Assembly: GCA_013297745.1 (NCBI GenBank)
Contig: JAAFIM010000010.1
Coordinates: 1 to 64,000 of the forward strand
DNA from: Chitinophagales bacterium
Lineage (GTDB): Bacteria; Bacteroidota; Bacteroidia; Chitinophagales; Saprospiraceae
DNA length: 64,000 nt
Direction: 5' to 3'
Shown here: positions 1-64,000 of the stretch, in pieces
Layout: each line of letters begins with the position of its first letter
Numbering within the stretch: position 1 is the first letter of the stretch
Made by a program: the position numbers and the translations under genes
Notes under the pieces: model-generated
Databases searched by the model: none
What the model saw: only the letters and a program-made list of their open reading frames with translations
What the model was told of the DNA's origin: nothing

Positions 1-88
1 ACACCTTTTCCCATTCCGAACAGAGCAGTAAAGTCCCGCAGCGCCGATGGTACTAGAATTATCTGGGAGAGTAGGTTACCGCCAACCT
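1..88 (+). rRNA. rrf: 5S ribosomal RNA, 3' part (5' end outside window)
   Basis: The first bases contain the conserved 5S core (CCGAACAGAGCAGTAAAG-like segment, then GCGCCGATGGTACTA and GAGAGTAGGTTACCGCCA). About 25-30 bases of the 5' end are missing, so the window starts inside an rRNA operon transcribed on the + strand. The exact 3' end is approximate. A strong hairpin terminator follows. Confidence 0.9.
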
Positions 89-93
89 CATAT

Positions 94-120
94 AAAGCCT
101 ATCGCAAGATAGGCTTTTTT
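94..120 (+). terminator. Rho-independent terminator of the rRNA operon
   Basis: A 7-bp stem, GCCTATC/GATAGGC, closes a GCAA tetraloop and is followed by a T run. It lies directly behind the 5S rRNA. Confidence 0.85.
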
Positions 121-143
121 GTTTTACCATTTATCTGCCAATA

Positions 144-182
144 AAAAAGACCCCGTTCATACGCTGAACGAGGTCTTTTTTA
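144..182. terminator. Bidirectional terminator
   Basis: An 11-bp stem with one mismatch-free GACC..GGTC outer part, flanked by A on the left and T on the right. It serves the minus-strand gene ending at 183 and acts as a second stop for the rRNA operon. Confidence 0.75.
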
Positions 183-617
183 TTATTTTATATCCCAAAA
201 AGAATAACCACGCTGGAAATTCAAGTATAAGTTTTTAGCACTAATGCTGAATTGATACAAAGCTAAAATAAGAAAGCCCAACATAAAAATTCCCCCAAAT
301 ACCTTGAGCAGAAACCAAGAAAATCCTGTTAATAAGCCTAAACTCAAGCAGTAAATGCTCAAACAAACGAAAAGAGAAAATAATAAATAAGCAGTTATTA
401 GCTTTATTTGTTTTAGATAAGCTAATTTTTCCCAATTATTATGCTGTTTTACCATATATAAGGCATAAAATATCTGCCAACAGCTGATTAAAATTACCAT
501 ACAGCTTCCCAACATCAGTATATTGTCGGGGTAATGATAGGCTAAGATGCTGAATATAATCATTAGCCCTAATTGGATTAAAAAATCCCCTAATAGTCTT
601 ATTTTACTCGTCATCAC
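183..617 (-). CDS. Small integral membrane protein, function unknown
   Basis: The 144-residue product is almost entirely hydrophobic, with four likely membrane segments at about residues 9-28, 32-53, 70-95 and 100-123 separated by short basic loops. No catalytic or family motif was recognised. The gene stands alone on the minus strand between the rRNA operon and the secreted protein at 751-2046, and it ends in a bidirectional terminator. Two adjacent Met codons (617 and 614) could each be the start. The clean terminator and the hydrophobic pattern argue that it is real. Confidence 0.6.
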   Translation of the reverse strand: MMTSKIRLLGDFLIQLGLMIIFSILAYHYPDNILMLGSCMVILISCWQIFYALYMVKQHNNWEKLAYLKQIKLITAYLLFSLFVCLSIYCLSLGLLTGFSWFLLKVFGGIFMLGFLILALYQFSISAKNLYLNFQRGYSFWDIK

Positions 618-704
618 TCAATTTTTTTTATTATACAATAAAAAAGGTTGTTTTGTTCAAATTTTCTTAATAAAAATAAATATTTGCTTAGTGCCCATGC
701 TAAT

Positions 705-740
705 AAAAAAAGCTAATTTCTACAGAAATTAGCTTTTTGG
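705..740. terminator. Bidirectional terminator
   Basis: A perfect 10-bp stem, AGCTAATTTC/GAAATTAGCT, with a 4-base loop. A-rich sequence on the left and T-rich sequence on the right allow use by the minus-strand gene at 751-2046. Confidence 0.7.
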
Positions 741-750
741 GTATAAAACA

Positions 751-2046
751 TTAAGTTTTACGTTGTTTCTTTTTTGCAGCAGGAAATAAAACATTATTTA
801 ATATCAATCTATACCCAGCCGATTGGGGGTGTAAATTCAAATCTGTGGGCGGGTCCATAACGAAATGGCGATAATCTTCAGGGTCGTGACCACCATAAAA
901 ACTCCAAGTGCCTTTTTCAAAAGTTCCATGTATGTACCGAGCTTCTCCTTCAGCTTTATTCTCCCCTAAAATTAAAACATTTGATTTTATTTGGTTTTTT
1001 CGGAAAGCGGTTGTTTGCCCCATAAATCCCTTGACTTCGCGGGTATGGCATTGGGTAAGCATAGTAGGTATAGGGTCCCACTTGGCAGAAAAGTCAAATA
1101 AGGTAAAATAGTCTATATTCTCATTTACATTCCGCATAGGCGAAGTGGCAGTGGAAGCGTCAATAGTAGAAAATTCATATTGCATTGGGTCTTTTACTAA
1201 AGTAAAATTTTTAAATGCGAAAGTGTTTTCAAAATTTAATTTATTTTGGGCGTTGGGGTCGGCAGGGTCGCCATCAAACATATATTCACAAATATCTACA
1301 CCGTCAGCAGCTAAGGCTATATCATAACTATCTGTGGCTGAACACATTGCAAACATAAATCCCCCACCAGATACAAACTCTCTAATCTTTTTGACTACAG
1401 CTAGTTTGAGTTCTGAAACTTTTTGAAAACCGTGTTTTTTAGCCAAATTAGTCATTTGCGTTACGTGGTCTTTGTACCATACTTGCGCACTGTATTGAGC
1501 ATAAAATTTACCAAATTGCCCCGTAAAATCTTCGTGGTGCAAATGTAACCAATCATATTCTGCCAATTTTCCCCCCAATACTTCGCTGTCGTATATAATA
1601 GTGTAAGGAATTTCCGCATAAGTCAGCACCAGCGTTACCGCATCATCCCAAGGTTGAATATCTTTTCCTTGCGCGTCTTTTGTAGGGCTATAAACGGCAA
1701 CTTTAGGCGCAACTTCCAATTTTAACGCATCCATATTCACCTCTGGGTTGGCTATTTGGGCTAAAATGCTTTCGAATTTGGTATTGGGAATAACTTCGTA
1801 ACTTACCCCGCGCCGCTTACATTCGTCAGCAAAAACTTTGTTGTTGGTAAAAGCAAAACTCCCCCCACGATAGTTTAGCAACCAGTACGCCTCAATTTTT
1901 GCTTCCAAAACCCTGTAGGCTATGCCATAGGCTTTCATGTGGTTAGTTTGGCTTTCATCCATTGGTATTAGTATCGTTCCTTGCGATAATAGCCATTGAA
2001 CTCCCAAAACCAAATTTATAATAATTAAAATGGTTTTTCTCAACAT
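751..2046 (-). CDS. Conserved secreted Bacteroidota protein (family often labelled 'asparagine synthetase B')
   Basis: The start is taken at the Met encoded at 2046 because MLRKTILIIINLVLG is a good signal peptide ending near LLSQG. The upstream in-frame extension to 2115 is Lys/Asn/Tyr-rich and unlikely to be translated. The mature protein begins with ILIPMDESQTNHMKAYG, which I recall as the hallmark of a Bacteroidota family usually annotated asparagine synthetase B. It has no N-terminal Cys2 glutaminase and no SGGxDSS pyrophosphatase loop, so that name is not supported. A GGGFMFAMCSATDS stretch and the Rossmann-like middle resemble a class I glutamine-amidotransferase-like or ThuA-like fold. 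The substrate is unknown. It is probably periplasmic. Confidence 0.75.
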   Translation of the reverse strand: MLRKTILIIINLVLGVQWLLSQGTILIPMDESQTNHMKAYGIAYRVLEAKIEAYWLLNYRGGSFAFTNNKVFADECKRRGVSYEVIPNTKFESILAQIANPEVNMDALKLEVAPKVAVYSPTKDAQGKDIQPWDDAVTLVLTYAEIPYTIIYDSEVLGGKLAEYDWLHLHHEDFTGQFGKFYAQYSAQVWYKDHVTQMTNLAKKHGFQKVSELKLAVVKKIREFVSGGGFMFAMCSATDSYDIALAADGVDICEYMFDGDPADPNAQNKLNFENTFAFKNFTLVKDPMQYEFSTIDASTATSPMRNVNENIDYFTLFDFSAKWDPIPTMLTQCHTREVKGFMGQTTAFRKNQIKSNVLILGENKAEGEARYIHGTFEKGTWSFYGGHDPEDYRHFVMDPPTDLNLHPQSAGYRLILNNVLFPAAKKKQRKT

Positions 2047-2248
2047 ATTATTTGGATTTATTTTTTTATTTGTAAATTGTTGATAATAATAATACTTTAT
2101 TTGCAATAAACTCACTATTTTTGCAGTCTTAACAAAACATTAACGCGGTTTTTATCAATTAATAACCTTAAAATTTGGTTAATATATGTTTTGTAAAAAA
2201 TGATTATTAGTTTGGTTATTGCGTTAGGAGATTAGCATTTCTGTAAGC

Positions 2249-5047
2249 TTACATTTTTGCTTTCAAAAATTCCCCTGTATAAGATTCTTCAACGGCAAGT
2301 AATCCTTCTGGTTTGCCTTGATAAAGTAAATGCCCGCCGCGCTGCCCTCCATTTTTACCCAAATCTATAATATAATCAGCGCATTTTATCACATCCAAAT
2401 TATGTTCGATAACCAAAACGCTGTGCCCAGCCTCCACCAAAGCCTGAAAAGCGATTAATAGTTTTTGTATATCGTGAAAATGTAAACCTGTAGTGGGTTC
2501 GTCAAAGATGAAAAATATCCGCTCTTGGCTGTTTTGTTTGTTCAAAAAAGAGGCTAATTTTACCCTTTGCGCTTCGCCCCCTGATAGAGTGGTTGAAGAT
2601 TGACCCAAACCTACATAACCCAAACCGACCTGCTGTAAAGGTAAAATCAATTTTTTAATCTCGGGCTGGTCGCCAAAAAAATCTATAGCTTCATCCACGC
2701 TCATACTCAACACGTCGTAAATAGATTTGCCTTTGTATAAAACATCCAGCACTATTTTTTGAAAGCGTTTGCCCCCGCAATCTTCGCAGGTAAGGCGCAC
2801 ATCAGCCAAAAATTGCATACTTACCACCGTTTCGCCCTCGCCTTTGCAGGTTTCGCATCGGCCACCTTCTACATTGAAAGAAAAATGTTTAGCTTTAAAA
2901 TTGCTAACCTTGGCGAGTTGTTGTTCTGCAAATAATTTTCTGATGGCGTCATAAGCTTTGATATAAGTCACTGGGTTTGAACGAGAACTGCGCCCAATAG
3001 GTTGCTGGTTGACAAATTCCACGCGGGTTATTTTATCAAAATCGCCTTCAAAACTGCTAAAACCTATATTTCTAGTTTTGCCCCCTTGGATACTATCTAA
3101 TTTGATTTTTAATAGGGGATAAAGCAGTTGTTTTACGAGGGTAGTTTTGCCACTGCCCGAAACTCCTGTGATAACCGTGAATACATTGAGGGGGAAAATT
3201 ACATCTATGTTTTTTAGATTGTGTCTTGTTGCTCCTTTTATACTCAAAAATGAGGTAAAATCCCGTCTTAATTTGGGCAATTCTATGCGCATATCGCCGC
3301 GCATATATTGAGCGGTCAAACTTTCGGCTGCTTCTGTTTGTATGTTTTTATACGAGCCTGCATATACAATCTCCCCGCCATAAATACCCGCCGCTGGGCC
3401 TACATCCACCAAAAAATCAGCTTCTGCAATCACCTCTTCATCGTGTTCTACCACAACCACGGTATTGCCCAAGTCGCGCAGTTTTTTCAACACTTGCACC
3501 AAACGGCTCGTGTCTTTAGGGTGCAAACCTATACTGGGTTCATCCAATATATATAAAGAACTGGTCAAATTACTGCCCAAAGTGCGGGTTAAATGTATGC
3601 GTTGTACCTCTCCACCCGATAAAGTGGACGAAAGTCTATCCATAGACAAATAACCTAAGCCAATTTGAAGCATAAATTTTAATCGTAGTTTTAGCTCGTA
3701 TAAAATTCGCTTGGCTACCAACAAATCATATTCAGAAAGTTCGGTTTCTACCCTTTTTATAAATTTATACAGCAGCCGTGCTGGCATACGCCCAACTTGC
3801 CCTATATTTTTATCCAGAATTTTTACATACAAAGCTTCTTTTTTCAATCGGCTGCCTTTACAGCTTTTGCAGGTTGTTTTGCCACTGTAGCGGGACACTA
3901 AAACCCGATTCTGTATTTTTTGATTTTGAGACTTTAGTTCATCAAAAAAGCCATTTATACCAATCCATTGTTTATTGCCTTCCCACAAAAATTCTAGTTG
4001 GCTTTCGCTCAATAATTTATAAGGTTTATGTATAGAAAAGCTATTTTTGGCGGCTACGCTGATTAGTTTTTCTTTCCAACGGCTTACTTTTTCGCCGCGC
4101 CAGCAGATTACAGCATCTTCAAATATCGTTTTTTCTTTGTCGGGTACCACTTTTGCCTCATCGATGCCCATTACTTTTCCATAGCCTTCGCATACGGGGC
4201 AAGCGCCCAGCGAACTGTTGAAATTAAACATTTGCGGATGTGGCTCTTCAAACAAAATTCCGTCTAATTCAAATCGGTTGCTAAAAGCACGCTCTGTTTT
4301 GGGTTCAGAATCTACCACTATTATACAAGCGCCGTTGCCCTCCTGAAAGGCTAAATGGATAGAGTCTGCTACCCGCTTTTCTAATTCTTCGTCATTTGTT
4401 TCTATCAAAAATCGGTCAATTAGAATTTTTACCCGTTCTTTGGGGCGTTCTATAAATGGATTGTTGGCTAATAGTTTATCAATTTTTTGTTGCTCGCCAT
4501 CCAATAATACCCGCGTAAAACCTTTTTCTTGCAAATACTCCAACAGTTGTTTTAGGCTTTGGTGTTGGCGTATAACCACAGGCGCACACAAAAATATACG
4601 GGTTTCTCGCTCAAAACTAAAAATATATTCTAGTACATCATTTGTGGCATATTTTTTGACCAAATGCCCAGAAATAGGCGAATAGGTTTTGCCAATTCTA
4701 GCAAATAATAGCCGTAGATATTCATAAATTTCGGTTAAAGTCCCTACAGTAGAACGCGCGTTTTTATTCCCTACTCGCTGTTCTATGGCTATAGCTGGAC
4801 AAAGCCCTTTGATAAAATCCACTTCTGGCTTCTTCATTCTGCCCAAAAATTGCCTTGCGTAAGAAGACAAACTTTCTACATAACGTCTTTGCCCTTCAGC
4901 ATATAGGGTATCTATAGTGAGCGACGATTTGCCACTACCCGAAACGCCTGTGATTACAATTAGCTGATTGTGGGGTAGTTCTATCTCTACATTCTTTAGA
5001 TTGTTGGAACGCGCTCCTTTTATAAAAATAGATTTATTTTTTAACAT
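2249..5047 (-). CDS. uvrA: Excinuclease ABC subunit A (UvrA)
   Basis: UvrA is the DNA-damage-sensing ATPase of nucleotide excision repair and works with UvrB and UvrC in the cytoplasm. The 932-residue product has the full family length and two ABC modules. The first Walker A, GVSGSGKSSL, lies near residue 35 and the second, GVSGSGKTTL, near residue 630. Both halves carry the LSGGE signature (TLSGGEVQRIHL and TLSGGEAQRVKL) and a DEP Walker B. Zinc-binding Cys pairs occur at CPVCEGYG, CKSCKG and CETCKGEG/CEDCGG. The gene is monocistronic on the minus strand, with a near-consensus -7 element (TATCTTTC on the minus strand, 5065-5072) close upstream. Confidence 0.97.
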   Translation of the reverse strand: MLKNKSIFIKGARSNNLKNVEIELPHNQLIVITGVSGSGKSSLTIDTLYAEGQRRYVESLSSYARQFLGRMKKPEVDFIKGLCPAIAIEQRVGNKNARSTVGTLTEIYEYLRLLFARIGKTYSPISGHLVKKYATNDVLEYIFSFERETRIFLCAPVVIRQHQSLKQLLEYLQEKGFTRVLLDGEQQKIDKLLANNPFIERPKERVKILIDRFLIETNDEELEKRVADSIHLAFQEGNGACIIVVDSEPKTERAFSNRFELDGILFEEPHPQMFNFNSSLGACPVCEGYGKVMGIDEAKVVPDKEKTIFEDAVICWRGEKVSRWKEKLISVAAKNSFSIHKPYKLLSESQLEFLWEGNKQWIGINGFFDELKSQNQKIQNRVLVSRYSGKTTCKSCKGSRLKKEALYVKILDKNIGQVGRMPARLLYKFIKRVETELSEYDLLVAKRILYELKLRLKFMLQIGLGYLSMDRLSSTLSGGEVQRIHLTRTLGSNLTSSLYILDEPSIGLHPKDTSRLVQVLKKLRDLGNTVVVVEHDEEVIAEADFLVDVGPAAGIYGGEIVYAGSYKNIQTEAAESLTAQYMRGDMRIELPKLRRDFTSFLSIKGATRHNLKNIDVIFPLNVFTVITGVSGSGKTTLVKQLLYPLLKIKLDSIQGGKTRNIGFSSFEGDFDKITRVEFVNQQPIGRSSRSNPVTYIKAYDAIRKLFAEQQLAKVSNFKAKHFSFNVEGGRCETCKGEGETVVSMQFLADVRLTCEDCGGKRFQKIVLDVLYKGKSIYDVLSMSVDEAIDFFGDQPEIKKLILPLQQVGLGYVGLGQSSTTLSGGEAQRVKLASFLNKQNSQERIFFIFDEPTTGLHFHDIQKLLIAFQALVEAGHSVLVIEHNLDVIKCADYIIDLGKNGGQRGGHLLYQGKPEGLLAVEESYTGEFLKAKM

Positions 5048-5491
5048 TTTTGATTAATATGGGGGAAAGATACGCTTATTTTTTTATTTTATTATCTATA
5101 TAATCACTATTTAACACTTATTTTAACTTTTTGATACAAAATTTCACTAATAATAATATTTTTTTTATTGTTGGCATAGTTTTTGTAATAAATACATTAG
5201 CTTGGCAGTTATAAACCTTCACAACAAAAAAGAACCAAGTAGTTCAAAAAAAAATAATATCAAATTCAATCCCAACGGTAAAAAGTTCGGCGAATAAGCC
5301 TCAAAAACTATTCCAAAAACAGCCTTGGCTTGTAAATTTGAGCCATTAAGAAAAAAAACTTTTTTAAACAAAAAAACTAATTCAGCCTATCGTAACAGCT
5401 CTTTACACAACATTTTATTTCCAAGTCGCAAAATAATTTACATTCTGCGCAGGCATTTTATTATCTCGTTGTAGCTAAAATTTAAAGAGTT
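5048..5491 (+). other. Long intergenic region; probable leader of the sigma-factor gene
   Basis: These 444 bases hold no convincing ORF. The first third is very AT-rich and should contain the minus-strand uvrA promoter. The stretch from about 5165 (TTG.. then TAGTTTTTG near 5178) could be a plus-strand promoter, which would leave the sigma-factor mRNA with an untranslated leader of about 300 bases. I see no clear riboswitch fold and no terminator. Confidence 0.35.
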
Positions 5492-6073
5492 ATGCAAACT
5501 AATCTCTGCACTGACCGTGACCTTATACGCTTGTATATGGGCGGTAACGAACAAGCTTTTGAAACGTTGCTTAATCGCCACAAAAGCAAAATTTACGCTT
5601 CTATCTATACTTTTGTACGCGATAACGAAGCGGCCAACGATATTTTCCAAGAGACTTTTATCAAAGTAATTGATACCTTTCGCGCTGGTAAATACAACGA
5701 AGAAGGCAAATTTTTGCAGTGGGCTTTGCGCATTGCTTATAATCTCTGCGTGGATTGTTTTCGCAAGAATAAAAAACGCGCCACCGTAGCCCAAACCGAA
5801 GAGTTTGATATTTTTGATTTGCTCAAAAATGGCGAAAGTAGCGAAGAGGATAACATCATCCGCCAACAAACCCACAATACGCTTCGCCAACTATTGGATG
5901 TGCTGCCTCAAGAACAGCGCGAGGTTATCGTATTGCGCCATTTTGTGGATTTGACCTTCAAAGAAATAGCCGATTTGACCAATGTGAGTATCAACACCGC
6001 CTTGGGGCGTATGCGCTATGGATTGCTCAATATCCGCCGTATGATGAGCGATAAACAGATTTCTTTCCATTAG
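5492..6073 (+). CDS. RNA polymerase sigma factor, ECF-type sigma-70 family
   Basis: The 193-residue product has the two-domain ECF layout. Region 2 spans about residues 10-95 (YMGGNEQAFETLLNRH, DIFQETFIKVI with the conserved Q-E-T-F, then FLQWALRIAYNLCVDCFRK). Region 4 spans about residues 125-185 (LPQEQREVIVLRHFVDLTFKEIA followed by the helix-turn-helix NVSINTALGRMRYGLL). No anti-sigma gene lies next to it, which is unlike classical FecI/FecR pairs. Regulation may therefore act on its own expression through the long leader. A hairpin terminator follows immediately. Confidence 0.92.
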   Translation: MQTNLCTDRDLIRLYMGGNEQAFETLLNRHKSKIYASIYTFVRDNEAANDIFQETFIKVIDTFRAGKYNEEGKFLQWALRIAYNLCVDCFRKNKKRATVAQTEEFDIFDLLKNGESSEEDNIIRQQTHNTLRQLLDVLPQEQREVIVLRHFVDLTFKEIADLTNVSINTALGRMRYGLLNIRRMMSDKQISFH

Positions 6074-6083
6074 AAAATAGAAA

Positions 6084-6118
6084 AAAGCCTCAAACCGTAA
6101 TAGGAATGAGGCTTTGCT
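6084..6118 (+). terminator. Hairpin behind the sigma-factor gene
   Basis: The stem AAGCCTCA/TGAGGCTT lies 10 bases behind the stop codon. The T run is weak (TTTGCTGTTG). Confidence 0.5.
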
Positions 6119-6153
6119 GTTGTAACCCCAAACGAGAATTTAAAAATAAAATG

Positions 6154-6346
6154 TGTTTAGTAAGGTTTTACAAGGTAAAACAAGCAGCAATAATATAAGG
6201 CGCGCTCAATAGCGTGGGGTTTTACACCCCACGCGGCAATAAAAATTTTATCAAAATATATCATTTTTTTATTTGATTTCGTGCGTGGGGTATAAAACCC
6301 CACGCCATTGAGCTCGCAAACTGTACACAGTTTTTCTTACTAAACA
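6154..6346. repeat. Hairpin-rich intergenic element with TGTTTAGTAAG terminal inverted repeats
   Basis: This 193-bp segment has 11-bp terminal inverted repeats (TGTTTAGTAAG at 6154-6164, CTTACTAAACA at 6336-6346). Inside are two hairpins built on GCGTGGGG/CCCCACGC (6212-6234 and 6283-6305), and these are flanked by a wider inverted repeat, GCTCAATAGC/GCCATTGAGC. It has no ORF. The same GCGTGGGG hairpin pair recurs near 59033-59167, and the terminal motif recurs in the elements at 35362, 57190 and 63276. It looks like a non-autonomous, MITE-like element. It makes up most of the 366-bp gene-free interval 6074-6439. Confidence 0.7.
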
Positions 6347-6372
6347 TCTCTATAATATAAATAATCGCGTAC

Positions 6373-6405
6373 AAACCTATAAGGTTTTTAAAACCTTATA
6401 GGTTT
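6373..6405. repeat. Perfect palindrome / hairpin
   Basis: A nearly perfect 33-base palindrome with 15-bp arms (AAACCTATAAGGTTT and its complement) lies 35 bases past the stop codon of the TonB receptor. It could terminate that minus-strand transcript, but the T run is poor. It may instead be a separate short repeat. Confidence 0.45.
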
Positions 6406-6439
6406 AGCACACTAAAAAAGACGAATAAAAAATAAACCG

Positions 6440-8785
6440 CTAAAACGTGTGGCTATATTTTACCTGAAACGTGCGCGGTGCTTCCATACGCGCGGGGCGC
6501 AAAGTGTATTCGCGGTTGAGGAGATTATTTACCACAAAATTTATCCGTTGTTTGTCGTTGATTTTATACCCAGCGCGTAGGTCAAAAGTCCAATCACCGC
6601 GATTATGCGCCAATCTAAACTCGCTAAAATTGGGTACAATGCCGAATGAAAACAACAAATCAACGTGGTGTACATAGCTGTTAAAATTGGCCACACCGCC
6701 CACTATCCAACGCCCGAACAGTTCGGTTTCTGCATCCATACGGAAATTGTGCATACTTCTGTATTTCAACAGTTTGCGCACGTTCACAAAGTCGTTGTGT
6801 TCTATCCCTTTGCTAAAAGTTGTCCACAAAAAATTCATATAAGTGCCAATATCGCGCAAAGTGGTGTCGCTGGCTGTATTGACAGGGCAACTGTAAGTAT
6901 AACCGCCCCAAATGCGGAATGGCGTTTTGCCGATTAAACCCTCGCCTTGAGTGGAAAATTCCCAGCCTGCTACCCGCGCGTTGGCTACATTTACCGATTT
7001 AAACCCTAAACCTTCGGGATAACTGCCCAATTCAAATTCAACCATATCTTTGTACTCCATCCAGAAAAAAGCAGCGTCTGCATAAATGCGGAAGTTTTTG
7101 ATTTTCAACTGATGACGATAAGCAAATTCAGCCGACCAGCCAATTTCGGGGCGCAAATCTGGATTGGGGAAAATTCCCACATTTATACCCGCTTCTCCTG
7201 AAGGTGCGTTGATAAAACGCTCTGCCAACGAGGGAAAACGGAAACCTTGCCCGTAAGAACTGCGCAAAAAGTTGCTTTTGTTGATTTCCCAATTTGCCCC
7301 CAATCTAAACACAGGCGGCGCAGCGGTAAAAAATGTATCTATGAGAAAATTCTCTTGGCGAATACCCGCCGTGATGTTCAATTTATTAAAAAATTTCTTA
7401 TCTACTTGCGCATAAAATCCCGAAGAACTGCCCAAAAATAAAGCTCTATCTACATTAGGGTCTGTATCGAATAAAATGCTGTTGGCTCTGAAATGTTGGG
7501 TTAAATTGCCGGCTGTGATGATTAAATTATTGGCAAAAATGCGTTGAAATTGATACTCAAAACTGAATAAACTGCCTACACTTGGGGGATTGTCAGGTGC
7601 GCCACCACGCGGTTTGCTTATCATAAACCAACGCCCGCGAAAATCGTGTTTGTTGTTAAATTTATCGTAGGTGGTCAAATACGGGTCTAAAGTGAAAGAA
7701 ATATAGCGGTCGCGGGTATTGTCAGAAATAGGCACGTAAGCATTCCGACCCAAATCTTTGGCCAAGAAAAACGTTTCTATTTCGTGATACATTAGGTTGC
7801 TGTTCAAACCCAAAACGGTTTTCCCCCCCACTTTGGGCGTATATTTCAAATTGGTATTGATGCGAAATCTACGCTCGTCAAATTCTTTGATATAGCCGTT
7901 GGAAAGGTGAAAATTCCCCCCTAATACCAAGTCTAATTTTTTGCTAACTTTCGCCCGATGCGCAAAGAATGCGCCATAAAAAAGCGGTTGCCCGCCCAGG
8001 TTGGTTTTGGGGTCGTACCAACGCATACTATCCACGCGCGGCTGGTCGTAAACGCCTGAATATAAACTGAATGCAGTGTAAGGTTTGCCCTCTTTGGCAT
8101 AGGCTGTGCGCACGTTGATAACCCCATTTAGCGCACCCGAACCGTACAAAACTGAAGCTGAACCTTTGATAACTTCCACCTGTTCGGCGTTTTCTAAAGG
8201 TACAAAATTCCACTTCACATCGCTCAATTCTGCCGACAATAACAATTGCCCATCAACCAGAAAAGACACGCGACTACCCGCACCGTAAGCAAATCCCGAA
8301 CCGCCGCGAATACTCACTTGCCCGTCCATAATTTGCACCCCAGATACTTTTTTTACGGCTTCGTCCAAAGAGGTAATGTTGTTGTTTTCCAGCATTTTGG
8401 GGCTGATAACATCCACAGAAACGGTGCTTTCCTCCAATTTTTTCTCGTATTTGCCATCCGTTACAATAATCACATCACCCAAAGCGGGTTTAAGTTCAAT
8501 ATCCAAACTCAAGGGCGTTTTGCCGTCTGCGCTTATGTTTTTGCTAATGGGTTCAAACCCCACATAACTGAACGAAAGGGTATAATCGCCCGCTTCCAAA
8601 TTGAGTTCGTACAAACCGTTTTCGTCTGTAATCGTTCCCATATCGGTTTTTTCCACCAATATATTCACCCCGATTAAAACATCTTGATTATCAGCATCTT
8701 TTATCGTTCCCGTTAGGCGAGTTTGGGCTTGCAAATGGGTTATGAGTATAAAAAAATAGGCCACTAAACCCCAAAATTTGTTCAT
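6440..8785 (-). CDS. TonB-dependent outer-membrane receptor
   Basis: A 781-residue outer-membrane transporter. A signal peptide (about residues 1-20, ending LQAQ) precedes a carboxypeptidase-regulatory-like beta-sandwich (about 22-105, TRLTGTIKDADNQDVLIGVN). The plug follows (about 120-230: VDVISPKMLENN, VSIRGGSGFAYGAGSRVSFL, VEVIKGSASVLYGSGALNG). The rest is a 22-strand-type barrel ending in a C-terminal Phe (YSHTF) suited to BAM recognition. It is a single receptor, not a SusC/SusD pair, and no SusD-like gene follows. The ligand (iron chelate, vitamin or other) cannot be read from the sequence. It is divergent from the ATPase gene at 8887. Confidence 0.93.
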   Translation of the reverse strand: MNKFWGLVAYFFILITHLQAQTRLTGTIKDADNQDVLIGVNILVEKTDMGTITDENGLYELNLEAGDYTLSFSYVGFEPISKNISADGKTPLSLDIELKPALGDVIIVTDGKYEKKLEESTVSVDVISPKMLENNNITSLDEAVKKVSGVQIMDGQVSIRGGSGFAYGAGSRVSFLVDGQLLLSAELSDVKWNFVPLENAEQVEVIKGSASVLYGSGALNGVINVRTAYAKEGKPYTAFSLYSGVYDQPRVDSMRWYDPKTNLGGQPLFYGAFFAHRAKVSKKLDLVLGGNFHLSNGYIKEFDERRFRINTNLKYTPKVGGKTVLGLNSNLMYHEIETFFLAKDLGRNAYVPISDNTRDRYISFTLDPYLTTYDKFNNKHDFRGRWFMISKPRGGAPDNPPSVGSLFSFEYQFQRIFANNLIITAGNLTQHFRANSILFDTDPNVDRALFLGSSSGFYAQVDKKFFNKLNITAGIRQENFLIDTFFTAAPPVFRLGANWEINKSNFLRSSYGQGFRFPSLAERFINAPSGEAGINVGIFPNPDLRPEIGWSAEFAYRHQLKIKNFRIYADAAFFWMEYKDMVEFELGSYPEGLGFKSVNVANARVAGWEFSTQGEGLIGKTPFRIWGGYTYSCPVNTASDTTLRDIGTYMNFLWTTFSKGIEHNDFVNVRKLLKYRSMHNFRMDAETELFGRWIVGGVANFNSYVHHVDLLFSFGIVPNFSEFRLAHNRGDWTFDLRAGYKINDKQRINFVVNNLLNREYTLRPARMEAPRTFQVKYSHTF

Positions 8786-8834
8786 TATTAAAGCTATTTA
8801 GATAAAAAAATATATTTTTGCAGCAAAAACGGCA

Positions 8835-8842
8835 CAAAGTTA
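8835..8842 (-). promoter_or_regulatory. Candidate -7 element for the TonB receptor gene
   Basis: Minus-strand TAACTTTG matches the Bacteroidota TAnnTTTG -7 consensus about 50 bases upstream of the start codon. No clear TTTG -33 element is seen. Confidence 0.45.
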
Positions 8843-8886
8843 GCAGTTTTTGGTAAAAAAGAGTAAAAACGAAACTAAAATTCTAT

Positions 8887-9957
8887 ATGAAAATTAAACA
8901 AATTACCCTGCAAGGGTTTAAAAAATTTACTCAAGCACAAACTTTTTCTTTTTTGGACGAAGATGGCGAAATAAATGAAACAACATTAATTTTAGGGGCT
9001 AATGGTTCTGGCAAAACTTCCATTTTGCAGGCTATAGTTTTGTTGTTGGCTAATACCGCTCAACGCGATTTGAATATAGAAGAACTAAACTGGGGCGGGT
9101 TTCAATATAAATATCTAGCCTCAGGAAATTTACCGAAAATAAGCGCGGATTTTCAATTTACAAATGCGGAATTAGAGGCGACTAAAAAATACGCTGAACA
9201 AATTCATCCTAACACAAAAATTGGAAATTTGCAAACTGCGATATTAAATTGGGATTTTAAACAAAAAAAATCTGTGGCTGTTGGCGGAAGTTCTGTATTT
9301 TGGCAATTTTGTGGGTATCAATATGCTAAGCAATTAAACACAATTACCACTGAATACACCCAACTTTTTGAGAGCGTAGGGACAGTTTATTGGTATACAG
9401 AACAGCGAAATTCCAACGATTTTAATCACAAATATAAGGTTGATGATGAAAAAATGAACCATTTTCGCCGTTTTTTAGCTGACGCTTACAATTTTCATAT
9501 TGCTGTTTCCTCTGGAAAAAGAAAATTACGAGAAGGGCAATTTGATTTTTATGAGCGTTTGAAAAAAAATTACGAATTGGTATTTTCTAATAAAAAATTA
9601 GTCGGTTCTGCTCCCGATTTTAGCTCTACTGATACGACAAATAATGCGCCTGAATTTTTTTTCGCTGACGAAAATGGCAAAGAATATGAACTTGGTTCTA
9701 TGTCGGCAGGCGAGCGGGCAATTTTCCCAATTTTGGTAGATTTTGCGCGTTTAAATATCAATAATTCTATTATCATTATTGACGAAATAGAACTTCATTT
9801 ACATATTTCCTTGCAACAGGATTTTATAAAATCTTTGCTTAAATTGGGCAAAAATAATCAATTTATTTTTACCTCTCATTCCAGCAGCGTAGTCGCTTTT
9901 TTTGATGAAAGCCAAATTATACGCTTGGACGAAAACGGTAAACAAATCAAAAAATAA
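8887..9957 (+). CDS. AAA/ABC-type ATPase, AriA-like partner of a DUF4435 protein (candidate PARIS-like defence)
   Basis: The 356-residue product has the RecF/SMC-like ATPase layout seen in OLD-family and AAA_15/AAA_21 proteins. Its N terminus is IKQITLQGFKKF, with Walker A GANGSGKTS at residues 37-45. An ABC-like signature, SMSAGER, lies near 270, Walker B IIIIDEIELHLH near 297, and the H-switch TSHSSS near 330. It has no TOPRIM domain of its own; the next gene, 6 bp downstream, supplies a TOPRIM-like one. Established knowledge: in PARIS, the ATPase AriA and the DUF4435 TOPRIM nuclease AriB form such a pair and cause abortive infection. Here this is an inference. The protein is shorter than I would expect for a typical AriA. 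The gene looks more AT-rich than the polysaccharide genes that follow. Confidence 0.75.
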   Translation: MKIKQITLQGFKKFTQAQTFSFLDEDGEINETTLILGANGSGKTSILQAIVLLLANTAQRDLNIEELNWGGFQYKYLASGNLPKISADFQFTNAELEATKKYAEQIHPNTKIGNLQTAILNWDFKQKKSVAVGGSSVFWQFCGYQYAKQLNTITTEYTQLFESVGTVYWYTEQRNSNDFNHKYKVDDEKMNHFRRFLADAYNFHIAVSSGKRKLREGQFDFYERLKKNYELVFSNKKLVGSAPDFSSTDTTNNAPEFFFADENGKEYELGSMSAGERAIFPILVDFARLNINNSIIIIDEIELHLHISLQQDFIKSLLKLGKNNQFIFTSHSSSVVAFFDESQIIRLDENGKQIKK

Positions 9958-9963
9958 TCAAGA

Positions 9964-10767
9964 ATGGCAAAATTGACCGTTTATTGTGAAGGCACCAAAA
10001 ATAGTTGGGATTACCAAATTTTAGATAAAGTGTTTGAAGGTAAAAATTTCTCTATTTCTGCTTTGGGTGGGGTAGGAGGTTCTTATGCTACCGTTCAGTA
10101 CATAGAAAAAACTGCTAATTCCATTAGTTTTATTTTTTTTAGAGATAGAGATTTTGATTTTCCATTGTTAGAAAATACAAATTTGCAGCCTCACCCAGAG
10201 AAAAAGTATGTTTATTTTGGGCAAAGAGTAACGATAGAAAATTATTTATTTAATGTTGACGGTTTTTATCAATTTGTTTGCCAAGAAAAATTAAATGCTA
10301 AATATAATTTATCTACACAAGAAGCTGTAAATCTGTTGTTTATAAATGCTGCTAAACAAATAACTGAATATCAAGCAGTGCGCCACGCTATGGCGGCTAT
10401 GCGCACAGAAAAAACCAATTTTGGTACAACTTGGCTTGATGGCAGCAAAGAACTACCAGAAAAATTAGACTTAAAATACTGCCAAGCGTTGGCTTACGCG
10501 AAAATAAAATCTGCTTTTGATTTGGCGCAAAATTGGACAGAAATAAATTTTAAACAAAAAATTCAGGAGTTCTTAACCCGATTTCAACAAGCTGAATTTT
10601 ATAATAATTTTGAGTTTTTAATTTGGTTTCAGGGTAAAAATTTTGCTCAATCTTTACAATTGCTTTGTCCTGAGTTTCCTTTGAAAACTTACTATAAGTA
10701 TGCTTTATCTCAATTTGATTACACGTTATTCCCTGATTTACAAGAACTTAGGGAATTAGCGAATTAA
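9964..10767 (+). CDS. DUF4435/TOPRIM-like protein, AriB-like (candidate effector nuclease)
   Basis: The 267-residue product starts with a TOPRIM-like strand and catalytic Glu (VYCEGTKNSWDYQIL, Glu9). It continues with a Gly-rich turn (ALGGVGGSYA) and an acidic cluster, FFRDRDFD (Asp61, Asp63, Asp65), then IENYL at 91-95, the motif I associate with DUF4435. The remainder is helical with no recognisable domain. In PARIS, AriB of this family is held by AriA and, once released, acts as a tRNA-cleaving nuclease; that role here is inferred from architecture and gene order only. It lies 6 bp behind the ATPase and 27 bp ahead of the nucleotide-sugar dehydrogenase, so it may share a transcript with both. 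Alternatives are another ATPase-TOPRIM pair related to OLD or Gabija. Confidence 0.72.
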   Translation: MAKLTVYCEGTKNSWDYQILDKVFEGKNFSISALGGVGGSYATVQYIEKTANSISFIFFRDRDFDFPLLENTNLQPHPEKKYVYFGQRVTIENYLFNVDGFYQFVCQEKLNAKYNLSTQEAVNLLFINAAKQITEYQAVRHAMAAMRTEKTNFGTTWLDGSKELPEKLDLKYCQALAYAKIKSAFDLAQNWTEINFKQKIQEFLTRFQQAEFYNNFEFLIWFQGKNFAQSLQLLCPEFPLKTYYKYALSQFDYTLFPDLQELRELAN

Positions 10768-10794
10768 ATACAAAACTTCTCAAAATATAAAATA

Positions 10795-12090
10795 ATGTAT
10801 TCCCAACTTCTCAATAAAGAAAAAAAATTAGCAGTTATCGGCTTGGGTTATGTAGGCTTGCCTATAGCTTTGGCTTTTGCCAAAAAATTGTCTGTTATAG
10901 GTTTTGATATTAACGCCGAGCGGGTGGCTTTGATGCAGCAGCATATTGACCCGAGCAAAGAGTTGGAACGGGCAGCTTTTGAGGGTTGTGATATTCAATT
11001 TACGCACAAGTTGGAGGATTTGCGCCAAGCGCATTTTTTCGTGGTGGCTGTTCCCACCCCTATTGACGAGTATAATATCCCCAACTTGCGCCCGCTATTA
11101 TCGGCGGCTGATACGGTAGGGAAAGTACTCAAAGTGGGCGATTATGTCGTCTTTGAATCTACAGTTTATCCTGGCTCTACAGAAGAGGATTGCCTGCCCA
11201 TTTTAGAGCATTTATCTGGGTTGGAATTGGGCAAAGATTTCAAAATTGGCTATTCTCCCGAGCGCATCAACCCAGGCGATAAAGAACGCACGATTGATAA
11301 AATCGTAAAAGTGGTGTCAGGTAGCGATGCTGAAGCGTTGGAAAATATAGCCCAAACTTACGAGCTGATAATTAGCGCGGGCGTACATCGCGCCAGCAGT
11401 ATAAAAGTAGCCGAAGCCGCCAAAATTATAGAAAATACCCAACGGGATGTGAATATCGCTTTGATGAACGAATTATCGCTGATTTTTGAAAAAATGGGTA
11501 TCAACACCCACGAAGTTCTACAAGCTGCGGGTACAAAATGGAATTTTCTAAAATTTTCTCCAGGATTGGTGGGCGGACATTGCATAGGGGTTGACCCTTA
11601 TTATTTGACCCACAAAGCGCAAAAATTGGGTTATAAACCCGAAGTGATTTTGAGCGGCCGCCGCATCAACGACAGCATAGCCGAACACGTGGCTTTGCGC
11701 ACAGTCCAATTGTTGCTAAAACAGCATAAAACGCCCCAAGCGTCAAAAGTGTTGGTTTTGGGGATTACTTTCAAAGAGAATGTGGCTGATATAAGAAACT
11801 CCAAAGTGGCTGATATTGTTCGCTCTTTGCGCGAGTTTGAAACCCAAGTTGATGTTTGCGACCCGCACGCCGATAGCGAGGAGGTTTTGCACGAGTATGG
11901 TTTTAGCCTCCAGCCTCAAATTGGTGAAAATTACGATGCGATTATAGTTGCCGTTCCCCACCAAGCGTATAAAGAGTTATCTATCAACGATTTGAGAAAA
12001 TTAGCTTGCGCCCAAAACCCTATCTTGATGGATTTGAAAAGCCTTTATCACGGGCAAGAAAAACAGGATTTTGTGGTTTGGAGTTTGTAA
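10795..12090 (+). CDS. Nucleotide-sugar 6-dehydrogenase (WbpO/TviB type, UDP-HexNAc to UDP-HexNAcA)
   Basis: A UDP-glucose/GDP-mannose dehydrogenase-family enzyme that oxidises a UDP-sugar C6 to the uronic acid with two NAD+. The 431-residue product has the N-terminal Rossmann motif GLGYVGLP (residues 16-23) and VPTPIDE. The catalytic Cys263 sits in GGHCIGVDPYYL, and a C-terminal UDP-binding domain includes GITFKENVADIRNSK. The GHCIGVDPYYL form and the absence of typical UDP-glucose dehydrogenase features favour the UDP-GlcNAc/GalNAc (WbpO, TviB) subgroup. It opens the polysaccharide locus and would feed the glycosyltransferases further downstream. Exact substrate uncertain. Confidence 0.9.
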   Translation: MYSQLLNKEKKLAVIGLGYVGLPIALAFAKKLSVIGFDINAERVALMQQHIDPSKELERAAFEGCDIQFTHKLEDLRQAHFFVVAVPTPIDEYNIPNLRPLLSAADTVGKVLKVGDYVVFESTVYPGSTEEDCLPILEHLSGLELGKDFKIGYSPERINPGDKERTIDKIVKVVSGSDAEALENIAQTYELIISAGVHRASSIKVAEAAKIIENTQRDVNIALMNELSLIFEKMGINTHEVLQAAGTKWNFLKFSPGLVGGHCIGVDPYYLTHKAQKLGYKPEVILSGRRINDSIAEHVALRTVQLLLKQHKTPQASKVLVLGITFKENVADIRNSKVADIVRSLREFETQVDVCDPHADSEEVLHEYGFSLQPQIGENYDAIIVAVPHQAYKELSINDLRKLACAQNPILMDLKSLYHGQEKQDFVVWSL

Positions 12091-12103
12091 AACCATTAAA
12101 AAA

Positions 12104-12535
12104 ATGATGCGATTATTTATTTTAATTGCCGTTCTTTCGTTCGCCACATTTTTGCAGGGGCAGAATGATTGCGTTTATAATCGCGCCCAATTCAAACAGG
12201 ATAAAAACTATCTGGAAAGAGTGCCTTTTTTTGCTGGTTTATTCGATGAAAAAGGTTGTTTGAAAATGGACGAGTTGGTATTAAAAGCACATTTTGGGTA
12301 TCAATTCGGTAGTTTAAAACGGTATTTTTCCACTCAAGCCAATCGTTATTTTTGGATTTGGTTTGAGGGTAAAAGCGTTAGTTTTTTTGAAGATGGGGGC
12401 AGCGTAAGCAATGATGATTATTTTTGGGCTAGGAATTATCCTTATTCTCTTCAAATTCCTAAAAAAGGTGGATTGGTGAGAATTTCTGCTGGTTGTTACT
12501 GGAAGGATTTTGGTGAAATGGAGCGCATAGAATAA
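12104..12535 (+). CDS. Small secreted protein, function unknown
   Basis: The start is set at ATG 12104, since MMRLFILIAVLSFATFLQGQ is a clear signal peptide. The upstream extension begins with TTG inside the preceding gene. The product has 143 residues, two Cys in the mature part (NDCVYN, KGCLKMDE) and a third near the C terminus (SAGCYWKDF), and alternating aromatic residues consistent with a beta-rich fold. I recognise no family. It starts 13 bases after the dehydrogenase and ends before a hairpin terminator, so it may be the last gene of that transcript. Confidence 0.6.
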   Translation: MMRLFILIAVLSFATFLQGQNDCVYNRAQFKQDKNYLERVPFFAGLFDEKGCLKMDELVLKAHFGYQFGSLKRYFSTQANRYFWIWFEGKSVSFFEDGGSVSNDDYFWARNYPYSLQIPKKGGLVRISAGCYWKDFGEMERIE

Positions 12536-12544
12536 ACTACAAAG

Positions 12545-12577
12545 AGCGGGACGTAAAACGTTTCCGCTTTTTTTTTG
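12545..12577 (+). terminator. Rho-independent terminator
   Basis: An imperfect stem, AGCGGGACGT/ACGTTTCCGCT, is followed by a run of nine T. It separates the dehydrogenase transcript from the giant repeat protein. Confidence 0.7.
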
Positions 12578-12640
12578 CTATTTTTCCATAATTTTCATAT
12601 CTTTTTTGCCCTTTTTTCGTTTAAATGATAGCAAAGTATG

Positions 12641-12648
12641 TACTTTTG
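12641..12648 (+). promoter_or_regulatory. Candidate -7 element of the giant secreted protein
   Basis: TACTTTTG matches TAnnTTTG and lies 30 bases before the start codon at 12679. The -33 region is only T-rich. Confidence 0.5.
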
Positions 12649-12678
12649 TGTTCTTTTTGATAAAAAAATACTCCCGCT

Positions 12679-15600
12679 ATGAATAAATATATTTACCCAA
12701 TCCTTTTTTTTATAACAATTTGCTTTTCAAGTTTTTGCGCAGCACAACCTGTAGTTAATTTGGGCAATGATACCAGCACTTGCGCCGCTTCTATCCAACT
12801 GAACGCGGGCAATCCAACCGCTTCTTTTCTTTGGAATACGGGCGCGACCACCCAAACTATAACCGTTTCTAACACAGGAACTTATAGCGTAACTGTTACC
12901 GATATGAGCGGTAGCGGCAGCGATGCTGTGCTGGTCAATTTCGTACCAACGCCAACTTTTAGCATAAACGATACCAACCTTTGCGCTGGAGTTAATACCT
13001 TGACTATCAACGGCTTAAATGGGCTTTTATACAGTTGGTACGATGCGGCTACTGGGGGGAATTTATTGAATATAGGGCAAACTTTAACCACTAATTTTTC
13101 CACTTCTCGCAGTTATTTTATAGAAGCTGCCAATGTCGAAAATACGCGCTTGGGGGGCGGTTTGGCTAATTTTTTGGTTGGTGGTGGTTCTAATTATTAC
13201 AATATCAACACGCCGCGTGGGTTGGTTTTTGACATAACTCAGCCTGTTCGGTTGTCGTCTGTGCAAATTCCCGTACAAGGGGGAACACTAACTGCGACCT
13301 TGCAAATTTTCAATAATGCTAACCAACTTGTTTATAATCAACCGAATATAAACTTAGTAGCTGGATTTAATACGGTAATTATCAACCAAGATTTTAACGT
13401 GGGTACAGGGTTTAGGATTATGTTGGATAATATCGTGGGCAGCGGACAACTGCACGTGAGCGCGGGGGGAAGTTTGGTTTATCCGATGAATAACGGGCCT
13501 ATTAGGCTGACAAGTGGCTATTTCAACGGCGCGCCAACGACGGGGCAGTATAATTTTTTCTATAATTTTGTTGTTTTAGATGTTTTATGTGTTAGCCCTC
13601 GAGATGAGGTTCAAGTAACAGTTAATCCTTCGCCTGTTTTATTTTTGCCTAATGATACTAGCACTTGCGCAGGTAATTTGGATTTGAATGCTTTTTCCCT
13701 CAATGCAACTTATCTATGGAACAATAACGCCACCACTTCCACCATCAATGTCACTACAAGCGGCTTATACGCGGTAACAGTTACCGCTGCTGGCTGTTCT
13801 ACAGTAGATAGCAGCCGCGTTTTGGTGTCTTCAACGCCTACTTTTTCTATTAATGATACTACAGTTTGTTCTGGGGTTAATACCTTGACTATCAATGGTG
13901 CGAACGGGGTTTTATATAATTGGTATGATGCGGCTATAGGGGGGAATTTATTAAACATAGGGCAAACGCTAACCGCTAACTTTAGCAGTTCGCGCAGTTA
14001 TTTTATAGAAGCAGCTAGTGTTACAAATACGCGTTTTGGGGGCGGTTTAGCTAATTTTTTGGTAGGAGGCGGTTCTGGTTATTACAATATCAATACAGCA
14101 CGAGGCTTGGTTTTTGATATTACTCAACCTGTTAGGCTTACTTCTGTGCAAATTCCCGTTTTGAATGGTAGTTTAACCGCAACTCTGCAAATTTTTAATA
14201 ATGCTAATCAACTTATTTATAATCAACCTAATATAAATTTGGTGGCTGGTTTTAATACGGTAATTATCAATCAAGATTTTAACGTAGGCACAGGATTTAG
14301 AATTATGCTGACTAATATAGTGGGCAGCGGACAATTACACGTTAGTGCTGGAAGCAGTTTGGTTTATCCGATGAACAATGGGCCTATTCGGCTGACAAGC
14401 GGCTATTTTAATAACGCAGCCACAACAGGGCAGTATAATTTTTTCTATAATTTTTTCGTTCTCAATGTTTTATGTGTTAGCCCTCGAGACGAGGTTCAAG
14501 TAACAGTTAATCCTTCGCCTTTAGTTAATTTTCCCAGTGATACAACTTTATGCAGCCAATCTCCTTTAATTTTGGATGTCAGCAATGCCAATTCTAGCTA
14601 TCTTTGGAGTACGGGCGAAACCACAGCCAACATCTCTTTATTTCAAACGGATAGGGTTTGGGTGCGGGTTTTAAGGGGGGCTTGTCTGGCGACGGACACA
14701 GTTCAGGCTTATTTATTGGATACAGCCCAATTTATAGCAAATGACACCACTTTTTGCGCTGGTTTGCGCACGGTTTATATCCAAGGCGGGAATAATTTCA
14801 GCTATTTGTGGTGGAACGCGCCCACATCGGGAAACATACAGAATGAGGGGTTGAGTTTTACCCAAAATTTTACCAATTTAGCCACTTATCACATACAAGC
14901 GCAAACCGCCCGCGCTACTTTTTTTGAGGGTTTGGTAGACAATCAACAGATTAACGGCGCTAGTTCTGCATTTTATAACATAACGGATACGCGCGGGATG
15001 ACTTTTACCGCCTTGAGCAATTTTTTGCTAAAATCTGTGCTAATTTACGCCGACGGGTTGGTCAATGGGCAGGTAGAACTGCAACAAACCAATGGGGCGG
15101 TTATTTACAGTAAAAATATCAGCTTAGTTTCTGGTGCGAATCGGGTGCAGTTGAATTTTCCCGTTACTGCGGGTAATTATAGGATTGTGTTGAGAAATCC
15201 TACAGGTGGCGGGCAATTATTCGCCGATGCGCCCGATGCGGGAGCGACTTATCCGCTTAATTATCAACATATTAGACTAACTGCTACGATTGTTAATAAT
15301 AATGTGGTAACGGCTGGTTTTGTGGGTCAAATTTATAACCATTTCTATAATTGGGAGATAGTGGAAACGGCTTGCCCAACGGCGCGTTATCCGTTGGCGG
15401 TGAATATCTTGCCCACGCCCGTGTTGAATTTGCCCGTTGATACGGTGATTTGTGGGCTTTCGGTGGGGCTTAACGCCAATCATCCCAACAATACCAACGC
15501 CGCTTACGCTTGGACTACAGGAGAAACCACCGCGCAAATTGTTGTAAATCAATCTAATACTTACGCAGTTACAGCTACTATCGGCCAATGTGAAGTGGTA

Positions 15601-18315
15601 GATACTTGCCGCGTGGAGGTTGCCAATCCGCCCACTTTCGTACAAGCTCCCAATGACACTACAGTATGCGGGGGAACGCTGACTTTGCGCGCTACCACTG
15701 ACGGATTTTTGCCCGCTTGGTATGCAGATTCCAACAGTTTGAACCCGTTAATTATCGCAGATTCAATCGTTTATAACGCCACAGTTGATGATACAATCTG
15801 GGTGGCTGGGCTTGGTTTTATGCCCAAACTGAACACTTACGGGCAAATTTCGCAAGGGCAGGTTTTCCCCACCAATTACGTTTCGCCCCGCTCTATGTAC
15901 GCCACGCGCGGGCTGGAGTTTGATGTTAGAACCACGATAAAATTAGACCAAGTTTCCATTTTTATAGATTCGGCTGCTACAAGGGCTAAAATTATCTTGT
16001 TGGATAGGTTTGGTTTTGTTAGAAATAGCCTTTGGGCGAATTTGGCTGTGGGCGAAAATATCGTCAATCTCAATTGGGTTATTTTATCCGATGCTGGGTA
16101 TAAAATCGTTTTAGATAGTATAAGCGGGGGCAAGCCTTACGCGAATTTTGGCAGCTTTCCTATGGTTTATCCCGAAATGGTTATCCAACGGGGTTATCCT
16201 GCCGTAATTGGTAGTGTTTATAATTATTTTTTCAAACTGAAAATTTCCACCCCTTCTTGCGCCACTCTGCGCGAGCCTGTGCGGATAACCGTGCCGCCTT
16301 TTCCTGTGCTAATCATCCCAACTGATACCGCCATTTGCAACAATCCCGCCCCCATAACCTTAACCGCTACAGCAAACAATCCAAATTATACCTATCGCTG
16401 GCAAACGGGCGCGACAAGCAACAATTTTATCGCTTTGTCCTCTGGCTATTATTCGGTAACGGTTACCAATCAAGGGCTTTGTTCGGTAAGCCAAAATGTG
16501 TTGGTGCAATATCTCAGCACGCCTTCAGCTCCCAACGTTTCAGATATGGATATTTGCAGTTCGCAACAGATGAATTTGTTGCAATCAAATCCTAATCAAA
16601 TCTATAATTGGTTTAATATCAACGGATTACAAACTTATATCAATGCGCCTTATTCTGTTTATGTGCGCGATACGACCGATTTTATAGTAGAAAATGCAGC
16701 TCGCGCGCAAACCCGCTTAGGGGCGCAAGCAGCAAACAATCCACAAAATTTGAATTTATACAACAATTTTATCATCCCCAACACGTTTAATGTTTTGGAA
16801 TGGGCAGTTTTAGACTCTGTAGCTGTGTATTTGGAGACTGCGCCCGCTACTTTTCAGGTGGTTTTGCGCAATAGCGCTGGGCAGATTATCAACAGCAAAA
16901 CGGTAACGGTCAATAATGCCAGAACTAAAACCTTTTTACCTTTGGGTTTTTCGCTCGCGCCTGCCAACGGTTATCAGCTACAGTTTGCGAATATCAACAG
17001 CCGCTTTTTGGTTAATCCAACCCCAAGTAATTCATCAAATGGTTCAAATATCGCCGTTCTAACTGGCACGAATCTTGCTGGGGTTAATTATCCCTGTTTT
17101 TTTGATTGGCATTTCGGCTACGCTTTGGCGGGTTGTGTGTCGGCTGCGGATACTTTTCGCGTGGCTGTGCGCTTGCCGCTAATTTTGCCCGATACGGCGG
17201 TTTTTGTTTGCGATAGTTATCTAGCTGATGCGAGTGCGGCTTTTGCCAACTCTTACTTGTGGTCAAATGGGGCTACAACCGATACGACCACTTTGCGCCA
17301 AGCTGGTGTTTATACGGTTACGATTTCTGACGGCGCGGCTTGTGTGGGGGTAGATACTGTACAAATTTCAAAACCTATGCCTGTGGGTTTGCCCACGAAT
17401 GGGATTAGCTGCGAGCGGCTTTTGGTGAGTAATTATTCTAATGTTCCCAACGCGAGTTTCTTGTGGAGTATAGGCGCGACCACTTCAACCCTCCTAATTC
17501 CCGATACGGCTTCTTACCGACTAACCGTAACCACTCCCGAAGGTTGTGTGTTGGTGGATAGCGCGCATATTACCCAAATAGAGCGAGTGCCGTTTTTTGA
17601 TTTGGGTTTGAACAGAAATATCTGCGTGGGCGATACGCTTTTCGATGGCACTTTAGCAGAAAATCCTGGGGTAACTTACCGCTGGAGTACAGGAAGTACA
17701 GCAAGGTTTATTATCATCAATAATTCTGGACTTTATACGATAACTTCCACCACTCCCAACGGTTGTACGGCTACAGATGCGGTGATTATAACCGCCCAAA
17801 ATCCACCTATAGCCAACTTTTTGGTGTTTTATCAACAGAACTTAAGTGTGGGGTTGAATAATTTATCCCAAAATTTTGACACTTATTATTACGATTATGG
17901 GGTGAATACGGGGGGAACTTCTTCAGCTTTTTACACTTACGATACGGCGGGCTGTTACAATATCCGTTTATTCGTACAAAGTGCTTGCGGAGAAGACAGC
18001 ACTTCGCGCTGGGTGGCTATGAACAGTAATTGCGATACGACGGCTGTTGAGGAGATTTTTTACCAAAAATTAGCCTTTGATTTTGAAATTTATCCCAATC
18101 CCAACCAAGGTTATTTTAACATAAAAGCTAATCAAATCGCAGCCGAAAGTCAAATTTTTATCTATAACGCACAAGGGCAATTGGTTTATAATCAGTTAGT
18201 TGATAATCAAAGTTTGTTAAATATAGCTATTCCCAACTTAAGCAAAGGTTTATACTATTTGCGCTGGGTTTCGCCCCAAATTAGCCAAAGTAAAACTTTT
18301 ATCATTAGCAATTAG
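12679..18315 (+). CDS. Giant secreted repeat protein with C-terminal T9SS type A sorting domain
   Basis: A 1878-residue cell-surface protein. The signal peptide (about 1-22, ending FCAAQP) is followed by recurring Ig/PKD-like beta modules marked LNAGNPTASFLWNTGATT and YSVTVTD. These alternate with larger blocks that contain SWYDAATGGN, RGLVFDIT, VQIPV, and IFNNANQLVYNQ. Two consecutive 295-residue blocks (DNA period 885 bp, about 12949-13833 and 13834-14718) are nearly identical for most of their length, and more divergent copies follow. The C-terminal 75 residues (FEIYPNPNQGYFNI..., GLYYLRW...) are a Por/T9SS sorting domain, so the protein should cross the outer membrane by T9SS and be anchored or released. 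It is likely an adhesin or gliding-associated surface protein. It splits the polysaccharide locus but has its own promoter-like element. Confidence 0.9.
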   Translation: MNKYIYPILFFITICFSSFCAAQPVVNLGNDTSTCAASIQLNAGNPTASFLWNTGATTQTITVSNTGTYSVTVTDMSGSGSDAVLVNFVPTPTFSINDTNLCAGVNTLTINGLNGLLYSWYDAATGGNLLNIGQTLTTNFSTSRSYFIEAANVENTRLGGGLANFLVGGGSNYYNINTPRGLVFDITQPVRLSSVQIPVQGGTLTATLQIFNNANQLVYNQPNINLVAGFNTVIINQDFNVGTGFRIMLDNIVGSGQLHVSAGGSLVYPMNNGPIRLTSGYFNGAPTTGQYNFFYNFVVLDVLCVSPRDEVQVTVNPSPVLFLPNDTSTCAGNLDLNAFSLNATYLWNNNATTSTINVTTSGLYAVTVTAAGCSTVDSSRVLVSSTPTFSINDTTVCSGVNTLTINGANGVLYNWYDAAIGGNLLNIGQTLTANFSSSRSYFIEAASVTNTRFGGGLANFLVGGGSGYYNINTARGLVFDITQPVRLTSVQIPVLNGSLTATLQIFNNANQLIYNQPNINLVAGFNTVIINQDFNVGTGFRIMLTNIVGSGQLHVSAGSSLVYPMNNGPIRLTSGYFNNAATTGQYNFFYNFFVLNVLCVSPRDEVQVTVNPSPLVNFPSDTTLCSQSPLILDVSNANSSYLWSTGETTANISLFQTDRVWVRVLRGACLATDTVQAYLLDTAQFIANDTTFCAGLRTVYIQGGNNFSYLWWNAPTSGNIQNEGLSFTQNFTNLATYHIQAQTARATFFEGLVDNQQINGASSAFYNITDTRGMTFTALSNFLLKSVLIYADGLVNGQVELQQTNGAVIYSKNISLVSGANRVQLNFPVTAGNYRIVLRNPTGGGQLFADAPDAGATYPLNYQHIRLTATIVNNNVVTAGFVGQIYNHFYNWEIVETACPTARYPLAVNILPTPVLNLPVDTVICGLSVGLNANHPNNTNAAYAWTTGETTAQIVVNQSNTYAVTATIGQCEVVDTCRVEVANPPTFVQAPNDTTVCGGTLTLRATTDGFLPAWYADSNSLNPLIIADSIVYNATVDDTIWVAGLGFMPKLNTYGQISQGQVFPTNYVSPRSMYATRGLEFDVRTTIKLDQVSIFIDSAATRAKIILLDRFGFVRNSLWANLAVGENIVNLNWVILSDAGYKIVLDSISGGKPYANFGSFPMVYPEMVIQRGYPAVIGSVYNYFFKLKISTPSCATLREPVRITVPPFPVLIIPTDTAICNNPAPITLTATANNPNYTYRWQTGATSNNFIALSSGYYSVTVTNQGLCSVSQNVLVQYLSTPSAPNVSDMDICSSQQMNLLQSNPNQIYNWFNINGLQTYINAPYSVYVRDTTDFIVENAARAQTRLGAQAANNPQNLNLYNNFIIPNTFNVLEWAVLDSVAVYLETAPATFQVVLRNSAGQIINSKTVTVNNARTKTFLPLGFSLAPANGYQLQFANINSRFLVNPTPSNSSNGSNIAVLTGTNLAGVNYPCFFDWHFGYALAGCVSAADTFRVAVRLPLILPDTAVFVCDSYLADASAAFANSYLWSNGATTDTTTLRQAGVYTVTISDGAACVGVDTVQISKPMPVGLPTNGISCERLLVSNYSNVPNASFLWSIGATTSTLLIPDTASYRLTVTTPEGCVLVDSAHITQIERVPFFDLGLNRNICVGDTLFDGTLAENPGVTYRWSTGSTARFIIINNSGLYTITSTTPNGCTATDAVIITAQNPPIANFLVFYQQNLSVGLNNLSQNFDTYYYDYGVNTGGTSSAFYTYDTAGCYNIRLFVQSACGEDSTSRWVAMNSNCDTTAVEEIFYQKLAFDFEIYPNPNQGYFNIKANQIAAESQIFIYNAQGQLVYNQLVDNQSLLNIAIPNLSKGLYYLRWVSPQISQSKTFIISN

Positions 18316-18326
18316 AAAATAAAAGC

Positions 18327-18334
18327 TACTTTTG
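18327..18334 (+). promoter_or_regulatory. Candidate -7 element of the polysaccharide export operon
   Basis: TACTTTTG matches TAnnTTTG, 33 bases before the permease start codon. It probably drives 18368-28025, whose genes are closely packed. Confidence 0.5.
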
Positions 18335-18367
18335 CGCGCTTAAATTTTTTTCGTTTATATTATTGTT

Positions 18368-19225
18368 ATGAATTCTACCCCTGAAACTAAGCTATCTGTG
18401 CTGGTTATAGAACCCTCAAAAGGGGTTTTCAACCTTAATTTTCGCGAGTTGTACGCTTATCGCGAACTGCTTTGGACGCTGACTTACCGCGATTTGCGCG
18501 TGCGTTATGCCCAAACCGTGATAGGCGCGCTGTGGGCTTTGCTCAATCCACTGTTTACCCTTTTGATATTGGCTTTTGTGTTTGGGGTGGTGGCCAAAGT
18601 GGATACTGGACAAAACGCGGCTGGACAACCCATTCCCCATTTGCTCTACACAGTGGCGGGGATGGCGGGCTGGGCTTATTTCGCCTCTTTATTCTCCGAA
18701 GCGGGAACATCCATTATCGGCGCGCAGGGAATGGTGAAAAAAATCTATTTTCCTCGCCTAATCATTCCTTTATCTAAAGCGGCGACAGCTTTTATTGACT
18801 TTGCTATAGTGCTGGGATTTATGGTGGTGTTGATGATTTATTACGGATTTTCGCCCACAGCCAATTTTGTATTTTTCCCCCTGTTTGTGATAATTGCGAT
18901 AGTATCGGGTTTGGCTGGGGGAATATGGATGAGCGCGCTAACGATACGTTTTAGAGATTTTCAACACGTTACCCCTTTCATATTGAGGTTGGGAATGTAC
19001 GCGACCCCTATAGCTTACCCTGCTGCTGCTGTGCCCGAAAAATACCAAATTTTATTCTATTTCAACCCTATGGCGGGAGTGGTAGAGGGAATGCGCTGGT
19101 CTTTGTTGGGTGGTGCGCCTTTGCATTGGTATTCGTATATTTCTTTCGCAGCTATAGCGTTGATGCTGCTTTTGGGACTTTTCTACTTCAAAAAAGTGGA
19201 GAAAATAATGGCAGATATTTTATAA
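18368..19225 (+). CDS. ABC-2 type polysaccharide export permease (Wzm/KpsM-like)
   Basis: The 285-residue inner-membrane protein has a cytoplasmic N-terminal amphipathic stretch (LNFRELYAYRELLWTLTYRDLRVRYAQT) and about six membrane segments. LLNPLFTLLILAFVFG, the internal GMAGWAYFASLF, and the conserved RFRDFQHVTPFILRLGMY(A)TPI loop identify the ABC-2 polysaccharide/polyol-phosphate exporter family. With the ATPase 37 bp downstream it forms the transporter that moves a completed lipid-linked glycan across the inner membrane. It is the first gene of the export/synthesis operon. Confidence 0.92.
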   Translation: MNSTPETKLSVLVIEPSKGVFNLNFRELYAYRELLWTLTYRDLRVRYAQTVIGALWALLNPLFTLLILAFVFGVVAKVDTGQNAAGQPIPHLLYTVAGMAGWAYFASLFSEAGTSIIGAQGMVKKIYFPRLIIPLSKAATAFIDFAIVLGFMVVLMIYYGFSPTANFVFFPLFVIIAIVSGLAGGIWMSALTIRFRDFQHVTPFILRLGMYATPIAYPAAAVPEKYQILFYFNPMAGVVEGMRWSLLGGAPLHWYSYISFAAIALMLLLGLFYFKKVEKIMADIL

Positions 19226-19262
19226 AAAGGGGTCTAAATCCAAACTTATTCACAAAAAAACA

Positions 19263-20480
19263 ATGTCGGAAATAGCCGTAAAAATAGAAAATTTGTCCAA
19301 ACAGTTTCAAATGGCTGGCAGTGGTAGCTTGCGCGAGACATTAGCTGGCTTATTCTCCAAAAAAGAGAAAAAAGAAGAGTTTTGGGCGTTAAAAAATTTC
19401 TCTCTTGAGATAAAAAAGGGGGAAATTATGGGCGTTGTGGGCAAAAATGGAGCGGGTAAAAGTACTTTGCTCAAAATTTTGTCCCGCATCACCGAACCCA
19501 CGAGCGGTAAAGCCACTTTGTACGGTCGGGTTACTTCGCTTTTAGAAGTGGGAACTGGTTTTCACCCCGAACTCACAGGGCGCGAGAATATATTCTTGAA
19601 CGGCTCTATTCTGGGGATGACAAGGGTAGAAATTCGCCAAAAATTTGATGAAATAGTAGAATTTTCTGGCGTGGGGAAATTTTTGGATACGCCCGTCAAA
19701 CATTATTCTTCTGGTATGTATGTGCGGTTGGCTTTTGCGGTGGCTGCGCACTTGGAGGCTGAAATTTTGATTTTGGACGAGGTTTTGGCGGTGGGCGATG
19801 CAGAGTTTCAGCGCAAATGCTTGGGCAAAATGAACGAAATAGCCAACGATGGGCGCACGGTGATTTTTGTTAGCCACAATTTGGGCGCGGTTCGCTCGCT
19901 TTGTACGGCAGCTTGTCTAATCCAACAGGGGCAATTGATACTCACGGGTAGTACGGACGAGGTTTTACAAACTTATTTCAACAATAACTTGGGCGAAAAA
20001 GCCTCTTTTCACCGCTTTATCAACAGTTATCAAAACCAAACCTTAACCCTGCGCCCTACCGAATTGGCTGTAGTGGTCAATGGGGAAATCAGCGGGTTGA
20101 TGGAAATGGGCGATGATTTGGCTTTTGATGTGGGGTTTGAAGCTGACGCGCCCGTTAGCCAAATTTACTTGAGCGTGGTGCTGACTTCTACCGTTTTTGG
20201 GGATTTTTTGCACTCCAGCACACACTTTTTGCCCACGTTCCGATTTCCACAACCGACCCAAAAGGGGAAAGTTCGGATAAATTTTGGTCGTTTGCAGCTT
20301 ATCACGGGGCGATTTATAGCCTCTTTTTGGGTGGGCGCGGCGGTCAATTCGGTGGAAGTTTTGACTGAAGCCTTGCATTTTGAAATACAGGAAAAAGATG
20401 TGTGGGGAACGGGCAAACTCTCGCCCAGAGTGAGTTCTATGTGGTGGGATACGCCTTTTGAGTTGTTGGAAAATAGCTGA
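19263..20480 (+). CDS. ABC transporter ATPase for polysaccharide export with C-terminal glycan-recognition-type domain (Wzt-like)
   Basis: The 405-residue cytoplasmic ATPase energises the upstream permease. Walker A GKNGAGKST lies near residue 60, the Wzt/TagH landmark LLEVGTGFHPELTGREN near 95, the signature YSSGMYVRLAF near 140, Walker B ILDEVLAVGD near 165, and the H-loop VSHN near 205. Residues from about 245 to 405 form an extra beta-rich domain (LTLRPTELAVVVNG, DLAFDVGFEADAP) placed like the Wzt C-terminal domain that reads the capped non-reducing end of the glycan. A methyltransferase gene further down would fit such capping. This last link is inference. Confidence 0.92.
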   Translation: MSEIAVKIENLSKQFQMAGSGSLRETLAGLFSKKEKKEEFWALKNFSLEIKKGEIMGVVGKNGAGKSTLLKILSRITEPTSGKATLYGRVTSLLEVGTGFHPELTGRENIFLNGSILGMTRVEIRQKFDEIVEFSGVGKFLDTPVKHYSSGMYVRLAFAVAAHLEAEILILDEVLAVGDAEFQRKCLGKMNEIANDGRTVIFVSHNLGAVRSLCTAACLIQQGQLILTGSTDEVLQTYFNNNLGEKASFHRFINSYQNQTLTLRPTELAVVVNGEISGLMEMGDDLAFDVGFEADAPVSQIYLSVVLTSTVFGDFLHSSTHFLPTFRFPQPTQKGKVRINFGRLQLITGRFIASFWVGAAVNSVEVLTEALHFEIQEKDVWGTGKLSPRVSSMWWDTPFELLENS

Positions 20481-20494
20481 TTTATACCAAAATA

Positions 20495-21109
20495 ATGATA
20501 GAATTTTTAAAAAACATAGCCCGCCGCATCTTGGGCAGACCCATTCCCAAACCCGCTGAAGATTTAAGCCGCTTTATCCAAATAGGGCAAGAATGTCGCA
20601 CCGAAGGGCTAAAATTGCAGTTGCGTATTCCTCAAGAGGGGAAAAATTTCGCTAAAATTGGCAATCAGAGCGTTATCAACGCCAACTTTGTGTTTGAAAA
20701 ACAGAGTGGGGAAATCAGCGTTGGCAGTCGCAGTTTTATAGGCGGTTGCACTTTTATCTGTATTGATAGGATAGAAATTGGCGATGATGTGATGTTCGCT
20801 TGGGGCAGTACGATTATGGATAATAACGCCCATTCGCTGGTTTGGGAAGAGCGGCAAAACGATGTTTTGGATTGGAAACGGGGTTTGGACGAGGGCAAAA
20901 CGGGTTTTTATAAAAATTGGAACGGGGTAAGACACGCGCCGATTATTATCAAAAATAAAGCTTGGATTGGTTTCAACTGTATCATCCTCAAAGGGGTAAC
21001 TATAGGCGAGGGCGCGGTCGTGGGGGCTGGGAGTGTGGTTACTGAAAGCGTTCCCGATTATGCTGTAGTGGCTGGAAATCCCGCCAAAATAGTAAAATAT
21101 ACCAAATAA
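20495..21109 (+). CDS. Left-handed beta-helix acyltransferase (hexapeptide-repeat family)
   Basis: The 204-residue product has hexapeptide repeats ([IV]-G-x-x-x-x) from about residue 60. IEIGDDVMFAWGSTI is followed by a His in NNAHSLVWEERQ and then AWIGFNCIILKGVTIGEGAVVGAGSVVTESVPDYAVVAGNPAKIV, the classic end of O-acetyltransferases of the WbbJ/Vat type. It most likely transfers an acetyl group from acetyl-CoA to a sugar of the surface glycan. It lies 14 bp after the Wzt-like gene and belongs to the same transcript. Confidence 0.88.
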   Translation: MIEFLKNIARRILGRPIPKPAEDLSRFIQIGQECRTEGLKLQLRIPQEGKNFAKIGNQSVINANFVFEKQSGEISVGSRSFIGGCTFICIDRIEIGDDVMFAWGSTIMDNNAHSLVWEERQNDVLDWKRGLDEGKTGFYKNWNGVRHAPIIIKNKAWIGFNCIILKGVTIGEGAVVGAGSVVTESVPDYAVVAGNPAKIVKYTK

Positions 21110-21145
21110 AATTTTGTAAAAACTCTATTTTTTAAATAAATATAA

Positions 21146-22000
21146 ATGACTTGGCACGAAACTATAGCTTATATTCGCCAACAGCCCGAATTTGCCAACT
21201 TGGTGCAATTAGCTTATTTTGATGCGGATTTGCCCGCTAATGTGAGCCGATTTGCTGCCACTTCCGAGTTTTTGGAAACTAAAAAACTGCTACAAAAATT
21301 TGCCCCGAATGGGAAAAAATTATTGGATATAGGCGCGGGTAATGGCGTATCTTCAGTTAATTTTGCCCTTTTGGGTTATGAAGTTACCGCCTTAGAACCT
21401 GACCTTAGCGATACTGTAGGCGCGGGTGCTGTAGCGTTATTAAAACAACATTATAATCTGTCTAATTTAGAAATAGTTAGCGATTATGCCGAAAATATAG
21501 CTTTCCCCAAAGATTATTTTGATATTGTGTATATTCGCCAAGCTGTGCATCACGCCCACGATTTAACCCAATTTATAGCTCAAGCTGCGCGCGTTTTGCG
21601 CCCTGGAGGGTTGTTGCTGACTGTGCGCGACCACGTGATTTGGGATGAAAAGGATAAACAATGGTTTTTGGAAAATCATCCCTTGCATAAATTTTACGGG
21701 GGAGAAAATGCGTTCCAACTGTCTGAATATCAACAAGCTATGAAAAACGCTGGGTTGGAAATTCGCCACAGTTTCGCCCATTTTGATACAGCGATTAACT
21801 ATTTTCCCGCGAATGGGGAGTTGATAGAACGCTCGCGCCCGCATCAAAAAACTATAGAAAGTTGGGAAAATGGTGTTTTGATAAAAATTCCCTTTCTCAA
21901 TCGCTTGGTGCGTCGTTATGTTTTCTCTCGTTATGGAAAGCGTTTTGATGAAAAACAAATCGCTGGGCGTTTGTACAGCTTTGTAGCAATAAAGAAATGA
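21146..22000 (+). CDS. Class I SAM-dependent methyltransferase
   Basis: A 284-residue Rossmann-fold methyltransferase. Motif I is LLDIGAGNG (about residues 57-65), the acidic end of strand 2 is ALEPD, motif II/post II is YFDIVYIRQAVHHAHD, and VLRPGGLLLTVRD follows. The N-terminal part, with FEVxx-type hydrophobic helices, and the C-terminal lid (RPHQKTIESWENG) are family-specific. Placed between an acyltransferase and an epimerase in a glycan locus, it may methylate a sugar residue or cap the chain. The substrate is not evident. Confidence 0.85.
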   Translation: MTWHETIAYIRQQPEFANLVQLAYFDADLPANVSRFAATSEFLETKKLLQKFAPNGKKLLDIGAGNGVSSVNFALLGYEVTALEPDLSDTVGAGAVALLKQHYNLSNLEIVSDYAENIAFPKDYFDIVYIRQAVHHAHDLTQFIAQAARVLRPGGLLLTVRDHVIWDEKDKQWFLENHPLHKFYGGENAFQLSEYQQAMKNAGLEIRHSFAHFDTAINYFPANGELIERSRPHQKTIESWENGVLIKIPFLNRLVRRYVFSRYGKRFDEKQIAGRLYSFVAIKK

Positions 22001-22013
22001 TTTGCAATTATTT

Positions 22014-22913
22014 ATGAATATACTCGTTATCGGCTCGCAGGGTTTTATCGGGCAGAATTTAACCCGATTTTTAGAAAATACGCCCAATTATCGCGTGCAT
22101 AAAGCGGATATTTTATCCCTATCTTTGCCCAATTATTCGCAAATCAGCCCCCAAAATACGGATTTCAGTCTTATTTTTGCCAATCAAAAGTTTGATTTTT
22201 GTATCAATTGTGCTGGTGCTGCCAACGTTTCCCGCTCGTTTCAGGTGCCTGTAGCCGATTTTCAACTTAATGCTACCCACGTGGCGACTTTGTTGGAAAA
22301 TATACGCGTTTGGCAGCCCGAATGTGGTTTTATCAACTTATCCAGTGCGGCGGTTTACGGCAATCCCGACCAAATTCCTGTAGCAGAAAACGCTGATATT
22401 CAACCCCTTTCGCCTTACGGTTTTCATAAAAAAATGGCTGAAATGCTCTGTCAAGAGTACGCGCAATGTTTTGGGTTGAAAACTGCCTCTTTGCGCATTT
22501 TCTCCGCTTTTGGCGAGGGTTTGCAGAAGCAACTGTTTTGGGATATTTATCAAAAAACGCTGACCAATCCTGAAGAAATTTTGCTGTTTGGAACGGGGGA
22601 CGAAAGTCGCGACTTTATCTATGTGGAAGATTTATGCCGCGCTATAGTTTTGATTATCAATAATTTAGAACTTTACGGGCAGGCTATAAATGTAGCCAAT
22701 GGGGAGGAGATTTTTATAAAAGATGCCGTCCAGATTTTTTTAACGAAGCTAAATTATCGGGGCGGGGTCAAATTTAACGGACAAACTCGCGTTGGCGACC
22801 CTTTACGCTGGCGGGCTGATATTAGCCAACTGCAACGATTAACTTATCAACCTTCTTTTGATTTGAAAGCAGGTTTATCCAATTATGTAAAATGGCTGAA
22901 AAAATTAAATTAG
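22014..22913 (+). CDS. NAD-dependent epimerase/dehydratase (SDR family)
   Basis: The start is taken at ATG 22014 (MNILVIGSQGFIGQNL) because the TTG at 22002 adds only a few residues. The 299-residue product shows the extended-SDR NAD motif GSQGFIG, the catalytic Ser in LSSAAVYGNP and the Tyr-x3-Lys pair in YGFHK. It also has the typical FGTGDESRDFIYVEDL and VANGEE segments. It would interconvert or modify an NDP-sugar for the locus. Exact activity is unclear. The gene begins 13 bp after the methyltransferase and overlaps the next gene by 22 bp. Confidence 0.88.
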   Translation: MNILVIGSQGFIGQNLTRFLENTPNYRVHKADILSLSLPNYSQISPQNTDFSLIFANQKFDFCINCAGAANVSRSFQVPVADFQLNATHVATLLENIRVWQPECGFINLSSAAVYGNPDQIPVAENADIQPLSPYGFHKKMAEMLCQEYAQCFGLKTASLRIFSAFGEGLQKQLFWDIYQKTLTNPEEILLFGTGDESRDFIYVEDLCRAIVLIINNLELYGQAINVANGEEIFIKDAVQIFLTKLNYRGGVKFNGQTRVGDPLRWRADISQLQRLTYQPSFDLKAGLSNYVKWLKKLN

Positions 22914-24052
22914 GTTTATTTTATCAAAATTACGAAAATTGGGCTGGAGGGACTTATTATGTGCAAAATTTGCTGTTGGCTTTGTGCAATTTGCCCGCCG
23001 ATTTGCAACCTGAAGTGCATATTTTATCCGATAAAAGAGCTGATTTTGAAGAAATTAAGCAGTTGTCAAATTATCCTGATTTAAAATATCAAAACACGGT
23101 TATCACTTTACCTTTATGGAAAAGAGCCGTTAATAAACTGTTTCGCCCTTTTATAAAGCGCAATTTTTTTGAACTTAGGCCTGTTTTAGATGTAGTTTTT
23201 CCCCTACAAGGGGCTAAATTTATGTATTATACTGAACTTTCTAAGCATAGAGTTTTTTGGATTCCTGATTTTCAAGAAGAGCATTTGCCCCACTTTTTTA
23301 ACGAGCGAGAATTGGCGGATAGACGAGATATTAGGGCTTGGATTTGTGAACGTATGCCTTTTTTGGTCTTGAGTAGCGAAGCGGCTAAAGTAGATTTTCA
23401 ACAATTTTATGGGCAAAAAGCCATTTGTAAAGTTTTTGTTCTGCCTTTTGCGGTAACGCATAATCAAGTTTATAAAAATTTGAATATCAACCACTTGCGG
23501 GATAAGTTTAAACTACCTGAAGCGTATTTTTTCGCCCCCAATCAATTTTGGCAACATAAAAATCAGCAGCTTATTTTAGATGCTTTATTGCTATTGAAAA
23601 AAGAAAATATACAGGCGCACGTGGCTTTTTCGGGCAAAGAGTATGATTTTAGAAATCCAGACTATACCCAAAATTTGAAAAAATTTGTACAAGAAAATGG
23701 ATTAGAAAGTTATTGCTCTTTTTTAGGTTTTATAGATAGAAACGAACAATTGCAATTGTTGCAACATTCAAGGGCTGTGTTGCAGCCTTCGCTTTTTGAG
23801 GGCTGGAGCACTGTTGTAGAAGATGCAAAATCGGCTAATCAGTACGTTTTGGCTTCAGATTTGGCTGTGCATAAAGAACAATTAACCCAAAATGTGGCTT
23901 TTATTGACCCACACGATGCTCAAGGTTTAGCTAATTTGTTGCAAAAATATATAAATGAAAAACCTACGATAGAAATTGTTGATTATCAACAAAATATAAG
24001 CGCATTTGCCCAAAATTTTATCCAAATTCTAACCCAAATCACCACAAAATAA
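22892..24052 (+). CDS. Glycosyltransferase, family 4 type (GT-B fold)
   Basis: The 386-residue product shows the GT-B C-terminal hallmarks: FAPNQFWQHKNQQLILDAL, CSFLGFIDRNEQLQLLQHSRAVLQPSLFEGWSTVVEDAKSA with the E-x7-E-like nucleotide-sugar site, and a variable N-terminal acceptor domain (GTYYVQNLLLAL). It transfers a sugar to the growing lipid-linked glycan at the cytoplasmic face. The start codon lies inside the end of the epimerase gene, a sign of translational coupling. Donor and linkage are not predictable here. Confidence 0.88.
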   Translation: MAEKIKLGLFYQNYENWAGGTYYVQNLLLALCNLPADLQPEVHILSDKRADFEEIKQLSNYPDLKYQNTVITLPLWKRAVNKLFRPFIKRNFFELRPVLDVVFPLQGAKFMYYTELSKHRVFWIPDFQEEHLPHFFNERELADRRDIRAWICERMPFLVLSSEAAKVDFQQFYGQKAICKVFVLPFAVTHNQVYKNLNINHLRDKFKLPEAYFFAPNQFWQHKNQQLILDALLLLKKENIQAHVAFSGKEYDFRNPDYTQNLKKFVQENGLESYCSFLGFIDRNEQLQLLQHSRAVLQPSLFEGWSTVVEDAKSANQYVLASDLAVHKEQLTQNVAFIDPHDAQGLANLLQKYINEKPTIEIVDYQQNISAFAQNFIQILTQITTK

Positions 24053-24069
24053 TCATTTAAAAATATACT

Positions 24070-25164
24070 ATGATTTTTGGAAATATCATCCAACTCCCGC
24101 GCTTTCCAGAGGGTAAAACAGGATTTCCTTGGAATCAGGAAGTGCCGCCCCCAAGTTATCAATATGATAAAGATTACTACCCCAAAATTTCTATTATAAC
24201 TCCCTCATACAATCAAGGGCAATACATAGAGCAGACGATTCGTTCCGTACTGTTGCAAAATTATCCCAACCTGGAGTATATTGTTATAGACGGCGGCAGT
24301 ACAGACAACACGGTGGAGATATTGAAAAAATACGATAAATTTATCACCTATTGGGTTTCTGAAAAAGACAACGGGCAAAGCGACGCTATCAACAAAGGTA
24401 TAGCCCAAGCCACAGGGCAGATTTTCAACTGGTTGAACAGTGATGATTATTATGCAGCCAACGCGCTCAAAACCATAGGGGAATTGTTCGCTAAACACCA
24501 GCCGAAAATTGTCTGTACCCAAACTTATTACATGCAAAGCGATGAAACGCTAATTGCTACTAATGCTTTTACGCCGATACACAAAACTTTATTGCAAACT
24601 ATAGGGCAAGCTACCATCAACCAACCAGGGATGTTTTTTGATTTGGAGCGGATTAAACGGTTGGGCGGGGTGAATGAATTGCTGCATTTTGCTATGGATT
24701 GGGAACTTTGGTTGCGCTATCTGCTCATTTTTGGGCAAGAGAATATCGTTTGCGACGAAAGTATAGTGGCTTATTTTCGTTTGCACGAACAATCCAAAAC
24801 TACACAGGAACAGGATAAAGAAGAATCTGGTTTCTTGGTAGAAGTTTGGCGCGCTTATCACCGCATCGCACAGATGGCAGAGGATAAAGTGCTGTTGGAA
24901 AAGCTGAAAAAGTTTAATTTTGAACCGAATGATGCTTACCGATTAGATTTGCAAAATACCCAACATCCCAAAGCGTTTTTGTCGCAGGTGGTTTATGTGC
25001 ATTTTTACGAGAAAGTGCTAAAAGCTTTCTATCGCCAACATTATAAAAAAGCCAATTTCTACTCCAAACTGATTGATAAATCAAAACTGCCCATCAATTT
25101 GCAGAAGGATTTGGCGTATTTGCGCAGGCGTATTTTTTTCAAAAAATGGTTTTCCAAATTTTAG
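24070..25164 (+). CDS. Glycosyltransferase family 2
   Basis: The 364-residue GT-A enzyme has its nucleotide-binding start at SIITPSYNQGQYIEQTI (about residue 40), VIDGGSTDNTVEILKKY, and a metal-binding DxD-like LNSDDYYA near residue 123. Further support is the acceptor-side MDWELWLRYLL motif. About 40 residues precede the fold (FPWNQEVPPPSYQYDKDYYP), as in many Bacteroidota GT2 enzymes with a WNxE-type N terminus. It follows the GT4 gene by 17 bp in the same operon. Confidence 0.9.
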   Translation: MIFGNIIQLPRFPEGKTGFPWNQEVPPPSYQYDKDYYPKISIITPSYNQGQYIEQTIRSVLLQNYPNLEYIVIDGGSTDNTVEILKKYDKFITYWVSEKDNGQSDAINKGIAQATGQIFNWLNSDDYYAANALKTIGELFAKHQPKIVCTQTYYMQSDETLIATNAFTPIHKTLLQTIGQATINQPGMFFDLERIKRLGGVNELLHFAMDWELWLRYLLIFGQENIVCDESIVAYFRLHEQSKTTQEQDKEESGFLVEVWRAYHRIAQMAEDKVLLEKLKKFNFEPNDAYRLDLQNTQHPKAFLSQVVYVHFYEKVLKAFYRQHYKKANFYSKLIDKSKLPINLQKDLAYLRRRIFFKKWFSKF

Positions 25165-25169
25165 CGTAA

Positions 25170-26120
25170 ATGGTTGATAATCCGCTCGTTTCGGTGGTTA
25201 TGCCCGCTTATAATGCTGCTGCTTATATTGATGAAGCTGTAGAAAGTATGCTGGCGCAAACTTATCAAAATTGGGAATTGCTAATCGCCGATGACGCTTC
25301 CACCGACAATACTAAAGCCGTTTTGGGAAAATACCAAGACCCGCGAATTTTGTTCTTTCACAACGGAAAAAATTTGGGCTATCAATCCACTTGCAACAAA
25401 CTGTTCGCGCTCTGCAAGGGCGATTTTATCACCTTTTTGGATGCCGACGATTATTGCCCAGCCAACCGCTTGAGCCTACTTTTAGCCCCTTTTGCCCAAA
25501 ATCCAAACTTGGGAATGGTGGGTTCTGCGTATCATATCGTCGATAATGACAAAAATTTGATAGATACGGTGTATAAACCGCTCACTTATGCGGAAATTCG
25601 TGAGCATTTGCCCAAAGAAAGCGCGTTTTGTGGCGCAACGATTATGTTCAGCCGCCGAGTTTATGAAACTGTGGGCGGTTATCGCGATTTTTTCAAAAAT
25701 TATGCTTATCAAGATTACGATTGGTCTTATTGTATAGCTGATAAGTTTGAAAGTATCAATTTGGCCGAGCCCTTGTATTCGTACAGACAAAGCCCAGAAA
25801 GCAATTCTAAAAAAATCTCCGCACAGCGTTTTGTAAGTGATAAAATTGTGCAATATCTTGGCAATCAACGCGCTACACAGGGCAAAGACGATATAGAAAC
25901 CCAAAATTTAACCGCGCTTAACGCTTTTGTACAAAAATTATTAGCACCTTTTGAAGCTGATACTTCGCTGATTTATAGACAATATGCGGCTGTGTTTATG
26001 TACAATAAACTGTATAAAAAGGCTAAAAATGCGGCTTGGCAGGCGATAAAATTAAACCCAACCCAGCTTATTAATTATAGAACTTGGTTTTATTGTTTTA
26101 GAAAATCGCTGTTCAAATAA
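25170..26120 (+). CDS. Glycosyltransferase family 2
   Basis: The 316-residue GT-A enzyme begins directly with VSVVMPAYNAAAYIDEAV, followed by ADDASTDNT and the metal site LDADDYCP near residue 92. The acceptor region contains GGYRDFFKNYAYQDYDWSYCI. The start codon lies 5 bases behind the preceding glycosyltransferase stop, so translation is probably coupled. With the other two transferases, the locus would build at least a three-linkage repeating unit unless further transferases lie elsewhere. Confidence 0.9.
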   Translation: MVDNPLVSVVMPAYNAAAYIDEAVESMLAQTYQNWELLIADDASTDNTKAVLGKYQDPRILFFHNGKNLGYQSTCNKLFALCKGDFITFLDADDYCPANRLSLLLAPFAQNPNLGMVGSAYHIVDNDKNLIDTVYKPLTYAEIREHLPKESAFCGATIMFSRRVYETVGGYRDFFKNYAYQDYDWSYCIADKFESINLAEPLYSYRQSPESNSKKISAQRFVSDKIVQYLGNQRATQGKDDIETQNLTALNAFVQKLLAPFEADTSLIYRQYAAVFMYNKLYKKAKNAAWQAIKLNPTQLINYRTWFYCFRKSLFK

Positions 26121-26150
26121 ACTGTTAAAAACTATAACCGAAAATAAACT

Positions 26151-28025
26151 ATGTGTGGAATTGCGGGCGCGGTAACTTGGTCAAATCATCAGTATTTAGA
26201 CCAACAAACCTTGCAAAATATGGCGCAACCTTTGCGCTTTCGTGGGCCTGATGCGGGCGATTTTTTGCTAACTTCACAAGGCGATACGCAAATAGCTTTC
26301 GCACATAAAAGGTTGAGTATCATAGATTTATCCGCCAATGGCAATCAACCAATGTTTAGCGGTAGTCGCCAAACTGTTATCGTTTTCAACGGGGAAATTT
26401 ACAACTACAAACCACTCAAGCAAGAGCTGGAAAAAGTGGGCGTGCAGTTCAAAACCAACTCGGATACTGAAGTTTTGCTGGAAGGTTTTGAGCGTTGGGG
26501 AATGGATATTTTGCTGGAGAAAATAGATGGAATGTTTGCCATCGCTTTATACGATTTCAAACGGTCAAAATTGTATCTGGTCAGGGACAGATTTGGGAAA
26601 AAACCTTTGTACTATCAAATGGTGGGCGAACAGTTGGCTTTTAGCTCGGATATTCGCAGTTTCAACGCTTTGCCCACGCCCAAAACGCTAAATTTGCACG
26701 CTTTTGGCTATTTTTTGTCCGAATTGGCGACCCCGCGTTACGACAGCATTTGGCAAGAGATTGAGCGCGTTCCCCATTCGCATTATATTTGCGTGGATAA
26801 AAACGGGCTGCGGGTGGAACAGTATTGGCGTTTGGATTTTAAAACCACTTGCCAGCTTTCTACAGCCGAAATTTTGAACGAAACGGATAAATTATTCACT
26901 CAAGCGGTGGAAAAAAGGCTGGTGGCTGATGTCAATGTTGCCGCCCAATTAAGCGGCGGGATAGATTCTTCGCTGGTGGTGGCGAAAATGGCGCAGTTGT
27001 CCGATAAAAAAATCAACACGTATTCTGTAGGTTTTGAACATCAGGATTATAACGAACTGCCTTATGCTCAACAAGTTGCGAAACGTTACAACACCCAACA
27101 CCACGAGTTTATGATGCAGCCACATTCTATAGAAACGGCTAATGAACTGATTTGGGAATATGGCGAGCCTTTCGCCGACGTTTCTATGATTCCTTCCTAT
27201 CTGATTTGTAAAGAAATTTCCAAAACGGAAAAAGTGGTTTGTGGGGGCGACGGCGGCGATGAGTTGTTTTCTGGCTATCATTCTTATTATGTAACCCATA
27301 AGTTGGATAAGGTAAAAAATTACGCTGGGTTTTCCCCTTTGGCTAATCTGGTGGCGAAAATTATCCCCACTTACAGAACCAAATTTTTGGCTCAACTGCT
27401 CCAACTCGCCCAAAAACCGCAATGGACACTCATCAATAGAAATATGGGTTTTTCGCCCGCCGAAATTGCGCAACTTATTCCCAATCAACCACTTGTGGCT
27501 GGGGCTTTGGAGAAAGAACATAGACAAATTTGGCGTTTGTACGAAAAAAATGCAGAACCCTTACTCAAAAAGGTTCTGCACGCTTCGCTTTCTACGCGGT
27601 TGTTGTCTGATTATTTGGTCAAAGTGGATAGGGCTTCTATGGCGGCTTCTTTGGAGATGCGCTCGCCCTTTTTGGATAAAAATTTGGCTGAATTTGCTTT
27701 TAGTTTGTCTGAAAATCAACTGATGTTACCCCACGGGAATAAAAGCGTCTTAAAATTACTATCTGAACGTTATCTGCCCCGTGAGGTGATTTATCGCCCC
27801 AAAAAGGGGTTTGGCGTGCCTATAGACCATTGGTTTAGAAAAGAGTTAAAACCTCACTTTCAGGCTGTAGTTTTGGAACAAAAACAGCAATTTATAGACT
27901 TAAATTATAATTTTATCGCGCAATTGTTGGAACGGCACGCTGCGGGAGAAGACCACACGCATAAACTTTGGGTGTTGTACGTTTTCCACGTGTGGGCAAA
28001 TCAGCAGCAAAAGGCTAATTTTTAG
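26151..28025 (+). CDS. asnB: Glutamine-dependent asparagine synthase-family amidotransferase
   Basis: A 624-residue class II amidotransferase. The N-terminal nucleophile Cys2 (MCGIAGAV) and the FNGEIYN/SDTEVLLEG segments form the glutaminase. The synthase half carries the ATP pyrophosphatase loop SGGIDSS at about 268 and GGDGGDELFSGY near 366. It could make asparagine from aspartate. As the last gene of a polysaccharide operon that also has a HexNAcA-forming dehydrogenase, it may instead amidate a uronic-acid sugar, as WbpS-type enzymes do in some O-antigen clusters. That is inference. It converges on the next gene with a 4-bp overlap. Confidence 0.9.
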   Translation: MCGIAGAVTWSNHQYLDQQTLQNMAQPLRFRGPDAGDFLLTSQGDTQIAFAHKRLSIIDLSANGNQPMFSGSRQTVIVFNGEIYNYKPLKQELEKVGVQFKTNSDTEVLLEGFERWGMDILLEKIDGMFAIALYDFKRSKLYLVRDRFGKKPLYYQMVGEQLAFSSDIRSFNALPTPKTLNLHAFGYFLSELATPRYDSIWQEIERVPHSHYICVDKNGLRVEQYWRLDFKTTCQLSTAEILNETDKLFTQAVEKRLVADVNVAAQLSGGIDSSLVVAKMAQLSDKKINTYSVGFEHQDYNELPYAQQVAKRYNTQHHEFMMQPHSIETANELIWEYGEPFADVSMIPSYLICKEISKTEKVVCGGDGGDELFSGYHSYYVTHKLDKVKNYAGFSPLANLVAKIIPTYRTKFLAQLLQLAQKPQWTLINRNMGFSPAEIAQLIPNQPLVAGALEKEHRQIWRLYEKNAEPLLKKVLHASLSTRLLSDYLVKVDRASMAASLEMRSPFLDKNLAEFAFSLSENQLMLPHGNKSVLKLLSERYLPREVIYRPKKGFGVPIDHWFRKELKPHFQAVVLEQKQQFIDLNYNFIAQLLERHAAGEDHTHKLWVLYVFHVWANQQQKANF

Positions 28026-28408
28026 CGGTGGCTTTTGTCGGCGGTAGCGGCGCGGATATTTTGCAACTCTTGCCCACTTTCGCTTTTTTTTATGGTGCTA
28101 ACGCTTTTTTGTTGGTTTTTATACTGGGTTTGAAACTGTTCGCAAATGGCTATCGTACAAACTAAGCAGCTGAACATCAACCATTTGTAATTACCTAAAA
28201 AAGCTAGAAATGCGACGGATAAAAGGATAAAAATCATCAGTTCTGTTTGTTGTATATAACTTGCACAGGCCAACAAAGCGGATAAAATCCAAGAAATTTG
28301 TTTTTTATGCTTCCACTTCAAAATTTTATGATTGATGCTAAAATGATTGATACTGTTTAGTTTTTTTGTACGCATATTTTTTATCCGATTAACGTTTTTT
28401 TGAACCAT
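28022..28408 (-). CDS. Small basic membrane protein, function unknown
   Basis: The 128-residue product has a Lys/Asn-rich N terminus followed by two or three hydrophobic segments (about residues 38-52, 57-75 and 76-90) and a polar C-terminal tail. An internal Met at about residue 12 is an alternative start. No family was recognised. It is convergent with asnB (stop codons overlap) and divergent from the LpxH-like gene. The clear membrane pattern supports a real gene, though base composition alone could produce it. Confidence 0.5.
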   Translation of the reverse strand: MVQKNVNRIKNMRTKKLNSINHFSINHKILKWKHKKQISWILSALLACASYIQQTELMIFILLSVAFLAFLGNYKWLMFSCLVCTIAICEQFQTQYKNQQKSVSTIKKSESGQELQNIRAATADKSHR

Positions 28409-28433
28409 TTTATTATAATTATAGTCATTTGGT

Positions 28434-29174
28434 ATGATATATTTTGCCTCTGATTTTCATTTGGGCGCGCCCAATGCAGCAAAAAGCCGCGAACGCGAGC
28501 TAAAAATTGTTGCTTGGTTGGATAGCATAAGTCACGATGCTACCGAATTATTTTTGGTTGGGGATATTTTTGATATGTGGTTTGAGTATAAAACTGTAGT
28601 TCCTAAAGGCTTTTTACGATTTTTGTCCAGTATAGTAACACTTCGTCAGCGTGGGGTAGAAATTCATTTATTTTCGGGCAATCACGATATTTGGTTTTTT
28701 GATTATTTTAGCAACGAGTTGGGGATACATATTTATCATAAACCCGCAGTTTTTGAGCGAAATGCTAAGTTTTTTTTCGTGGGACACGGCGACGGTTTGG
28801 GACCTAATGATACAGGGTATAAAATTATGAAAAAATTTTTTAGAAACCGTTTCTGTCAGTTTTTGTTCGGTTGGATTCATCCCGATGTTGGGCTGCGGCT
28901 GGCATCTTATCTATCGCGCAAAAGTAGAGCTTCTCAACCCCAAAAAGAAGTGTTTGTGAATGCAGAAAAAGAATGGTTGTTCGCTTATGCCAACAGAAAA
29001 TTGCAGCAATTGCCTCATATAGATTTTTTTGTATTTGGTCATCGCCATTTGCCTTTAGACCTCGTTTTGGACAATCAACAATCGCGTTATATCAATCTGG
29101 GAGAATGGATTAACCACCAATCTTATGCCATTTTTGACCAAAACAACCTGCAACTGAAATTTTATAAAGAATAA
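28434..29174 (+). CDS. lpxH: UDP-2,3-diacylglucosamine diphosphatase-like metallophosphoesterase
   Basis: LpxH hydrolyses UDP-2,3-diacylglucosamine to lipid X in lipid A synthesis at the inner-membrane face. The 246-residue protein has all calcineurin-like metal motifs: ASDFHLGAP, VGDIFDMWFE, FSGNHD, FFVGHGDGLGP and FVFGHRHLPLD. IHPDVGLRLASYLSRKSR corresponds to the LpxH helical insertion. Length fits the family. The gene sits next to a surface glycan locus, consistent with lipopolysaccharide assembly, and 9 bp ahead of a secreted protein gene. Confidence 0.88.
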   Translation: MIYFASDFHLGAPNAAKSRERELKIVAWLDSISHDATELFLVGDIFDMWFEYKTVVPKGFLRFLSSIVTLRQRGVEIHLFSGNHDIWFFDYFSNELGIHIYHKPAVFERNAKFFFVGHGDGLGPNDTGYKIMKKFFRNRFCQFLFGWIHPDVGLRLASYLSRKSRASQPQKEVFVNAEKEWLFAYANRKLQQLPHIDFFVFGHRHLPLDLVLDNQQSRYINLGEWINHQSYAIFDQNNLQLKFYKE

Positions 29175-29183
29175 ATTTTACCT

Positions 29184-29984
29184 ATGCGTATTTTTTCGTT
29201 ATTTGCTGCTCTTTTTTTCTTTTTTTTATCCCTTCAAGCTCAAGATTTAATCCCCGTTTATTCTCTACCGCAATCGGCGCAGTTGATGTATTTGGATAAA
29301 ATTGGCAATTTTTACACGGTGGAAGATTATACCCTAACCAAATACGATGCGGCTGGCGAGCCTGTTTTTGTGTATAATGATAACCAAAATGGCAAAATTA
29401 GCCACGCTGATTTTTCCAACCCGTTGCAGCCTTTATTGTACTATTCGTTTTATTCGCGGGCTGTTTTGTTGGATAGAACTTTAAACAAACAAAGCTTGTT
29501 GGATTTTTCCCAAATTACCGACGGCGAGTATTTGGCTTGTGTTTCGTTGGCTTCAGACAATAATGTTTGGATTTATAACCCCAATACTTTTACTATAGAA
29601 AAATTGGATAAATTTGCCCAACCTATTTATAAAAGCGCAGATTTGGGGACTTTGGTTGACCAAAATGGGTTTTATCCAGAGTTGATTGTTGAATATGAAA
29701 ATCATTTGTATTTGTATGAGCCTAATGTTGGGCTGTTGTGCTTTGATTTGTTTGCCAATTATCAAAAAACTATCCCTATTCGGGGGGTTGCTGCGCTGCA
29801 GTTTTATCAAAAGCAAGTTTTTTATACTTATGCTAATCAATTGTATGTTTATAACTTGGATACCGAACAGGGGCAAACTCTAAACTATAAGTTGCCAGAA
29901 AAATCTATCTTGCAATTTTTGATATTTCAAAATTATATTTGGTTGCGCTTGGATGATAGCATAGATTGTTTTAAAATTGATTAG
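29184..29984 (+). CDS. Secreted beta-propeller-like protein, function unknown
   Basis: The 266-residue product has a signal peptide (MRIFSLFAALFFFFLSLQAQ) and then a succession of short aromatic beta-strand pairs: FYTVEDYTLTKYD, LLYYSFYSRAVLLD, NVWIYNPNTFTIEKLD, LYLYEPNVGLLCFD and VFYTYANQLYVYNLD. They repeat at roughly 40-residue intervals, like blades of a propeller. It starts 9 bp after the lpxH-like gene and is probably co-transcribed. It may be periplasmic or surface-located. I recognise no named family. Confidence 0.65.
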   Translation: MRIFSLFAALFFFFLSLQAQDLIPVYSLPQSAQLMYLDKIGNFYTVEDYTLTKYDAAGEPVFVYNDNQNGKISHADFSNPLQPLLYYSFYSRAVLLDRTLNKQSLLDFSQITDGEYLACVSLASDNNVWIYNPNTFTIEKLDKFAQPIYKSADLGTLVDQNGFYPELIVEYENHLYLYEPNVGLLCFDLFANYQKTIPIRGVAALQFYQKQVFYTYANQLYVYNLDTEQGQTLNYKLPEKSILQFLIFQNYIWLRLDDSIDCFKID

Positions 29985-29994
29985 TATTTTTATC

Positions 29995-30028
29995 TTAAAG
30001 CAAATTTTTATCCTAAGTTTGCTTTTTT
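29995..30028 (+). terminator. Rho-independent terminator
   Basis: The stem AAGCAAA/TTTGCTT with a 12-base loop and a T run lies directly behind the propeller-like gene. Confidence 0.65.
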
Positions 30029-30109
30029 GTTTATTATAAATTTTTATTTTACAATATATATATTTATGATAAAATATAACAAAAAATGTGCTTTTTTACA
30101 AATAAGTAA

Positions 30110-30318
30110 AGAAAAAAAAACAACAAAAAAGCCCTTCCTTTGCAAGAAGAGCCACGTTCATAATAGTAGGTCGCAAGATTATAATTTCATCAACTTTTCT
30201 GCATTGTATTATTTTATCTCGTTTGTTGACACAAAAATAGCGCGAGTTTGCGATTCCCACAAATCATTTTTTTTGCCAACTGTACGATTCAAGTGCTTGA
30301 GCAAGCTGCGAAAATATA
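30110..30318 (-). ncRNA. Candidate small RNA with its own terminator (unassigned)
   Basis: The interval 29985-30441 has no credible protein gene. On the minus strand a stable hairpin (GGCUCUUC/GAAGGGC with one G-U pair, 30131-30153) is followed by a long T run, typical of a terminator. About 160 bases upstream on that strand TATATTTT (30311-30318) resembles a -7 element. Between them no ORF of note is present. A short structured RNA of about 170-180 nt is possible. I could not fold it convincingly as 6S, SRP or tmRNA. Confidence 0.25.
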
Positions 30319-30369
30319 TATTATTTTATTTTTAATTTTTTTAAATAAGTAAAATATGGAAAATGTTTG

Positions 30370-30377
30370 TATCTTTG
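30370..30377 (+). promoter_or_regulatory. Candidate -7 element of the pheT operon
   Basis: TATCTTTG is an exact TAnnTTTG match 64 bases before the pheT start codon. The upstream region is T-rich without an obvious TTTG. Confidence 0.5.
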
Positions 30378-30441
30378 CGCTGAAAATATAATTTTTTGCT
30401 ACGGTTTTGCTAATAAATAGCTGATTTATAATTATTTATAA

Positions 30442-32904
30442 ATGAAAATTTCTTTAAGTTGGCTTCGCCAATATGTTCAAATTGATATAACTCCCGCAGA
30501 AGTTGCTGATTTACTGACCAATATAGGACTAGAAGTAGAAGGTGAAACTGTTGTGGAAATGATAAAAGGCGGTCTAAAAGGATTGCTAATAGGGGAGGTT
30601 TTGACCTGCCAACGCCACCCCAACGCCGATAAATTGTCGCTTACTACGGTAAAAGTAGCAGAAGATAAAATTTTATCTATAGTTTGTGGCGCGCCCAATG
30701 TGGCCGCTGGTCAAAAAGTGGTGGTTGCCACAGAAGGCTGTACAGTTCATCCCACAGAGGGAGAACCTTTTACGATAAAAAAGGGTAAAATTCGCGGCGA
30801 AGCGTCCGAAGGGATGATTTGTGCTGAAGATGAAATCGGTTTGGGCAAAAGCCACGACGGGATTTTAATCCTGCCCGCTGACGCACCCGTAGGAAAGTTG
30901 TTTGCAGAGTACCAAAAATTAGAATCTGACCTCGTTTGGGACATCAATTTGACCCCTAATCGCTGCGATGCAATGGGACATTATGGGGTGGCTTTTGATT
31001 TGGCTGCTGCTATGCAAATTCAACTACAAAAATCTCCAAAAGCCCAGCGTGCCGATGTTTCCGCTTTCGCACAATTGCCATCAACCAATAATTTGCCGAT
31101 TTCTATAGATATAAAAGATGCTAATCAATGCCCCCGTTATGCTGGGATTTGTATAGAAAATGTTAGCGTACAACCCTCGCCCAAATGGTTGCAAAACCGT
31201 TTGATAGCTTTAGGGTTAAATCCTATCAATAATATCGTGGATGTTACCAACTTTGTGCTGCACGAGTTGGGACAACCTTTACACGCTTTTGATTACGAAG
31301 CGATTGCAGGGCAAAAAATCACAGTACAAACTTTAGCAGCTGCCACCAAATTCAAAACTTTGGACGGGGTAGAACGCAGTTTGCACGCCGACGACTTGAT
31401 GATTTGCGATGGTACAAACGCGCCCCTTTGTATGGCGGGCGTATTTGGGGGCGAACATTCGGGGGTAAAAGCCAGCACCAAGAATATATTTTTGGAAATC
31501 GCCCATTTCAACCCCATCCAAATCAGAAAAAGCAGTATGCGCCACAACCTGCGCACGGATGCAGCCACCCGTTTTGAGAAAACTACCGATATTAACCAGA
31601 TTTCTTACGCCTTGCAAAGAGCAGCTTTGTTGATTATAGAAACAGCGGGGGGCAATTTAGCATCTCCTTTATTAGATTTTTATCCAGTGCCTCTGGCCAA
31701 AGTTCAGGTTCAATTATCTTATTACAACGTCAATCGCCTGTTGGGTTTGACCATACCCCCAAGTGAATTGAAAGCTATCTTAGCGGCTTTGGATATGGAT
31801 ATTTTATCCGAAACCGAAACGGGATTATTGTTGGCTGTTCCTACCAATAAAGCTGATGTCAATCGGGAAGCTGATGTGATTGAGGAAATTTTGCGCATTT
31901 ATGGTTATAATCGGGTAGAAACACCCACCACTTTATCCTCAATTTTATCGTTTGAAGCGCGTCCCAATCCCGTAAAGGTTAAAAATCTCATCGCGGATAT
32001 GTTGGCGAGCGCAGGTTTCAACGAAATGATGGCTACTTCTATGTGTAAATCCGCTTATTTCAAACAGATGATGCCCTCAACTGAAGCGGAATTGGTTTAT
32101 GTCAATAACACCTCCAACCAGCATTTGGATATTATGCGCGCCGATATGATTTTCAGCGGGTTGGAAGTGATTGCGCACAACCAAAACCGCCAAAATAGCG
32201 ACTTGCGTTTGTACGAATTTGGCAAAACTTATCACCAAAAAGGGGAGAAAAAGTACCAAGAACAACAACATTTGTCTTTGTTTATGACGGGCGCAACTTT
32301 CGCGACCAATTGGCTGCAAAAAGAGGCAAAAATGAGCGACTTTTTCCACCTAAAATCAGCCGTTGAGTTGGTTTTGCAACGTTTGGGAATTGCTGCTGGC
32401 TCGTACCAACAACAAAATTTGCCCGAAGATAACGAACTTTTTGCTTTTGGGTTGAATTTTGGGCGCGGAAAACAGCCAATAGTGCAGTTTGGACAGGTCA
32501 AAAAGTCCATTTTGGTAGAAATGGGGATAAAAAATCCCGTATTTTATGCCGATTTTAATTGGGATAATTTGCTAAAAATGATAGAAAAGCAAAAAATTGG
32601 GTTCAAATCTTTACCTAAATTCCCTGTGGTGCGTCGCGACTTGGCTCTGGTGGTGGATAAAAACCAGAAATTTGCCCAAATAGAAGAAATTGCCAACAAA
32701 ACCGCCAAAAAACTACTCAAAGAAATTCATTTGTTCGACCACTTTGAAAACGAAACTTATCAAGCTCAGGGCAAAAAATCTTATGCGGTGAGTTTCTTAT
32801 TCCAAGATGAACAAAAAACACTTCGAGACGCTGATATAGACGCCTTGATGAGCCAACTTATAGCCCAATTTGAAAAACAGTTGCAGGCTGTAGTTCGTAA
32901 GTAA
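30442..32904 (+). CDS. pheT: Phenylalanine-tRNA ligase beta subunit
   Basis: PheT pairs with PheS (not in this window) to charge tRNA-Phe. The 820-residue product has the usual bacterial length and order. The N terminus is MKISLSWLRQYV, followed by a tRNA-binding OB domain (about 40-150, GLLIGEVLTCQRHPNADKL). The B3/B4 editing region comes next (NNIVDVTNFVLHELGQPLHAFD), then B5 (NVNRLLGLTIPPSELKAIL), the catalytic-like core, and a C-terminal FDX-ACB anticodon-binding domain (FPVVRRDLALVVDKNQKFAQIEEI). It heads a same-strand run with the coiled-coil protein, zapA and rny, an order common in Bacteroidota. Confidence 0.97.
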   Translation: MKISLSWLRQYVQIDITPAEVADLLTNIGLEVEGETVVEMIKGGLKGLLIGEVLTCQRHPNADKLSLTTVKVAEDKILSIVCGAPNVAAGQKVVVATEGCTVHPTEGEPFTIKKGKIRGEASEGMICAEDEIGLGKSHDGILILPADAPVGKLFAEYQKLESDLVWDINLTPNRCDAMGHYGVAFDLAAAMQIQLQKSPKAQRADVSAFAQLPSTNNLPISIDIKDANQCPRYAGICIENVSVQPSPKWLQNRLIALGLNPINNIVDVTNFVLHELGQPLHAFDYEAIAGQKITVQTLAAATKFKTLDGVERSLHADDLMICDGTNAPLCMAGVFGGEHSGVKASTKNIFLEIAHFNPIQIRKSSMRHNLRTDAATRFEKTTDINQISYALQRAALLIIETAGGNLASPLLDFYPVPLAKVQVQLSYYNVNRLLGLTIPPSELKAILAALDMDILSETETGLLLAVPTNKADVNREADVIEEILRIYGYNRVETPTTLSSILSFEARPNPVKVKNLIADMLASAGFNEMMATSMCKSAYFKQMMPSTEAELVYVNNTSNQHLDIMRADMIFSGLEVIAHNQNRQNSDLRLYEFGKTYHQKGEKKYQEQQHLSLFMTGATFATNWLQKEAKMSDFFHLKSAVELVLQRLGIAAGSYQQQNLPEDNELFAFGLNFGRGKQPIVQFGQVKKSILVEMGIKNPVFYADFNWDNLLKMIEKQKIGFKSLPKFPVVRRDLALVVDKNQKFAQIEEIANKTAKKLLKEIHLFDHFENETYQAQGKKSYAVSFLFQDEQKTLRDADIDALMSQLIAQFEKQLQAVVRK

Positions 32905-32944
32905 AAATCTCTTATTTTATCACAAAACTCTTTTTTGATTTGAT

Positions 32945-33235
32945 ATGGAAAACAGTTGGGAAGCTACAATCCAAAACCTTGACACAAAAATTAGGCAGCT
33001 TGCTGCCCAAAATGCCCATTACAAGCGTATTTGCAACGATTTATTGGCTAGCAAAAAACAATTAGAGCAAGAAAATGAAGCGTTACGCCAACAAGCTCAA
33101 CCCAACCCAATGCCAAGCCAAAGCTCTAATCGCGATGTGGATTTTGAGCAAGAAAAAAACTTTTTGAAACAACAAATTCAACAGCATATCCAAAATATAG
33201 ACGCTTGTGCCGAATGGATTGCGCAGTTGCCCTAA
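32945..33235 (+). CDS. Short coiled-coil protein upstream of zapA
   Basis: The 96-residue cytoplasmic protein is almost wholly helical, with heptad-like spacing through residues 5-55 (NLDTKIRQLAAQNAHYKRICNDLL..) and a second helix (EQEKNFLKQQIQQHIQNIDACAEWI). It lies 40 bp after pheT, and its stop codon precedes the zapA start by only 16 bases. The position suggests a role with ZapA or in cell division, but that is inferred from location. Confidence 0.7.
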   Translation: MENSWEATIQNLDTKIRQLAAQNAHYKRICNDLLASKKQLEQENEALRQQAQPNPMPSQSSNRDVDFEQEKNFLKQQIQQHIQNIDACAEWIAQLP

Positions 33236-33251
33236 TCATTTATTTAAGAAA

Positions 33252-33551
33252 ATGCCCAAAGAGTCTCTTTACGAAATACACGTGCTAATAGCTGGTCGCA
33301 AATACCCGCTTATGGTTAGTACCCAAGAAGAAGATAGTGTGCGCGAGTTGGTCCGTAATCTCAACTCTCAAATAGATGAATTGCACGCGCGCTATGCCAG
33401 CCGACTTTCCAAACAGGATATTATGGCTATGTTGTTGCTTACCTATGGAAAAGAATTGATGGAAATGCAGCACAAATTGGCTGATTTTGAACAATATCTT
33501 GACCAACTGAACGATTTAGACCAATTGCTTGATGGGACATTAAGCAAATGA
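33252..33551 (+). CDS. zapA: Cell division protein ZapA
   Basis: ZapA cross-links FtsZ protofilaments at mid-cell. The start is ATG 33252 (MPKESLYEIHVLIAGRKYPL); the longer reading from 33207 would overlap the previous gene and lacks conservation-like features. The 99-residue product has the family layout: an N-terminal beta-strand domain with GRKYPLMV, DSVRELVRNLNSQIDELHARYA, and a long C-terminal coiled coil (DIMAMLLLTYGKELMEMQHKL). It is followed by rny after 48 bp. Confidence 0.85.
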   Translation: MPKESLYEIHVLIAGRKYPLMVSTQEEDSVRELVRNLNSQIDELHARYASRLSKQDIMAMLLLTYGKELMEMQHKLADFEQYLDQLNDLDQLLDGTLSK

Positions 33552-33599
33552 GGCCGCTTTTTATAAAATATATAACTTCTTTAATTACAGACCCGAAAA

Positions 33600-35300
33600 A
33601 TGGAAATTGCTATCGGAATAGCCGCGCTGCTCATTGGGCTAGTGTTAGGTTATTTATTGGGGGCAAAGGCTTTTGATAAATTAAGCAAGGCAAAAGTAGA
33701 CGAACAAAAGCGCAAAGAAGCTGAAATGGAACAAAACTTGAACCAAATCCGCGAAGACGCCAAAGAAAAATCTCGCCTTATTGTCAAAGAAGCCCAAGAA
33801 AAAGCCCAAAAAGAGGAAAATAGAGCCAAACAAATCCTCAAAGATGCCGAACAGAAATCAGAAGACCTTAAACAGAAAAAATTGGTAGAGGTTAAAGAGT
33901 TTTCTATACAGAAAAAAGAAGAACACGATGTCAAAGTCAAAGACTTTGAAGCCAAAGCTTCTAAACGCGAAACGCTTTTGAAAGAGGGCGAACTTAAGCA
34001 AAAAGAACGCGAGTCGGAATTGCGTATCCTTGAAAAAGAGGTTAAAAAACAGCAAACAGATGCGGAAAAATTGAGAGATAATTATGCTCAATTAAATTCA
34101 GAGTTAGAAACTCAACGCGAATTTATCCAAAAACAGGAAAATGATGTACTTTCTCGTTTAGAACAAATTGCTCAATTGACCGCTTTGGAAGCCAAAGAAG
34201 AGTTGGTGAAAATTATCCGCGAAAAAGCGGACGCAGAAGCTGATGCTTATATCCGCGAACGCCGCGCCATAGCCGAAGCCGAAGCGGGCAAAGAAGCCAA
34301 AAAGATAGTAATTGCTACCATCCAACGTATGGCGGCAGAACACACTATAGAAAATACCGTTTCTGTGTTCCCGCTAGATTCTGACGACCTCAAAGGGCAA
34401 ATTATCGGACGCGAAGGGCGCAATATCCGCGCGTTGGAACAAGCCACAGGGGTGGAGTTGATTGTTGATGATACTCCAGAAGCGATTTTGATTTCTAGCT
34501 TTGACCCTGTGCGCCGCGAAGTTTGCCGCCAATCTTTGCAGCGTTTGGTAGCTGACGGGCGCATTCACCCAGCGCGTATCGAAGAGGTGGTGAATAAAAC
34601 CAAAAAACAGTTGGAAGAGCAGATTATGGAAATTGGCAATCGTACCGTTTTGGAGTTGGGTATTCACGGCATCCAACCGCCTTTGGTGCGTATGGTTGGG
34701 CGTATGCGTTTCCGCTCGTCTTACGGTCAAAATTTGCTAAAACACTCTATAGAAGTTGCCAAATTATGCGGACTTATGGCCGCCGAATTGGGCTTAAACC
34801 CAAAAGAGGTTAAATTAGCCAAACGCGCTGGCTTGCTCCACGATATTGGCAAAGTGGTAGAGGAAGAAACCGAATTGCCACACGCTTTGGCTGGGATGAA
34901 ATTGTGCGAAAAATATGGCGAAAAACCTTCTATTATCAACGCCGTAGGCGCACACCACGATGAGATAGAGATGAAATTTATCATCTCTCCTTTAGTACAA
35001 ATTTGCGACTCCATTTCAGGCGCGCGCCCGGGCGCAAGACGCGAGATTTTGGAAAGTTATATCCAACGTATCAAAGATTTGGAAACTTTGGCTTCTTCTT
35101 ATACTGGAGTGGAAAAAGTTTATGCTATGCAAGCAGGGCGCGAATTGCGCGTGATTGTGGAAGCTGACCAAGTTTCAGACCAAGCAGCAGAAGAGATGTC
35201 TTTCCAAATGTCGCAACGTATCCAAAACGAGATGCAATATCCTGGACAGATTAAAATCACCGTTATCCGCGAAAAACGCGCTGTGTCTTATGCTAGATAA
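33600..35300 (+). CDS. rny: Ribonuclease Y
   Basis: Rny is a membrane-anchored endoribonuclease that starts mRNA decay. The 566-residue product begins with a single membrane helix ([18 protein letters not shown]), continues with a long charged coiled coil (about 25-200), and then a KH RNA-binding domain near 265 ([19 protein letters not shown]). The HD domain holds the catalytic LLHDIGK near residue 413 and GAHHDEIE downstream. Length and domain order match the family completely. A hairpin terminator follows. Confidence 0.96.
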
Positions 35301-35320
35301 TTAGTGGATTTATACCAATA

Positions 35321-35357
35321 AAAAAAAGGGCTTACTATCGCAGTAAGTCCTTTTTTA
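35321..35357 (+). terminator. Rho-independent terminator of the pheT-zapA-rny run
   Basis: The stem AGGGCTTACT/AGTAAGTCCT is flanked by A on the left and a run of T on the right, 20 bases behind rny. Confidence 0.8.
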
Positions 35358-35361
35358 TTTT

Positions 35362-35627
35362 GAAGTTGTTTAGTATGATTTTTTATCTTTTAATTTCTCT
35401 GTGTTGTGCGGGACTAAAGTCCCAGCACAATTGAGATTTAGGATTTTTTCGCGCTTTTGGGGCTAAAGCCCCGCGCGTTTTATAGTTTTATTAATCAATA
35501 CCAACGGGTTTTAACCCGTTGAAAGACAAAAAAAACGATTACAACAGACTTTAGTCTGTTGCTTAAAAGACATAAATGGTTGTTTTTTTTAATTGAAAAT
35601 ATAGAAAAATTCTTACTAAACAACTTC
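35362..35627. repeat. MITE-like element, family 1, copy A
   Basis: This 266-bp segment has perfect 14-bp terminal inverted repeats: GAAGTTGTTTAGTA at 35362-35375 and its complement at 35614-35627. Inside are four short hairpins: GGGACTAAAGTCCC, GGGGCTAAAGCCCC inside GCGC arms, ACGGGTTTTAACCCGT and CAGACTTTAGTCTG. An inverted, otherwise near-identical copy lies at 63276-63561. No ORF or transposase is present. It fills most of the gene-free interval between rny and the DUF4349 gene. Confidence 0.85.
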
Positions 35628-35638
35628 TTTATCAACGG

Positions 35639-36664
35639 TTAGTTTTTATTCTTATCCTGTTTTTGCAGCCATTGTTGTTGCTGTTGCCAAAGCTGTTGCT
35701 GATGCGCTAAAGTCTGTTTTTGGCTGCTGCGGCGAGCCAGCCAGTAAATTATCAACAATACCAACGCTGCTGTTATCAAAATCCAGTAAGAAGCGGCTAT
35801 AATGAGCATATTTTTGAAATTAGCCCAACCATTTTGTAGATTATTAGCAAATTTTTCCGAAAAAGAGGCTTGCGCTTCTGCGGGTCGGTTGAGTTCTTGA
35901 TAAAAACAAACTTTGATTTGGCTATAAATGCCCTTGTCGCGGATAATTTTTGCGCTGCGGTTGAGCGTTTGTATATCTTCATATAATAAATCCAACTCGC
36001 GCTGTATGGGTAAAACTTCGCCTCCGCGCCCAGCTTTAAGCAGTTCTTTTAGTCGGGTTTCGGCGGCGCGTTTGGCTTCCAATCGGGTTTGAATTTCTGC
36101 CCAATTGACGGTCAAATCGTCTTTCCAAGTTTGTTTTTCGCGCAAAATCATCGCCAAATCGCGCAACTGGGTTATGGTATTTGCAAATTGAGCGGCGGGA
36201 ATTTGCAACTCCAGCGTATTTTCTATCTTTGTTTCAGCGTATTTTTCCCCTTCGGAGCTGATAAAACCGTCTGATTGGCTAACTAAAGTTATAATTTTTT
36301 TTCGGGTTTCTTCATAAGAGCGTACAGCCATTAGCAAAGCCGCGTTTTCTACTAATATGGGGCGGATTAAGTTGGTATCAATTTTAATAGATAAAGCGGA
36401 ATCGGGTTGTGAGATTAGTATTTTTTGCAACTCTGGTGCTGGAAGCCGCGCCAATTGCTGGGCTAAAGTGCTTGTGTGAGCAGATTGTTGTTGCTCTTTG
36501 CGCGTTTTAACCACATTTTGTTGAAAATTATCCAATAAAGCAGCTTCTTCTTTGGCTGAAACTTGAGCGCGTAGGGTTTGTTCGTCGTCGGCTGGTGTTT
36601 GGCAAGCGGACAATAGAGCGGTAAAAATTAGCAGCAAGCTAATTTTTGGGTAATGAATGGACAT
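35639..36664 (-). CDS. DUF4349-type lipoprotein
   Basis: The 341-residue product has a lipobox, LLSAC (Cys21), so it should be an anchored lipoprotein. The middle region matches the DUF4349 pattern I know: alternating helices and strands with VSQSDGFISSEGEKYAETKIENTLELQIPAAQF, a coiled coil (DDLTVNWAEIQTRLEAKRAAETRLKEL is its core, LPIQRELDLLYEDIQ follows) and a late membrane helix (about 290-312, MLIIAASYWILITAALVLLI). The tail is Gln/Lys-rich (RRSSQKQTLAHQQQ). Function unknown; it is divergent from hmgA. Confidence 0.82.
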   Translation of the reverse strand: MSIHYPKISLLLIFTALLSACQTPADDEQTLRAQVSAKEEAALLDNFQQNVVKTRKEQQQSAHTSTLAQQLARLPAPELQKILISQPDSALSIKIDTNLIRPILVENAALLMAVRSYEETRKKIITLVSQSDGFISSEGEKYAETKIENTLELQIPAAQFANTITQLRDLAMILREKQTWKDDLTVNWAEIQTRLEAKRAAETRLKELLKAGRGGEVLPIQRELDLLYEDIQTLNRSAKIIRDKGIYSQIKVCFYQELNRPAEAQASFSEKFANNLQNGWANFKNMLIIAASYWILITAALVLLIIYWLARRSSQKQTLAHQQQLWQQQQQWLQKQDKNKN

Positions 36665-36779
36665 TAGTATAAAAAATTTTAGAACAGCAAAGCAAGTGTA
36701 TTAGGGCGCAAAGTTAGGGTTAAAAATCAGAGATAAAGAAATTTTTTTGATAAAAAGATGCAGATATGCCAAAAAAAGC

Positions 36780-36787
36780 TAATTTTG
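36780..36787 (+). promoter_or_regulatory. Candidate -7 element of hmgA
   Basis: TAATTTTG matches TAnnTTTG 52 bases before the hmgA start codon. Confidence 0.45.
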
Positions 36788-36838
36788 CGCGTTGATAAAG
36801 AGTTTTTTATCCAATAACACAAAAATAGGTTATCAATT

Positions 36839-37993
36839 ATGCACTATTACCAACTGGGGCAAATTCCCGAAAAAAGACACATTCAATTCAGAAAACCAGA
36901 CGGGGGTTTGTATTTTGAAGAGTTATTTTCCACTGAAGGTTTTTCCGATGTTTATTCGCTCGTTTATCATTATCATCCGCCCACACAAATTAAGCAAATT
37001 GGAGACCCATACTCGGTTGCTCCTCGTCTAATACACAGCGAACAGCTTAAACATCGCTGCCTGCACGGGTTTAAGGTAGAACCTACAGATGATTATTTGG
37101 AAAGCCGCAAGCCTGTGTTGGTTAATAAAGATGTGAAGATAATTTTGGCTGCGCCGCGCAAAAGTTTTGGGGATTATTTTTTCAAAAATGCGGATGCGGA
37201 CGAGGTGATTTTTATCCACGTGGGTAGCGGGGTGTTGAAAACGATGTACGGAGAAATTGCTTTTGGCTATGGCGACTATTTGGTTATCCCAAGAGGCACA
37301 ACTTACCAGTTAGAATTTGCGGACGAAAACAACCGCTTGTTTATCGTGGAGTCTTACAGCCCGATTGAATTTCCCAAGCGTTATCTGTCCAAAACGGGGC
37401 AATTGATGGAACATTCTCCCTTTTGTGAGCGGGATTTGCGCAAACCAAGCAATTTGAAAACGCATACAGAAGTGGGCGAGTTTAAGTATTTTATCAAAAA
37501 ACAAGACCAAATTTACCCCTACGTTTACCTAAACCATCCTTTTGATGTCGTGGGTTGGGACGGGGGTTGCTATCCTTACGCGTTTTCTATCCATAATTTT
37601 GAACCTATAACAGGGCGCGTGCATCAACCCCCTCCAGTGCATCAAACCTTCCAAGCGGCGGGATTTGTTATCTGTTCGTTTGTACCCCGTTTGTTTGATT
37701 ATCACCCCTTATCCATTCCCGCGCCTTATTTTCACTCCAATATAGACAGCGATGAGCTTTTATATTATGTAGATGGCGATTTTATGAGCCGCAAGCACGT
37801 TACCAAAGGGATGATAACGCTACACCCAGGGGGTATTCCCCACGGTCCTCATCCTGGTGCTATAGAAAGAAGCATAGGTGCGAAAGAAACCAAAGAGTTG
37901 GCGGTTATGGTGGATACTTTCCGACCTTTATTAATGACAGAAAATTGTGTAACTATAGAGGACGATAGCTATTATTTAAGCTGGTTGCCTTAA
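36839..37993 (+). CDS. hmgA: Homogentisate 1,2-dioxygenase
   Basis: HmgA opens the ring of homogentisate to maleylacetoacetate with non-haem Fe(II) and O2 in tyrosine/phenylalanine breakdown. The 384-residue product shows the C-terminal cupin iron site region: HQTFQAAGFVICSFVPR, then FHSNIDSDELLYYVDGDF, then HPGGIPHGPHPGAIE. The conserved GCYPYAFSI and PIEFPKRY segments precede them. It is shorter than proteobacterial HmgA but fits the Bacteroidota form. No other pathway gene is adjacent. The requirement for oxygen argues for an aerobic lifestyle. Confidence 0.92.
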   Translation: MHYYQLGQIPEKRHIQFRKPDGGLYFEELFSTEGFSDVYSLVYHYHPPTQIKQIGDPYSVAPRLIHSEQLKHRCLHGFKVEPTDDYLESRKPVLVNKDVKIILAAPRKSFGDYFFKNADADEVIFIHVGSGVLKTMYGEIAFGYGDYLVIPRGTTYQLEFADENNRLFIVESYSPIEFPKRYLSKTGQLMEHSPFCERDLRKPSNLKTHTEVGEFKYFIKKQDQIYPYVYLNHPFDVVGWDGGCYPYAFSIHNFEPITGRVHQPPPVHQTFQAAGFVICSFVPRLFDYHPLSIPAPYFHSNIDSDELLYYVDGDFMSRKHVTKGMITLHPGGIPHGPHPGAIERSIGAKETKELAVMVDTFRPLLMTENCVTIEDDSYYLSWLP

Positions 37994-38006
37994 TTTTTGT
38001 CGTTTT

Positions 38007-38040
38007 TTTGATATTTTAGAATAATTTTGTATTACTTTTG
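38007..38040 (+). promoter_or_regulatory. Candidate promoter ahead of a terminator hairpin
   Basis: TTTG (38007-38010) and TACTTTTG (38033-38040) are separated by 22 bases and form a plausible Bacteroidota promoter. The hairpin terminator at 38049 starts only about 8 bases later, so most transcripts from it would be very short unless read-through occurs. Confidence 0.4.
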
Positions 38041-38048
38041 TCTGATTC

Positions 38049-38078
38049 GCAGCTTTTTATGCAAAAGCTGCTTTTTTT
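38049..38078 (+). terminator. Rho-independent terminator behind hmgA / before the adhesin gene
   Basis: A perfect 9-bp stem, GCAGCTTTT/AAAAGCTGC, with a 5-base loop and seven T. It may end hmgA transcription or act as an attenuator for the gene at 38134. Confidence 0.8.
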
Positions 38079-38133
38079 ATGCTAAAAAAATATAAGTTTG
38101 CTGCCAATCTCTTCAAATTAATGTAATTCTTTT

Positions 38134-40911
38134 ATGAAAAAAAAATATTCTCTAATCGCAGTTTTATTCTTTAACGCTGTTCTGTACGCTCAAAATGTGG
38201 GTATAGGTACAGCTACTCCCAACGCATCCGCAAAACTAGAAATTGTAGATGCCAATAGAGGGCTTTTAGTGCCTCGAGTTGCGCTAACTGCTACCAATGT
38301 GGCTGCGCCCGTTGCTGCGCCCGCCAATTGGTTGATTGTTTTCAATACCAACATTAGCGCGCCAGGACCTTTTGCAGTAACTCAAGGTTTGTACTATTGG
38401 GATGGCGCGCAGTGGGTGAAATTCCAAGCTTCCAATACCAACGATTGGGCTTTGTTGGGAAATGCAGGAACCGTTGATGGCACCAATTTTATCGGGACAA
38501 CGGATAATGTTCCTTTTAATGTGCGAGTTAATAACACCCAATCGGGTAGAATTGACCAAAATAACGCCAACGCTTTTTGGGGTTATCGTGCAGGCAGTAG
38601 CAATAGCACAGGCAGTAGCAATACTGCACTAGGGCAAGATGCGTTGAGATTTAATACCACAGGGCGGGTTAATACCGCTGTGGGCACTATAGCTTTGGAG
38701 AGAAATACTACGGGTATCAATAACACGGCTGTGGGGGGCTCTTCTCTATCCAATAATACTATAGGCGAGTTCAATACAGGCGTGGGGGTTTCCACCCTTG
38801 TAGGGAATACTACTGGTTCTTTGAATACTGCGCTGGGTAATTATGCTATGGTTACTAATATATCTGGCGGGGGTAACACCGCAGTAGGGAATGAAGCGTT
38901 GAAATTTAATTCTACTGCCAACAATAATACAGCTGTTGGGGCTTACTCTATGTTCTTCAATAGCACGGGGGCAGAAAATACCGCTTCGGGGCAAAATAGT
39001 ATGTACAACAACACTACAGGTAACTACAACACTGCTGTTGGCGCGGGAGCTTTGTCTTCCAATACTTCTGCCAGCCACAATACAGCTATTGGTCGCCAAG
39101 CTTTGCGTGATAATTCTACTGGTTACGACAACACAGCAATAGGGGTTTATTCTTTATTTAGAAATACTACAGGTTATGACAACGTGGCTATAGGTGATGA
39201 AGCTATGTCTCAATCTACTACTGGTTATCAAAACGTAGCTTTGGGGGAAGTAGCATTGCGCAATAATACCTCTGGATTTAATACCATAGCGATAGGTAGA
39301 AGCGCGGGCTTGGACAACGGCGCAGGCAATAATAACTCTTTCTTGGGTGCTCATACCAACGCTAGCACAACCAATCTAACCAACGCTACAGCAGTGGGTG
39401 CGAATGTTACCGTTACCCAGTCTAATACGGTTATTTTGGGTAGTAACGCCAATGTGGGTATAGGCACAACAACTCCTACAGATAGACTACAAGTAGCTAA
39501 TGGCAACACTCGCATAGGTGAGGTAAATGCTCCTGGTTCTGGCGCGTTTCCCAACGCAGGGCGCGAGTTGTATTTTTCTGGTGGTTTGAGCAGCGGCGCT
39601 TTCAACAGCGACAACTCTGACCCTTTGTATATGAGACGTTTTAACCAAGCTAACGACCAAAGTGATTTGCAAATTATAATTGGTGATAATGGTACAAGTC
39701 CTAATAATGACCGTATTACTATAGGGGATTTTTCTGCCCAACGCATATCTTTAGCTTCGAGCGGACACGTGGGTATCAATACTCTTTTGCCCGCTACCAA
39801 CTTGCACGTGGTTGGTACTACCCGTTTGGAACAAAATGCTGCAACACTGCAATTAGCGGGTACAGCGGCAGGACATTCTTACATTGAGTATTACTCTCAA
39901 GGTATGGCAGCAGGGCGACAAGGTTATGTAGGTTTTCCAACCAATGGCAGTACAGATTTTAACTTCTACAACGAAAACGCTGCTGGCAATATCAATTTAA
40001 GCACACCTTTCAATGGTATAGCTCCTGAACTTTCTGTACGCGCTAACGGCAATGTGGGTATTGGTACAATTGCGCCTTCTACCAAATTGCACTTGGAAAA
40101 TGGACAATTCCAACAACGCACCACTACAGATGTTAGCCAGTCTTTGTATATGAACAACACAGCCAGCAATAGAGGTTGGCAATTATATCATTTGGGTTCT
40201 ACCGACGCCAACGCACCCAATGGGTTTATGTTTGAGTATTTCAACGGAACTTCTTGGGCGCGTCGTATGACTATAGCACAAGGGGGACAAGTGGGGATTA
40301 ATACCAGCATATTTTCTAGCATTTTTAACGTACAGGGCAATGTTGAGTTACAAAATGTAAACGATAATATGTTGTTAAGTCGTAATGACGCCAACGCACG
40401 CAATTTGCAACTTATTGGCAGTTATATGGGTTGGGACCAACGCGGTATTTATTTGGGTGGTTATAACCAAAACAATATAAGTGGTAGTTTTTCCGATGCC
40501 AACCGCGTATATTGTGGGGGTTCGTTTGGTTCTATACCCATCACAGCTACAGCTTTTACAGTGGCGAGTTCTCAACGTTACAAACAGAATATCATCCCTA
40601 CAGTTTACGGTTTGTCTGCTATTATGCAGTTGAGACCTGTGCAATATCAGTATAATTTTGATAAATTGGAGCAAACGCACGTGGGGCTTATCGCTGAAGA
40701 GGTGAATACAGTTATCCCCGAAATTGTGGTAAAACAGGATGAAAAAGGGGAAGAAACCAAAGACCTTAACGGTAAAACGATGGGGGTCAATTATTCTGAA
40801 TTGGTGCCTGTGTTGATTAAAGCGGTGCAAGAACAACAACAACAGATTGAAGCTCAACAACAACAAATTAAACAGCTTCAACAAAAAATAGAAGATTCGA
40901 ACAAAAAATAA
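38134..40911 (+). CDS. Secreted adhesin-like protein with YadA-head-type repeats and C-terminal S74 intramolecular chaperone
   Basis: The 925-residue product has a signal peptide (MKKKYSLIAVLFFNAVLYAQ) and then NVGIGTATPN, typical of Bacteroidota tail-fibre-like surface proteins. Residues about 150-410 are repeats of 14-16 residues built on NTAVG/NTAIG (N-T-x-x-G-x-x-[AS]-L-x-x-N-T-T-G), like the trimeric YadA head beta-roll. The C-terminal 110 residues are a Peptidase_S74 chaperone domain: SSQRYKQNI with the catalytic-type Ser, LRPVQYQYN, HVGLIAEEV and a final Gln-rich coiled coil. By analogy it trimerises, and the chaperone cleaves itself off. It is probably a surface fibre. Confidence 0.88.
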   Translation: MKKKYSLIAVLFFNAVLYAQNVGIGTATPNASAKLEIVDANRGLLVPRVALTATNVAAPVAAPANWLIVFNTNISAPGPFAVTQGLYYWDGAQWVKFQASNTNDWALLGNAGTVDGTNFIGTTDNVPFNVRVNNTQSGRIDQNNANAFWGYRAGSSNSTGSSNTALGQDALRFNTTGRVNTAVGTIALERNTTGINNTAVGGSSLSNNTIGEFNTGVGVSTLVGNTTGSLNTALGNYAMVTNISGGGNTAVGNEALKFNSTANNNTAVGAYSMFFNSTGAENTASGQNSMYNNTTGNYNTAVGAGALSSNTSASHNTAIGRQALRDNSTGYDNTAIGVYSLFRNTTGYDNVAIGDEAMSQSTTGYQNVALGEVALRNNTSGFNTIAIGRSAGLDNGAGNNNSFLGAHTNASTTNLTNATAVGANVTVTQSNTVILGSNANVGIGTTTPTDRLQVANGNTRIGEVNAPGSGAFPNAGRELYFSGGLSSGAFNSDNSDPLYMRRFNQANDQSDLQIIIGDNGTSPNNDRITIGDFSAQRISLASSGHVGINTLLPATNLHVVGTTRLEQNAATLQLAGTAAGHSYIEYYSQGMAAGRQGYVGFPTNGSTDFNFYNENAAGNINLSTPFNGIAPELSVRANGNVGIGTIAPSTKLHLENGQFQQRTTTDVSQSLYMNNTASNRGWQLYHLGSTDANAPNGFMFEYFNGTSWARRMTIAQGGQVGINTSIFSSIFNVQGNVELQNVNDNMLLSRNDANARNLQLIGSYMGWDQRGIYLGGYNQNNISGSFSDANRVYCGGSFGSIPITATAFTVASSQRYKQNIIPTVYGLSAIMQLRPVQYQYNFDKLEQTHVGLIAEEVNTVIPEIVVKQDEKGEETKDLNGKTMGVNYSELVPVLIKAVQEQQQQIEAQQQQIKQLQQKIEDSNKK

Positions 40912-40944
40912 GCGGATTAATACCCGTTTTATCAAAAATGGCAT

Positions 40945-40952
40945 TAAATTTG
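40945..40952 (+). promoter_or_regulatory. Candidate -7 element
   Basis: TAAATTTG matches TAnnTTTG 50 bases before the start of the gene at 41002. Confidence 0.45.
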
Positions 40953-41001
40953 CAGCCCGATTTTCGTCCTTTTTTTGTTTATCAATCAATAATTTAAAAA
41001 T

Positions 41002-41547
41002 ATGTTCAAACAGATTATTTTAGCGGCTTTTGCACTTGGTTTATCCCTCAACGTAGCAACCGCTCAAAAGCAGCGCTCTACAACCACCACACCCACCAAT
41101 AACAGCAATGCCATAGCCACCAACAGCCGCGAAAAAACAGCTGTTCAAACTTTTGGTTTATCGATTATCGAGGCTTATTTCCGCCGCGACTGCGATTTCG
41201 TATGGACAAGATTGGCTGACCCTATGCGCAGCGTAGAAAGTGGTCAAACTTTCGCCAAAACGCCCGATTTGAAAACTGAATTGTGTGGCGAAAACCCTTT
41301 GCGCACAGACATCTCGGTTAGTTATCAAATGTATCAACAAAATTATCAACCGCGCGTTTTGACTCAAGCCGAATTTGCACAGCAATATCCTCAAGCGCAA
41401 CAATCGTTGCAGTTGCAGGCGGGAGATTACTACTTTGACGGTAGCCAACCCAAGCAAGCGGGGGCGACTTCTGTGTTCCGCGCTTCTGATATGGCTAGAT
41501 TTGTAGTTCGCAAAAATGGCAACTCTTGGTTGATTATAGCTATGTAA
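41002..41547 (+). CDS. Secreted protein with NTF2-like appearance, function unknown
   Basis: The 181-residue product starts with a signal peptide (MFKQIILAAFALGLSLNVATAQ) and a low-complexity Thr/Asn/Ser linker. The folded part (about residues 50-181) begins with a helix and FGLSIIEAYFRRDCDFVWTRL and ends in a run of strands, MARFVVRKNGNSWLIIAM. This resembles small SnoaL/NTF2-like domains. It stands alone, with its own promoter-like element and a terminator. No specific function is inferred. Confidence 0.65.
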   Translation: MFKQIILAAFALGLSLNVATAQKQRSTTTTPTNNSNAIATNSREKTAVQTFGLSIIEAYFRRDCDFVWTRLADPMRSVESGQTFAKTPDLKTELCGENPLRTDISVSYQMYQQNYQPRVLTQAEFAQQYPQAQQSLQLQAGDYYFDGSQPKQAGATSVFRASDMARFVVRKNGNSWLIIAM

Positions 41548-41567
41548 TTTGAACCCCCTTTTGTGCC

Positions 41568-41603
41568 AAAAACGCTTCTTTCAGCAGAGAGAAGCGTTTT
41601 TTT
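41568..41603 (+). terminator. Rho-independent terminator
   Basis: The stem AAACGCTTCT/AGAAGCGTTT and a run of T lie 20 bases behind the stop codon. Confidence 0.8.
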
Positions 41604-41646
41604 ATAATCAAAAAATTCCCAAATGCTAAAATAGCGGATAAAAACT

Positions 41647-41654
41647 TATCTTTG
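41647..41654 (+). promoter_or_regulatory. Candidate -7 element of the second glycan operon
   Basis: TATCTTTG is an exact TAnnTTTG match 30 bases before the start codon at 41684. Confidence 0.5.
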
Positions 41655-41683
41655 CGCACTTTTCAACTGTAGCAAATTAAATT

Positions 41684-42457
41684 ATGGAGCAAAAAAATAT
41701 CCCTCAAGCTGATATTCAACGGTTTAAACAGCTTAATTTTCAATCTTTTCAGGATTTGGCACAAGACCCCAACCTTAGCCCCTATCAAAAAATTGGTTTT
41801 CCCAACGCCTACCGCGAGGGCAAAGAACGGGCTATTTTTGAGGATATTTTGGCAAAAATGAGCAATTTACAACTGCCCAATATCAACGTTTTGGATATAG
41901 GTTGTGGTTGTAGCGATTTGGTGCAGATTATAACCCAACATTGCGCCGAAAAATCCCAATTTTTGCTCCTAAATGATGGAAAAGCGATGTTGGATTTAAT
42001 CCCAAATCCCGCGCAAGGGGCGAAAGTAGCGGGTTATTTTCCCCAGCAAACGGCTGATATATTAAACCCGTACCAAAACCAAATAGAGGTTATTATCACT
42101 TACAGCGTGTTTCATTACGTTTTTGAAGAGGGCAATATCTACAATTTTTTGGATAATTGTGTCAATTTATTAGCTCCTCAAGGGCAGTTGTTGATTGGGG
42201 ATATTCCCAACGTGAGTAAAAGAAAGCGGTTTTTTGCCAGCGAGGCGGGGATAAAATACCACCAAAATTACACCCAAACGGATACATTCCCACCAGCTTT
42301 TTCCTATGAAATTGCACCCGACCAGATAGACGACGGGGTTTTATTCGGGATTATCCAACGGTACAGAAACGCGGGTTGCGAAGCGTATATTTTGCCCCAG
42401 CGCGCCGATTTGCCTATGAGCAACCGCCGTGAGGATATTTTAATCGTTAAAAACTAA
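41684..42457 (+). CDS. Class I SAM-dependent methyltransferase
   Basis: The 257-residue product has motif I VLDIGCGCSDL (about residues 71-81), the post-I segment FLLLNDGKAMLDLI, motif II IEVIITYSVFHYVFEEG and motif III LLAPQGQLLIGDIP. The N-terminal FQSFQDLAQDPNLSPYQKIGFP resembles methyltransferases found in sugar-modification clusters. It is first in a three-gene unit with an acyltransferase and a glycosidase-like protein, so the substrate is probably a glycan precursor. Confidence 0.85.
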   Translation: MEQKNIPQADIQRFKQLNFQSFQDLAQDPNLSPYQKIGFPNAYREGKERAIFEDILAKMSNLQLPNINVLDIGCGCSDLVQIITQHCAEKSQFLLLNDGKAMLDLIPNPAQGAKVAGYFPQQTADILNPYQNQIEVIITYSVFHYVFEEGNIYNFLDNCVNLLAPQGQLLIGDIPNVSKRKRFFASEAGIKYHQNYTQTDTFPPAFSYEIAPDQIDDGVLFGIIQRYRNAGCEAYILPQRADLPMSNRREDILIVKN

Positions 42458-42474
42458 CTTTTTTGGTATAAAAT

Positions 42475-43161
42475 ATGGCTAATAAAACAAAAAAATTGAT
42501 TATATTCGGCGATTCTGCTTTTGCTGAAGTTGCTTATGAATTATTTACCCACGATAGCGATTACGAAGTGGTGGCTTTTTGCGTGGATAGGGCTTATTTG
42601 CAAAAAACTGAACTGTTTGGATTGCCCGTTTTTCCCTTTGAGGAGATAGAAACCCATTTTGCGCCCACCGATTGCGATATGTACGTGGCTTTGGTTTATA
42701 ACCAACTCAACCGAATCAGAAAAGCCAAATTTTTAGCTGCTAAATCCAAAGGGTATAAATTAGCCACTTATGTAAGTTCGCGCGCTTTTGTTTGGCAAAA
42801 TGTAAAATTGGGCGAAAATTGTTTTGTTTTTGAGGATAATACCATACAACCTTTTGTCAAAATAGGCGATAATGTGGTGTTGTGGTCGGGCAATCATATC
42901 GGGCATCATTCGCGAGTAGGCAGCCATTGTTTTATCTCCTCGCACGTGGTTATTTCTGGGTTTGTGGAAATAGGCGAAAGTTGCTTTTTAGGGGTTAATT
43001 CTACATTTGCCAATAATATCAGCGTGGGGGCGGATTGCTTAATCGGTGCTGGCGCGTTGGTGGTCAAAAATTTGGAAAAAGCGAGCTTGATAAAAGGCAG
43101 CCCAAGCCCTGTAGACCCCGTTTCTACCTATCAAAAATTTAATATCGCGCCCGAAAGTTGA
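42475..43161 (+). CDS. Sugar O-/N-acyltransferase, NeuD/PglD-like
   Basis: The 228-residue product has an N-terminal Rossmann-like nucleotide-sugar-binding half (LIIFGDSAFAEVAYELFTHDSDYEVVAFCVD) and a left-handed beta-helix half with hexapeptides. The helix half reads NVKLGENCFVFEDNTIQPFVKIGDNVVLW, the catalytic-type His pair NHIGHHSRVGSHCFISSHVVI, then GESCFLGVNS and ISVGADCLIGAGALVV. This two-part layout is that of NeuD/PglD. It begins 17 bp after the methyltransferase and overlaps the next gene by 4 bp (ATGA-type coupling). Confidence 0.88.
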   Translation: MANKTKKLIIFGDSAFAEVAYELFTHDSDYEVVAFCVDRAYLQKTELFGLPVFPFEEIETHFAPTDCDMYVALVYNQLNRIRKAKFLAAKSKGYKLATYVSSRAFVWQNVKLGENCFVFEDNTIQPFVKIGDNVVLWSGNHIGHHSRVGSHCFISSHVVISGFVEIGESCFLGVNSTFANNISVGADCLIGAGALVVKNLEKASLIKGSPSPVDPVSTYQKFNIAPES

Positions 43162-44108
43162 TGAGAAAATTTATAAAAAAAGGCTTGATTTGCGCCCCTC
43201 AACACGAGCTAATCCTAGAATGGGGCAAAACGCGCTTGATGTTGCCCACGCCTATGCGCTGGGACGAAAACACTATCCGCGTATTTTTGGGCTTTTGCGA
43301 TGCGCAGAATGTGGGTCGTTTGGGTTATGTGGATGTGGATGCGCACAATCCCAGCCGTATTTTGTCCGTTTCCGAACAGCCCGTTTTTGATATAGGCCAA
43401 GATGGTTGTTTTGACGATAACGGGGTTGTGCCCACTTCTATAATAGAATGGAATAATCAACTTTTGCTATATTATGCGGGATTTCAACTGGGGCAAAAAG
43501 TACCTTATTATATGTTTCAGGGTTTGGCAATTTGCGAGGGTAGAAGTTTGAATTTTAGCCGTTATTCGCAAGTGCCGATTTTGGATAGAACAGATAATCA
43601 ATTATTTAGTAGGGTAGCAGCTTTTGTTAAAACTGTTGATAATCAGCATTTTGAAATGTTCTACATAGGCGGGGGAGAATGGCGGCAGCATCCGATTAGC
43701 CAAAAATTATTACCCGTTTATCAATGTTTCAAACTACATTCCGATAATCCTTTCACTTGGGCAGAAAAACCCAACCGTTCCATTTTGCCCTTTTTGAGCG
43801 AAGATGAGCACGGATTTAGCCGCGTTTGGTTTTGGCGAGAAGCGGACGGAACTTTTAGCCTCTATTATGCGGTGCGTCGTTTGCCGAATGGTTACACTTT
43901 GGGTCGCGCAACTTCTACAGACGGGGAAAATTGGCAGCGAGCGGATGAAAGTTTGCAAGGTTTGGAACTTTCCGCCACAGGTTGGGACAGCCAAATGGCT
44001 TGTTATCCCGCTTTGATACGCGTAGATGAGAAAGTTTATTTATTTTATAATGGAAACGACAACGGCAAGGCGGGTTTTGGCTATGCAGAATTAGATTTGA
44101 ACGCTTAA
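43158..44108 (+). CDS. Glycosidase-like five-bladed beta-propeller protein of a glycan operon
   Basis: The 316-residue product has repeated blades with the motifs GRLGYVDVD, DDNGVVPTSIIEWNNQLLLYYAGFQ, RVWFWREADGTFSLYYAVRR, and TLGRATSTDGENWQRADES. They resemble the GH32/GH43/GH130 propeller superfamily often found in O-antigen-type clusters. It has no signal peptide, so it is probably cytoplasmic, which is odd for a hydrolase and suggests a phosphorylase or a sugar-modifying role. The start overlaps the acyltransferase stop by 4 bp. Confidence 0.72.
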   Translation: MMRKFIKKGLICAPQHELILEWGKTRLMLPTPMRWDENTIRVFLGFCDAQNVGRLGYVDVDAHNPSRILSVSEQPVFDIGQDGCFDDNGVVPTSIIEWNNQLLLYYAGFQLGQKVPYYMFQGLAICEGRSLNFSRYSQVPILDRTDNQLFSRVAAFVKTVDNQHFEMFYIGGGEWRQHPISQKLLPVYQCFKLHSDNPFTWAEKPNRSILPFLSEDEHGFSRVWFWREADGTFSLYYAVRRLPNGYTLGRATSTDGENWQRADESLQGLELSATGWDSQMACYPALIRVDEKVYLFYNGNDNGKAGFGYAELDLNA

Positions 44109-44264
44109 TCGCGCAAAACGAAATTTTTTAAACCCACAACTAAAAAAAAGGGGAGTTTTTTGCAACAAAAAATTTTTAATTCGGTAAAAACAGCTACTTT
44201 TGCAGCGCAAAATGAATTATTAGCTAATTTTTTTTGTAAAAACATTCATACACAACAACAATAT

Positions 44265-45383
44265 ATGCGTTTTTCTATCTCCTCGGCTGAATTAAAGGAG
44301 CAGCTTCAAATTATCGCGGGCGCAATCGCCTCCAATCCCGTGCTTCCCATTTTGGAAGATTTTTTGTTTAAAATTACTGAAGATAGCCTTACCATTTTGG
44401 GTTCGGATTTGGAAGTATTTATCAGCGCGGAATTGGCGATACAATCCACAGGCGCGGCGAATGTGGCTATTCCCGCCAAAATTTTGTTGGATACGCTCAA
44501 ACAATTGCCCACCCAACCAATTACTTTCAACATTGATTTGGAAAATTTCGCCATTTCTATCCAATCTTCCAACGGTAAATACGAACTGGCGGGCGAAAAT
44601 GGGGACGATTATCCCCGTTTGCCTCAAGCCGACACGACCAGCGAGGTAAATATCCCCGCCGCGTTATTGTTGAGAGGTTTGGGTGCTACAGCTTTCGCAA
44701 CCAGTTCGGACGAATTGCGCCCAGCTATGACGGGTGTTTTGACCAAATTGGAACCGCAAAGTATTTCGTTCGTGGCTACAGACGCGCACAAGTTGGTAAA
44801 ACACACCTTCAACGAGATAGAATCGGGCATCAACACCCAGTTTATTATCCCCCGCAAAGCTATCAATTTGTTGGGTAAAGCGTTGACCAACAGCAGTTTG
44901 GAGGTTACTATCAAATACTCGCGCAATAATGCGTTCTTTTTCTTCGGCAATCAAATGTTGTCTTGCCGCTTGATAGATTCCAACTTCCCCGATTACAACG
45001 CGGTTATTCCCAAAAACAACCCCAACTTGTTGCAAATTCAGCGCGTAGATTTGTTGGCTTCGCTCAAACGCATCGCCAACTTCGCCAGCAAAACCACCAA
45101 TCAGGTAAAATTTAACCTAGCTACAGACAGTCTAACTATAGAAGCAGAAGATTTGGATTTTTCCAATAAAGCCACCGAACAATTGCCCTGCCACTACGAG
45201 GGCGACGACCTAACTATAGGCTTTAACGCTAAGTTTTTGATAGAAATGTTGAACGTGTTGGATTGCGATAATATCCGTATGGAACTTTCCACCCCCAACC
45301 GCGCAGGGCTGATAAAACCCGAAGAAAATGATATTAACGAAGATTTATTGATGTTGATAATGCCCGTGCTTATCTACGCTTAG
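44265..45383 (+). CDS. dnaN: DNA polymerase III subunit beta (sliding clamp)
   Basis: The clamp encircles DNA and tethers Pol III. The start is ATG 44265 (MRFSISSAELKEQLQIIAGAI), giving 372 residues, the family length. The reading from 44160 would add a non-conserved leader. The three clamp domains are visible, with NPVLPILEDFLFKI, FAISIQSSNGKYELAGENGDDYPRLP (split here for length), RPAMTGVL, FVATDAHKL and the C-terminal LIMPV. dnaA is not nearby. A possible -7 element, TACTTTTG, lies at 44195-44202. Confidence 0.96.
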   Translation: MRFSISSAELKEQLQIIAGAIASNPVLPILEDFLFKITEDSLTILGSDLEVFISAELAIQSTGAANVAIPAKILLDTLKQLPTQPITFNIDLENFAISIQSSNGKYELAGENGDDYPRLPQADTTSEVNIPAALLLRGLGATAFATSSDELRPAMTGVLTKLEPQSISFVATDAHKLVKHTFNEIESGINTQFIIPRKAINLLGKALTNSSLEVTIKYSRNNAFFFFGNQMLSCRLIDSNFPDYNAVIPKNNPNLLQIQRVDLLASLKRIANFASKTTNQVKFNLATDSLTIEAEDLDFSNKATEQLPCHYEGDDLTIGFNAKFLIEMLNVLDCDNIRMELSTPNRAGLIKPEENDINEDLLMLIMPVLIYA

Positions 45384-45405
45384 TAAATTTATCTATAGTA
45401 AAACG

Positions 45406-45444
45406 AAAAGCCTCTTCTCCAGCTGGAAAAGGGGCTTTTTTTTG
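45406..45444 (+). terminator. Rho-independent terminator behind dnaN (repeat copy 1)
   Basis: AAGCCTCTTCTCC pairs with GGAAAAGGGGCTT around an AGCT loop, followed by eight T. A near-identical 37-bp copy occurs at 47646-47684, on the other side of the WG/caspase gene. Confidence 0.8.
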
Positions 45445-45537
45445 TATAAAAAGTTCAAATTTTTGAACAAGCGTATAATTTTTTTCCACCCAACCCGTTT
45501 AGCTCAAAATTCTTCATTAAAAAAATACTCTTTGGCT

Positions 45538-47640
45538 ATGTTAAAACCCTTTTTTTGTAGCTTTTTGTTAGCTGCAACGGCTTTTTTGCCCGCAAACGCT
45601 CAGGAATGGGCGTTCTTTTTGGATAAGTCTGTAGAACCAGAGCCCGCGCTTGGGTGGGGTTCTCACTATAATTATCATTTTTCTGAAGGTTTAGCTTTTG
45701 TCAAGCACAAAGATGCCGATGCTTACGGTTTTGTGGATAAAACGGGTAAATGGGTTATAGACCCTGTGTTTAAATCCAATTGGGAGCGTCTCTATGGATT
45801 AGGCAACTCTAATTTTAGCGAGGGTTTGGCTTCGGTTTTAGTTTATGATTGGGTTGGTTGCAAAACTGAAAATGAGGGTATGGGTTGTATAGATAAAACG
45901 GGTAAATGGGTTATAAAGCCTGTTTTTAAGCGCATAACCCAATTTTCTGAAGGTTTGGCTGCTGCTTGTATGCCTGGCGGACGTTCTGGTTTTATAGATA
46001 AAACGGGTAAATGGGTGGTAGAACCGCAATTTGCGTCCTTGGGGCATCTTTGCGATGGTTTGGCAGTAGCCCAATCAGAACCTTACGGGCCTTACGGATT
46101 TGTGGATAGAACGGGCAAATGGGTAATAGAACCTCAGTTTTATGATGTTGGTCGTTTTTCTGATGGTTTGGCTCCTGCTGTGGTAAAACAATACGGCGAT
46201 TGGGGCTACATAGATAAAACAGGCCAATGGGCGATTAAACCAAAATTTGGCGAAGCGTTTGATTTTTCTGAAGGGCTTGCTTTGGTGCGAACTGAAGGCA
46301 AAGTGAATAAGTCAGAAGAGGGATATGCTTATATCAACAAATCGGGTAAAATAGCTTGGGGGGACGTAGAACTGCATTATCATTATTTCCGCCCGCTAAA
46401 ACAGGGTTTAATAGCAGAGCCTTCCAATGGCAAATTTGGCTATCTTGATGCTACTGGCAAATGGGTTATTAAACCCACTTTTCGTATGTTAGGCAATTTT
46501 CACGAGGGGCTGGCTTATGCTGAAGATGCGGAAACGGGTAGAAGTGGGTTTATCAGACACCCAACTAATCCCAATCCTGACCCAAAACCTAATCCCGACC
46601 CCAAACCTAATCCTATAGGGGAAAAAACGCCAGTTATTCAATGGGAAAGTCCACAATCGGGGGAAATAACGACCAAAAATTCAACCTTTAACGTGAGTGC
46701 TTGTGTACAATCGCCCACAGAGGTTAAAAATGTGCAGCTATATCTCAACGGCAAACTGCAGACTACAAAAGGGTTTATCGTGGAAGAAGATTGCAAATAT
46801 CAACTCGCCACTACTATCAATCTCAACAAAGGCCAAAATGAAATTTATATAATGGCTTCCAATTCAGCAGGTAGCGGCAAGTCAGCGAGTTGTTTCATCA
46901 ATTATCAAACCGACCAACCCAATCCCAAACCTAATCCCGTTTCTGCTGGCAATTATCACGCGCTTTTGATAGGGGTAAATGAGTATCAAAATATGGGCGA
47001 TTTGCGCAATCCTATAGCGGATATGGAAAAAATGCAGGATATTTTGACCAATATCTACACTTTTGAAGCTGATGATGTGCGCTTGTTAAAAAATCCCAGC
47101 AAACAGCAGATTGTTACGGAGATTAGCAACTTACAAAACCGACTTGGCGAAAAAGACCATTTAATCATTTTCTTCTCAGGACACGGCACAGAGTACAACA
47201 AAGAGGGTTATTGGCTGCCAGCAGATGCAGAAAGTAGCAAAGGAGGCAGCAAATGGTTGGCTTATTCGGAAATACTCACTTATATCCGCAAGTTCAAAGC
47301 TAAACATATCCTGCTAATGGGCGATGCTTGTTACAGCGGTAGTATGGTGTTGGGCGATAATATGATGCAAGAACGCACTTGCGAGATTTTGGATAAATTA
47401 ACCAGCAGACGGATTATCACAGCGGGTGCAAAAACTGTCGTTCCCGACGAAAGCGTGTTTTTAAACTATTTTTCCAAAGCTTTGCGCGACAATCGCGAAA
47501 CTTGTATAAGCGCAGAGGATGTTTATCTGTCTATCAAACAATCCGTTATTTACAACAGCCCCAATAATCACATCCCCCAAAGCGGTATTTTGCCCAACAC
47601 GGGCGCAGAGGGTGGCGAGTTTATTTTTAGAAAAAAATAG
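45538..47640 (+). CDS. Secreted WG-repeat protein with C-terminal caspase-like (peptidase C14) domain
   Basis: The start at ATG 45538 gives a signal peptide (MLKPFFCSFLLAATAFLPANAQ). The 700-residue product then has about seven WG repeats (YGFVDKTGKWVIDPVF pattern, residues about 50-350) and a Pro-rich linker (NPDPKPNPDPKPNP). An Ig-like domain follows (about 375-465), then a second NPKPNP linker and a caspase-hemoglobinase fold domain. The catalytic dyad is present: His549 in FFSGHG and Cys598 in GDACYSGS. LLIGVNEYQNMGDLRNPIADMEKM (in parts) is the usual N-terminal caspase strand. It is probably periplasmic or surface-exposed. The substrate and the trigger are unknown. Confidence 0.88.
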   Translation: MLKPFFCSFLLAATAFLPANAQEWAFFLDKSVEPEPALGWGSHYNYHFSEGLAFVKHKDADAYGFVDKTGKWVIDPVFKSNWERLYGLGNSNFSEGLASVLVYDWVGCKTENEGMGCIDKTGKWVIKPVFKRITQFSEGLAAACMPGGRSGFIDKTGKWVVEPQFASLGHLCDGLAVAQSEPYGPYGFVDRTGKWVIEPQFYDVGRFSDGLAPAVVKQYGDWGYIDKTGQWAIKPKFGEAFDFSEGLALVRTEGKVNKSEEGYAYINKSGKIAWGDVELHYHYFRPLKQGLIAEPSNGKFGYLDATGKWVIKPTFRMLGNFHEGLAYAEDAETGRSGFIRHPTNPNPDPKPNPDPKPNPIGEKTPVIQWESPQSGEITTKNSTFNVSACVQSPTEVKNVQLYLNGKLQTTKGFIVEEDCKYQLATTINLNKGQNEIYIMASNSAGSGKSASCFINYQTDQPNPKPNPVSAGNYHALLIGVNEYQNMGDLRNPIADMEKMQDILTNIYTFEADDVRLLKNPSKQQIVTEISNLQNRLGEKDHLIIFFSGHGTEYNKEGYWLPADAESSKGGSKWLAYSEILTYIRKFKAKHILLMGDACYSGSMVLGDNMMQERTCEILDKLTSRRIITAGAKTVVPDESVFLNYFSKALRDNRETCISAEDVYLSIKQSVIYNSPNNHIPQSGILPNTGAEGGEFIFRKK

Positions 47641-47645
47641 TTATA

Positions 47646-47684
47646 AAAAAAGCCTCTTCTCCAGCTGGAAAAGGGGCTTTTTTT
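47646..47684 (+). terminator. Rho-independent terminator behind the WG/caspase gene (repeat copy 2)
   Basis: The same AAGCCTCTTCTCC/GGAAAAGGGGCTT hairpin as at 45406-45444. Its T run overlaps the stop codon of the convergent leucine-rich-repeat gene. Confidence 0.8.
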
Positions 47685-48501
47685 AATGGCAAAACTTCAA
47701 ATTAGGGGGTAATTTTTGGGGTATTTCTTCCAATGGGTTAAAATGACAATACAAGCGCCTTAATTTACTGCTGAATGCTGGCAATTTTTTAATCTTATTG
47801 AAAGAGCATACAATTTCTATCAAATTATCAGATATTTTGGGCAAACTTGTTATCTCGTTATTGCTACAATTTAAAGTTATCAATTTTTCGGGTAAAATAT
47901 CGGGCAAAGTTTCTATCTTATTATGACTACAGTTGAAAGTTTCTATATTATTGGGTAAAATGTTAGGTAAAGCTTCGATTTCGTTATAACTACAATCAAA
48001 CTCAATTAACGTTTCGGGCAGAAAATCGGGTAGACTGGTGATTTGGTTATGGCTACATTCAAAAATTATCAGCCTTTCAGGCAAAGAACTTGGCAAACTG
48101 CTAATACTGTTGTTGTTACAATAAAGATACTCTAAGTTAGGGGGTAAATGGGGGAGTTTTTTTATATTTTGATTATCTTCACAATACAAACTGCTTAAAT
48201 TGATGGGTAAATTTGAGGGTAATTCCTCGTAGGGGTAATTGTTTAGATGTAGTTCTTCTACTGTTGAGGGCAAGTACAAAGGCCAGAAATCTGCGTTATC
48301 CTCATCCAATATCAGTAGGTGGATATTGAAATCTTGGGGAGTGTATATGCCAAAAGTAGGATAAGATTTTTGCTCAAGATATGCTTGTAAATCCCAATGG
48401 ATGCTGGCTGCTAATTGTTCAGCTAAATTTATATTGTCAGTATCTCCTGTGCATAATAATAGCATAATTTTGTGCTGTTCAGTTGATAAATTAGTATCCA
48501 T
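47683..48501 (-). CDS. Leucine-rich-repeat protein
   Basis: The start is chosen at Met 48501 (MDTNLSTEQHKIMLLL) because the hairpin terminator at 48521-48570 would otherwise lie inside the coding region. The 272-residue product has a 90-residue N-terminal part like repeat-associated regions in Bacteroidota LRR proteins. It is followed by about nine LRRs of 20-21 residues with the form LPxxLPxxLxxLxCSxNxI. There is no signal peptide. It is probably a cytoplasmic protein-interaction module; the partner is unknown. Confidence 0.8.
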   Translation of the reverse strand: MDTNLSTEQHKIMLLLCTGDTDNINLAEQLAASIHWDLQAYLEQKSYPTFGIYTPQDFNIHLLILDEDNADFWPLYLPSTVEELHLNNYPYEELPSNLPINLSSLYCEDNQNIKKLPHLPPNLEYLYCNNNSISSLPSSLPERLIIFECSHNQITSLPDFLPETLIEFDCSYNEIEALPNILPNNIETFNCSHNKIETLPDILPEKLITLNCSNNEITSLPKISDNLIEIVCSFNKIKKLPAFSSKLRRLYCHFNPLEEIPQKLPPNLKFCH

Positions 48502-48520
48502 TTGCGAGTTTTTTTTATGA

Positions 48521-48570
48521 AAAAAGGTTAAAAATATCACATTTAATAAGGATATTTTTAACCTTTTTGA
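48521..48570. terminator. Strong bidirectional hairpin between rlmB and the LRR gene
   Basis: The 18-bp perfect arms (AAAAAGGTTAAAAATATC at 48521-48538 and its complement at 48551-48568) are separated by 12 bases. It should terminate rlmB transcription on the minus strand. Confidence 0.75.
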
Positions 48571-48599
48571 TTTTTTATAGATTAGTTTTTAAAAATATC

Positions 48600-49382
48600 T
48601 TACTGCAAACGTTGGCGCATTACCTCGTACAACACCATACCTGTAGCCACAGAAACGTTGTAAGAATCGGTTTTGCCGACCATAGGAATGCGGAAAGTGC
48701 CATTCAATTCTTTGAGTAGGTCATAATTTACCCCGCGACCTTCAGCGCCCATAACTATAGCTATAGGGCGTTTGAAAGCGGTTTCATAAAGCATCGTTTT
48801 GCCTTTCATATCGGCTGCCAAAAGCTCAATTTCATTCCGTTGTAGATATTCCACAGCAGTTTGCAAGCTCGACACACGACAAACGGGCAATATATTCAAC
48901 GCACCAGCTGAAGTTTTCATCGCATCGGCGTTGATAGCGGCTATATTTTTTTTAGAAACTATCAAAGCGTGAGCGCCAGCCAATTCAGCCGAGCGGGCTA
49001 TAGCACCCACATTTCGCACGTCTGTAATCCCGTCCAATAGCACAAATAAAGGCGTTTCCCCTTTGGCCAAAACTTCGGGTAAAATATCCTCCAAATTTTG
49101 ATACACAATGGGCGAAACTATACCAATAATGCCTTGGTGGTTGTTGCTGGTGATGGTATATAATTTCTCTTTGGGTACAACCTGCAACGGGATGTTGGCT
49201 GCTTTGCAGAGATTACGAACTTCTTTTTCAAAATCGCCCCGCGTGCCTACCTGCATCATAATTTTTTCAAACTGTTTGCCCACTTCCAAAGCGTCCAGAA
49301 CAGGGTGTCTTCCGTAAATTATCTCGCCCGAAAACTCCTCGCGGTCTCCATCTTGGGCTTTTTTATAAGGTTTATGTTCCAT
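48600..49382 (-). CDS. rlmB: 23S rRNA (guanosine-2'-O-)-methyltransferase RlmB, SpoU/TrmH family
   Basis: The enzyme methylates the 2'-O of a G in 23S rRNA using SAM. The 260-residue product has the N-terminal substrate domain (EIIYGRHPVLDALEVGKQ) and the knotted SPOUT core. Motif 1 is LDGITDVRNVGAIARSAEL, motif 2 IVMGAEGRGVN and motif 3 IPMVGKTDSYNVSVATGMVL with the conserved Asn. It follows gldD by 39 bp on the minus strand. It could be the TrmH-type tRNA enzyme, but the layout favours RlmB. Confidence 0.9.
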   Translation of the reverse strand: MEHKPYKKAQDGDREEFSGEIIYGRHPVLDALEVGKQFEKIMMQVGTRGDFEKEVRNLCKAANIPLQVVPKEKLYTITSNNHQGIIGIVSPIVYQNLEDILPEVLAKGETPLFVLLDGITDVRNVGAIARSAELAGAHALIVSKKNIAAINADAMKTSAGALNILPVCRVSSLQTAVEYLQRNEIELLAADMKGKTMLYETAFKRPIAIVMGAEGRGVNYDLLKELNGTFRIPMVGKTDSYNVSVATGMVLYEVMRQRLQ

Positions 49383-49421
49383 TATTATAAATAAATTAAA
49401 ATCAATTGAAAAGATGAAAAG

Positions 49422-50054
49422 TTAATTTTTCCACTCGAAAGAGTTGAGTATGCCCATCATATCCGATTTGACAAACTCCACTATGGGCGCGAGCGAATCT
49501 GGATTGGGGCGGTTGCGAAAGTACAAAGACGCGCGTACAGCATGGCGGCTGCTGTCGGTGAGTACGAATTGGAAGGGAGAAGCCACATAGCCTTCTATAT
49601 TATACAAAACCCCATAGACGTTTTTTTCGCGGCGGTTGATGGTCAAATCTTCGTTGAGGCTGGCTTTGGGGTTGTGTTCTTCCGACATTTTGTAAGCATC
49701 GCGATACACTTTAAAAATTTTTTGTTCCAACGAATCCCCGCTAATGTCCGTATAAGTAAAGTGAATATCCCCGTTGAGGTTGGGCATATACAGATTGAAC
49801 CAGCAAGCGTGTTTGGTGGCTTGGTTGATAAATAGCGTATCTTGTTCAAACCGCATATATGTTGGATATTCAAACGAAAAATTGCAATAACCAATATCAA
49901 ATTTGGTATATTCTCGCTTGGGTAAATTAAATTTTGGAAAAGAGCGCGGTTTTGGGTAATAAATAGGCTCTTCTTTGCAGGCTGAAAAATGAATACACAA
50001 AATCGCTAAACAGCTAAATATCAGCGTTTTGTTAAATAATAGGTTAAAAATCAT
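49422..50054 (-). CDS. gldD: Gliding motility lipoprotein GldD
   Basis: GldD is a lipoprotein required for gliding and T9SS function in Bacteroidota. The 210-residue product has a signal with lipobox HFSAC (Cys26), then YYPKPRSFPKFNLPKREYTKFD (in parts), CNFSFEYPTYMRF, HACWFNLYMPNLNGDIHFTY, and the C-terminal FVKSDMMGILNSFEWKN. All fit GldD in order and length. Its start overlaps gldE by 11 bp, and the gldE-gldD order downstream of ssb is the one conserved in this phylum. Confidence 0.92.
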   Translation of the reverse strand: MIFNLLFNKTLIFSCLAILCIHFSACKEEPIYYPKPRSFPKFNLPKREYTKFDIGYCNFSFEYPTYMRFEQDTLFINQATKHACWFNLYMPNLNGDIHFTYTDISGDSLEQKIFKVYRDAYKMSEEHNPKASLNEDLTINRREKNVYGVLYNIEGYVASPFQFVLTDSSRHAVRASLYFRNRPNPDSLAPIVEFVKSDMMGILNSFEWKN

Positions 50055-51405
50055 CTGGTATATTAGAGGTTTGGTTTTGGGATAAAATAGTTAGCCGCAC
50101 GCGTACAATTTTGCGCTCGTTGGCTTCCAAAATGGTAAATTCTAACTCTTCAAATTGGATAATTTCCCCCTTTTGGGGCATTTGTTGGTATAAAATAAGC
50201 AACAGACCCGCCAAAGTTTCGCTGTCTTGGCGCAAATCAACAAACCGTTCTGGGTCTATTTGGGTGATTTCCAACATAGTTTCCAACGATACAGTCGCTT
50301 GAAAGATAAAATTTTTATCATCAATAATTTGATACAATTCAAGTTCAGGCTCATCAAACTCATCGTCAATTTCGCCCACTATATTTTCCAACACGTCTTC
50401 CAAGGTAATTATACCTGTGGTTTGTCCAAACTCATCAATAACGACCGCTAAATGCTGTTTTTCTAGCTGAAAATCTGCCAATAAATCGTCTAATTTTTTA
50501 TTTTCGGGTACAAAATAGGGTTCGCGGATAACTGTGTCTATTTTCCATTTATCGCTTTGAGACAAATACCAAATCACATCTCTAAAGTGCAAAATACCTA
50601 CTATAGTGTCCAAATCTTCTTCATAAACAGGCAATCTTGAATAAGCGGAATGGCGAAAAGTTGCTATTATTTCTTCAAAACTATCCGTTTTGGCTACAGC
50701 TATTATTTCTCCACGGGTGCGCATAGCCGAACGAACCATTTTATTGGCAAATTTGACCAAACTTTTTATCATATTGACTTCGCGCTGGGCATATTGGGTT
50801 TTATTCATCGCAATATCAATCACTTGTTCTATATCTTGCTGGCTAACTTCTGTATGTTGGGTCAAATTTAAGCGTTTTTTAATCCGTTTTTCTATCAATT
50901 GGGTAAAATTGACGAGTACAAAATTGGCTGGGCTGCTAAAAAATTGGATAATTCGCACAAAATTACTTAAACCCATCGCAAGCTCAATAGGCTTTTGGCT
51001 TCCGTATAGTTTGGGGGCAATTTCTCCCACGCATACAATAAGCAGCCAAGCGATAAAAAATTGGATAATGGATATATATTCACTTGTAAAACAATCATTT
51101 AGCAATAATCCAACAACCAAAACAATAGCTATATTGACAAATGTATTGGTTACCAAAAGGGTTGAAAGTAATGGTTTGGAACGTTCTAAAAAGGTCAAAA
51201 CCAAAGCCGCTTGCGGTTTATTACTTTTTTGTAAAATAAAAATATCAGCAGGTTGCAAGGAAAAATACGCCATTTCGGCAGCCGAAATAATGGCAGAGAT
51301 GACCAATAAAATGACCAACAAAATCAAATTTAACCCAATTTCTACCATTGGATTTATCCATAAAAGGGAAAAAAACGCTTGAAAACTATCGGAGTCCGAG
51401 TCCAT
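50044..51405 (-). CDS. gldE: GldE, CNNM/CorC-type CBS-domain membrane protein
   Basis: The 453-residue inner-membrane protein has a DUF21/CNNM transmembrane domain (about residues 20-200, LVILLVISAIISAAEMAYFSL then LLIVCVGEIAPKLYG). A pair of CBS domains lies at about 215-340 (MRTRGEIIAVAK, YSRLPVYEEDLDTIVGILHFRD, VVIDEFGQTTGIITLEDVLENIVGEI in parts). A C-terminal CorC/HlyC domain follows. Coupling to gldD (11-bp overlap) identifies it as GldE, which assists GldD in gliding; it may also move or sense Mg2+. Its start lies 32 bp after ssb. Confidence 0.92.
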   Translation of the reverse strand: MDSDSDSFQAFFSLLWINPMVEIGLNLILLVILLVISAIISAAEMAYFSLQPADIFILQKSNKPQAALVLTFLERSKPLLSTLLVTNTFVNIAIVLVVGLLLNDCFTSEYISIIQFFIAWLLIVCVGEIAPKLYGSQKPIELAMGLSNFVRIIQFFSSPANFVLVNFTQLIEKRIKKRLNLTQHTEVSQQDIEQVIDIAMNKTQYAQREVNMIKSLVKFANKMVRSAMRTRGEIIAVAKTDSFEEIIATFRHSAYSRLPVYEEDLDTIVGILHFRDVIWYLSQSDKWKIDTVIREPYFVPENKKLDDLLADFQLEKQHLAVVIDEFGQTTGIITLEDVLENIVGEIDDEFDEPELELYQIIDDKNFIFQATVSLETMLEITQIDPERFVDLRQDSETLAGLLLILYQQMPQKGEIIQFEELEFTILEANERKIVRVRLTILSQNQTSNIPDDF

Positions 51406-51437
51406 ATATATAATTTTAGGATAAAAAACAAGCCCAG

Positions 51438-51866
51438 CTAAAACGGTAAATCATCGCTAGCTGCTGCATTTTCTTTGTTTTGATTGTTATTGATAAAGCC
51501 GCCTATTGTGGGTGCTGCGTTGGTTTCGGGGTTGGTTTGGGGTTCTGTTTTGCTCATAATTCGATATTTATCAGCTACAATTTCGGTGATTTCTCGCTCC
51601 CGTCCGTCTGCGTCACGCCATTTTCTGTATGTCAATTTGCCTTCTATAAATACCAAATAACCCGATTTTAAATTTTTTTCGGCTCTTTGGGCTAATTCTC
51701 GCCAAAGCACGATATTGTGCCATTCTGTAGATTCTATCCAATCGCCTTCTTTTTGATAATAATCCGAAGTGGCTAAACTGAACTTGGCAAAAACGACCCC
51801 GTTTTCAAAGTAGCGGATTTCTGGGTTTTTGCCCAAACGACCCACTAAAGTAACCCGATTTATCAT
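51438..51866 (-). CDS. ssb: Single-stranded DNA-binding protein
   Basis: SSB coats ssDNA during replication and repair. The 142-residue product has the OB-fold N terminus MINRVTLVGRLGKNPEIRY, FSLATSDYY, WHNIVLWRELAQRAEKNLKSG and VFIEGKLTYRKWRDADGRE (each as separate stretches). A Gln/Asn-rich linker leads to the acidic tip DDLPF that recruits partner proteins. The gene leads the ssb-gldE-gldD-rlmB run on the minus strand and is divergent from the histidine kinase. Confidence 0.94.
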   Translation of the reverse strand: MINRVTLVGRLGKNPEIRYFENGVVFAKFSLATSDYYQKEGDWIESTEWHNIVLWRELAQRAEKNLKSGYLVFIEGKLTYRKWRDADGREREITEIVADKYRIMSKTEPQTNPETNAAPTIGGFINNNQNKENAAASDDLPF

Positions 51867-51881
51867 AAATTTTTATTTTGG

Positions 51882-51913
51882 TTGAATTTTGCCACAAAAA
51901 AACAGTATTTTTG
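51882..51913 (+). promoter_or_regulatory. Candidate promoter of the histidine kinase operon
   Basis: TTG (51882-51884) and TATTTTTG (51906-51913) are 21 bases apart and match the TTTG/TAnnTTTG Bacteroidota form. They lie 50 bases before the start codon. Confidence 0.55.
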
Positions 51914-51962
51914 CCACAATTTTAACAAAAGTCTATATTTATATCAAAATAAGTTGAAAATA

Positions 51963-54323
51963 ATGCGTCAATATATTTTATTATTGTATCTATTCACGCT
52001 TTTTATTAGCCATAGTTTTGCTACAAACCGCCAAATTGATTCTTTACAAAATCTTATCAATCAATTAGATACAAACGATAAAACCACCTTAAAACTACAA
52101 ATTGAACTCCGCGAGAGTTTGATACAAGCCAAGATAAGTAACGGGTTAATTGAAAATATGGATAGTGATTTGGCTAGCTTGGGGCGATGTCATTTAGCGA
52201 TGAAAGATAATTTATCTTATCTCAACACTGTATTTTTAACTAAGGCGCTTTGGCAAAGTAAATTTACCCAAGAAATGGGTAATGCGCTGATAAATTATCA
52301 AAAGTATTTTGCCGAAATGCAAAAAATAAATAAAACCGACAGCATCAATCCTTATGTTTATATAGATTTGGGCAATTTATACTTGAGGTTGGAGATTAAA
52401 GAATCTGCTTGGCGGTATTACGAGTTGGCAGAACAGGTTTTTAAACAAAAAAATAATCAAGAGGCGTTGGCTACTGTTTATAACAATCTGGTGCAGGTGG
52501 CAATAGCCCAAAAACGCTGGGATACCGTAGCCGTTTATACCCAAAAAGCTATAGAAATGAGCCAGCAAATAAAAGACACTGTGCTTTTGATTGCTGCTTA
52601 TGTTACGGGCGCAACCGCTTACCATATCAAGCGAGACTACGAACAAGCGATTCAACTTGGCTTGTTAGCTCTCGAGTTGGTGAAAACTGAAGGCATAGAA
52701 CAACAAAAAAGTTTTAAGCATTATGTGCGAATGCCTTATTCCATCTGTTTGCACCTGATTAAATGCTATTACGAACTTGATAGCTTGGATAAATGTCGTA
52801 TCTATTTGGATATGTCCAACTATTTTGTTAATAAATATGACCTACCAGCAGCCATTTCACTTGCTTATTGGGAGGTCAAAATTTTGATGAAAGAGCAAAA
52901 ATGGAGAGCGGCTGCCGATTCTGCCCATTTTTATCTCAAGCAAAACTACTATACTGATACGTTAAGACTACGCTTGCTAATGTACGAAAATTTGTACGAA
53001 ATTTATCAACAGCTCAACCAAAAGGATAAAGTAAACGAGTTTGGGTATAAACTGTATAAGCTAAAATTTGAAAATCAAACCAATTTATACGATGAGAAGT
53101 TATTGATGACCAATAATTTGGTTTTGCAGCTACAAAACGAACAAACGATTAATCTCCAGCAAACCACTATCGCCACCCAACAACTCAATGCGCAAAAAGA
53201 TGCACAAGTGCGTTTTTATCTTTGGCTGGCTTTGGGCTTGGCTGCTTTGGTGCTGTTGGTGATAGTGTATTCTGCCTTTCGCTTGAACCAGCAGCACGAG
53301 TTGATAAAAAAATATTCTACCGAGTTGGAAAATTCTAATCGGGATAAAGAATTGTTGCTGTCGGTGATTGGCCACGATGTAAGAAGCCCTTTTCAATCCA
53401 TTTTTAACAATATAGACCAAGTTTATACTTATTTTGACGTAGCCAAACAAAGTCCCGTTTTACAAAAATTGGCGCAAGCCAAAAAATCCGCAGAGCAGGT
53501 TTTTGTGCTATTGGACAACCTTTTGCAATGGGTAGTGTTGCAAAAACAGCAAATTAACCCCCAAGAAGAGCAGGTAAATTTGAATGGTTTGTTGCAGGAA
53601 CTTCATCAATTATTTACGAATATGAATTTATTAGAGCATTTGCGCTTGGATATAACCGAACAATTGCCCATTGTATCTGTTGATAAGGCTTTGGTAACTA
53701 TTATTTTTAGAAATTTATTATTGAATGCGATAAAATACAGCAATATAAATTCTGTGGTGAAAATAAATTATAAAATCGCTAACAATCAATGTTTCATAGA
53801 GATAGAAAACGAAATAAAAGAAGTTTCCGAAGCGTTGATACACCGCATACAGGCTTACAAAGAAAAGCAGGGGCAAGTGTTTAAAGGGGGCGGCTTGGGC
53901 TTGAGATTGGTGGATGAAATTGCCAATAAAATTGGGCTAAAAATTATAATTAGCAACCATAAAGAAAATGCTATCCTTACTCAAGTTATTTTCCCTTTAT
54001 CAAATTGCCTGAATTATAATGTAGATAATAATGCGTTGGTAGCTGTTGTCCCTCAAGTGGATAAGGGCGATGCTTATGCGTTAAAATTTCGTCAACAGGA
54101 TAAAATAAATTGGCAAAATTTTGTAGTACAAATCAGCGCTTGTGAAGTGTACGAAGCTAGCCGTATTAAAATAATTTTGCAACAACAACAATCATTGCTA
54201 TTAGATAGCAGTTTACAAAAATGGCAAACCGAACTCAATCGGGCTGTGCGGGATTTGGATGAAGAGGCGTATGTTAATTTAATTAAAATTTTAGTCAAAT
54301 CATTTTATGAGCAAGTTCTTTGA
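51963..54323 (+). CDS. TPR-containing sensor histidine kinase
   Basis: The start is ATG 51963 (MRQYILLLYLFTLFISHSFA signal). The 786-residue protein has a periplasmic TPR region (about 30-390; pairs such as YIDLGNLYLRLEIKESAWRYY and ATVYNNLVQVAIAQKRWDTV), a membrane helix (about 416-440) and a kinase core. The phospho-acceptor is His471 in VIGHDVRSPF, the N-box is FRNLLLNAIKYS and the G-box is KGGGLGLRLVDEI. After the ATPase domain there is an uncommon 110-residue helical tail. Its stop codon overlaps the response-regulator gene by 17 bp, so they form a two-component pair. Confidence 0.9.
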   Translation: MRQYILLLYLFTLFISHSFATNRQIDSLQNLINQLDTNDKTTLKLQIELRESLIQAKISNGLIENMDSDLASLGRCHLAMKDNLSYLNTVFLTKALWQSKFTQEMGNALINYQKYFAEMQKINKTDSINPYVYIDLGNLYLRLEIKESAWRYYELAEQVFKQKNNQEALATVYNNLVQVAIAQKRWDTVAVYTQKAIEMSQQIKDTVLLIAAYVTGATAYHIKRDYEQAIQLGLLALELVKTEGIEQQKSFKHYVRMPYSICLHLIKCYYELDSLDKCRIYLDMSNYFVNKYDLPAAISLAYWEVKILMKEQKWRAAADSAHFYLKQNYYTDTLRLRLLMYENLYEIYQQLNQKDKVNEFGYKLYKLKFENQTNLYDEKLLMTNNLVLQLQNEQTINLQQTTIATQQLNAQKDAQVRFYLWLALGLAALVLLVIVYSAFRLNQQHELIKKYSTELENSNRDKELLLSVIGHDVRSPFQSIFNNIDQVYTYFDVAKQSPVLQKLAQAKKSAEQVFVLLDNLLQWVVLQKQQINPQEEQVNLNGLLQELHQLFTNMNLLEHLRLDITEQLPIVSVDKALVTIIFRNLLLNAIKYSNINSVVKINYKIANNQCFIEIENEIKEVSEALIHRIQAYKEKQGQVFKGGGLGLRLVDEIANKIGLKIIISNHKENAILTQVIFPLSNCLNYNVDNNALVAVVPQVDKGDAYALKFRQQDKINWQNFVVQISACEVYEASRIKIILQQQQSLLLDSSLQKWQTELNRAVRDLDEEAYVNLIKILVKSFYEQVL

Positions 54324-55164
54324 GCAAAAAACTATTTTGGTGGTTGATGACGATTCTTCCAACAGGGATTTGGTGGTGGAGGTGTTTGCCCAAACGAGTA
54401 TTAGTACCAATATATTGACCGCTGCCAATGGGGAAAAAGCCCTGCAGATTTTGGAAAAAAAAAGCATAGATTTGCTAATTTTAGATTGGGAAATGCCCGT
54501 TTTGGATGGGATTTCTACCCTGCGTATTTTGAAACAAAATGCTGATTATCAACATATTCCTGTGTTAATTTATACGGGAGTGATGACGGAAACCGAGCAT
54601 TTGGTAGAGGCGATGCAATTGGGCGCAACCGATTTTTTGCGAAAACCAACCCACCGATTGGAGATATTGGCGCGGGTACAATCTATATTGAGACAACAGG
54701 CTGATTTTAAGGAAAAAATTCGCTTGGAGCAAGAAAATAACCAACTTTTGCAACAAGAAATAAGCAGCTATTTGGCTATTTTGGCGCATAAAAATCAAGT
54801 ATTGGCTACTATCAACGAAAAAGCAAGTTTTCCCAACAATAGCGCGACTTTGGTACTCAAAGAAATAGCCGAAAGTAGCAGCCAAGATTTGGAAAAAGAG
54901 GAGTATTGGAACGTTTTTTTGCAAAAATTTAACCATTTGATGCCCAATTTCTTAACCTTACTCAATAGCCAAGTGAGCGGGCTGACCTCAAGTGAGATAA
55001 AATTATGTACGTTTTTGCGCTGTGGATTGGAGAATAAAAATATAGCTTCTTTACTTAATATCTCTTTGGCTGGGGTGGAAAAAAATAGGTACAGAATCCG
55101 CAAAAAAATGAATTTACAGACGGCTGATAGTTTGGAAAAATATCTGTTTAGCATCAGCAAATAA
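54307..55164 (+). CDS. Response regulator with receiver and LuxR-like HTH domains
   Basis: The 285-residue product has a receiver domain (VVDDDSSNRD, phospho-acceptor Asp60 in LILDWEMP, Thr/Ser in YTGV, Lys in FLRKP). A coiled linker (about 130-175) leads to a C-terminal DNA-binding domain. Its motif GLTSSEIKLCTFLRCGLENKNIASLLNIS-then-VEKNRYRIRKKM is the LuxR/GerE-type helix-turn-helix. The coupled upstream kinase should phosphorylate it. Targets are unknown; no gene nearby is an obvious one. Confidence 0.9.
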   Translation: MSKFFEQKTILVVDDDSSNRDLVVEVFAQTSISTNILTAANGEKALQILEKKSIDLLILDWEMPVLDGISTLRILKQNADYQHIPVLIYTGVMTETEHLVEAMQLGATDFLRKPTHRLEILARVQSILRQQADFKEKIRLEQENNQLLQQEISSYLAILAHKNQVLATINEKASFPNNSATLVLKEIAESSSQDLEKEEYWNVFLQKFNHLMPNFLTLLNSQVSGLTSSEIKLCTFLRCGLENKNIASLLNISLAGVEKNRYRIRKKMNLQTADSLEKYLFSISK

Positions 55165-55204
55165 AAAAAGTAGAAACGTCATTTTCGCGTTTCTACTTTT
55201 TTTA
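55164..55204. terminator. Bidirectional terminator
   Basis: The long stem AAAAGTAGAAACG/CGTTTCTACTTTT with a 9-base loop lies between the convergent response-regulator and TPR genes. Confidence 0.8.
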
Positions 55205-55236
55205 TTTATACAATTTGTTGTAAATCAATGAATTAA

Positions 55237-57063
55237 CTACGGGATATTATCCCCACGCAAGCGGCGGTATCGGCGGCGAGATTCTACCACAAAAGTAGAG
55301 CCAGAAAAATCAATGATGATTTTATCGTACAATTCCATCGCTTTTTGTGGGTTGGCGAGTTGGTTTTCGTACAATTCGGCCATTTTGAATAAAGCATTAT
55401 CTACCAAAATTCCTTCTTTGTAATTATCCACTATTTGCTGCAAAAAGTTGGCTGATTCGGTATATTGGCGGCGGTTATAGGCAATTTTGGATTTGGTCAA
55501 TAAAATATCGTCTTCCAAATTATGCCCTTTGAATTTGCTCAACAAAGTATCCATTTTGATTAGGGCTTCATCAGTGCGGTTTTGAAAATATAACAAATCT
55601 GCTTCTGCGTACAAAAACATAGCCGCGTTGGTGGTGTCCAAGTTCAAATGTTCCATTATGAAAACGGATACATCTATAGCATCGTTGGAAATGAGTTCGG
55701 AAGTAGAGCCTTTGAGTATATTGAGTTGGGCTTGTGCCCATTCAAAATCGCCTTTATAATAAGCTAATTTTGCATTTTTATACCTAGCCAATTCGCCCAA
55801 AGGTTCATCTTTTTGGTCTTTATCCACCTGTGAGTACAACAAAGTAGCTTCCCAATTTTCGCCTTTCATCAGATAATAATCACCCAGTTCCAACTTAGCA
55901 TTGGCTTGTTCTGCGCGAGGGAGTTGGGGGATATTGACCACTTCTTCCAATATCTTTATGGCTTTATCTATATTTTGTAGATAACGCGCTTCAAAATCTG
56001 CTAATTCTTGCATAATAGCTGAAGTACCACGTCCGCGCCCCATTTCGTCCAAAAAATTCTCGTATTCTTTTTCCAAAGCCAATAAAGTAGCACGTTCTTG
56101 ATTATTGCTTAGGAATAATTTTGTTTTTTTGACCGCCAACAAATTTTGTTTGGCTTCTTGATAAAAGATAGATTCGCGCCCTTTTTCGTTGCAAATGTAT
56201 TCATAAGCAGATATAGCGGTTTCATAATCTTTGTCATCTGTAGCTGTTTGAGCCAATTTCAACACTCGCTCTCCAGACTCTCCCAACCGTTTGTCTAGTG
56301 CTTTGGACTGTCGCAGCGCGCTGCCATAATCACCTTCTTGCATAAATACCCAAATGAGCATTTCGGGGTAATTGATATTATCTGGTTTTTTTTGAATACG
56401 AGCAATTAATTGTTTTTTCAACTCTTCATAGCCGCCTCTATTGGCTGTTTCGCGCTGAAAAAAAGCTTCTATATTGGTCAATCTACTGGGCATATAATCC
56501 AAAGCATTGAGATAACTTTCTACCGTTTTGGGCAAATCTCCTTTTTGAAAATGAGCTGCACCCAATTCATAAGCAAAAATATCTTTCTGTTTGAGTAGTT
56601 TTTCCCCTTTTTCATACACTTGTATAGCCCAATCATAGCGCTTTTTATTCATAAAAGCAGTAGCCAATTTATTGATAATTTTATCATTTTCTGGCAATTG
56701 TTTTAAGGCTTTTTCGTATTGTTCTTTAGCTTTATCGGCTTGGTTTTGACGTTCATAAAAACTACCAAAATCTACCAGACGTTCTAATTTTTCTGGATTG
56801 TTTTTAATTGATTTTTTGAGCATATCTACAATAGTTTCTGGATTGTTGATTTCCAAAAGAACGTTGAGATAACAGTCATAATAATAATCATTACTGCGAT
56901 TTTCTTCGTGGATTTGTTTGTAGATAACAGCAGCTTTTTCAAATTCACCATTTTGGACATAGACTCTTGCCAAACGAGAATCTGGATTTTGTGCTTGTGC
57001 AACCAAAGTCAAAAATAAGGCGGCTATCCATAAGATAGCGCGGCCAATGGAGTATATTTTCAT
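55237..57063 (-). CDS. Secreted tetratricopeptide-repeat protein
   Basis: The 608-residue product has a signal peptide (MKIYSIGRAILWIAALFLTLVAQAQ) and TPR motifs throughout (NGEFEKAAVIYKQI, NQADKAKEQYEKALKQLPEN, KRYDWAIQVYEKGEKLL, KGDLPKTVESYLNALDYMP, NPQKAMELYDKIIIDFSGS). The last blocks resemble the Bacteroidota TPR proteins linked with outer-membrane assembly and gliding complexes. No enzymatic motif is present. It is likely periplasmic and scaffolding. The gene ends 73 bp from the response regulator and is monocistronic. Confidence 0.88.
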   Translation of the reverse strand: MKIYSIGRAILWIAALFLTLVAQAQNPDSRLARVYVQNGEFEKAAVIYKQIHEENRSNDYYYDCYLNVLLEINNPETIVDMLKKSIKNNPEKLERLVDFGSFYERQNQADKAKEQYEKALKQLPENDKIINKLATAFMNKKRYDWAIQVYEKGEKLLKQKDIFAYELGAAHFQKGDLPKTVESYLNALDYMPSRLTNIEAFFQRETANRGGYEELKKQLIARIQKKPDNINYPEMLIWVFMQEGDYGSALRQSKALDKRLGESGERVLKLAQTATDDKDYETAISAYEYICNEKGRESIFYQEAKQNLLAVKKTKLFLSNNQERATLLALEKEYENFLDEMGRGRGTSAIMQELADFEARYLQNIDKAIKILEEVVNIPQLPRAEQANAKLELGDYYLMKGENWEATLLYSQVDKDQKDEPLGELARYKNAKLAYYKGDFEWAQAQLNILKGSTSELISNDAIDVSVFIMEHLNLDTTNAAMFLYAEADLLYFQNRTDEALIKMDTLLSKFKGHNLEDDILLTKSKIAYNRRQYTESANFLQQIVDNYKEGILVDNALFKMAELYENQLANPQKAMELYDKIIIDFSGSTFVVESRRRYRRLRGDNIP

Positions 57064-57189
57064 ATAGATTTTAATTCTATGTTAATTGAATAGAGCAGAA
57101 CGCCACAACACAAAAATACTAAAAAAAAGCATATCATTGACCAATGATAACAAAACTTTAACATAAAATATCTACTTGCTGTTATTTAT

Positions 57190-57400
57190 GAAGTTGTTTA
57201 GTATTAAAGTTAGCTCACGGATTTGACGGATGCGCTTACGCGGAACTTTGTTTTTACAGATATGCACAGGTTTGTTTTTCGTTTTTTTAGTTTTAAATCC
57301 GTAAAATTGGAATTGTCTTATAAAAAAATCGGTGTTAACCCGTTTTATCCGTCAAATCTGTGAGCTGTTTTTTGTATTTTTTTGAATACTAAACAACTTC
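57190..57400. repeat. MITE-like element, family 2 (shares termini with family 1)
   Basis: This 211-bp segment has the same perfect 14-bp terminal inverted repeats as the family 1 copies (GAAGTTGTTTAGTA at 57190-57203, complement at 57387-57400). Its interior is unrelated: one long inverted repeat with arms AGCTCACGGATTTGACGGAT and its near-complement at 57347-57369. Its last base is also the last base of the TAG stop codon of the gene at 57400-58323. With short AT-rich flanks it fills the 336-bp interval 57064-57399. Confidence 0.82.
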
Positions 57401-58323
57401 TATTTAAAAAATAACAATCTGCTAGTATCCAAAAAACGCAGTTGTATCGTTGGATTGCCAAAGTCTGGAATGCTCAATTTGACCGCTAATGATTTATCTA
57501 CAGACCAAGAGCCTATAAATTCTTTTTGTGAGGTGTAAGAATATATAGCTTGAATTTTGATTTCTCCTGTGGGCATAAATTCCCATACTTCACAGGGGAT
57601 TTCTATACCTTTGCGGGACAGCATCAGAAAATTTTTATTCTCAAAATGATTTAGCCATTTGCCCGAAAGCAACTGTTTGATATCTACATCGCTAAGTTTT
57701 TTTTCTAGCAAATTAATAGTATCGCGTTTTGCTACTTGCCCGCTTTGGTAATGGGATAAAAAACTAGGCATATCAAATTCAGCCAAAACAGGCAGTGCAT
57801 ATTGTTTCCAAATACCTACAGGCAAATTATTGTAGTAATAACCAGCCCGAACCACTTGTTTTTGAGTTTCTTGCCAAAGTCCTGTTTTTATGATTCTGAT
57901 AGGCTGTACTTTGAGCAGACTTTTGGGAACTTCGTTGAATAGGGAATCATATTCGTATAACGTGTCGGCCACTATTTTTTCATAATTGAGGTATAAACTG
58001 CCATAACTTAGCAGTTGGCGGCTATTGTTGTACTCGGCATACAAAAAAGAAGAGTCATCATTGCGCACATATTCTCGCGCTATAACTTGGCGATTGCTGT
58101 CTGCAAAAATACGTTTATATTTTAAGTCCGCCAATTTTTTGGGCAAATCAAATGGAAACATTTGGGTAAATAAAGCCGCACAAGGTGCATCCCTTTGCAA
58201 ACATTCGCCTATTTCGCCATCATTAAACCCTGTGTAGGTTTCTGTATAAATTTGTGGTAATTGTTGGCTGATTAGATGGCTTGCAGCCAATAAAAAAGCG
58301 CCCAAAAGCAGTATTTTTATCAT
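57400..58323 (-). CDS. Secreted protein with MORN-like segment, function unknown
   Basis: The 307-residue product has a signal peptide (MIKILLLGAFLLAASHLISQ). The mature part is rich in Tyr-containing strands. GYYYNNLPVGIWKQY and SHYQSGQVAKRD resemble the MORN-variant repeats common in Bacteroidota secreted proteins. The C-terminal third (GKWLNHFENKNFLMLSRKGIE..., YTSQKEFIGSWSVDKSLAVKL) looks like a lipocalin-like sandwich. It lies 37 bp after the SH3-domain gene on the same strand and may be co-transcribed. The stop codon touches a MITE-like element. Confidence 0.7.
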   Translation of the reverse strand: MIKILLLGAFLLAASHLISQQLPQIYTETYTGFNDGEIGECLQRDAPCAALFTQMFPFDLPKKLADLKYKRIFADSNRQVIAREYVRNDDSSFLYAEYNNSRQLLSYGSLYLNYEKIVADTLYEYDSLFNEVPKSLLKVQPIRIIKTGLWQETQKQVVRAGYYYNNLPVGIWKQYALPVLAEFDMPSFLSHYQSGQVAKRDTINLLEKKLSDVDIKQLLSGKWLNHFENKNFLMLSRKGIEIPCEVWEFMPTGEIKIQAIYSYTSQKEFIGSWSVDKSLAVKLSIPDFGNPTIQLRFLDTSRLLFFK

Positions 58324-58360
58324 AAAAGTAGATTTTTGTTAGTTGGGTATGGGCTCAAAA

Positions 58361-58936
58361 TTATCTGTTGCTTGGATTGCTTACCGTGCTGGTTGCAGGT
58401 TGGGTGCTGCTTACGGAAGGGGTGCTAACGCTCACAGTTTGGCTACTATCGCGTATTGGGTTGGGGGTACGGCGTTTTTTGCGGTAAAAACTAACCCCTG
58501 CGCCAAAAACCCAGCCTATTTCGTCCTGTTTGCTGCGTACTTTTATCCACGGTTCTGTGCGTACTTCGTCCATTGAGTAGCGGATAGTTTGCATATATTG
58601 GGTTTGTTCGCCCATATCATATACAATTTCGTCATAAGCTAAATATCTAATAAAACTACTATCCAATTGAGGGCGAGAGCGTAGTTTCAAACTGTCTATC
58701 ACGATATAAAGCGGGCGTAGATTAGAGGCTTTGACCACCAATTGGCTACTATCAGCCAAAGGAGGGTTGCTTGTTGGATTATTAACCACTTTTTTGCCGC
58801 CACAGCCGCGCATAGCGAAGAAAAATATAGCGAAAAAAAATAAAGCCACTGCTATCATTTCGATAGGGCGCAATTTAAACGCTTCTTTTATTGGGGCTTC
58901 GGGTTTGTTGTTTTTATTGTTTTTGGGTGTGGGCAT
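58361..58936 (-). CDS. Membrane-anchored SH3-like domain protein
   Basis: The 191-residue product has a polar N terminus, one membrane helix (about residues 27-45, EMIAVALFFFAIFFFAMRG), a spacer, and a bacterial SH3-like fold at about 75-155. The fold reads IDSLKLRSRPQLDSSFIRYL, EIVYDMGEQTQYM, and WIKVRSKQDEIGWVFGAGVS. The tail is Ser/Thr/Val-rich. Such domains often bind peptidoglycan or protein partners. It probably precedes the secreted protein at 57400-58323 in one operon. Confidence 0.72.
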   Translation of the reverse strand: MPTPKNNKNNKPEAPIKEAFKLRPIEMIAVALFFFAIFFFAMRGCGGKKVVNNPTSNPPLADSSQLVVKASNLRPLYIVIDSLKLRSRPQLDSSFIRYLAYDEIVYDMGEQTQYMQTIRYSMDEVRTEPWIKVRSKQDEIGWVFGAGVSFYRKKRRTPNPIRDSSQTVSVSTPSVSSTQPATSTVSNPSNR

Positions 58937-58962
58937 TTTTTTGTAAAGTTTATAATTTTTTT

Positions 58963-59224
58963 AATGCGAATAAATTTATCGTAAGTATCAAGAACAATTT
59001 ATTTGAGATTATAATTTGCGTTGCAAACTGTATCAATAGCGTGGGGTTTTATACCCCACGCACAAAATATAAAAAAAAACGATATGTTTTATTAAAATTT
59101 AATTGTCGTTTATTACCGCGTGGGGTGTAAATCGGTAGAACCGCGAAGCGAAACCCCACGCTATTGAGCACAAATGGTTTACAAATTTTAATTACTAAAC
59201 AGGTTCAATGCGAATAAATTTATC
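58963..59224. repeat. Hairpin-rich intergenic element flanked by an 18-bp direct repeat
   Basis: The direct repeat AATGCGAATAAATTTATC occurs at 58963-58980 and 59207-59224. Between them are two GCGTGGGG hairpins (59039-59061 and 59118-59161) inside the wider inverted repeat TCAATAGCGTGGGG/CCCCACGCTATTGA, as in the element at 6154-6346. The right end (minus strand GAACCTGTTTAGTAAT, 59191-59206) resembles the MITE termini and abuts the direct repeat exactly. A matching left terminus is not visible. The second hairpin has an enlarged loop (see findings). It occupies the 297-bp interval between the SH3 and hydroxylase genes. Confidence 0.65.
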
Positions 59225-59233
59225 ATAATGTCA

Positions 59234-60451
59234 TTAGGCTAATTGTTTGGGTTTCCATACTAAGGTAAAATATACAGCCGACAAAACCACCCCAGCCGCA
59301 GAAGCTATGTTCATCACGGTTAGCCAATCTATGTACCAAAAATAGTAATAAGTGTTTAAACCGACTAAAACTAACCCCAAACGCAGGTATTCGGCTATAC
59401 CTACCCATTTTTTATGCTCCAAAATCCCCCCGCAAATCATAATTGATAACACAATCCCTATGCAGAAAAACCATTGATAGAATAAACTTATCGTGTCAAA
59501 ATGGGTCATATAAGCCACCAATCCCACCAAAACCGCCAAAAATTGGAAAGTTGCGTAAAATTCTAAACTTGGGGCTACTTCTTGGTCGTAGGGAACTTTT
59601 AGCGCGTTGGTTTCTGGTTTTAATTCGGGTAGCAATGGGGTTAGGGCTTCTGGTTTTGCCCAAATCAGTTTAAATTTTTTCCAAAGCGTGGGTTGGGTTT
59701 TCATCGCTGCCCATAGTTGGGTGTAAAATTCTACATTCGCCCAAGTCGGGTTGAAACTCTTAAACTGAGTGGTAATCCCATAAGTGGGCGTTTCTTGTTC
59801 TTTGGCGAAAGTACCGAATAATCTATCCCAGATGATAAACACAGCGCCGTGGTTTTTATCCAAATACTGCGAATTGGTGGCGTGATGTACGCGGTGGTGT
59901 GAGGGCGTGTTGAAAATAAACTCTACCCAAGCCCACATTTTATCCACAGCTTTGGTATGAATCCAAAATTGGTATAAAGTTACAAAAGCAGCCACAGAAA
60001 AGAACATAATCGGCTCAAATCCCAACATTGGCAAGGGCAAAAATAGCACAAACATCAGCAGATTATGTATCCAACTTTGGCGCAAAGCTACAGATAGATT
60101 ATATTCTTCGCTTTGGTGGTGTACAATGTGCGCGCCCCAGAATAAATTAACTTCGTGGCTCCAACGATGCGCCCAATAATAGGTAAAATCAAACCCAATC
60201 AACGCCAATAATGCCGAATGCCAGCTTACTTCTTGTTGAAAAAGGGCGTAATTTTCATACACCCAAAAATATCCCCCCAATAATATAGCTTTAAATAATA
60301 AACCGACCGCTTGACTGCCTATACCTACGCATAAATTAACCACTGTATCGTGCCATTTGTACCAAATTTGCCCTTGCTTGCGCCCCAATAAATACTCACA
60401 GAGCATAAATAATAAGAAAAAAGGAATTGCTAAAAGGATAAAGTTTATCAT
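59234..60451 (-). CDS. Fatty-acid hydroxylase / sterol desaturase-family membrane enzyme
   Basis: The start is taken at Met 60451 (MINFILLAIPFFLLFMLCEY), since the upstream 11 residues look spurious. The 405-residue inner-membrane di-iron enzyme has the superfamily His boxes HRWSH, HIVHH and HRVHH, with NHGAVFIIWDRLFGTF between the last box and the C-terminal half. The C-terminal 120 residues hold four further membrane segments. Layout and length resemble alkylglycerol-monooxygenase/TMEM195-like proteins. It needs O2. The lipid substrate is unknown. A minus-strand -7 candidate, TATTTTTG, lies at 60522-60529. Confidence 0.85.
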   Translation of the reverse strand: MINFILLAIPFFLLFMLCEYLLGRKQGQIWYKWHDTVVNLCVGIGSQAVGLLFKAILLGGYFWVYENYALFQQEVSWHSALLALIGFDFTYYWAHRWSHEVNLFWGAHIVHHQSEEYNLSVALRQSWIHNLLMFVLFLPLPMLGFEPIMFFSVAAFVTLYQFWIHTKAVDKMWAWVEFIFNTPSHHRVHHATNSQYLDKNHGAVFIIWDRLFGTFAKEQETPTYGITTQFKSFNPTWANVEFYTQLWAAMKTQPTLWKKFKLIWAKPEALTPLLPELKPETNALKVPYDQEVAPSLEFYATFQFLAVLVGLVAYMTHFDTISLFYQWFFCIGIVLSIMICGGILEHKKWVGIAEYLRLGLVLVGLNTYYYFWYIDWLTVMNIASAAGVVLSAVYFTLVWKPKQLA

Positions 60452-60592
60452 TTTTGTGAAAATTGCTGGTGTTATTATAAACAATTTAGCTTTTTTTTCG
60501 CTTTATGTATCAAAGCGGCTGCAAAAATAATGTTTTTATCCCAATTTTAACCCTTTTGTGGCTAAATTATATAAAATTTACTCAGTTTTGAT

Positions 60593-61906
60593 ATGAAAAA
60601 AGTTAAAAGAATAATCGTTTGGTTTCAACAGGATTTGCGTATGCACGATAATGAAGCCCTTAGCCAAGCATACGACCGCGCTGAAGAAGTTATCCCAATT
60701 TATGTATTTGATACCCGCAAATTTAATTCCAAAACGCCCTTTGGTTTTCGCAAAACAGGCCAACATCGCGCTCAATTTATTTTAGAATCAGTAGAAGATT
60801 TAAAACAGAGTTTTAAACGCTTGGGTACGGATTTGGTTGTTAGAACGGGCATACCTGAAGATGAAGTGTATAAATTAGCCAAACAGGTACAATCTCAATG
60901 GGTGTTTTGCAACCGCGAACGCACCCACGAAGAAGCGCAGGTGCAAACTAAATTGGAAAAAAATCTGTGGTCTTTGGGGGTAGAATTGCGTTTCTTTCGC
61001 GGCAAAATGCTTTATTATACCCAAGATTTACCCTTTCCCGTCGCTCAAACTCCTGATGTATTCACCAACTTCCGCAAAGAACTGGAGAAATTTATCAGCG
61101 TGCGCGCGCCTTTTGCTGCTCCCCAAGCGGCCAAAAGTTGGACTTGTGATATTAGCGTGGGGCTTATGCCAACATTACAATCGCTTAATTATGAGCCGAT
61201 AACAACAGACCCGCGCGCTACTTTCTCCTTCAAAGGGGGCGAAACTGCCGCTTTGGAACGCTTAAAATACTATCTTTGGGATAGTAATTTGATAAAAACT
61301 TATGAAGAAACCCGCAACGGGTTGTTGGGGGGCGATTATTCGTCCAAATTATCCCCTTATTTGGCTTTAGGTTGCATCTCTCCCAAGTATATTTACCAAC
61401 AACTCAAACAGTACGAACTCCAACGCGGCGATAATAAATCTACGTATTGGTTGTATTTTGAACTGCTTTGGCGCGATTATTTCCGCCTAATGGGGAAAAA
61501 ATATGGGAATAAAATTTTCCTAAAAGGTGGCTTGCGCGGACAAATTGACCCTAAGTTGAAAAACGATATGAAAGCGTTCCAGTATTGGGCTGATGGCAAA
61601 ACCAAACACGATTTTATCAACGCCAATATGCAAGAACTCAACGCTACGGGATTTATGTCCAATCGCGGTCGGCAAAATGTAGCTTCTTATCTAGTTAATG
61701 ATTTGCGTATCAATTGGCAGATTGGGGCAGAATACTTTGAATCTTTGCTGGTTGATTACGATGTGTGTTCCAACTGGTGCAATTGGTTGTATGTGGCGGG
61801 ATTGGGCAATGACCCGCGAGAGGATAGATATTTTAACCCCAATACTCAAGCCAATCGCTATGACCCGCAAGGTCTGTACGTAAAACATTGGTTGGGTAAA
61901 AAATAA
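60593..61906 (+). CDS. DASH-family cryptochrome / photolyase
   Basis: The 437-residue flavoprotein has the N-terminal photolyase alpha/beta domain (RIIVWFQQDLRMHDNEAL, IPIYVFDTRKF, FILESVEDLKQSFKRLG). The C-terminal FAD-binding helical domain contains the conserved SSKLSPYLALGCIS, YFELLWRDYFRLM, and NARGRQNVAS-like block (MSNRGRQNVASYLVNDL). Further support is WQIGAEYFESLLVDYDVCSNWCNW. The FRKTGQHRAQF and FTNFRKELEKF segments are typical of CRY-DASH. It repairs pyrimidine dimers (at least in ssDNA) or senses blue light. It is monocistronic with a terminator. Confidence 0.92.
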   Translation: MKKVKRIIVWFQQDLRMHDNEALSQAYDRAEEVIPIYVFDTRKFNSKTPFGFRKTGQHRAQFILESVEDLKQSFKRLGTDLVVRTGIPEDEVYKLAKQVQSQWVFCNRERTHEEAQVQTKLEKNLWSLGVELRFFRGKMLYYTQDLPFPVAQTPDVFTNFRKELEKFISVRAPFAAPQAAKSWTCDISVGLMPTLQSLNYEPITTDPRATFSFKGGETAALERLKYYLWDSNLIKTYEETRNGLLGGDYSSKLSPYLALGCISPKYIYQQLKQYELQRGDNKSTYWLYFELLWRDYFRLMGKKYGNKIFLKGGLRGQIDPKLKNDMKAFQYWADGKTKHDFINANMQELNATGFMSNRGRQNVASYLVNDLRINWQIGAEYFESLLVDYDVCSNWCNWLYVAGLGNDPREDRYFNPNTQANRYDPQGLYVKHWLGKK

Positions 61907-61918
61907 ATCAAATTATAC

Positions 61919-61954
61919 AAAGCTGCTTTTCATCACGAGAAGTAGCTTTTTTTG
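61919..61954 (+). terminator. Rho-independent terminator behind the cryptochrome (repeat copy 1)
   Basis: AAGCTGCTT pairs with AAGTAGCTT, followed by seven T. Near-identical hairpins occur behind both cytochrome genes. Confidence 0.8.
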
Positions 61955-61965
61955 TTCAAAACCTG

Positions 61966-61973
61966 TATATTTG
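61966..61973 (+). promoter_or_regulatory. Candidate -7 element of cytochrome gene 1
   Basis: TATATTTG matches TAnnTTTG 18 bases before the start codon. The position where -33 should lie falls in the preceding terminator and has no TTG. Confidence 0.45.
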
Positions 61974-61991
61974 CAAAAAAAATAAAAAATT

Positions 61992-62414
61992 ATGAATAAG
62001 ATATTTAGTTTTTGCTTATTGTTATTTGCAGTGGTGAGCTGCCAAACTGCTGAAAATCAACCCGTCATAACCGAACTGCAAGGCGAAACGCTACAGATGT
62101 ATGAAAAGGGAGAACAATTATTTGCTCAATATTGCGCGAGCTGCCATAATGCAAATATGCTAAATAGAGCTACTGCTTCAGCTTTGGGTGGTATAACAGC
62201 ACGCCGCGAGAAAAAATGGTTGTATGATTACATACGCAATCCTGCTAAAATGGTACGGGAAAATGACCCTCAAGCATTAGAAATACATCAAAATAATGCT
62301 GGTTTAATGGTAGGTTCTCCCAATCTTACAGATAAAGAAATAGACCAAATTTTGGTTTATATAGAAGCGACTTATCAAAATAACAAAATCCGCCTACGCC
62401 CTGTAGAGCGATAA
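61992..62414 (+). CDS. Small c-type cytochrome lipoprotein (paralogue 1)
   Basis: The 140-residue product has a lipoprotein signal (VVSC, Cys17) and one haem c motif, CASCH (Cys48, Cys51, His52). A Met within GLMVGSPNLTD could be the distal haem ligand. The fold is a class I cytochrome c with the C-terminal helix TDKEIDQILVYIEATYQN. It probably carries electrons at the membrane surface on the periplasmic side. It is a tandem paralogue of the gene at 62760. The two are nearly identical in the first 40 and last 30 residues but differ strongly between. Confidence 0.88.
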   Translation: MNKIFSFCLLLFAVVSCQTAENQPVITELQGETLQMYEKGEQLFAQYCASCHNANMLNRATASALGGITARREKKWLYDYIRNPAKMVRENDPQALEIHQNNAGLMVGSPNLTDKEIDQILVYIEATYQNNKIRLRPVER

Positions 62415-62418
62415 AATA

Positions 62419-62454
62419 AAAGCTGCTTTTCATAACGAGAAGTAGCTTTTTTTT
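62419..62454 (+). terminator. Rho-independent terminator behind cytochrome gene 1 (repeat copy 2)
   Basis: The same AAGCTGCTT/AAGTAGCTT hairpin as at 61919-61954 with one loop change, followed by eight T. Confidence 0.8.
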
Positions 62455-62455
62455 A

Positions 62456-62729
62456 TTTAAGTAACTGAACAAAATGGAAGTAATTTTTACACTTCAGTAA
62501 AAACTTGGGTTTTGGAAATTTTCTTAACGGCTTACGCCTAAAAATTTCTTTTTCTTCGTACTTTTTGCAGGCGCAAAAAGTACCAAAAACGCCTTGTTTC
62601 TATAAACTTGTTCGCTCCGCTTGCTAAAGCTGCGCTCCGTCTCACTTCAGACAGTATAGAAACTCAACGGATTGGTGTAGTTACGCGCTCCGCGCGATTA
62701 TTCACTTTGTTTTTGTCTACTTACTTAAA
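62456..62729. repeat. Insertion-like segment between the two cytochrome genes
   Basis: Compared with the short spacer in front of cytochrome gene 1, the spacer in front of gene 2 carries about 270 extra bases. They are bounded by TTTAAGTAA (62456-62464) and TTACTTAAA (62721-62729). Inside are the hairpin GTACTTTTTG/CAAAAAGTAC (about 62560-62583) and a GC-rich patch of CGCTCC-type repeats (62620-62697). No ORF is present. It looks like a small non-autonomous insertion of a family different from the other elements. Confidence 0.55.
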
Positions 62730-62742
62730 ACCTGTATATTTG
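62713..62742 (+). promoter_or_regulatory. Strong candidate promoter of cytochrome gene 2
   Basis: TTG (62713-62715, within TTTTTG) and TATATTTG (62735-62742) are separated by exactly 19 bases. The -33 element lies inside the insertion-like segment; the -7 element is ancestral and shared with gene 1. Confidence 0.6.
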
Positions 62743-62759
62743 TATAAAAATAAAAAATT

Positions 62760-63182
62760 ATGAATAAGATATTTAGTTTTTGCTTATTGTTATTTGCAGT
62801 TGCAAGCTGCCAAACTGCTGAAAATCAACCCGTCATAACCGAGCTGCAAGGCGAAACACTACAGATGTATGAAAAGGGAAAAGAGTTATTTTTATCGAAA
62901 TGTTTAGCCTGCCATAACAATGATATGCTAACTGCAAGTACTGGTTCTGCCTTAGGAGGCATAACTCAGCGTAGAAAAAAAGAATGGTTGCGCAGTTATA
63001 TTCGCAATTCATACAAAATGATATTAGAAAAAGACCCAGAAGCGGTAGAATTATATGCGAAGGCTCAAGTGGTTATGCAGGGTTTCTCCAATCTTACAGA
63101 TGAAGAAATAGACCAAATTTTGGTTTATATAGAAGCGACTTATCAAAATAACAAAATCCGCCTACGCCCTGTAGAGCGATAA
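62760..63182 (+). CDS. Small c-type cytochrome lipoprotein (paralogue 2)
   Basis: The 140-residue product has the lipobox VASC (Cys17) and the haem c motif CLACH (Cys48, Cys51, His52). A Met in VVMQGFSNLTD may be the distal ligand. N- and C-terminal parts match paralogue 1 almost base for base, while residues about 41-108 have diverged, including the haem-surrounding loop. It is probably a periplasm-facing electron carrier with a different partner or potential. It is transcribed from its own promoter and followed by the third copy of the shared terminator. Confidence 0.88.
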   Translation: MNKIFSFCLLLFAVASCQTAENQPVITELQGETLQMYEKGKELFLSKCLACHNNDMLTASTGSALGGITQRRKKEWLRSYIRNSYKMILEKDPEAVELYAKAQVVMQGFSNLTDEEIDQILVYIEATYQNNKIRLRPVER

Positions 63183-63187
63183 AATAA

Positions 63188-63223
63188 AAGCTGCTTTTCA
63201 TCACGAGAAGTAGCTTTTTTTTA
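63188..63223 (+). terminator. Rho-independent terminator behind cytochrome gene 2 (repeat copy 3)
   Basis: The same AAGCTGCTT/AAGTAGCTT hairpin, identical in the loop to copy 1, followed by eight T. Confidence 0.8.
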
Positions 63224-63275
63224 TTTTCAATGCTGTTGTTTATACTACTTTTTTTATCTTTGCGGTTTATTCTTT

Positions 63276-63561
63276 GAAGTTGTTTAGTAAGAATTTTTCT
63301 ACATTTTCAATTAAAAAAAATAACTATTTATGTATTTTAAGCAACAGACTAAAGTCTGTTGTAATCGTTTTTTTGTCTTTCAACGGGTTAAAACCCGTTG
63401 GTATTGATTGATGAAACCATATAACGCGCGGGAGTTCGCTTCGCGGTTCTTCGAAGTAGTCCCAAAAGCGCGAAAAAATCCTAAATCTCAATTGTGCTGG
63501 GACTTTAGTCCCGCACAACACAGAGAAATTAAAATATAAAAAAAGCATACTAAACAACTTC
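63276..63561. repeat. MITE-like element, family 1, copy B (inverted relative to copy A)
   Basis: This 286-bp segment has perfect 14-bp terminal inverted repeats (63276-63289 and 63548-63561). Read on the opposite strand it matches the element at 35362-35627 nearly throughout, including the hairpins CAGACTAAAGTCTG, ACGGGTTAAAACCCGT and GGGACTTTAGTCCC. The exception is one hairpin, where the 8-base loop of copy A is replaced by about 28 bases (63433-63460). It fills most of the gene-free interval 63183-63583. Confidence 0.85.
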
Positions 63562-63583
63562 TTTTTTAATACATAAAAAATTT

Positions 63584-64000
63584 ATGCAGTATAAAATCAT
63601 CCAAGACCTTGCTTTGTTGGAAGAGTTTGTGTCGTTTCTACCCGATTTGGCTAAAAATGAAACGTATTATGTCAGCTTGTTGGCGCGCAATAAATACTTT
63701 CCCGCCCTCAAAGCGGATAAAGCACAACTCAAGCGTTTTACCAGCGATAAAAAAATGTTGATACAAAAAATACGCCAGTTGGAATGTGGCGTGGGCGATT
63801 ATGTGCAGGAAAATTTACCCATTCCTCAAGAGGCTTTAGCTTTGTATATCAACCCCAACCCCCGCGATATGGAAGCAGCTACCAAACAGGGGCTTATTCG
63901 CTTTGCCAACCTCATCACGCATCCGTACAATGGTTATAATCCACATCAAGAGATTTTGTCCGAAATACAGAAAAGTTGTAGTAGAAAATTCATTATTGAT
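63584..64000 (+). CDS. Unrecognised protein, N-terminal part (runs off the window)
   Basis: An open frame from ATG 63584 continues to the window end (139 codons). It begins [20 protein letters not shown] and is rich in Lys, Leu and Gln. Stretches such as [57 protein letters not shown] and [20 protein letters not shown] look like a soluble alpha/beta protein. I recognise no family with confidence. There is no signal peptide. It begins 22 bases after the MITE-like element, so its promoter may lie in or before that element. Confidence 0.7.

Follow-up and report, generated by a model that had tools for sequence, protein, structure and literature searches.

Precisely inserted G+C-rich words in the hairpin loops of multi-copy elements of a Chitinophagales genome: probable very small dispersed repeats

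To our knowledge, it is chiefly from cyanobacteria, as SDRs, that mobile units of about 20 nt have been described. In the work of Elhai et al. 2008, the SDRs of Nostoc, of some 20-odd nt, were reportedly inserted precisely, often within other repeats and minitransposons, and are said to share small hairpins with two-sided stem changes. GCGAAGC is a classic extraordinarily stable DNA hairpin.

The Nostoc SDR work is cited in passages of PMC3116915 and PMC4390886. Passages of PMC3733652 describe REP families with alternative loops (GTAG-3, GTAG-14), REPs inserted within palindromes and a REP (GTAG) stem of 6-13 bp, and the pairing of REP/REPIN elements with Y1 (RAYT) transposases is reported both there and in a passage of PMC3116915. 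REP palindromes are also the targets of IS1397, ISKpn1, IS621 and other insertion sequences, according to an excerpt of PMC1525189. Template-switch (quasipalindrome) mutation, the subject of PMC8794818 and PMC7202029, creates or mends stems by hairpin-bound copying. Finally, short DNA hairpins of extraordinary stability are described in part of PMC10527192.

In the window analysed here (the whole stretch of 64,000 nucleotides), the original prediction had placed one 16-bp segment in the hairpin loops of two unrelated elements. The 16-mer was indeed found exactly at 63435-63450 on the forward strand and at 59137-59152 on the reverse strand. The relevant features are the following.

6154 to 6346, forward strand: E1 element with TGTTTAGTAAG at both ends and both hairpins (6212-6234 and 6283-6305) empty
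35362 to 35627, reverse strand: copy of element B with both loops empty (copy A of the original prediction), from the genome search and the comparison of filled and empty copies
59039 to 59061, no strand assigned: empty sister hairpin in the same E1-type element near 59000
59118 to 59161, no strand assigned: filled hairpin GCGTGGGGT ... ACCCCACGC of the E1-type element
59132 to 59152, forward strand: 21-bp insert TCGGTAGAACCGCGAAGCGAA (word w1) in the loop of a GCGTGGGG hairpin, with the 16-mer at 59137-59152
62500 to 62725, forward strand: F element with its hairpin at 62597-62662, without w2
63276 to 63561, forward strand: element B with ends GAAGTTGTTTAGTA, from a genome search with this stretch
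63426 to 63471, no strand assigned: hairpin 2 of element B with its loop filled (GCGC-GGGA ... TCCC-AAAA-GCGC), from the sequence and DNA folds of the filled and empty forms
63437 to 63456, reverse strand: net 20-bp insert (w1 plus its left-hand neighbour) within the B hairpin 2 loop, from filled versus empty B copies

Three kinds of element host the 16-mer. E1-type elements comprise a pair of GCGTGGGG hairpins, and B has a hairpin 2 with GGGA/TCCC; the several hairpins of E2 include GCGTTGGG, GTGTTGGG and GCGTGGGG. By eye, the GCGTGGGG hosts are long-stemmed, with ATAG or TTAG next to them. The element near 59000 is called E1-type solely for its two GCGTGGGG hairpins, and a search with 6150-6350 did not list it among its matches (40 of 257 candidates scored). 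B, E1 and F elements each have many copies in the genome, at least 49 matching pieces being found for B (40 of 178 candidates scored); copy A has an empty loop, as predicted, and is 89% identical over the whole of element B. The ends read TGTTTAGTAAG on both sides of the E1 copy at 6154-6346, TGTTTAGTA on both sides of B copies and TGTTTAGTAA at one end of the element near 59000. The hairpin sequences of the two elements do differ, but with such similar ends the elements are perhaps not wholly unrelated. The end TGTTTAGTA is common to E1 (6154-6346) and B (63276-63561), and therefore one transposase may move both. A separate observation concerns the surroundings of F: a segment of about 60 bp (62400-62460) recurs almost unchanged some 770 bp further on (about 63170-63230), the second repeat lying behind a cytochrome c gene (62760-63182) and the F element between the two, perhaps by local duplication.

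No match to the 16-mer with up to two mismatches occurred in 100 dinucleotide shuffles of the window, which rules out a chance origin of its two places. We searched the genome assembly (4.28 Mb, 154 contigs) and recovered 24 exact places, against none for the reversed control pattern, and 32 places at up to two mismatches. When the contexts were read, each of the 24 exact places proved to lie where an E1-, E2- or B-type hairpin has its loop. Perfect 9-bp arms flank 17 of them, compared with 0.29% of 20,000 random window positions. At the other 7 places, 4-5 bp of perfect pairing adjoin the word and the stems are shorter, mixed or mutated (3 are B hairpin 2, 2 combine arms of different hairpins and 2 have mutated stems); since perfect pairing of at least 5 bp is seen at 23.5% of random positions, arms of this length are not unusual by chance. 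Of the 8 further near-copies, 7 also sit at E1, E2 or B loops, a decayed B copy holding one of these. The sole exception among the 32 lies on contig C67, with two mismatches, in an unrelated stretch, and by our arithmetic about two such stray matches are expected by chance. The 16-mer is thus not widespread outside hairpin loops, with 31 of 32 near-copies inside them. Nor do its two occurrences in the window belong to one longer repeat aligned through the stems: this candidate was rejected, as the two places cannot be aligned by way of their stems. We also observed w1 between the arms of two different hairpins, at the first site of L007/L013 (C24:36393) and in L025 (C91:6845), as would be left by a crossover inside w1.

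Comparison of filled with empty loops defined the inserted unit. An empty E1-type hairpin reads GCGTGGGGTRTAAA^ACCCCACGC, and its filled counterpart is the same with 21 bp, TCGGTAGAACCGCGAAGCGAA, added; the junction of this insert at 59132-59152 is ambiguous by up to 2 bases. The stretch inserted in the two loops measures not 16 bp but 21 bp at 59132-59152 and a net 20 bp at 63437-63456. Precise 21-bp changes between filled and empty states were found in GCGTGGGG, GCGTTGGG and GTGTTGGG hairpin loops, and the insertion site in E1/E2 is TRTA^AAAC. B hairpin 2 changes from GGG(A/G)CTT^TAG(T/C)CCC to GGG(A/G)GTT-20 bp-TAG(T/C)CCC, its outer pair being A-T or G-C in filled and empty copies alike. 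Because base 63434 also differs, from C in empty to G in filled copies, this event is not a pure insertion. Similarly, the filled loop of B hairpin 3 is without the AG of the empty loop. These impure insertions in B hairpins 2 and 3 fit copying better. Among 81 non-redundant contexts of GCGTGGGG hairpins, the 7-base loops TGTAAAA (30) and TATAAAA (26) made up the majority, and w1 or a near variant occupied 14; it was present in 1 of 21 contexts of GTGTTGGG hairpins and 4 of 12 of GCGTTGGG hairpins, these filled fractions not being genome rates as the stretches were fetched around matches. In the fetched stretches, three of the strings presumed to be pre-insertion sites of w1 had no match and two others had one unrelated match each, so that no fitting site was recovered. 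As few as two acquisitions of w1 are needed, and the rest may have spread by copying.

Some occurrences are located near contig ends (for instance at 3402 of 3463 in C53 and at 68104 of 68158 in C57) in an assembly of 154 contigs, as would be found if short reads had been misjoined across near-identical repeats. Such an artefact is very unlikely to be the general explanation: both copies of the window lie well inside the contig, and the same junctions appear in many contexts and at different sites, which misjoined homologous repeats do not make. Misassembly could explain some loop flips at most, not the insertions at different sites.

We take the 16-mer for the core of w1, a probable very small dispersed repeat belonging to a set of G+C-rich words that reside in intergenic multi-copy elements: w1 (21 bp, with a possible 12-bp core), w2 (19-23 bp), w3 (23 bp) and w1' (about 43-45 bp). 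The last was detected at 27 places genome-wide, in the same kinds of loop as w1; the 20 non-redundant contexts listed are loops of B hairpin 3, E1-type and similar hairpins, and one of them adjoins a Y1 transposase gene. Filled/empty pairs of w1' were obtained for E1-type loops and B hairpin 3. Shared by w1 and w1' are TTCGCTT(A)CGCG at one of the ends and, close to the opposite end, GGTT; judging from this, one word may be nested in the other. The variant of w1' is consistent within each loop type, TCTGCGG in E1-type and TCTTCGG or TCTTCAG in B3, which is what a single acquisition per hairpin type would give if the words were immobile, that is, acquired once or twice by ordinary mutation and carried along with their elements, the filled and empty states then being mixed by gene conversion. 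The many copies of B, E1 and F would provide the partners for it.

Word w2 argues against such immobility. It reads GAACGGCG(T)AAGCCCTCC, occurs at 55 places in the genome and shares GAAC-S-GCGAAGC with w1, from which we infer that the two words are related. Its precise insertion was documented by filled/empty pairs at seven sites with six different flanks (the F arms mirror each other). Five sites are in F, where homologous copies elsewhere in the genome exhibit w2 in either arm of the hairpin (same sequence, opposite strands), in the loop or at two downstream sites; site H is the loop of a TTTTTTTC/GAAAAAAA hairpin, and site J1 that of a short CGCC/GGCG hairpin, reading CGCC^AAAAA. Conversion between homologous copies cannot create insertions at seven sites that have empty counterparts, and we regard immobile words as unlikely overall. 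The five F sites and H read N^GAA and, once filled, have GAA to the left and right of the insert, except that the right-hand GAA is missing in one downstream F copy (L205); rather than being a duplication, this constant GAA may belong to the site itself. The w1 site of E1/E2 (TRTA^AAAC) resembles these w2 sites. Mirror copying as the source of w2 in both F arms is possible and not needed: separate insertions suffice because each arm has a TRTA-GAAAC site and single-arm copies exist. Directly between arms of at least 8 bp, w2 was seen in only 3 of 48 contexts. As it is inserted in stem arms and outside hairpins, a loop is not required. The loop targeting that had been predicted is only partly right: two acquisitions would suffice for w1, and its close relative w2 is inserted with equal precision elsewhere. 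Of 37 distinct F contexts, 16 had none of the four scored places filled and the other 21 showed 11 combinations, counts that are not a genome rate as many contexts were fetched for carrying w2.

Site J1 could be compared in 16 listed rows, 8 without insert, 6 with w2 and 2 with w3. The w2 rows (L140, L165, L181, L194, L204, L213) carry GGC-GAA-GCC and the w3 rows (L171, L180) CCC-GAA-GGG, so that at one and the same position in homologous copies both sides of the 3-bp stem enclosing the GAA triloop have changed; J1 is the one clear case of this kind. GAA/TTC triloop hairpins were in surplus as well, a surplus given no weight because the stretches had been chosen for these words. A stem differing on both sides could be read as a sign of selection, the enlarged loops acting in RNA (as terminator, stability or protein-binding hairpins) and being kept for that reason. 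We hold this to be extremely unlikely, since filled and empty states coexist in otherwise identical copies, w2 is also found outside loops and folding of the isolated words is no better than that of shuffled sequence (z from -0.07 to -1.36), the fold program attributing no special stability to them. No host function is implied for the words. The own stems of w1 and w2 measure only 3-4 bp, w1 having just a 3-bp CGC-GAA-GCG or an alternative 4-bp hairpin. The proposal of a tiny mobile palindrome accordingly fits as to a tiny mobile element and hardly as to a palindrome. No terminal inverted repeats, a MITE feature, were visible by eye in w1, w2 or w1'; they are present in the host elements E1 and B.

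We therefore favour, with some reserve, the reading in which w1, w2 and probably w1' are very small dispersed repeats, precisely inserted and later reshuffled among the copies of their host elements. One mechanism would insert w1 and w2 at short A-rich sites, exposed by hairpin loops and probably single-stranded; afterwards, short-tract recombination or stem-anchored template switching during replication would swap filled and empty loops between the copies of an element. The first candidate for the mover would be a Y1 HUH (RAYT-like) transposase acting in trans on a folded single strand, the second template switching without a dedicated enzyme. A more specific form, in which single-strand mini-hairpins (about 12-20 nt, GCGAAGC) insert before (G)AAA in single strands exposed by loops and are moved in trans by Y1, is speculative and rather doubtful.

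The exchange of loop states was followed in B. Both loops were readable in 39 copies, which represent 29 different sequences once the loops are cut out. Hairpin 2 is filled in 5 and empty in 34 of them, hairpin 3 filled in 18 and empty in 21, and the loop-free tree demands at least 5 and at least 13 state changes, respectively; these counts are soft because only 5 of the 26 inner branches are well supported. Regardless of the tree, loop state differs within three groups (of ten, three and two rows) whose members agree in all of the last 200 nt when the loops are removed. We searched for possible conversion donors of those filled copies having an empty sister at 7 differences or less (three of the five at hairpin 2 and 11 of the 18 at hairpin 3). 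Around the loop of each, another filled copy matched over 52 to 266 bases, a length that would suffice for conversion, so ordinary short gene conversion is possible.

The same data can be considered in terms of template switching at stalled hairpins, in which the polymerase would exit at the loop, copy the loop of a hairpin with a similar stem and return. The creation or mending of hairpins by template switching is on record (PMC8794818), the loop of B hairpin 2 changes while the outer stem pair of the subfamily (A-T or G-C) stays, and the arms of w1 hairpins can be mixed. The donor must however be close, and w2 at hairpin-free sites or with different flanks is left unexplained; as described in PMC8794818, such mutation copies nearby or nascent-strand sequence, whereas here one word recurs in dispersed hairpins. 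As a full account, template switching is possible but doubtful, and the same holds for the reverse path, in which a loop would be dropped and the stem perfected. Our confidence in it and in the favoured reading overlap, because template switching may be the reshuffling step, a role in which it is possible.

Outside the genome, the 16-mer was found in 2 of 100 genomes, its own included, the other containing a single match in an unrelated G+C-rich stretch, and the w2 pattern in its own genome only out of 198; the comparison genomes share at most the family or order and in no case the genus, and exact-pattern searches would miss diverged relatives. A wide bacterial spread is not supported, four records having been obtained with unrelated flanks where by our arithmetic about four are expected by chance, in a search that may leave out the genome of the window and its near relatives. 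A phage origin is not supported either: no viral contig had the w1 pattern, and the 80-bp flanks of the three with w2 show none of these elements. The best reading is that w1, w2, w3 and w1' are lineage-specific. A T9SS sorting domain over the cut-off and a TonB receptor with a SusC/RagA match under the cut-off both fit Bacteroidota. A title-level literature search, with many journals outside its scope, returned no title naming such words in Bacteroidota.

Of the known kinds of repeat, the SDRs of Nostoc and relatives are the closest to these words. Like them, the words are repeats of about 20-30 nt at many dispersed places (24 for w1 and 55 for w2; w1' has 27 but measures 43-45 bp), with precise insertion and an empty site in homologous copies, apart from the impure B hairpins 2 and 3. 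Unlike them, they belong to another phylum, one of the words is confined to hairpin loops and insertion takes place at GAA- or AAA-rich sites rather than at HIP1, the likeness being one of description. With IS1397, ISKpn1 and IS621 they share the insertion into repeated palindromes; those are whole insertion sequences with a transposase, whereas the insert here has 20-45 bp and no gene. Compared with REP/REPIN elements, Y1 genes are likewise present, but the own stems of w1 and w2 (3-4 bp) are shorter and one word is common to hairpins with different stems. The findings are also relevant to the question of how different loops come to be present in REP-like palindromes that share a stem. This genome of another phylum, in which many filled/empty pairs are clean, the site is short and single-strand transposases are at hand as candidates, would make an SDR-type mechanism testable. 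If mini-hairpins were truly moved by Y1, few known mobile DNA units would be as small, and they would come from outside the cyanobacteria.

Five Y1_Tnp (PF01797) matches were detected in the genome, all over the cut-off and one partial, and hairpin arrays lie beside three of them, one array being GTAG-tagged. Two B-type hairpins are near L161, and no hairpins of such kind were listed near L164. L162 is adjoined by an array of CCCCGCGT/ACGCGGGG hairpins and L160, by eye, by one of GCGCGGGGTATAAAACCCCACGC-like hairpins, in which w1' is whole in one hairpin and cut by the stretch end in another. The link of the words to the Y1 genes is one of association only. L163 is adjoined by a GTAG-tagged CCCCACGC/GCGTGGGG palindrome array with w2-like and w3-like words in the repeat unit, a possible source of the words. 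Directly behind its Y1 transposase gene, at 1973-2476 (about 46.2-46.7 kb of C24), tandem units of about 92 bp each combine the tagged palindrome with AACCCCGAAGGGGTT and w2-like words.
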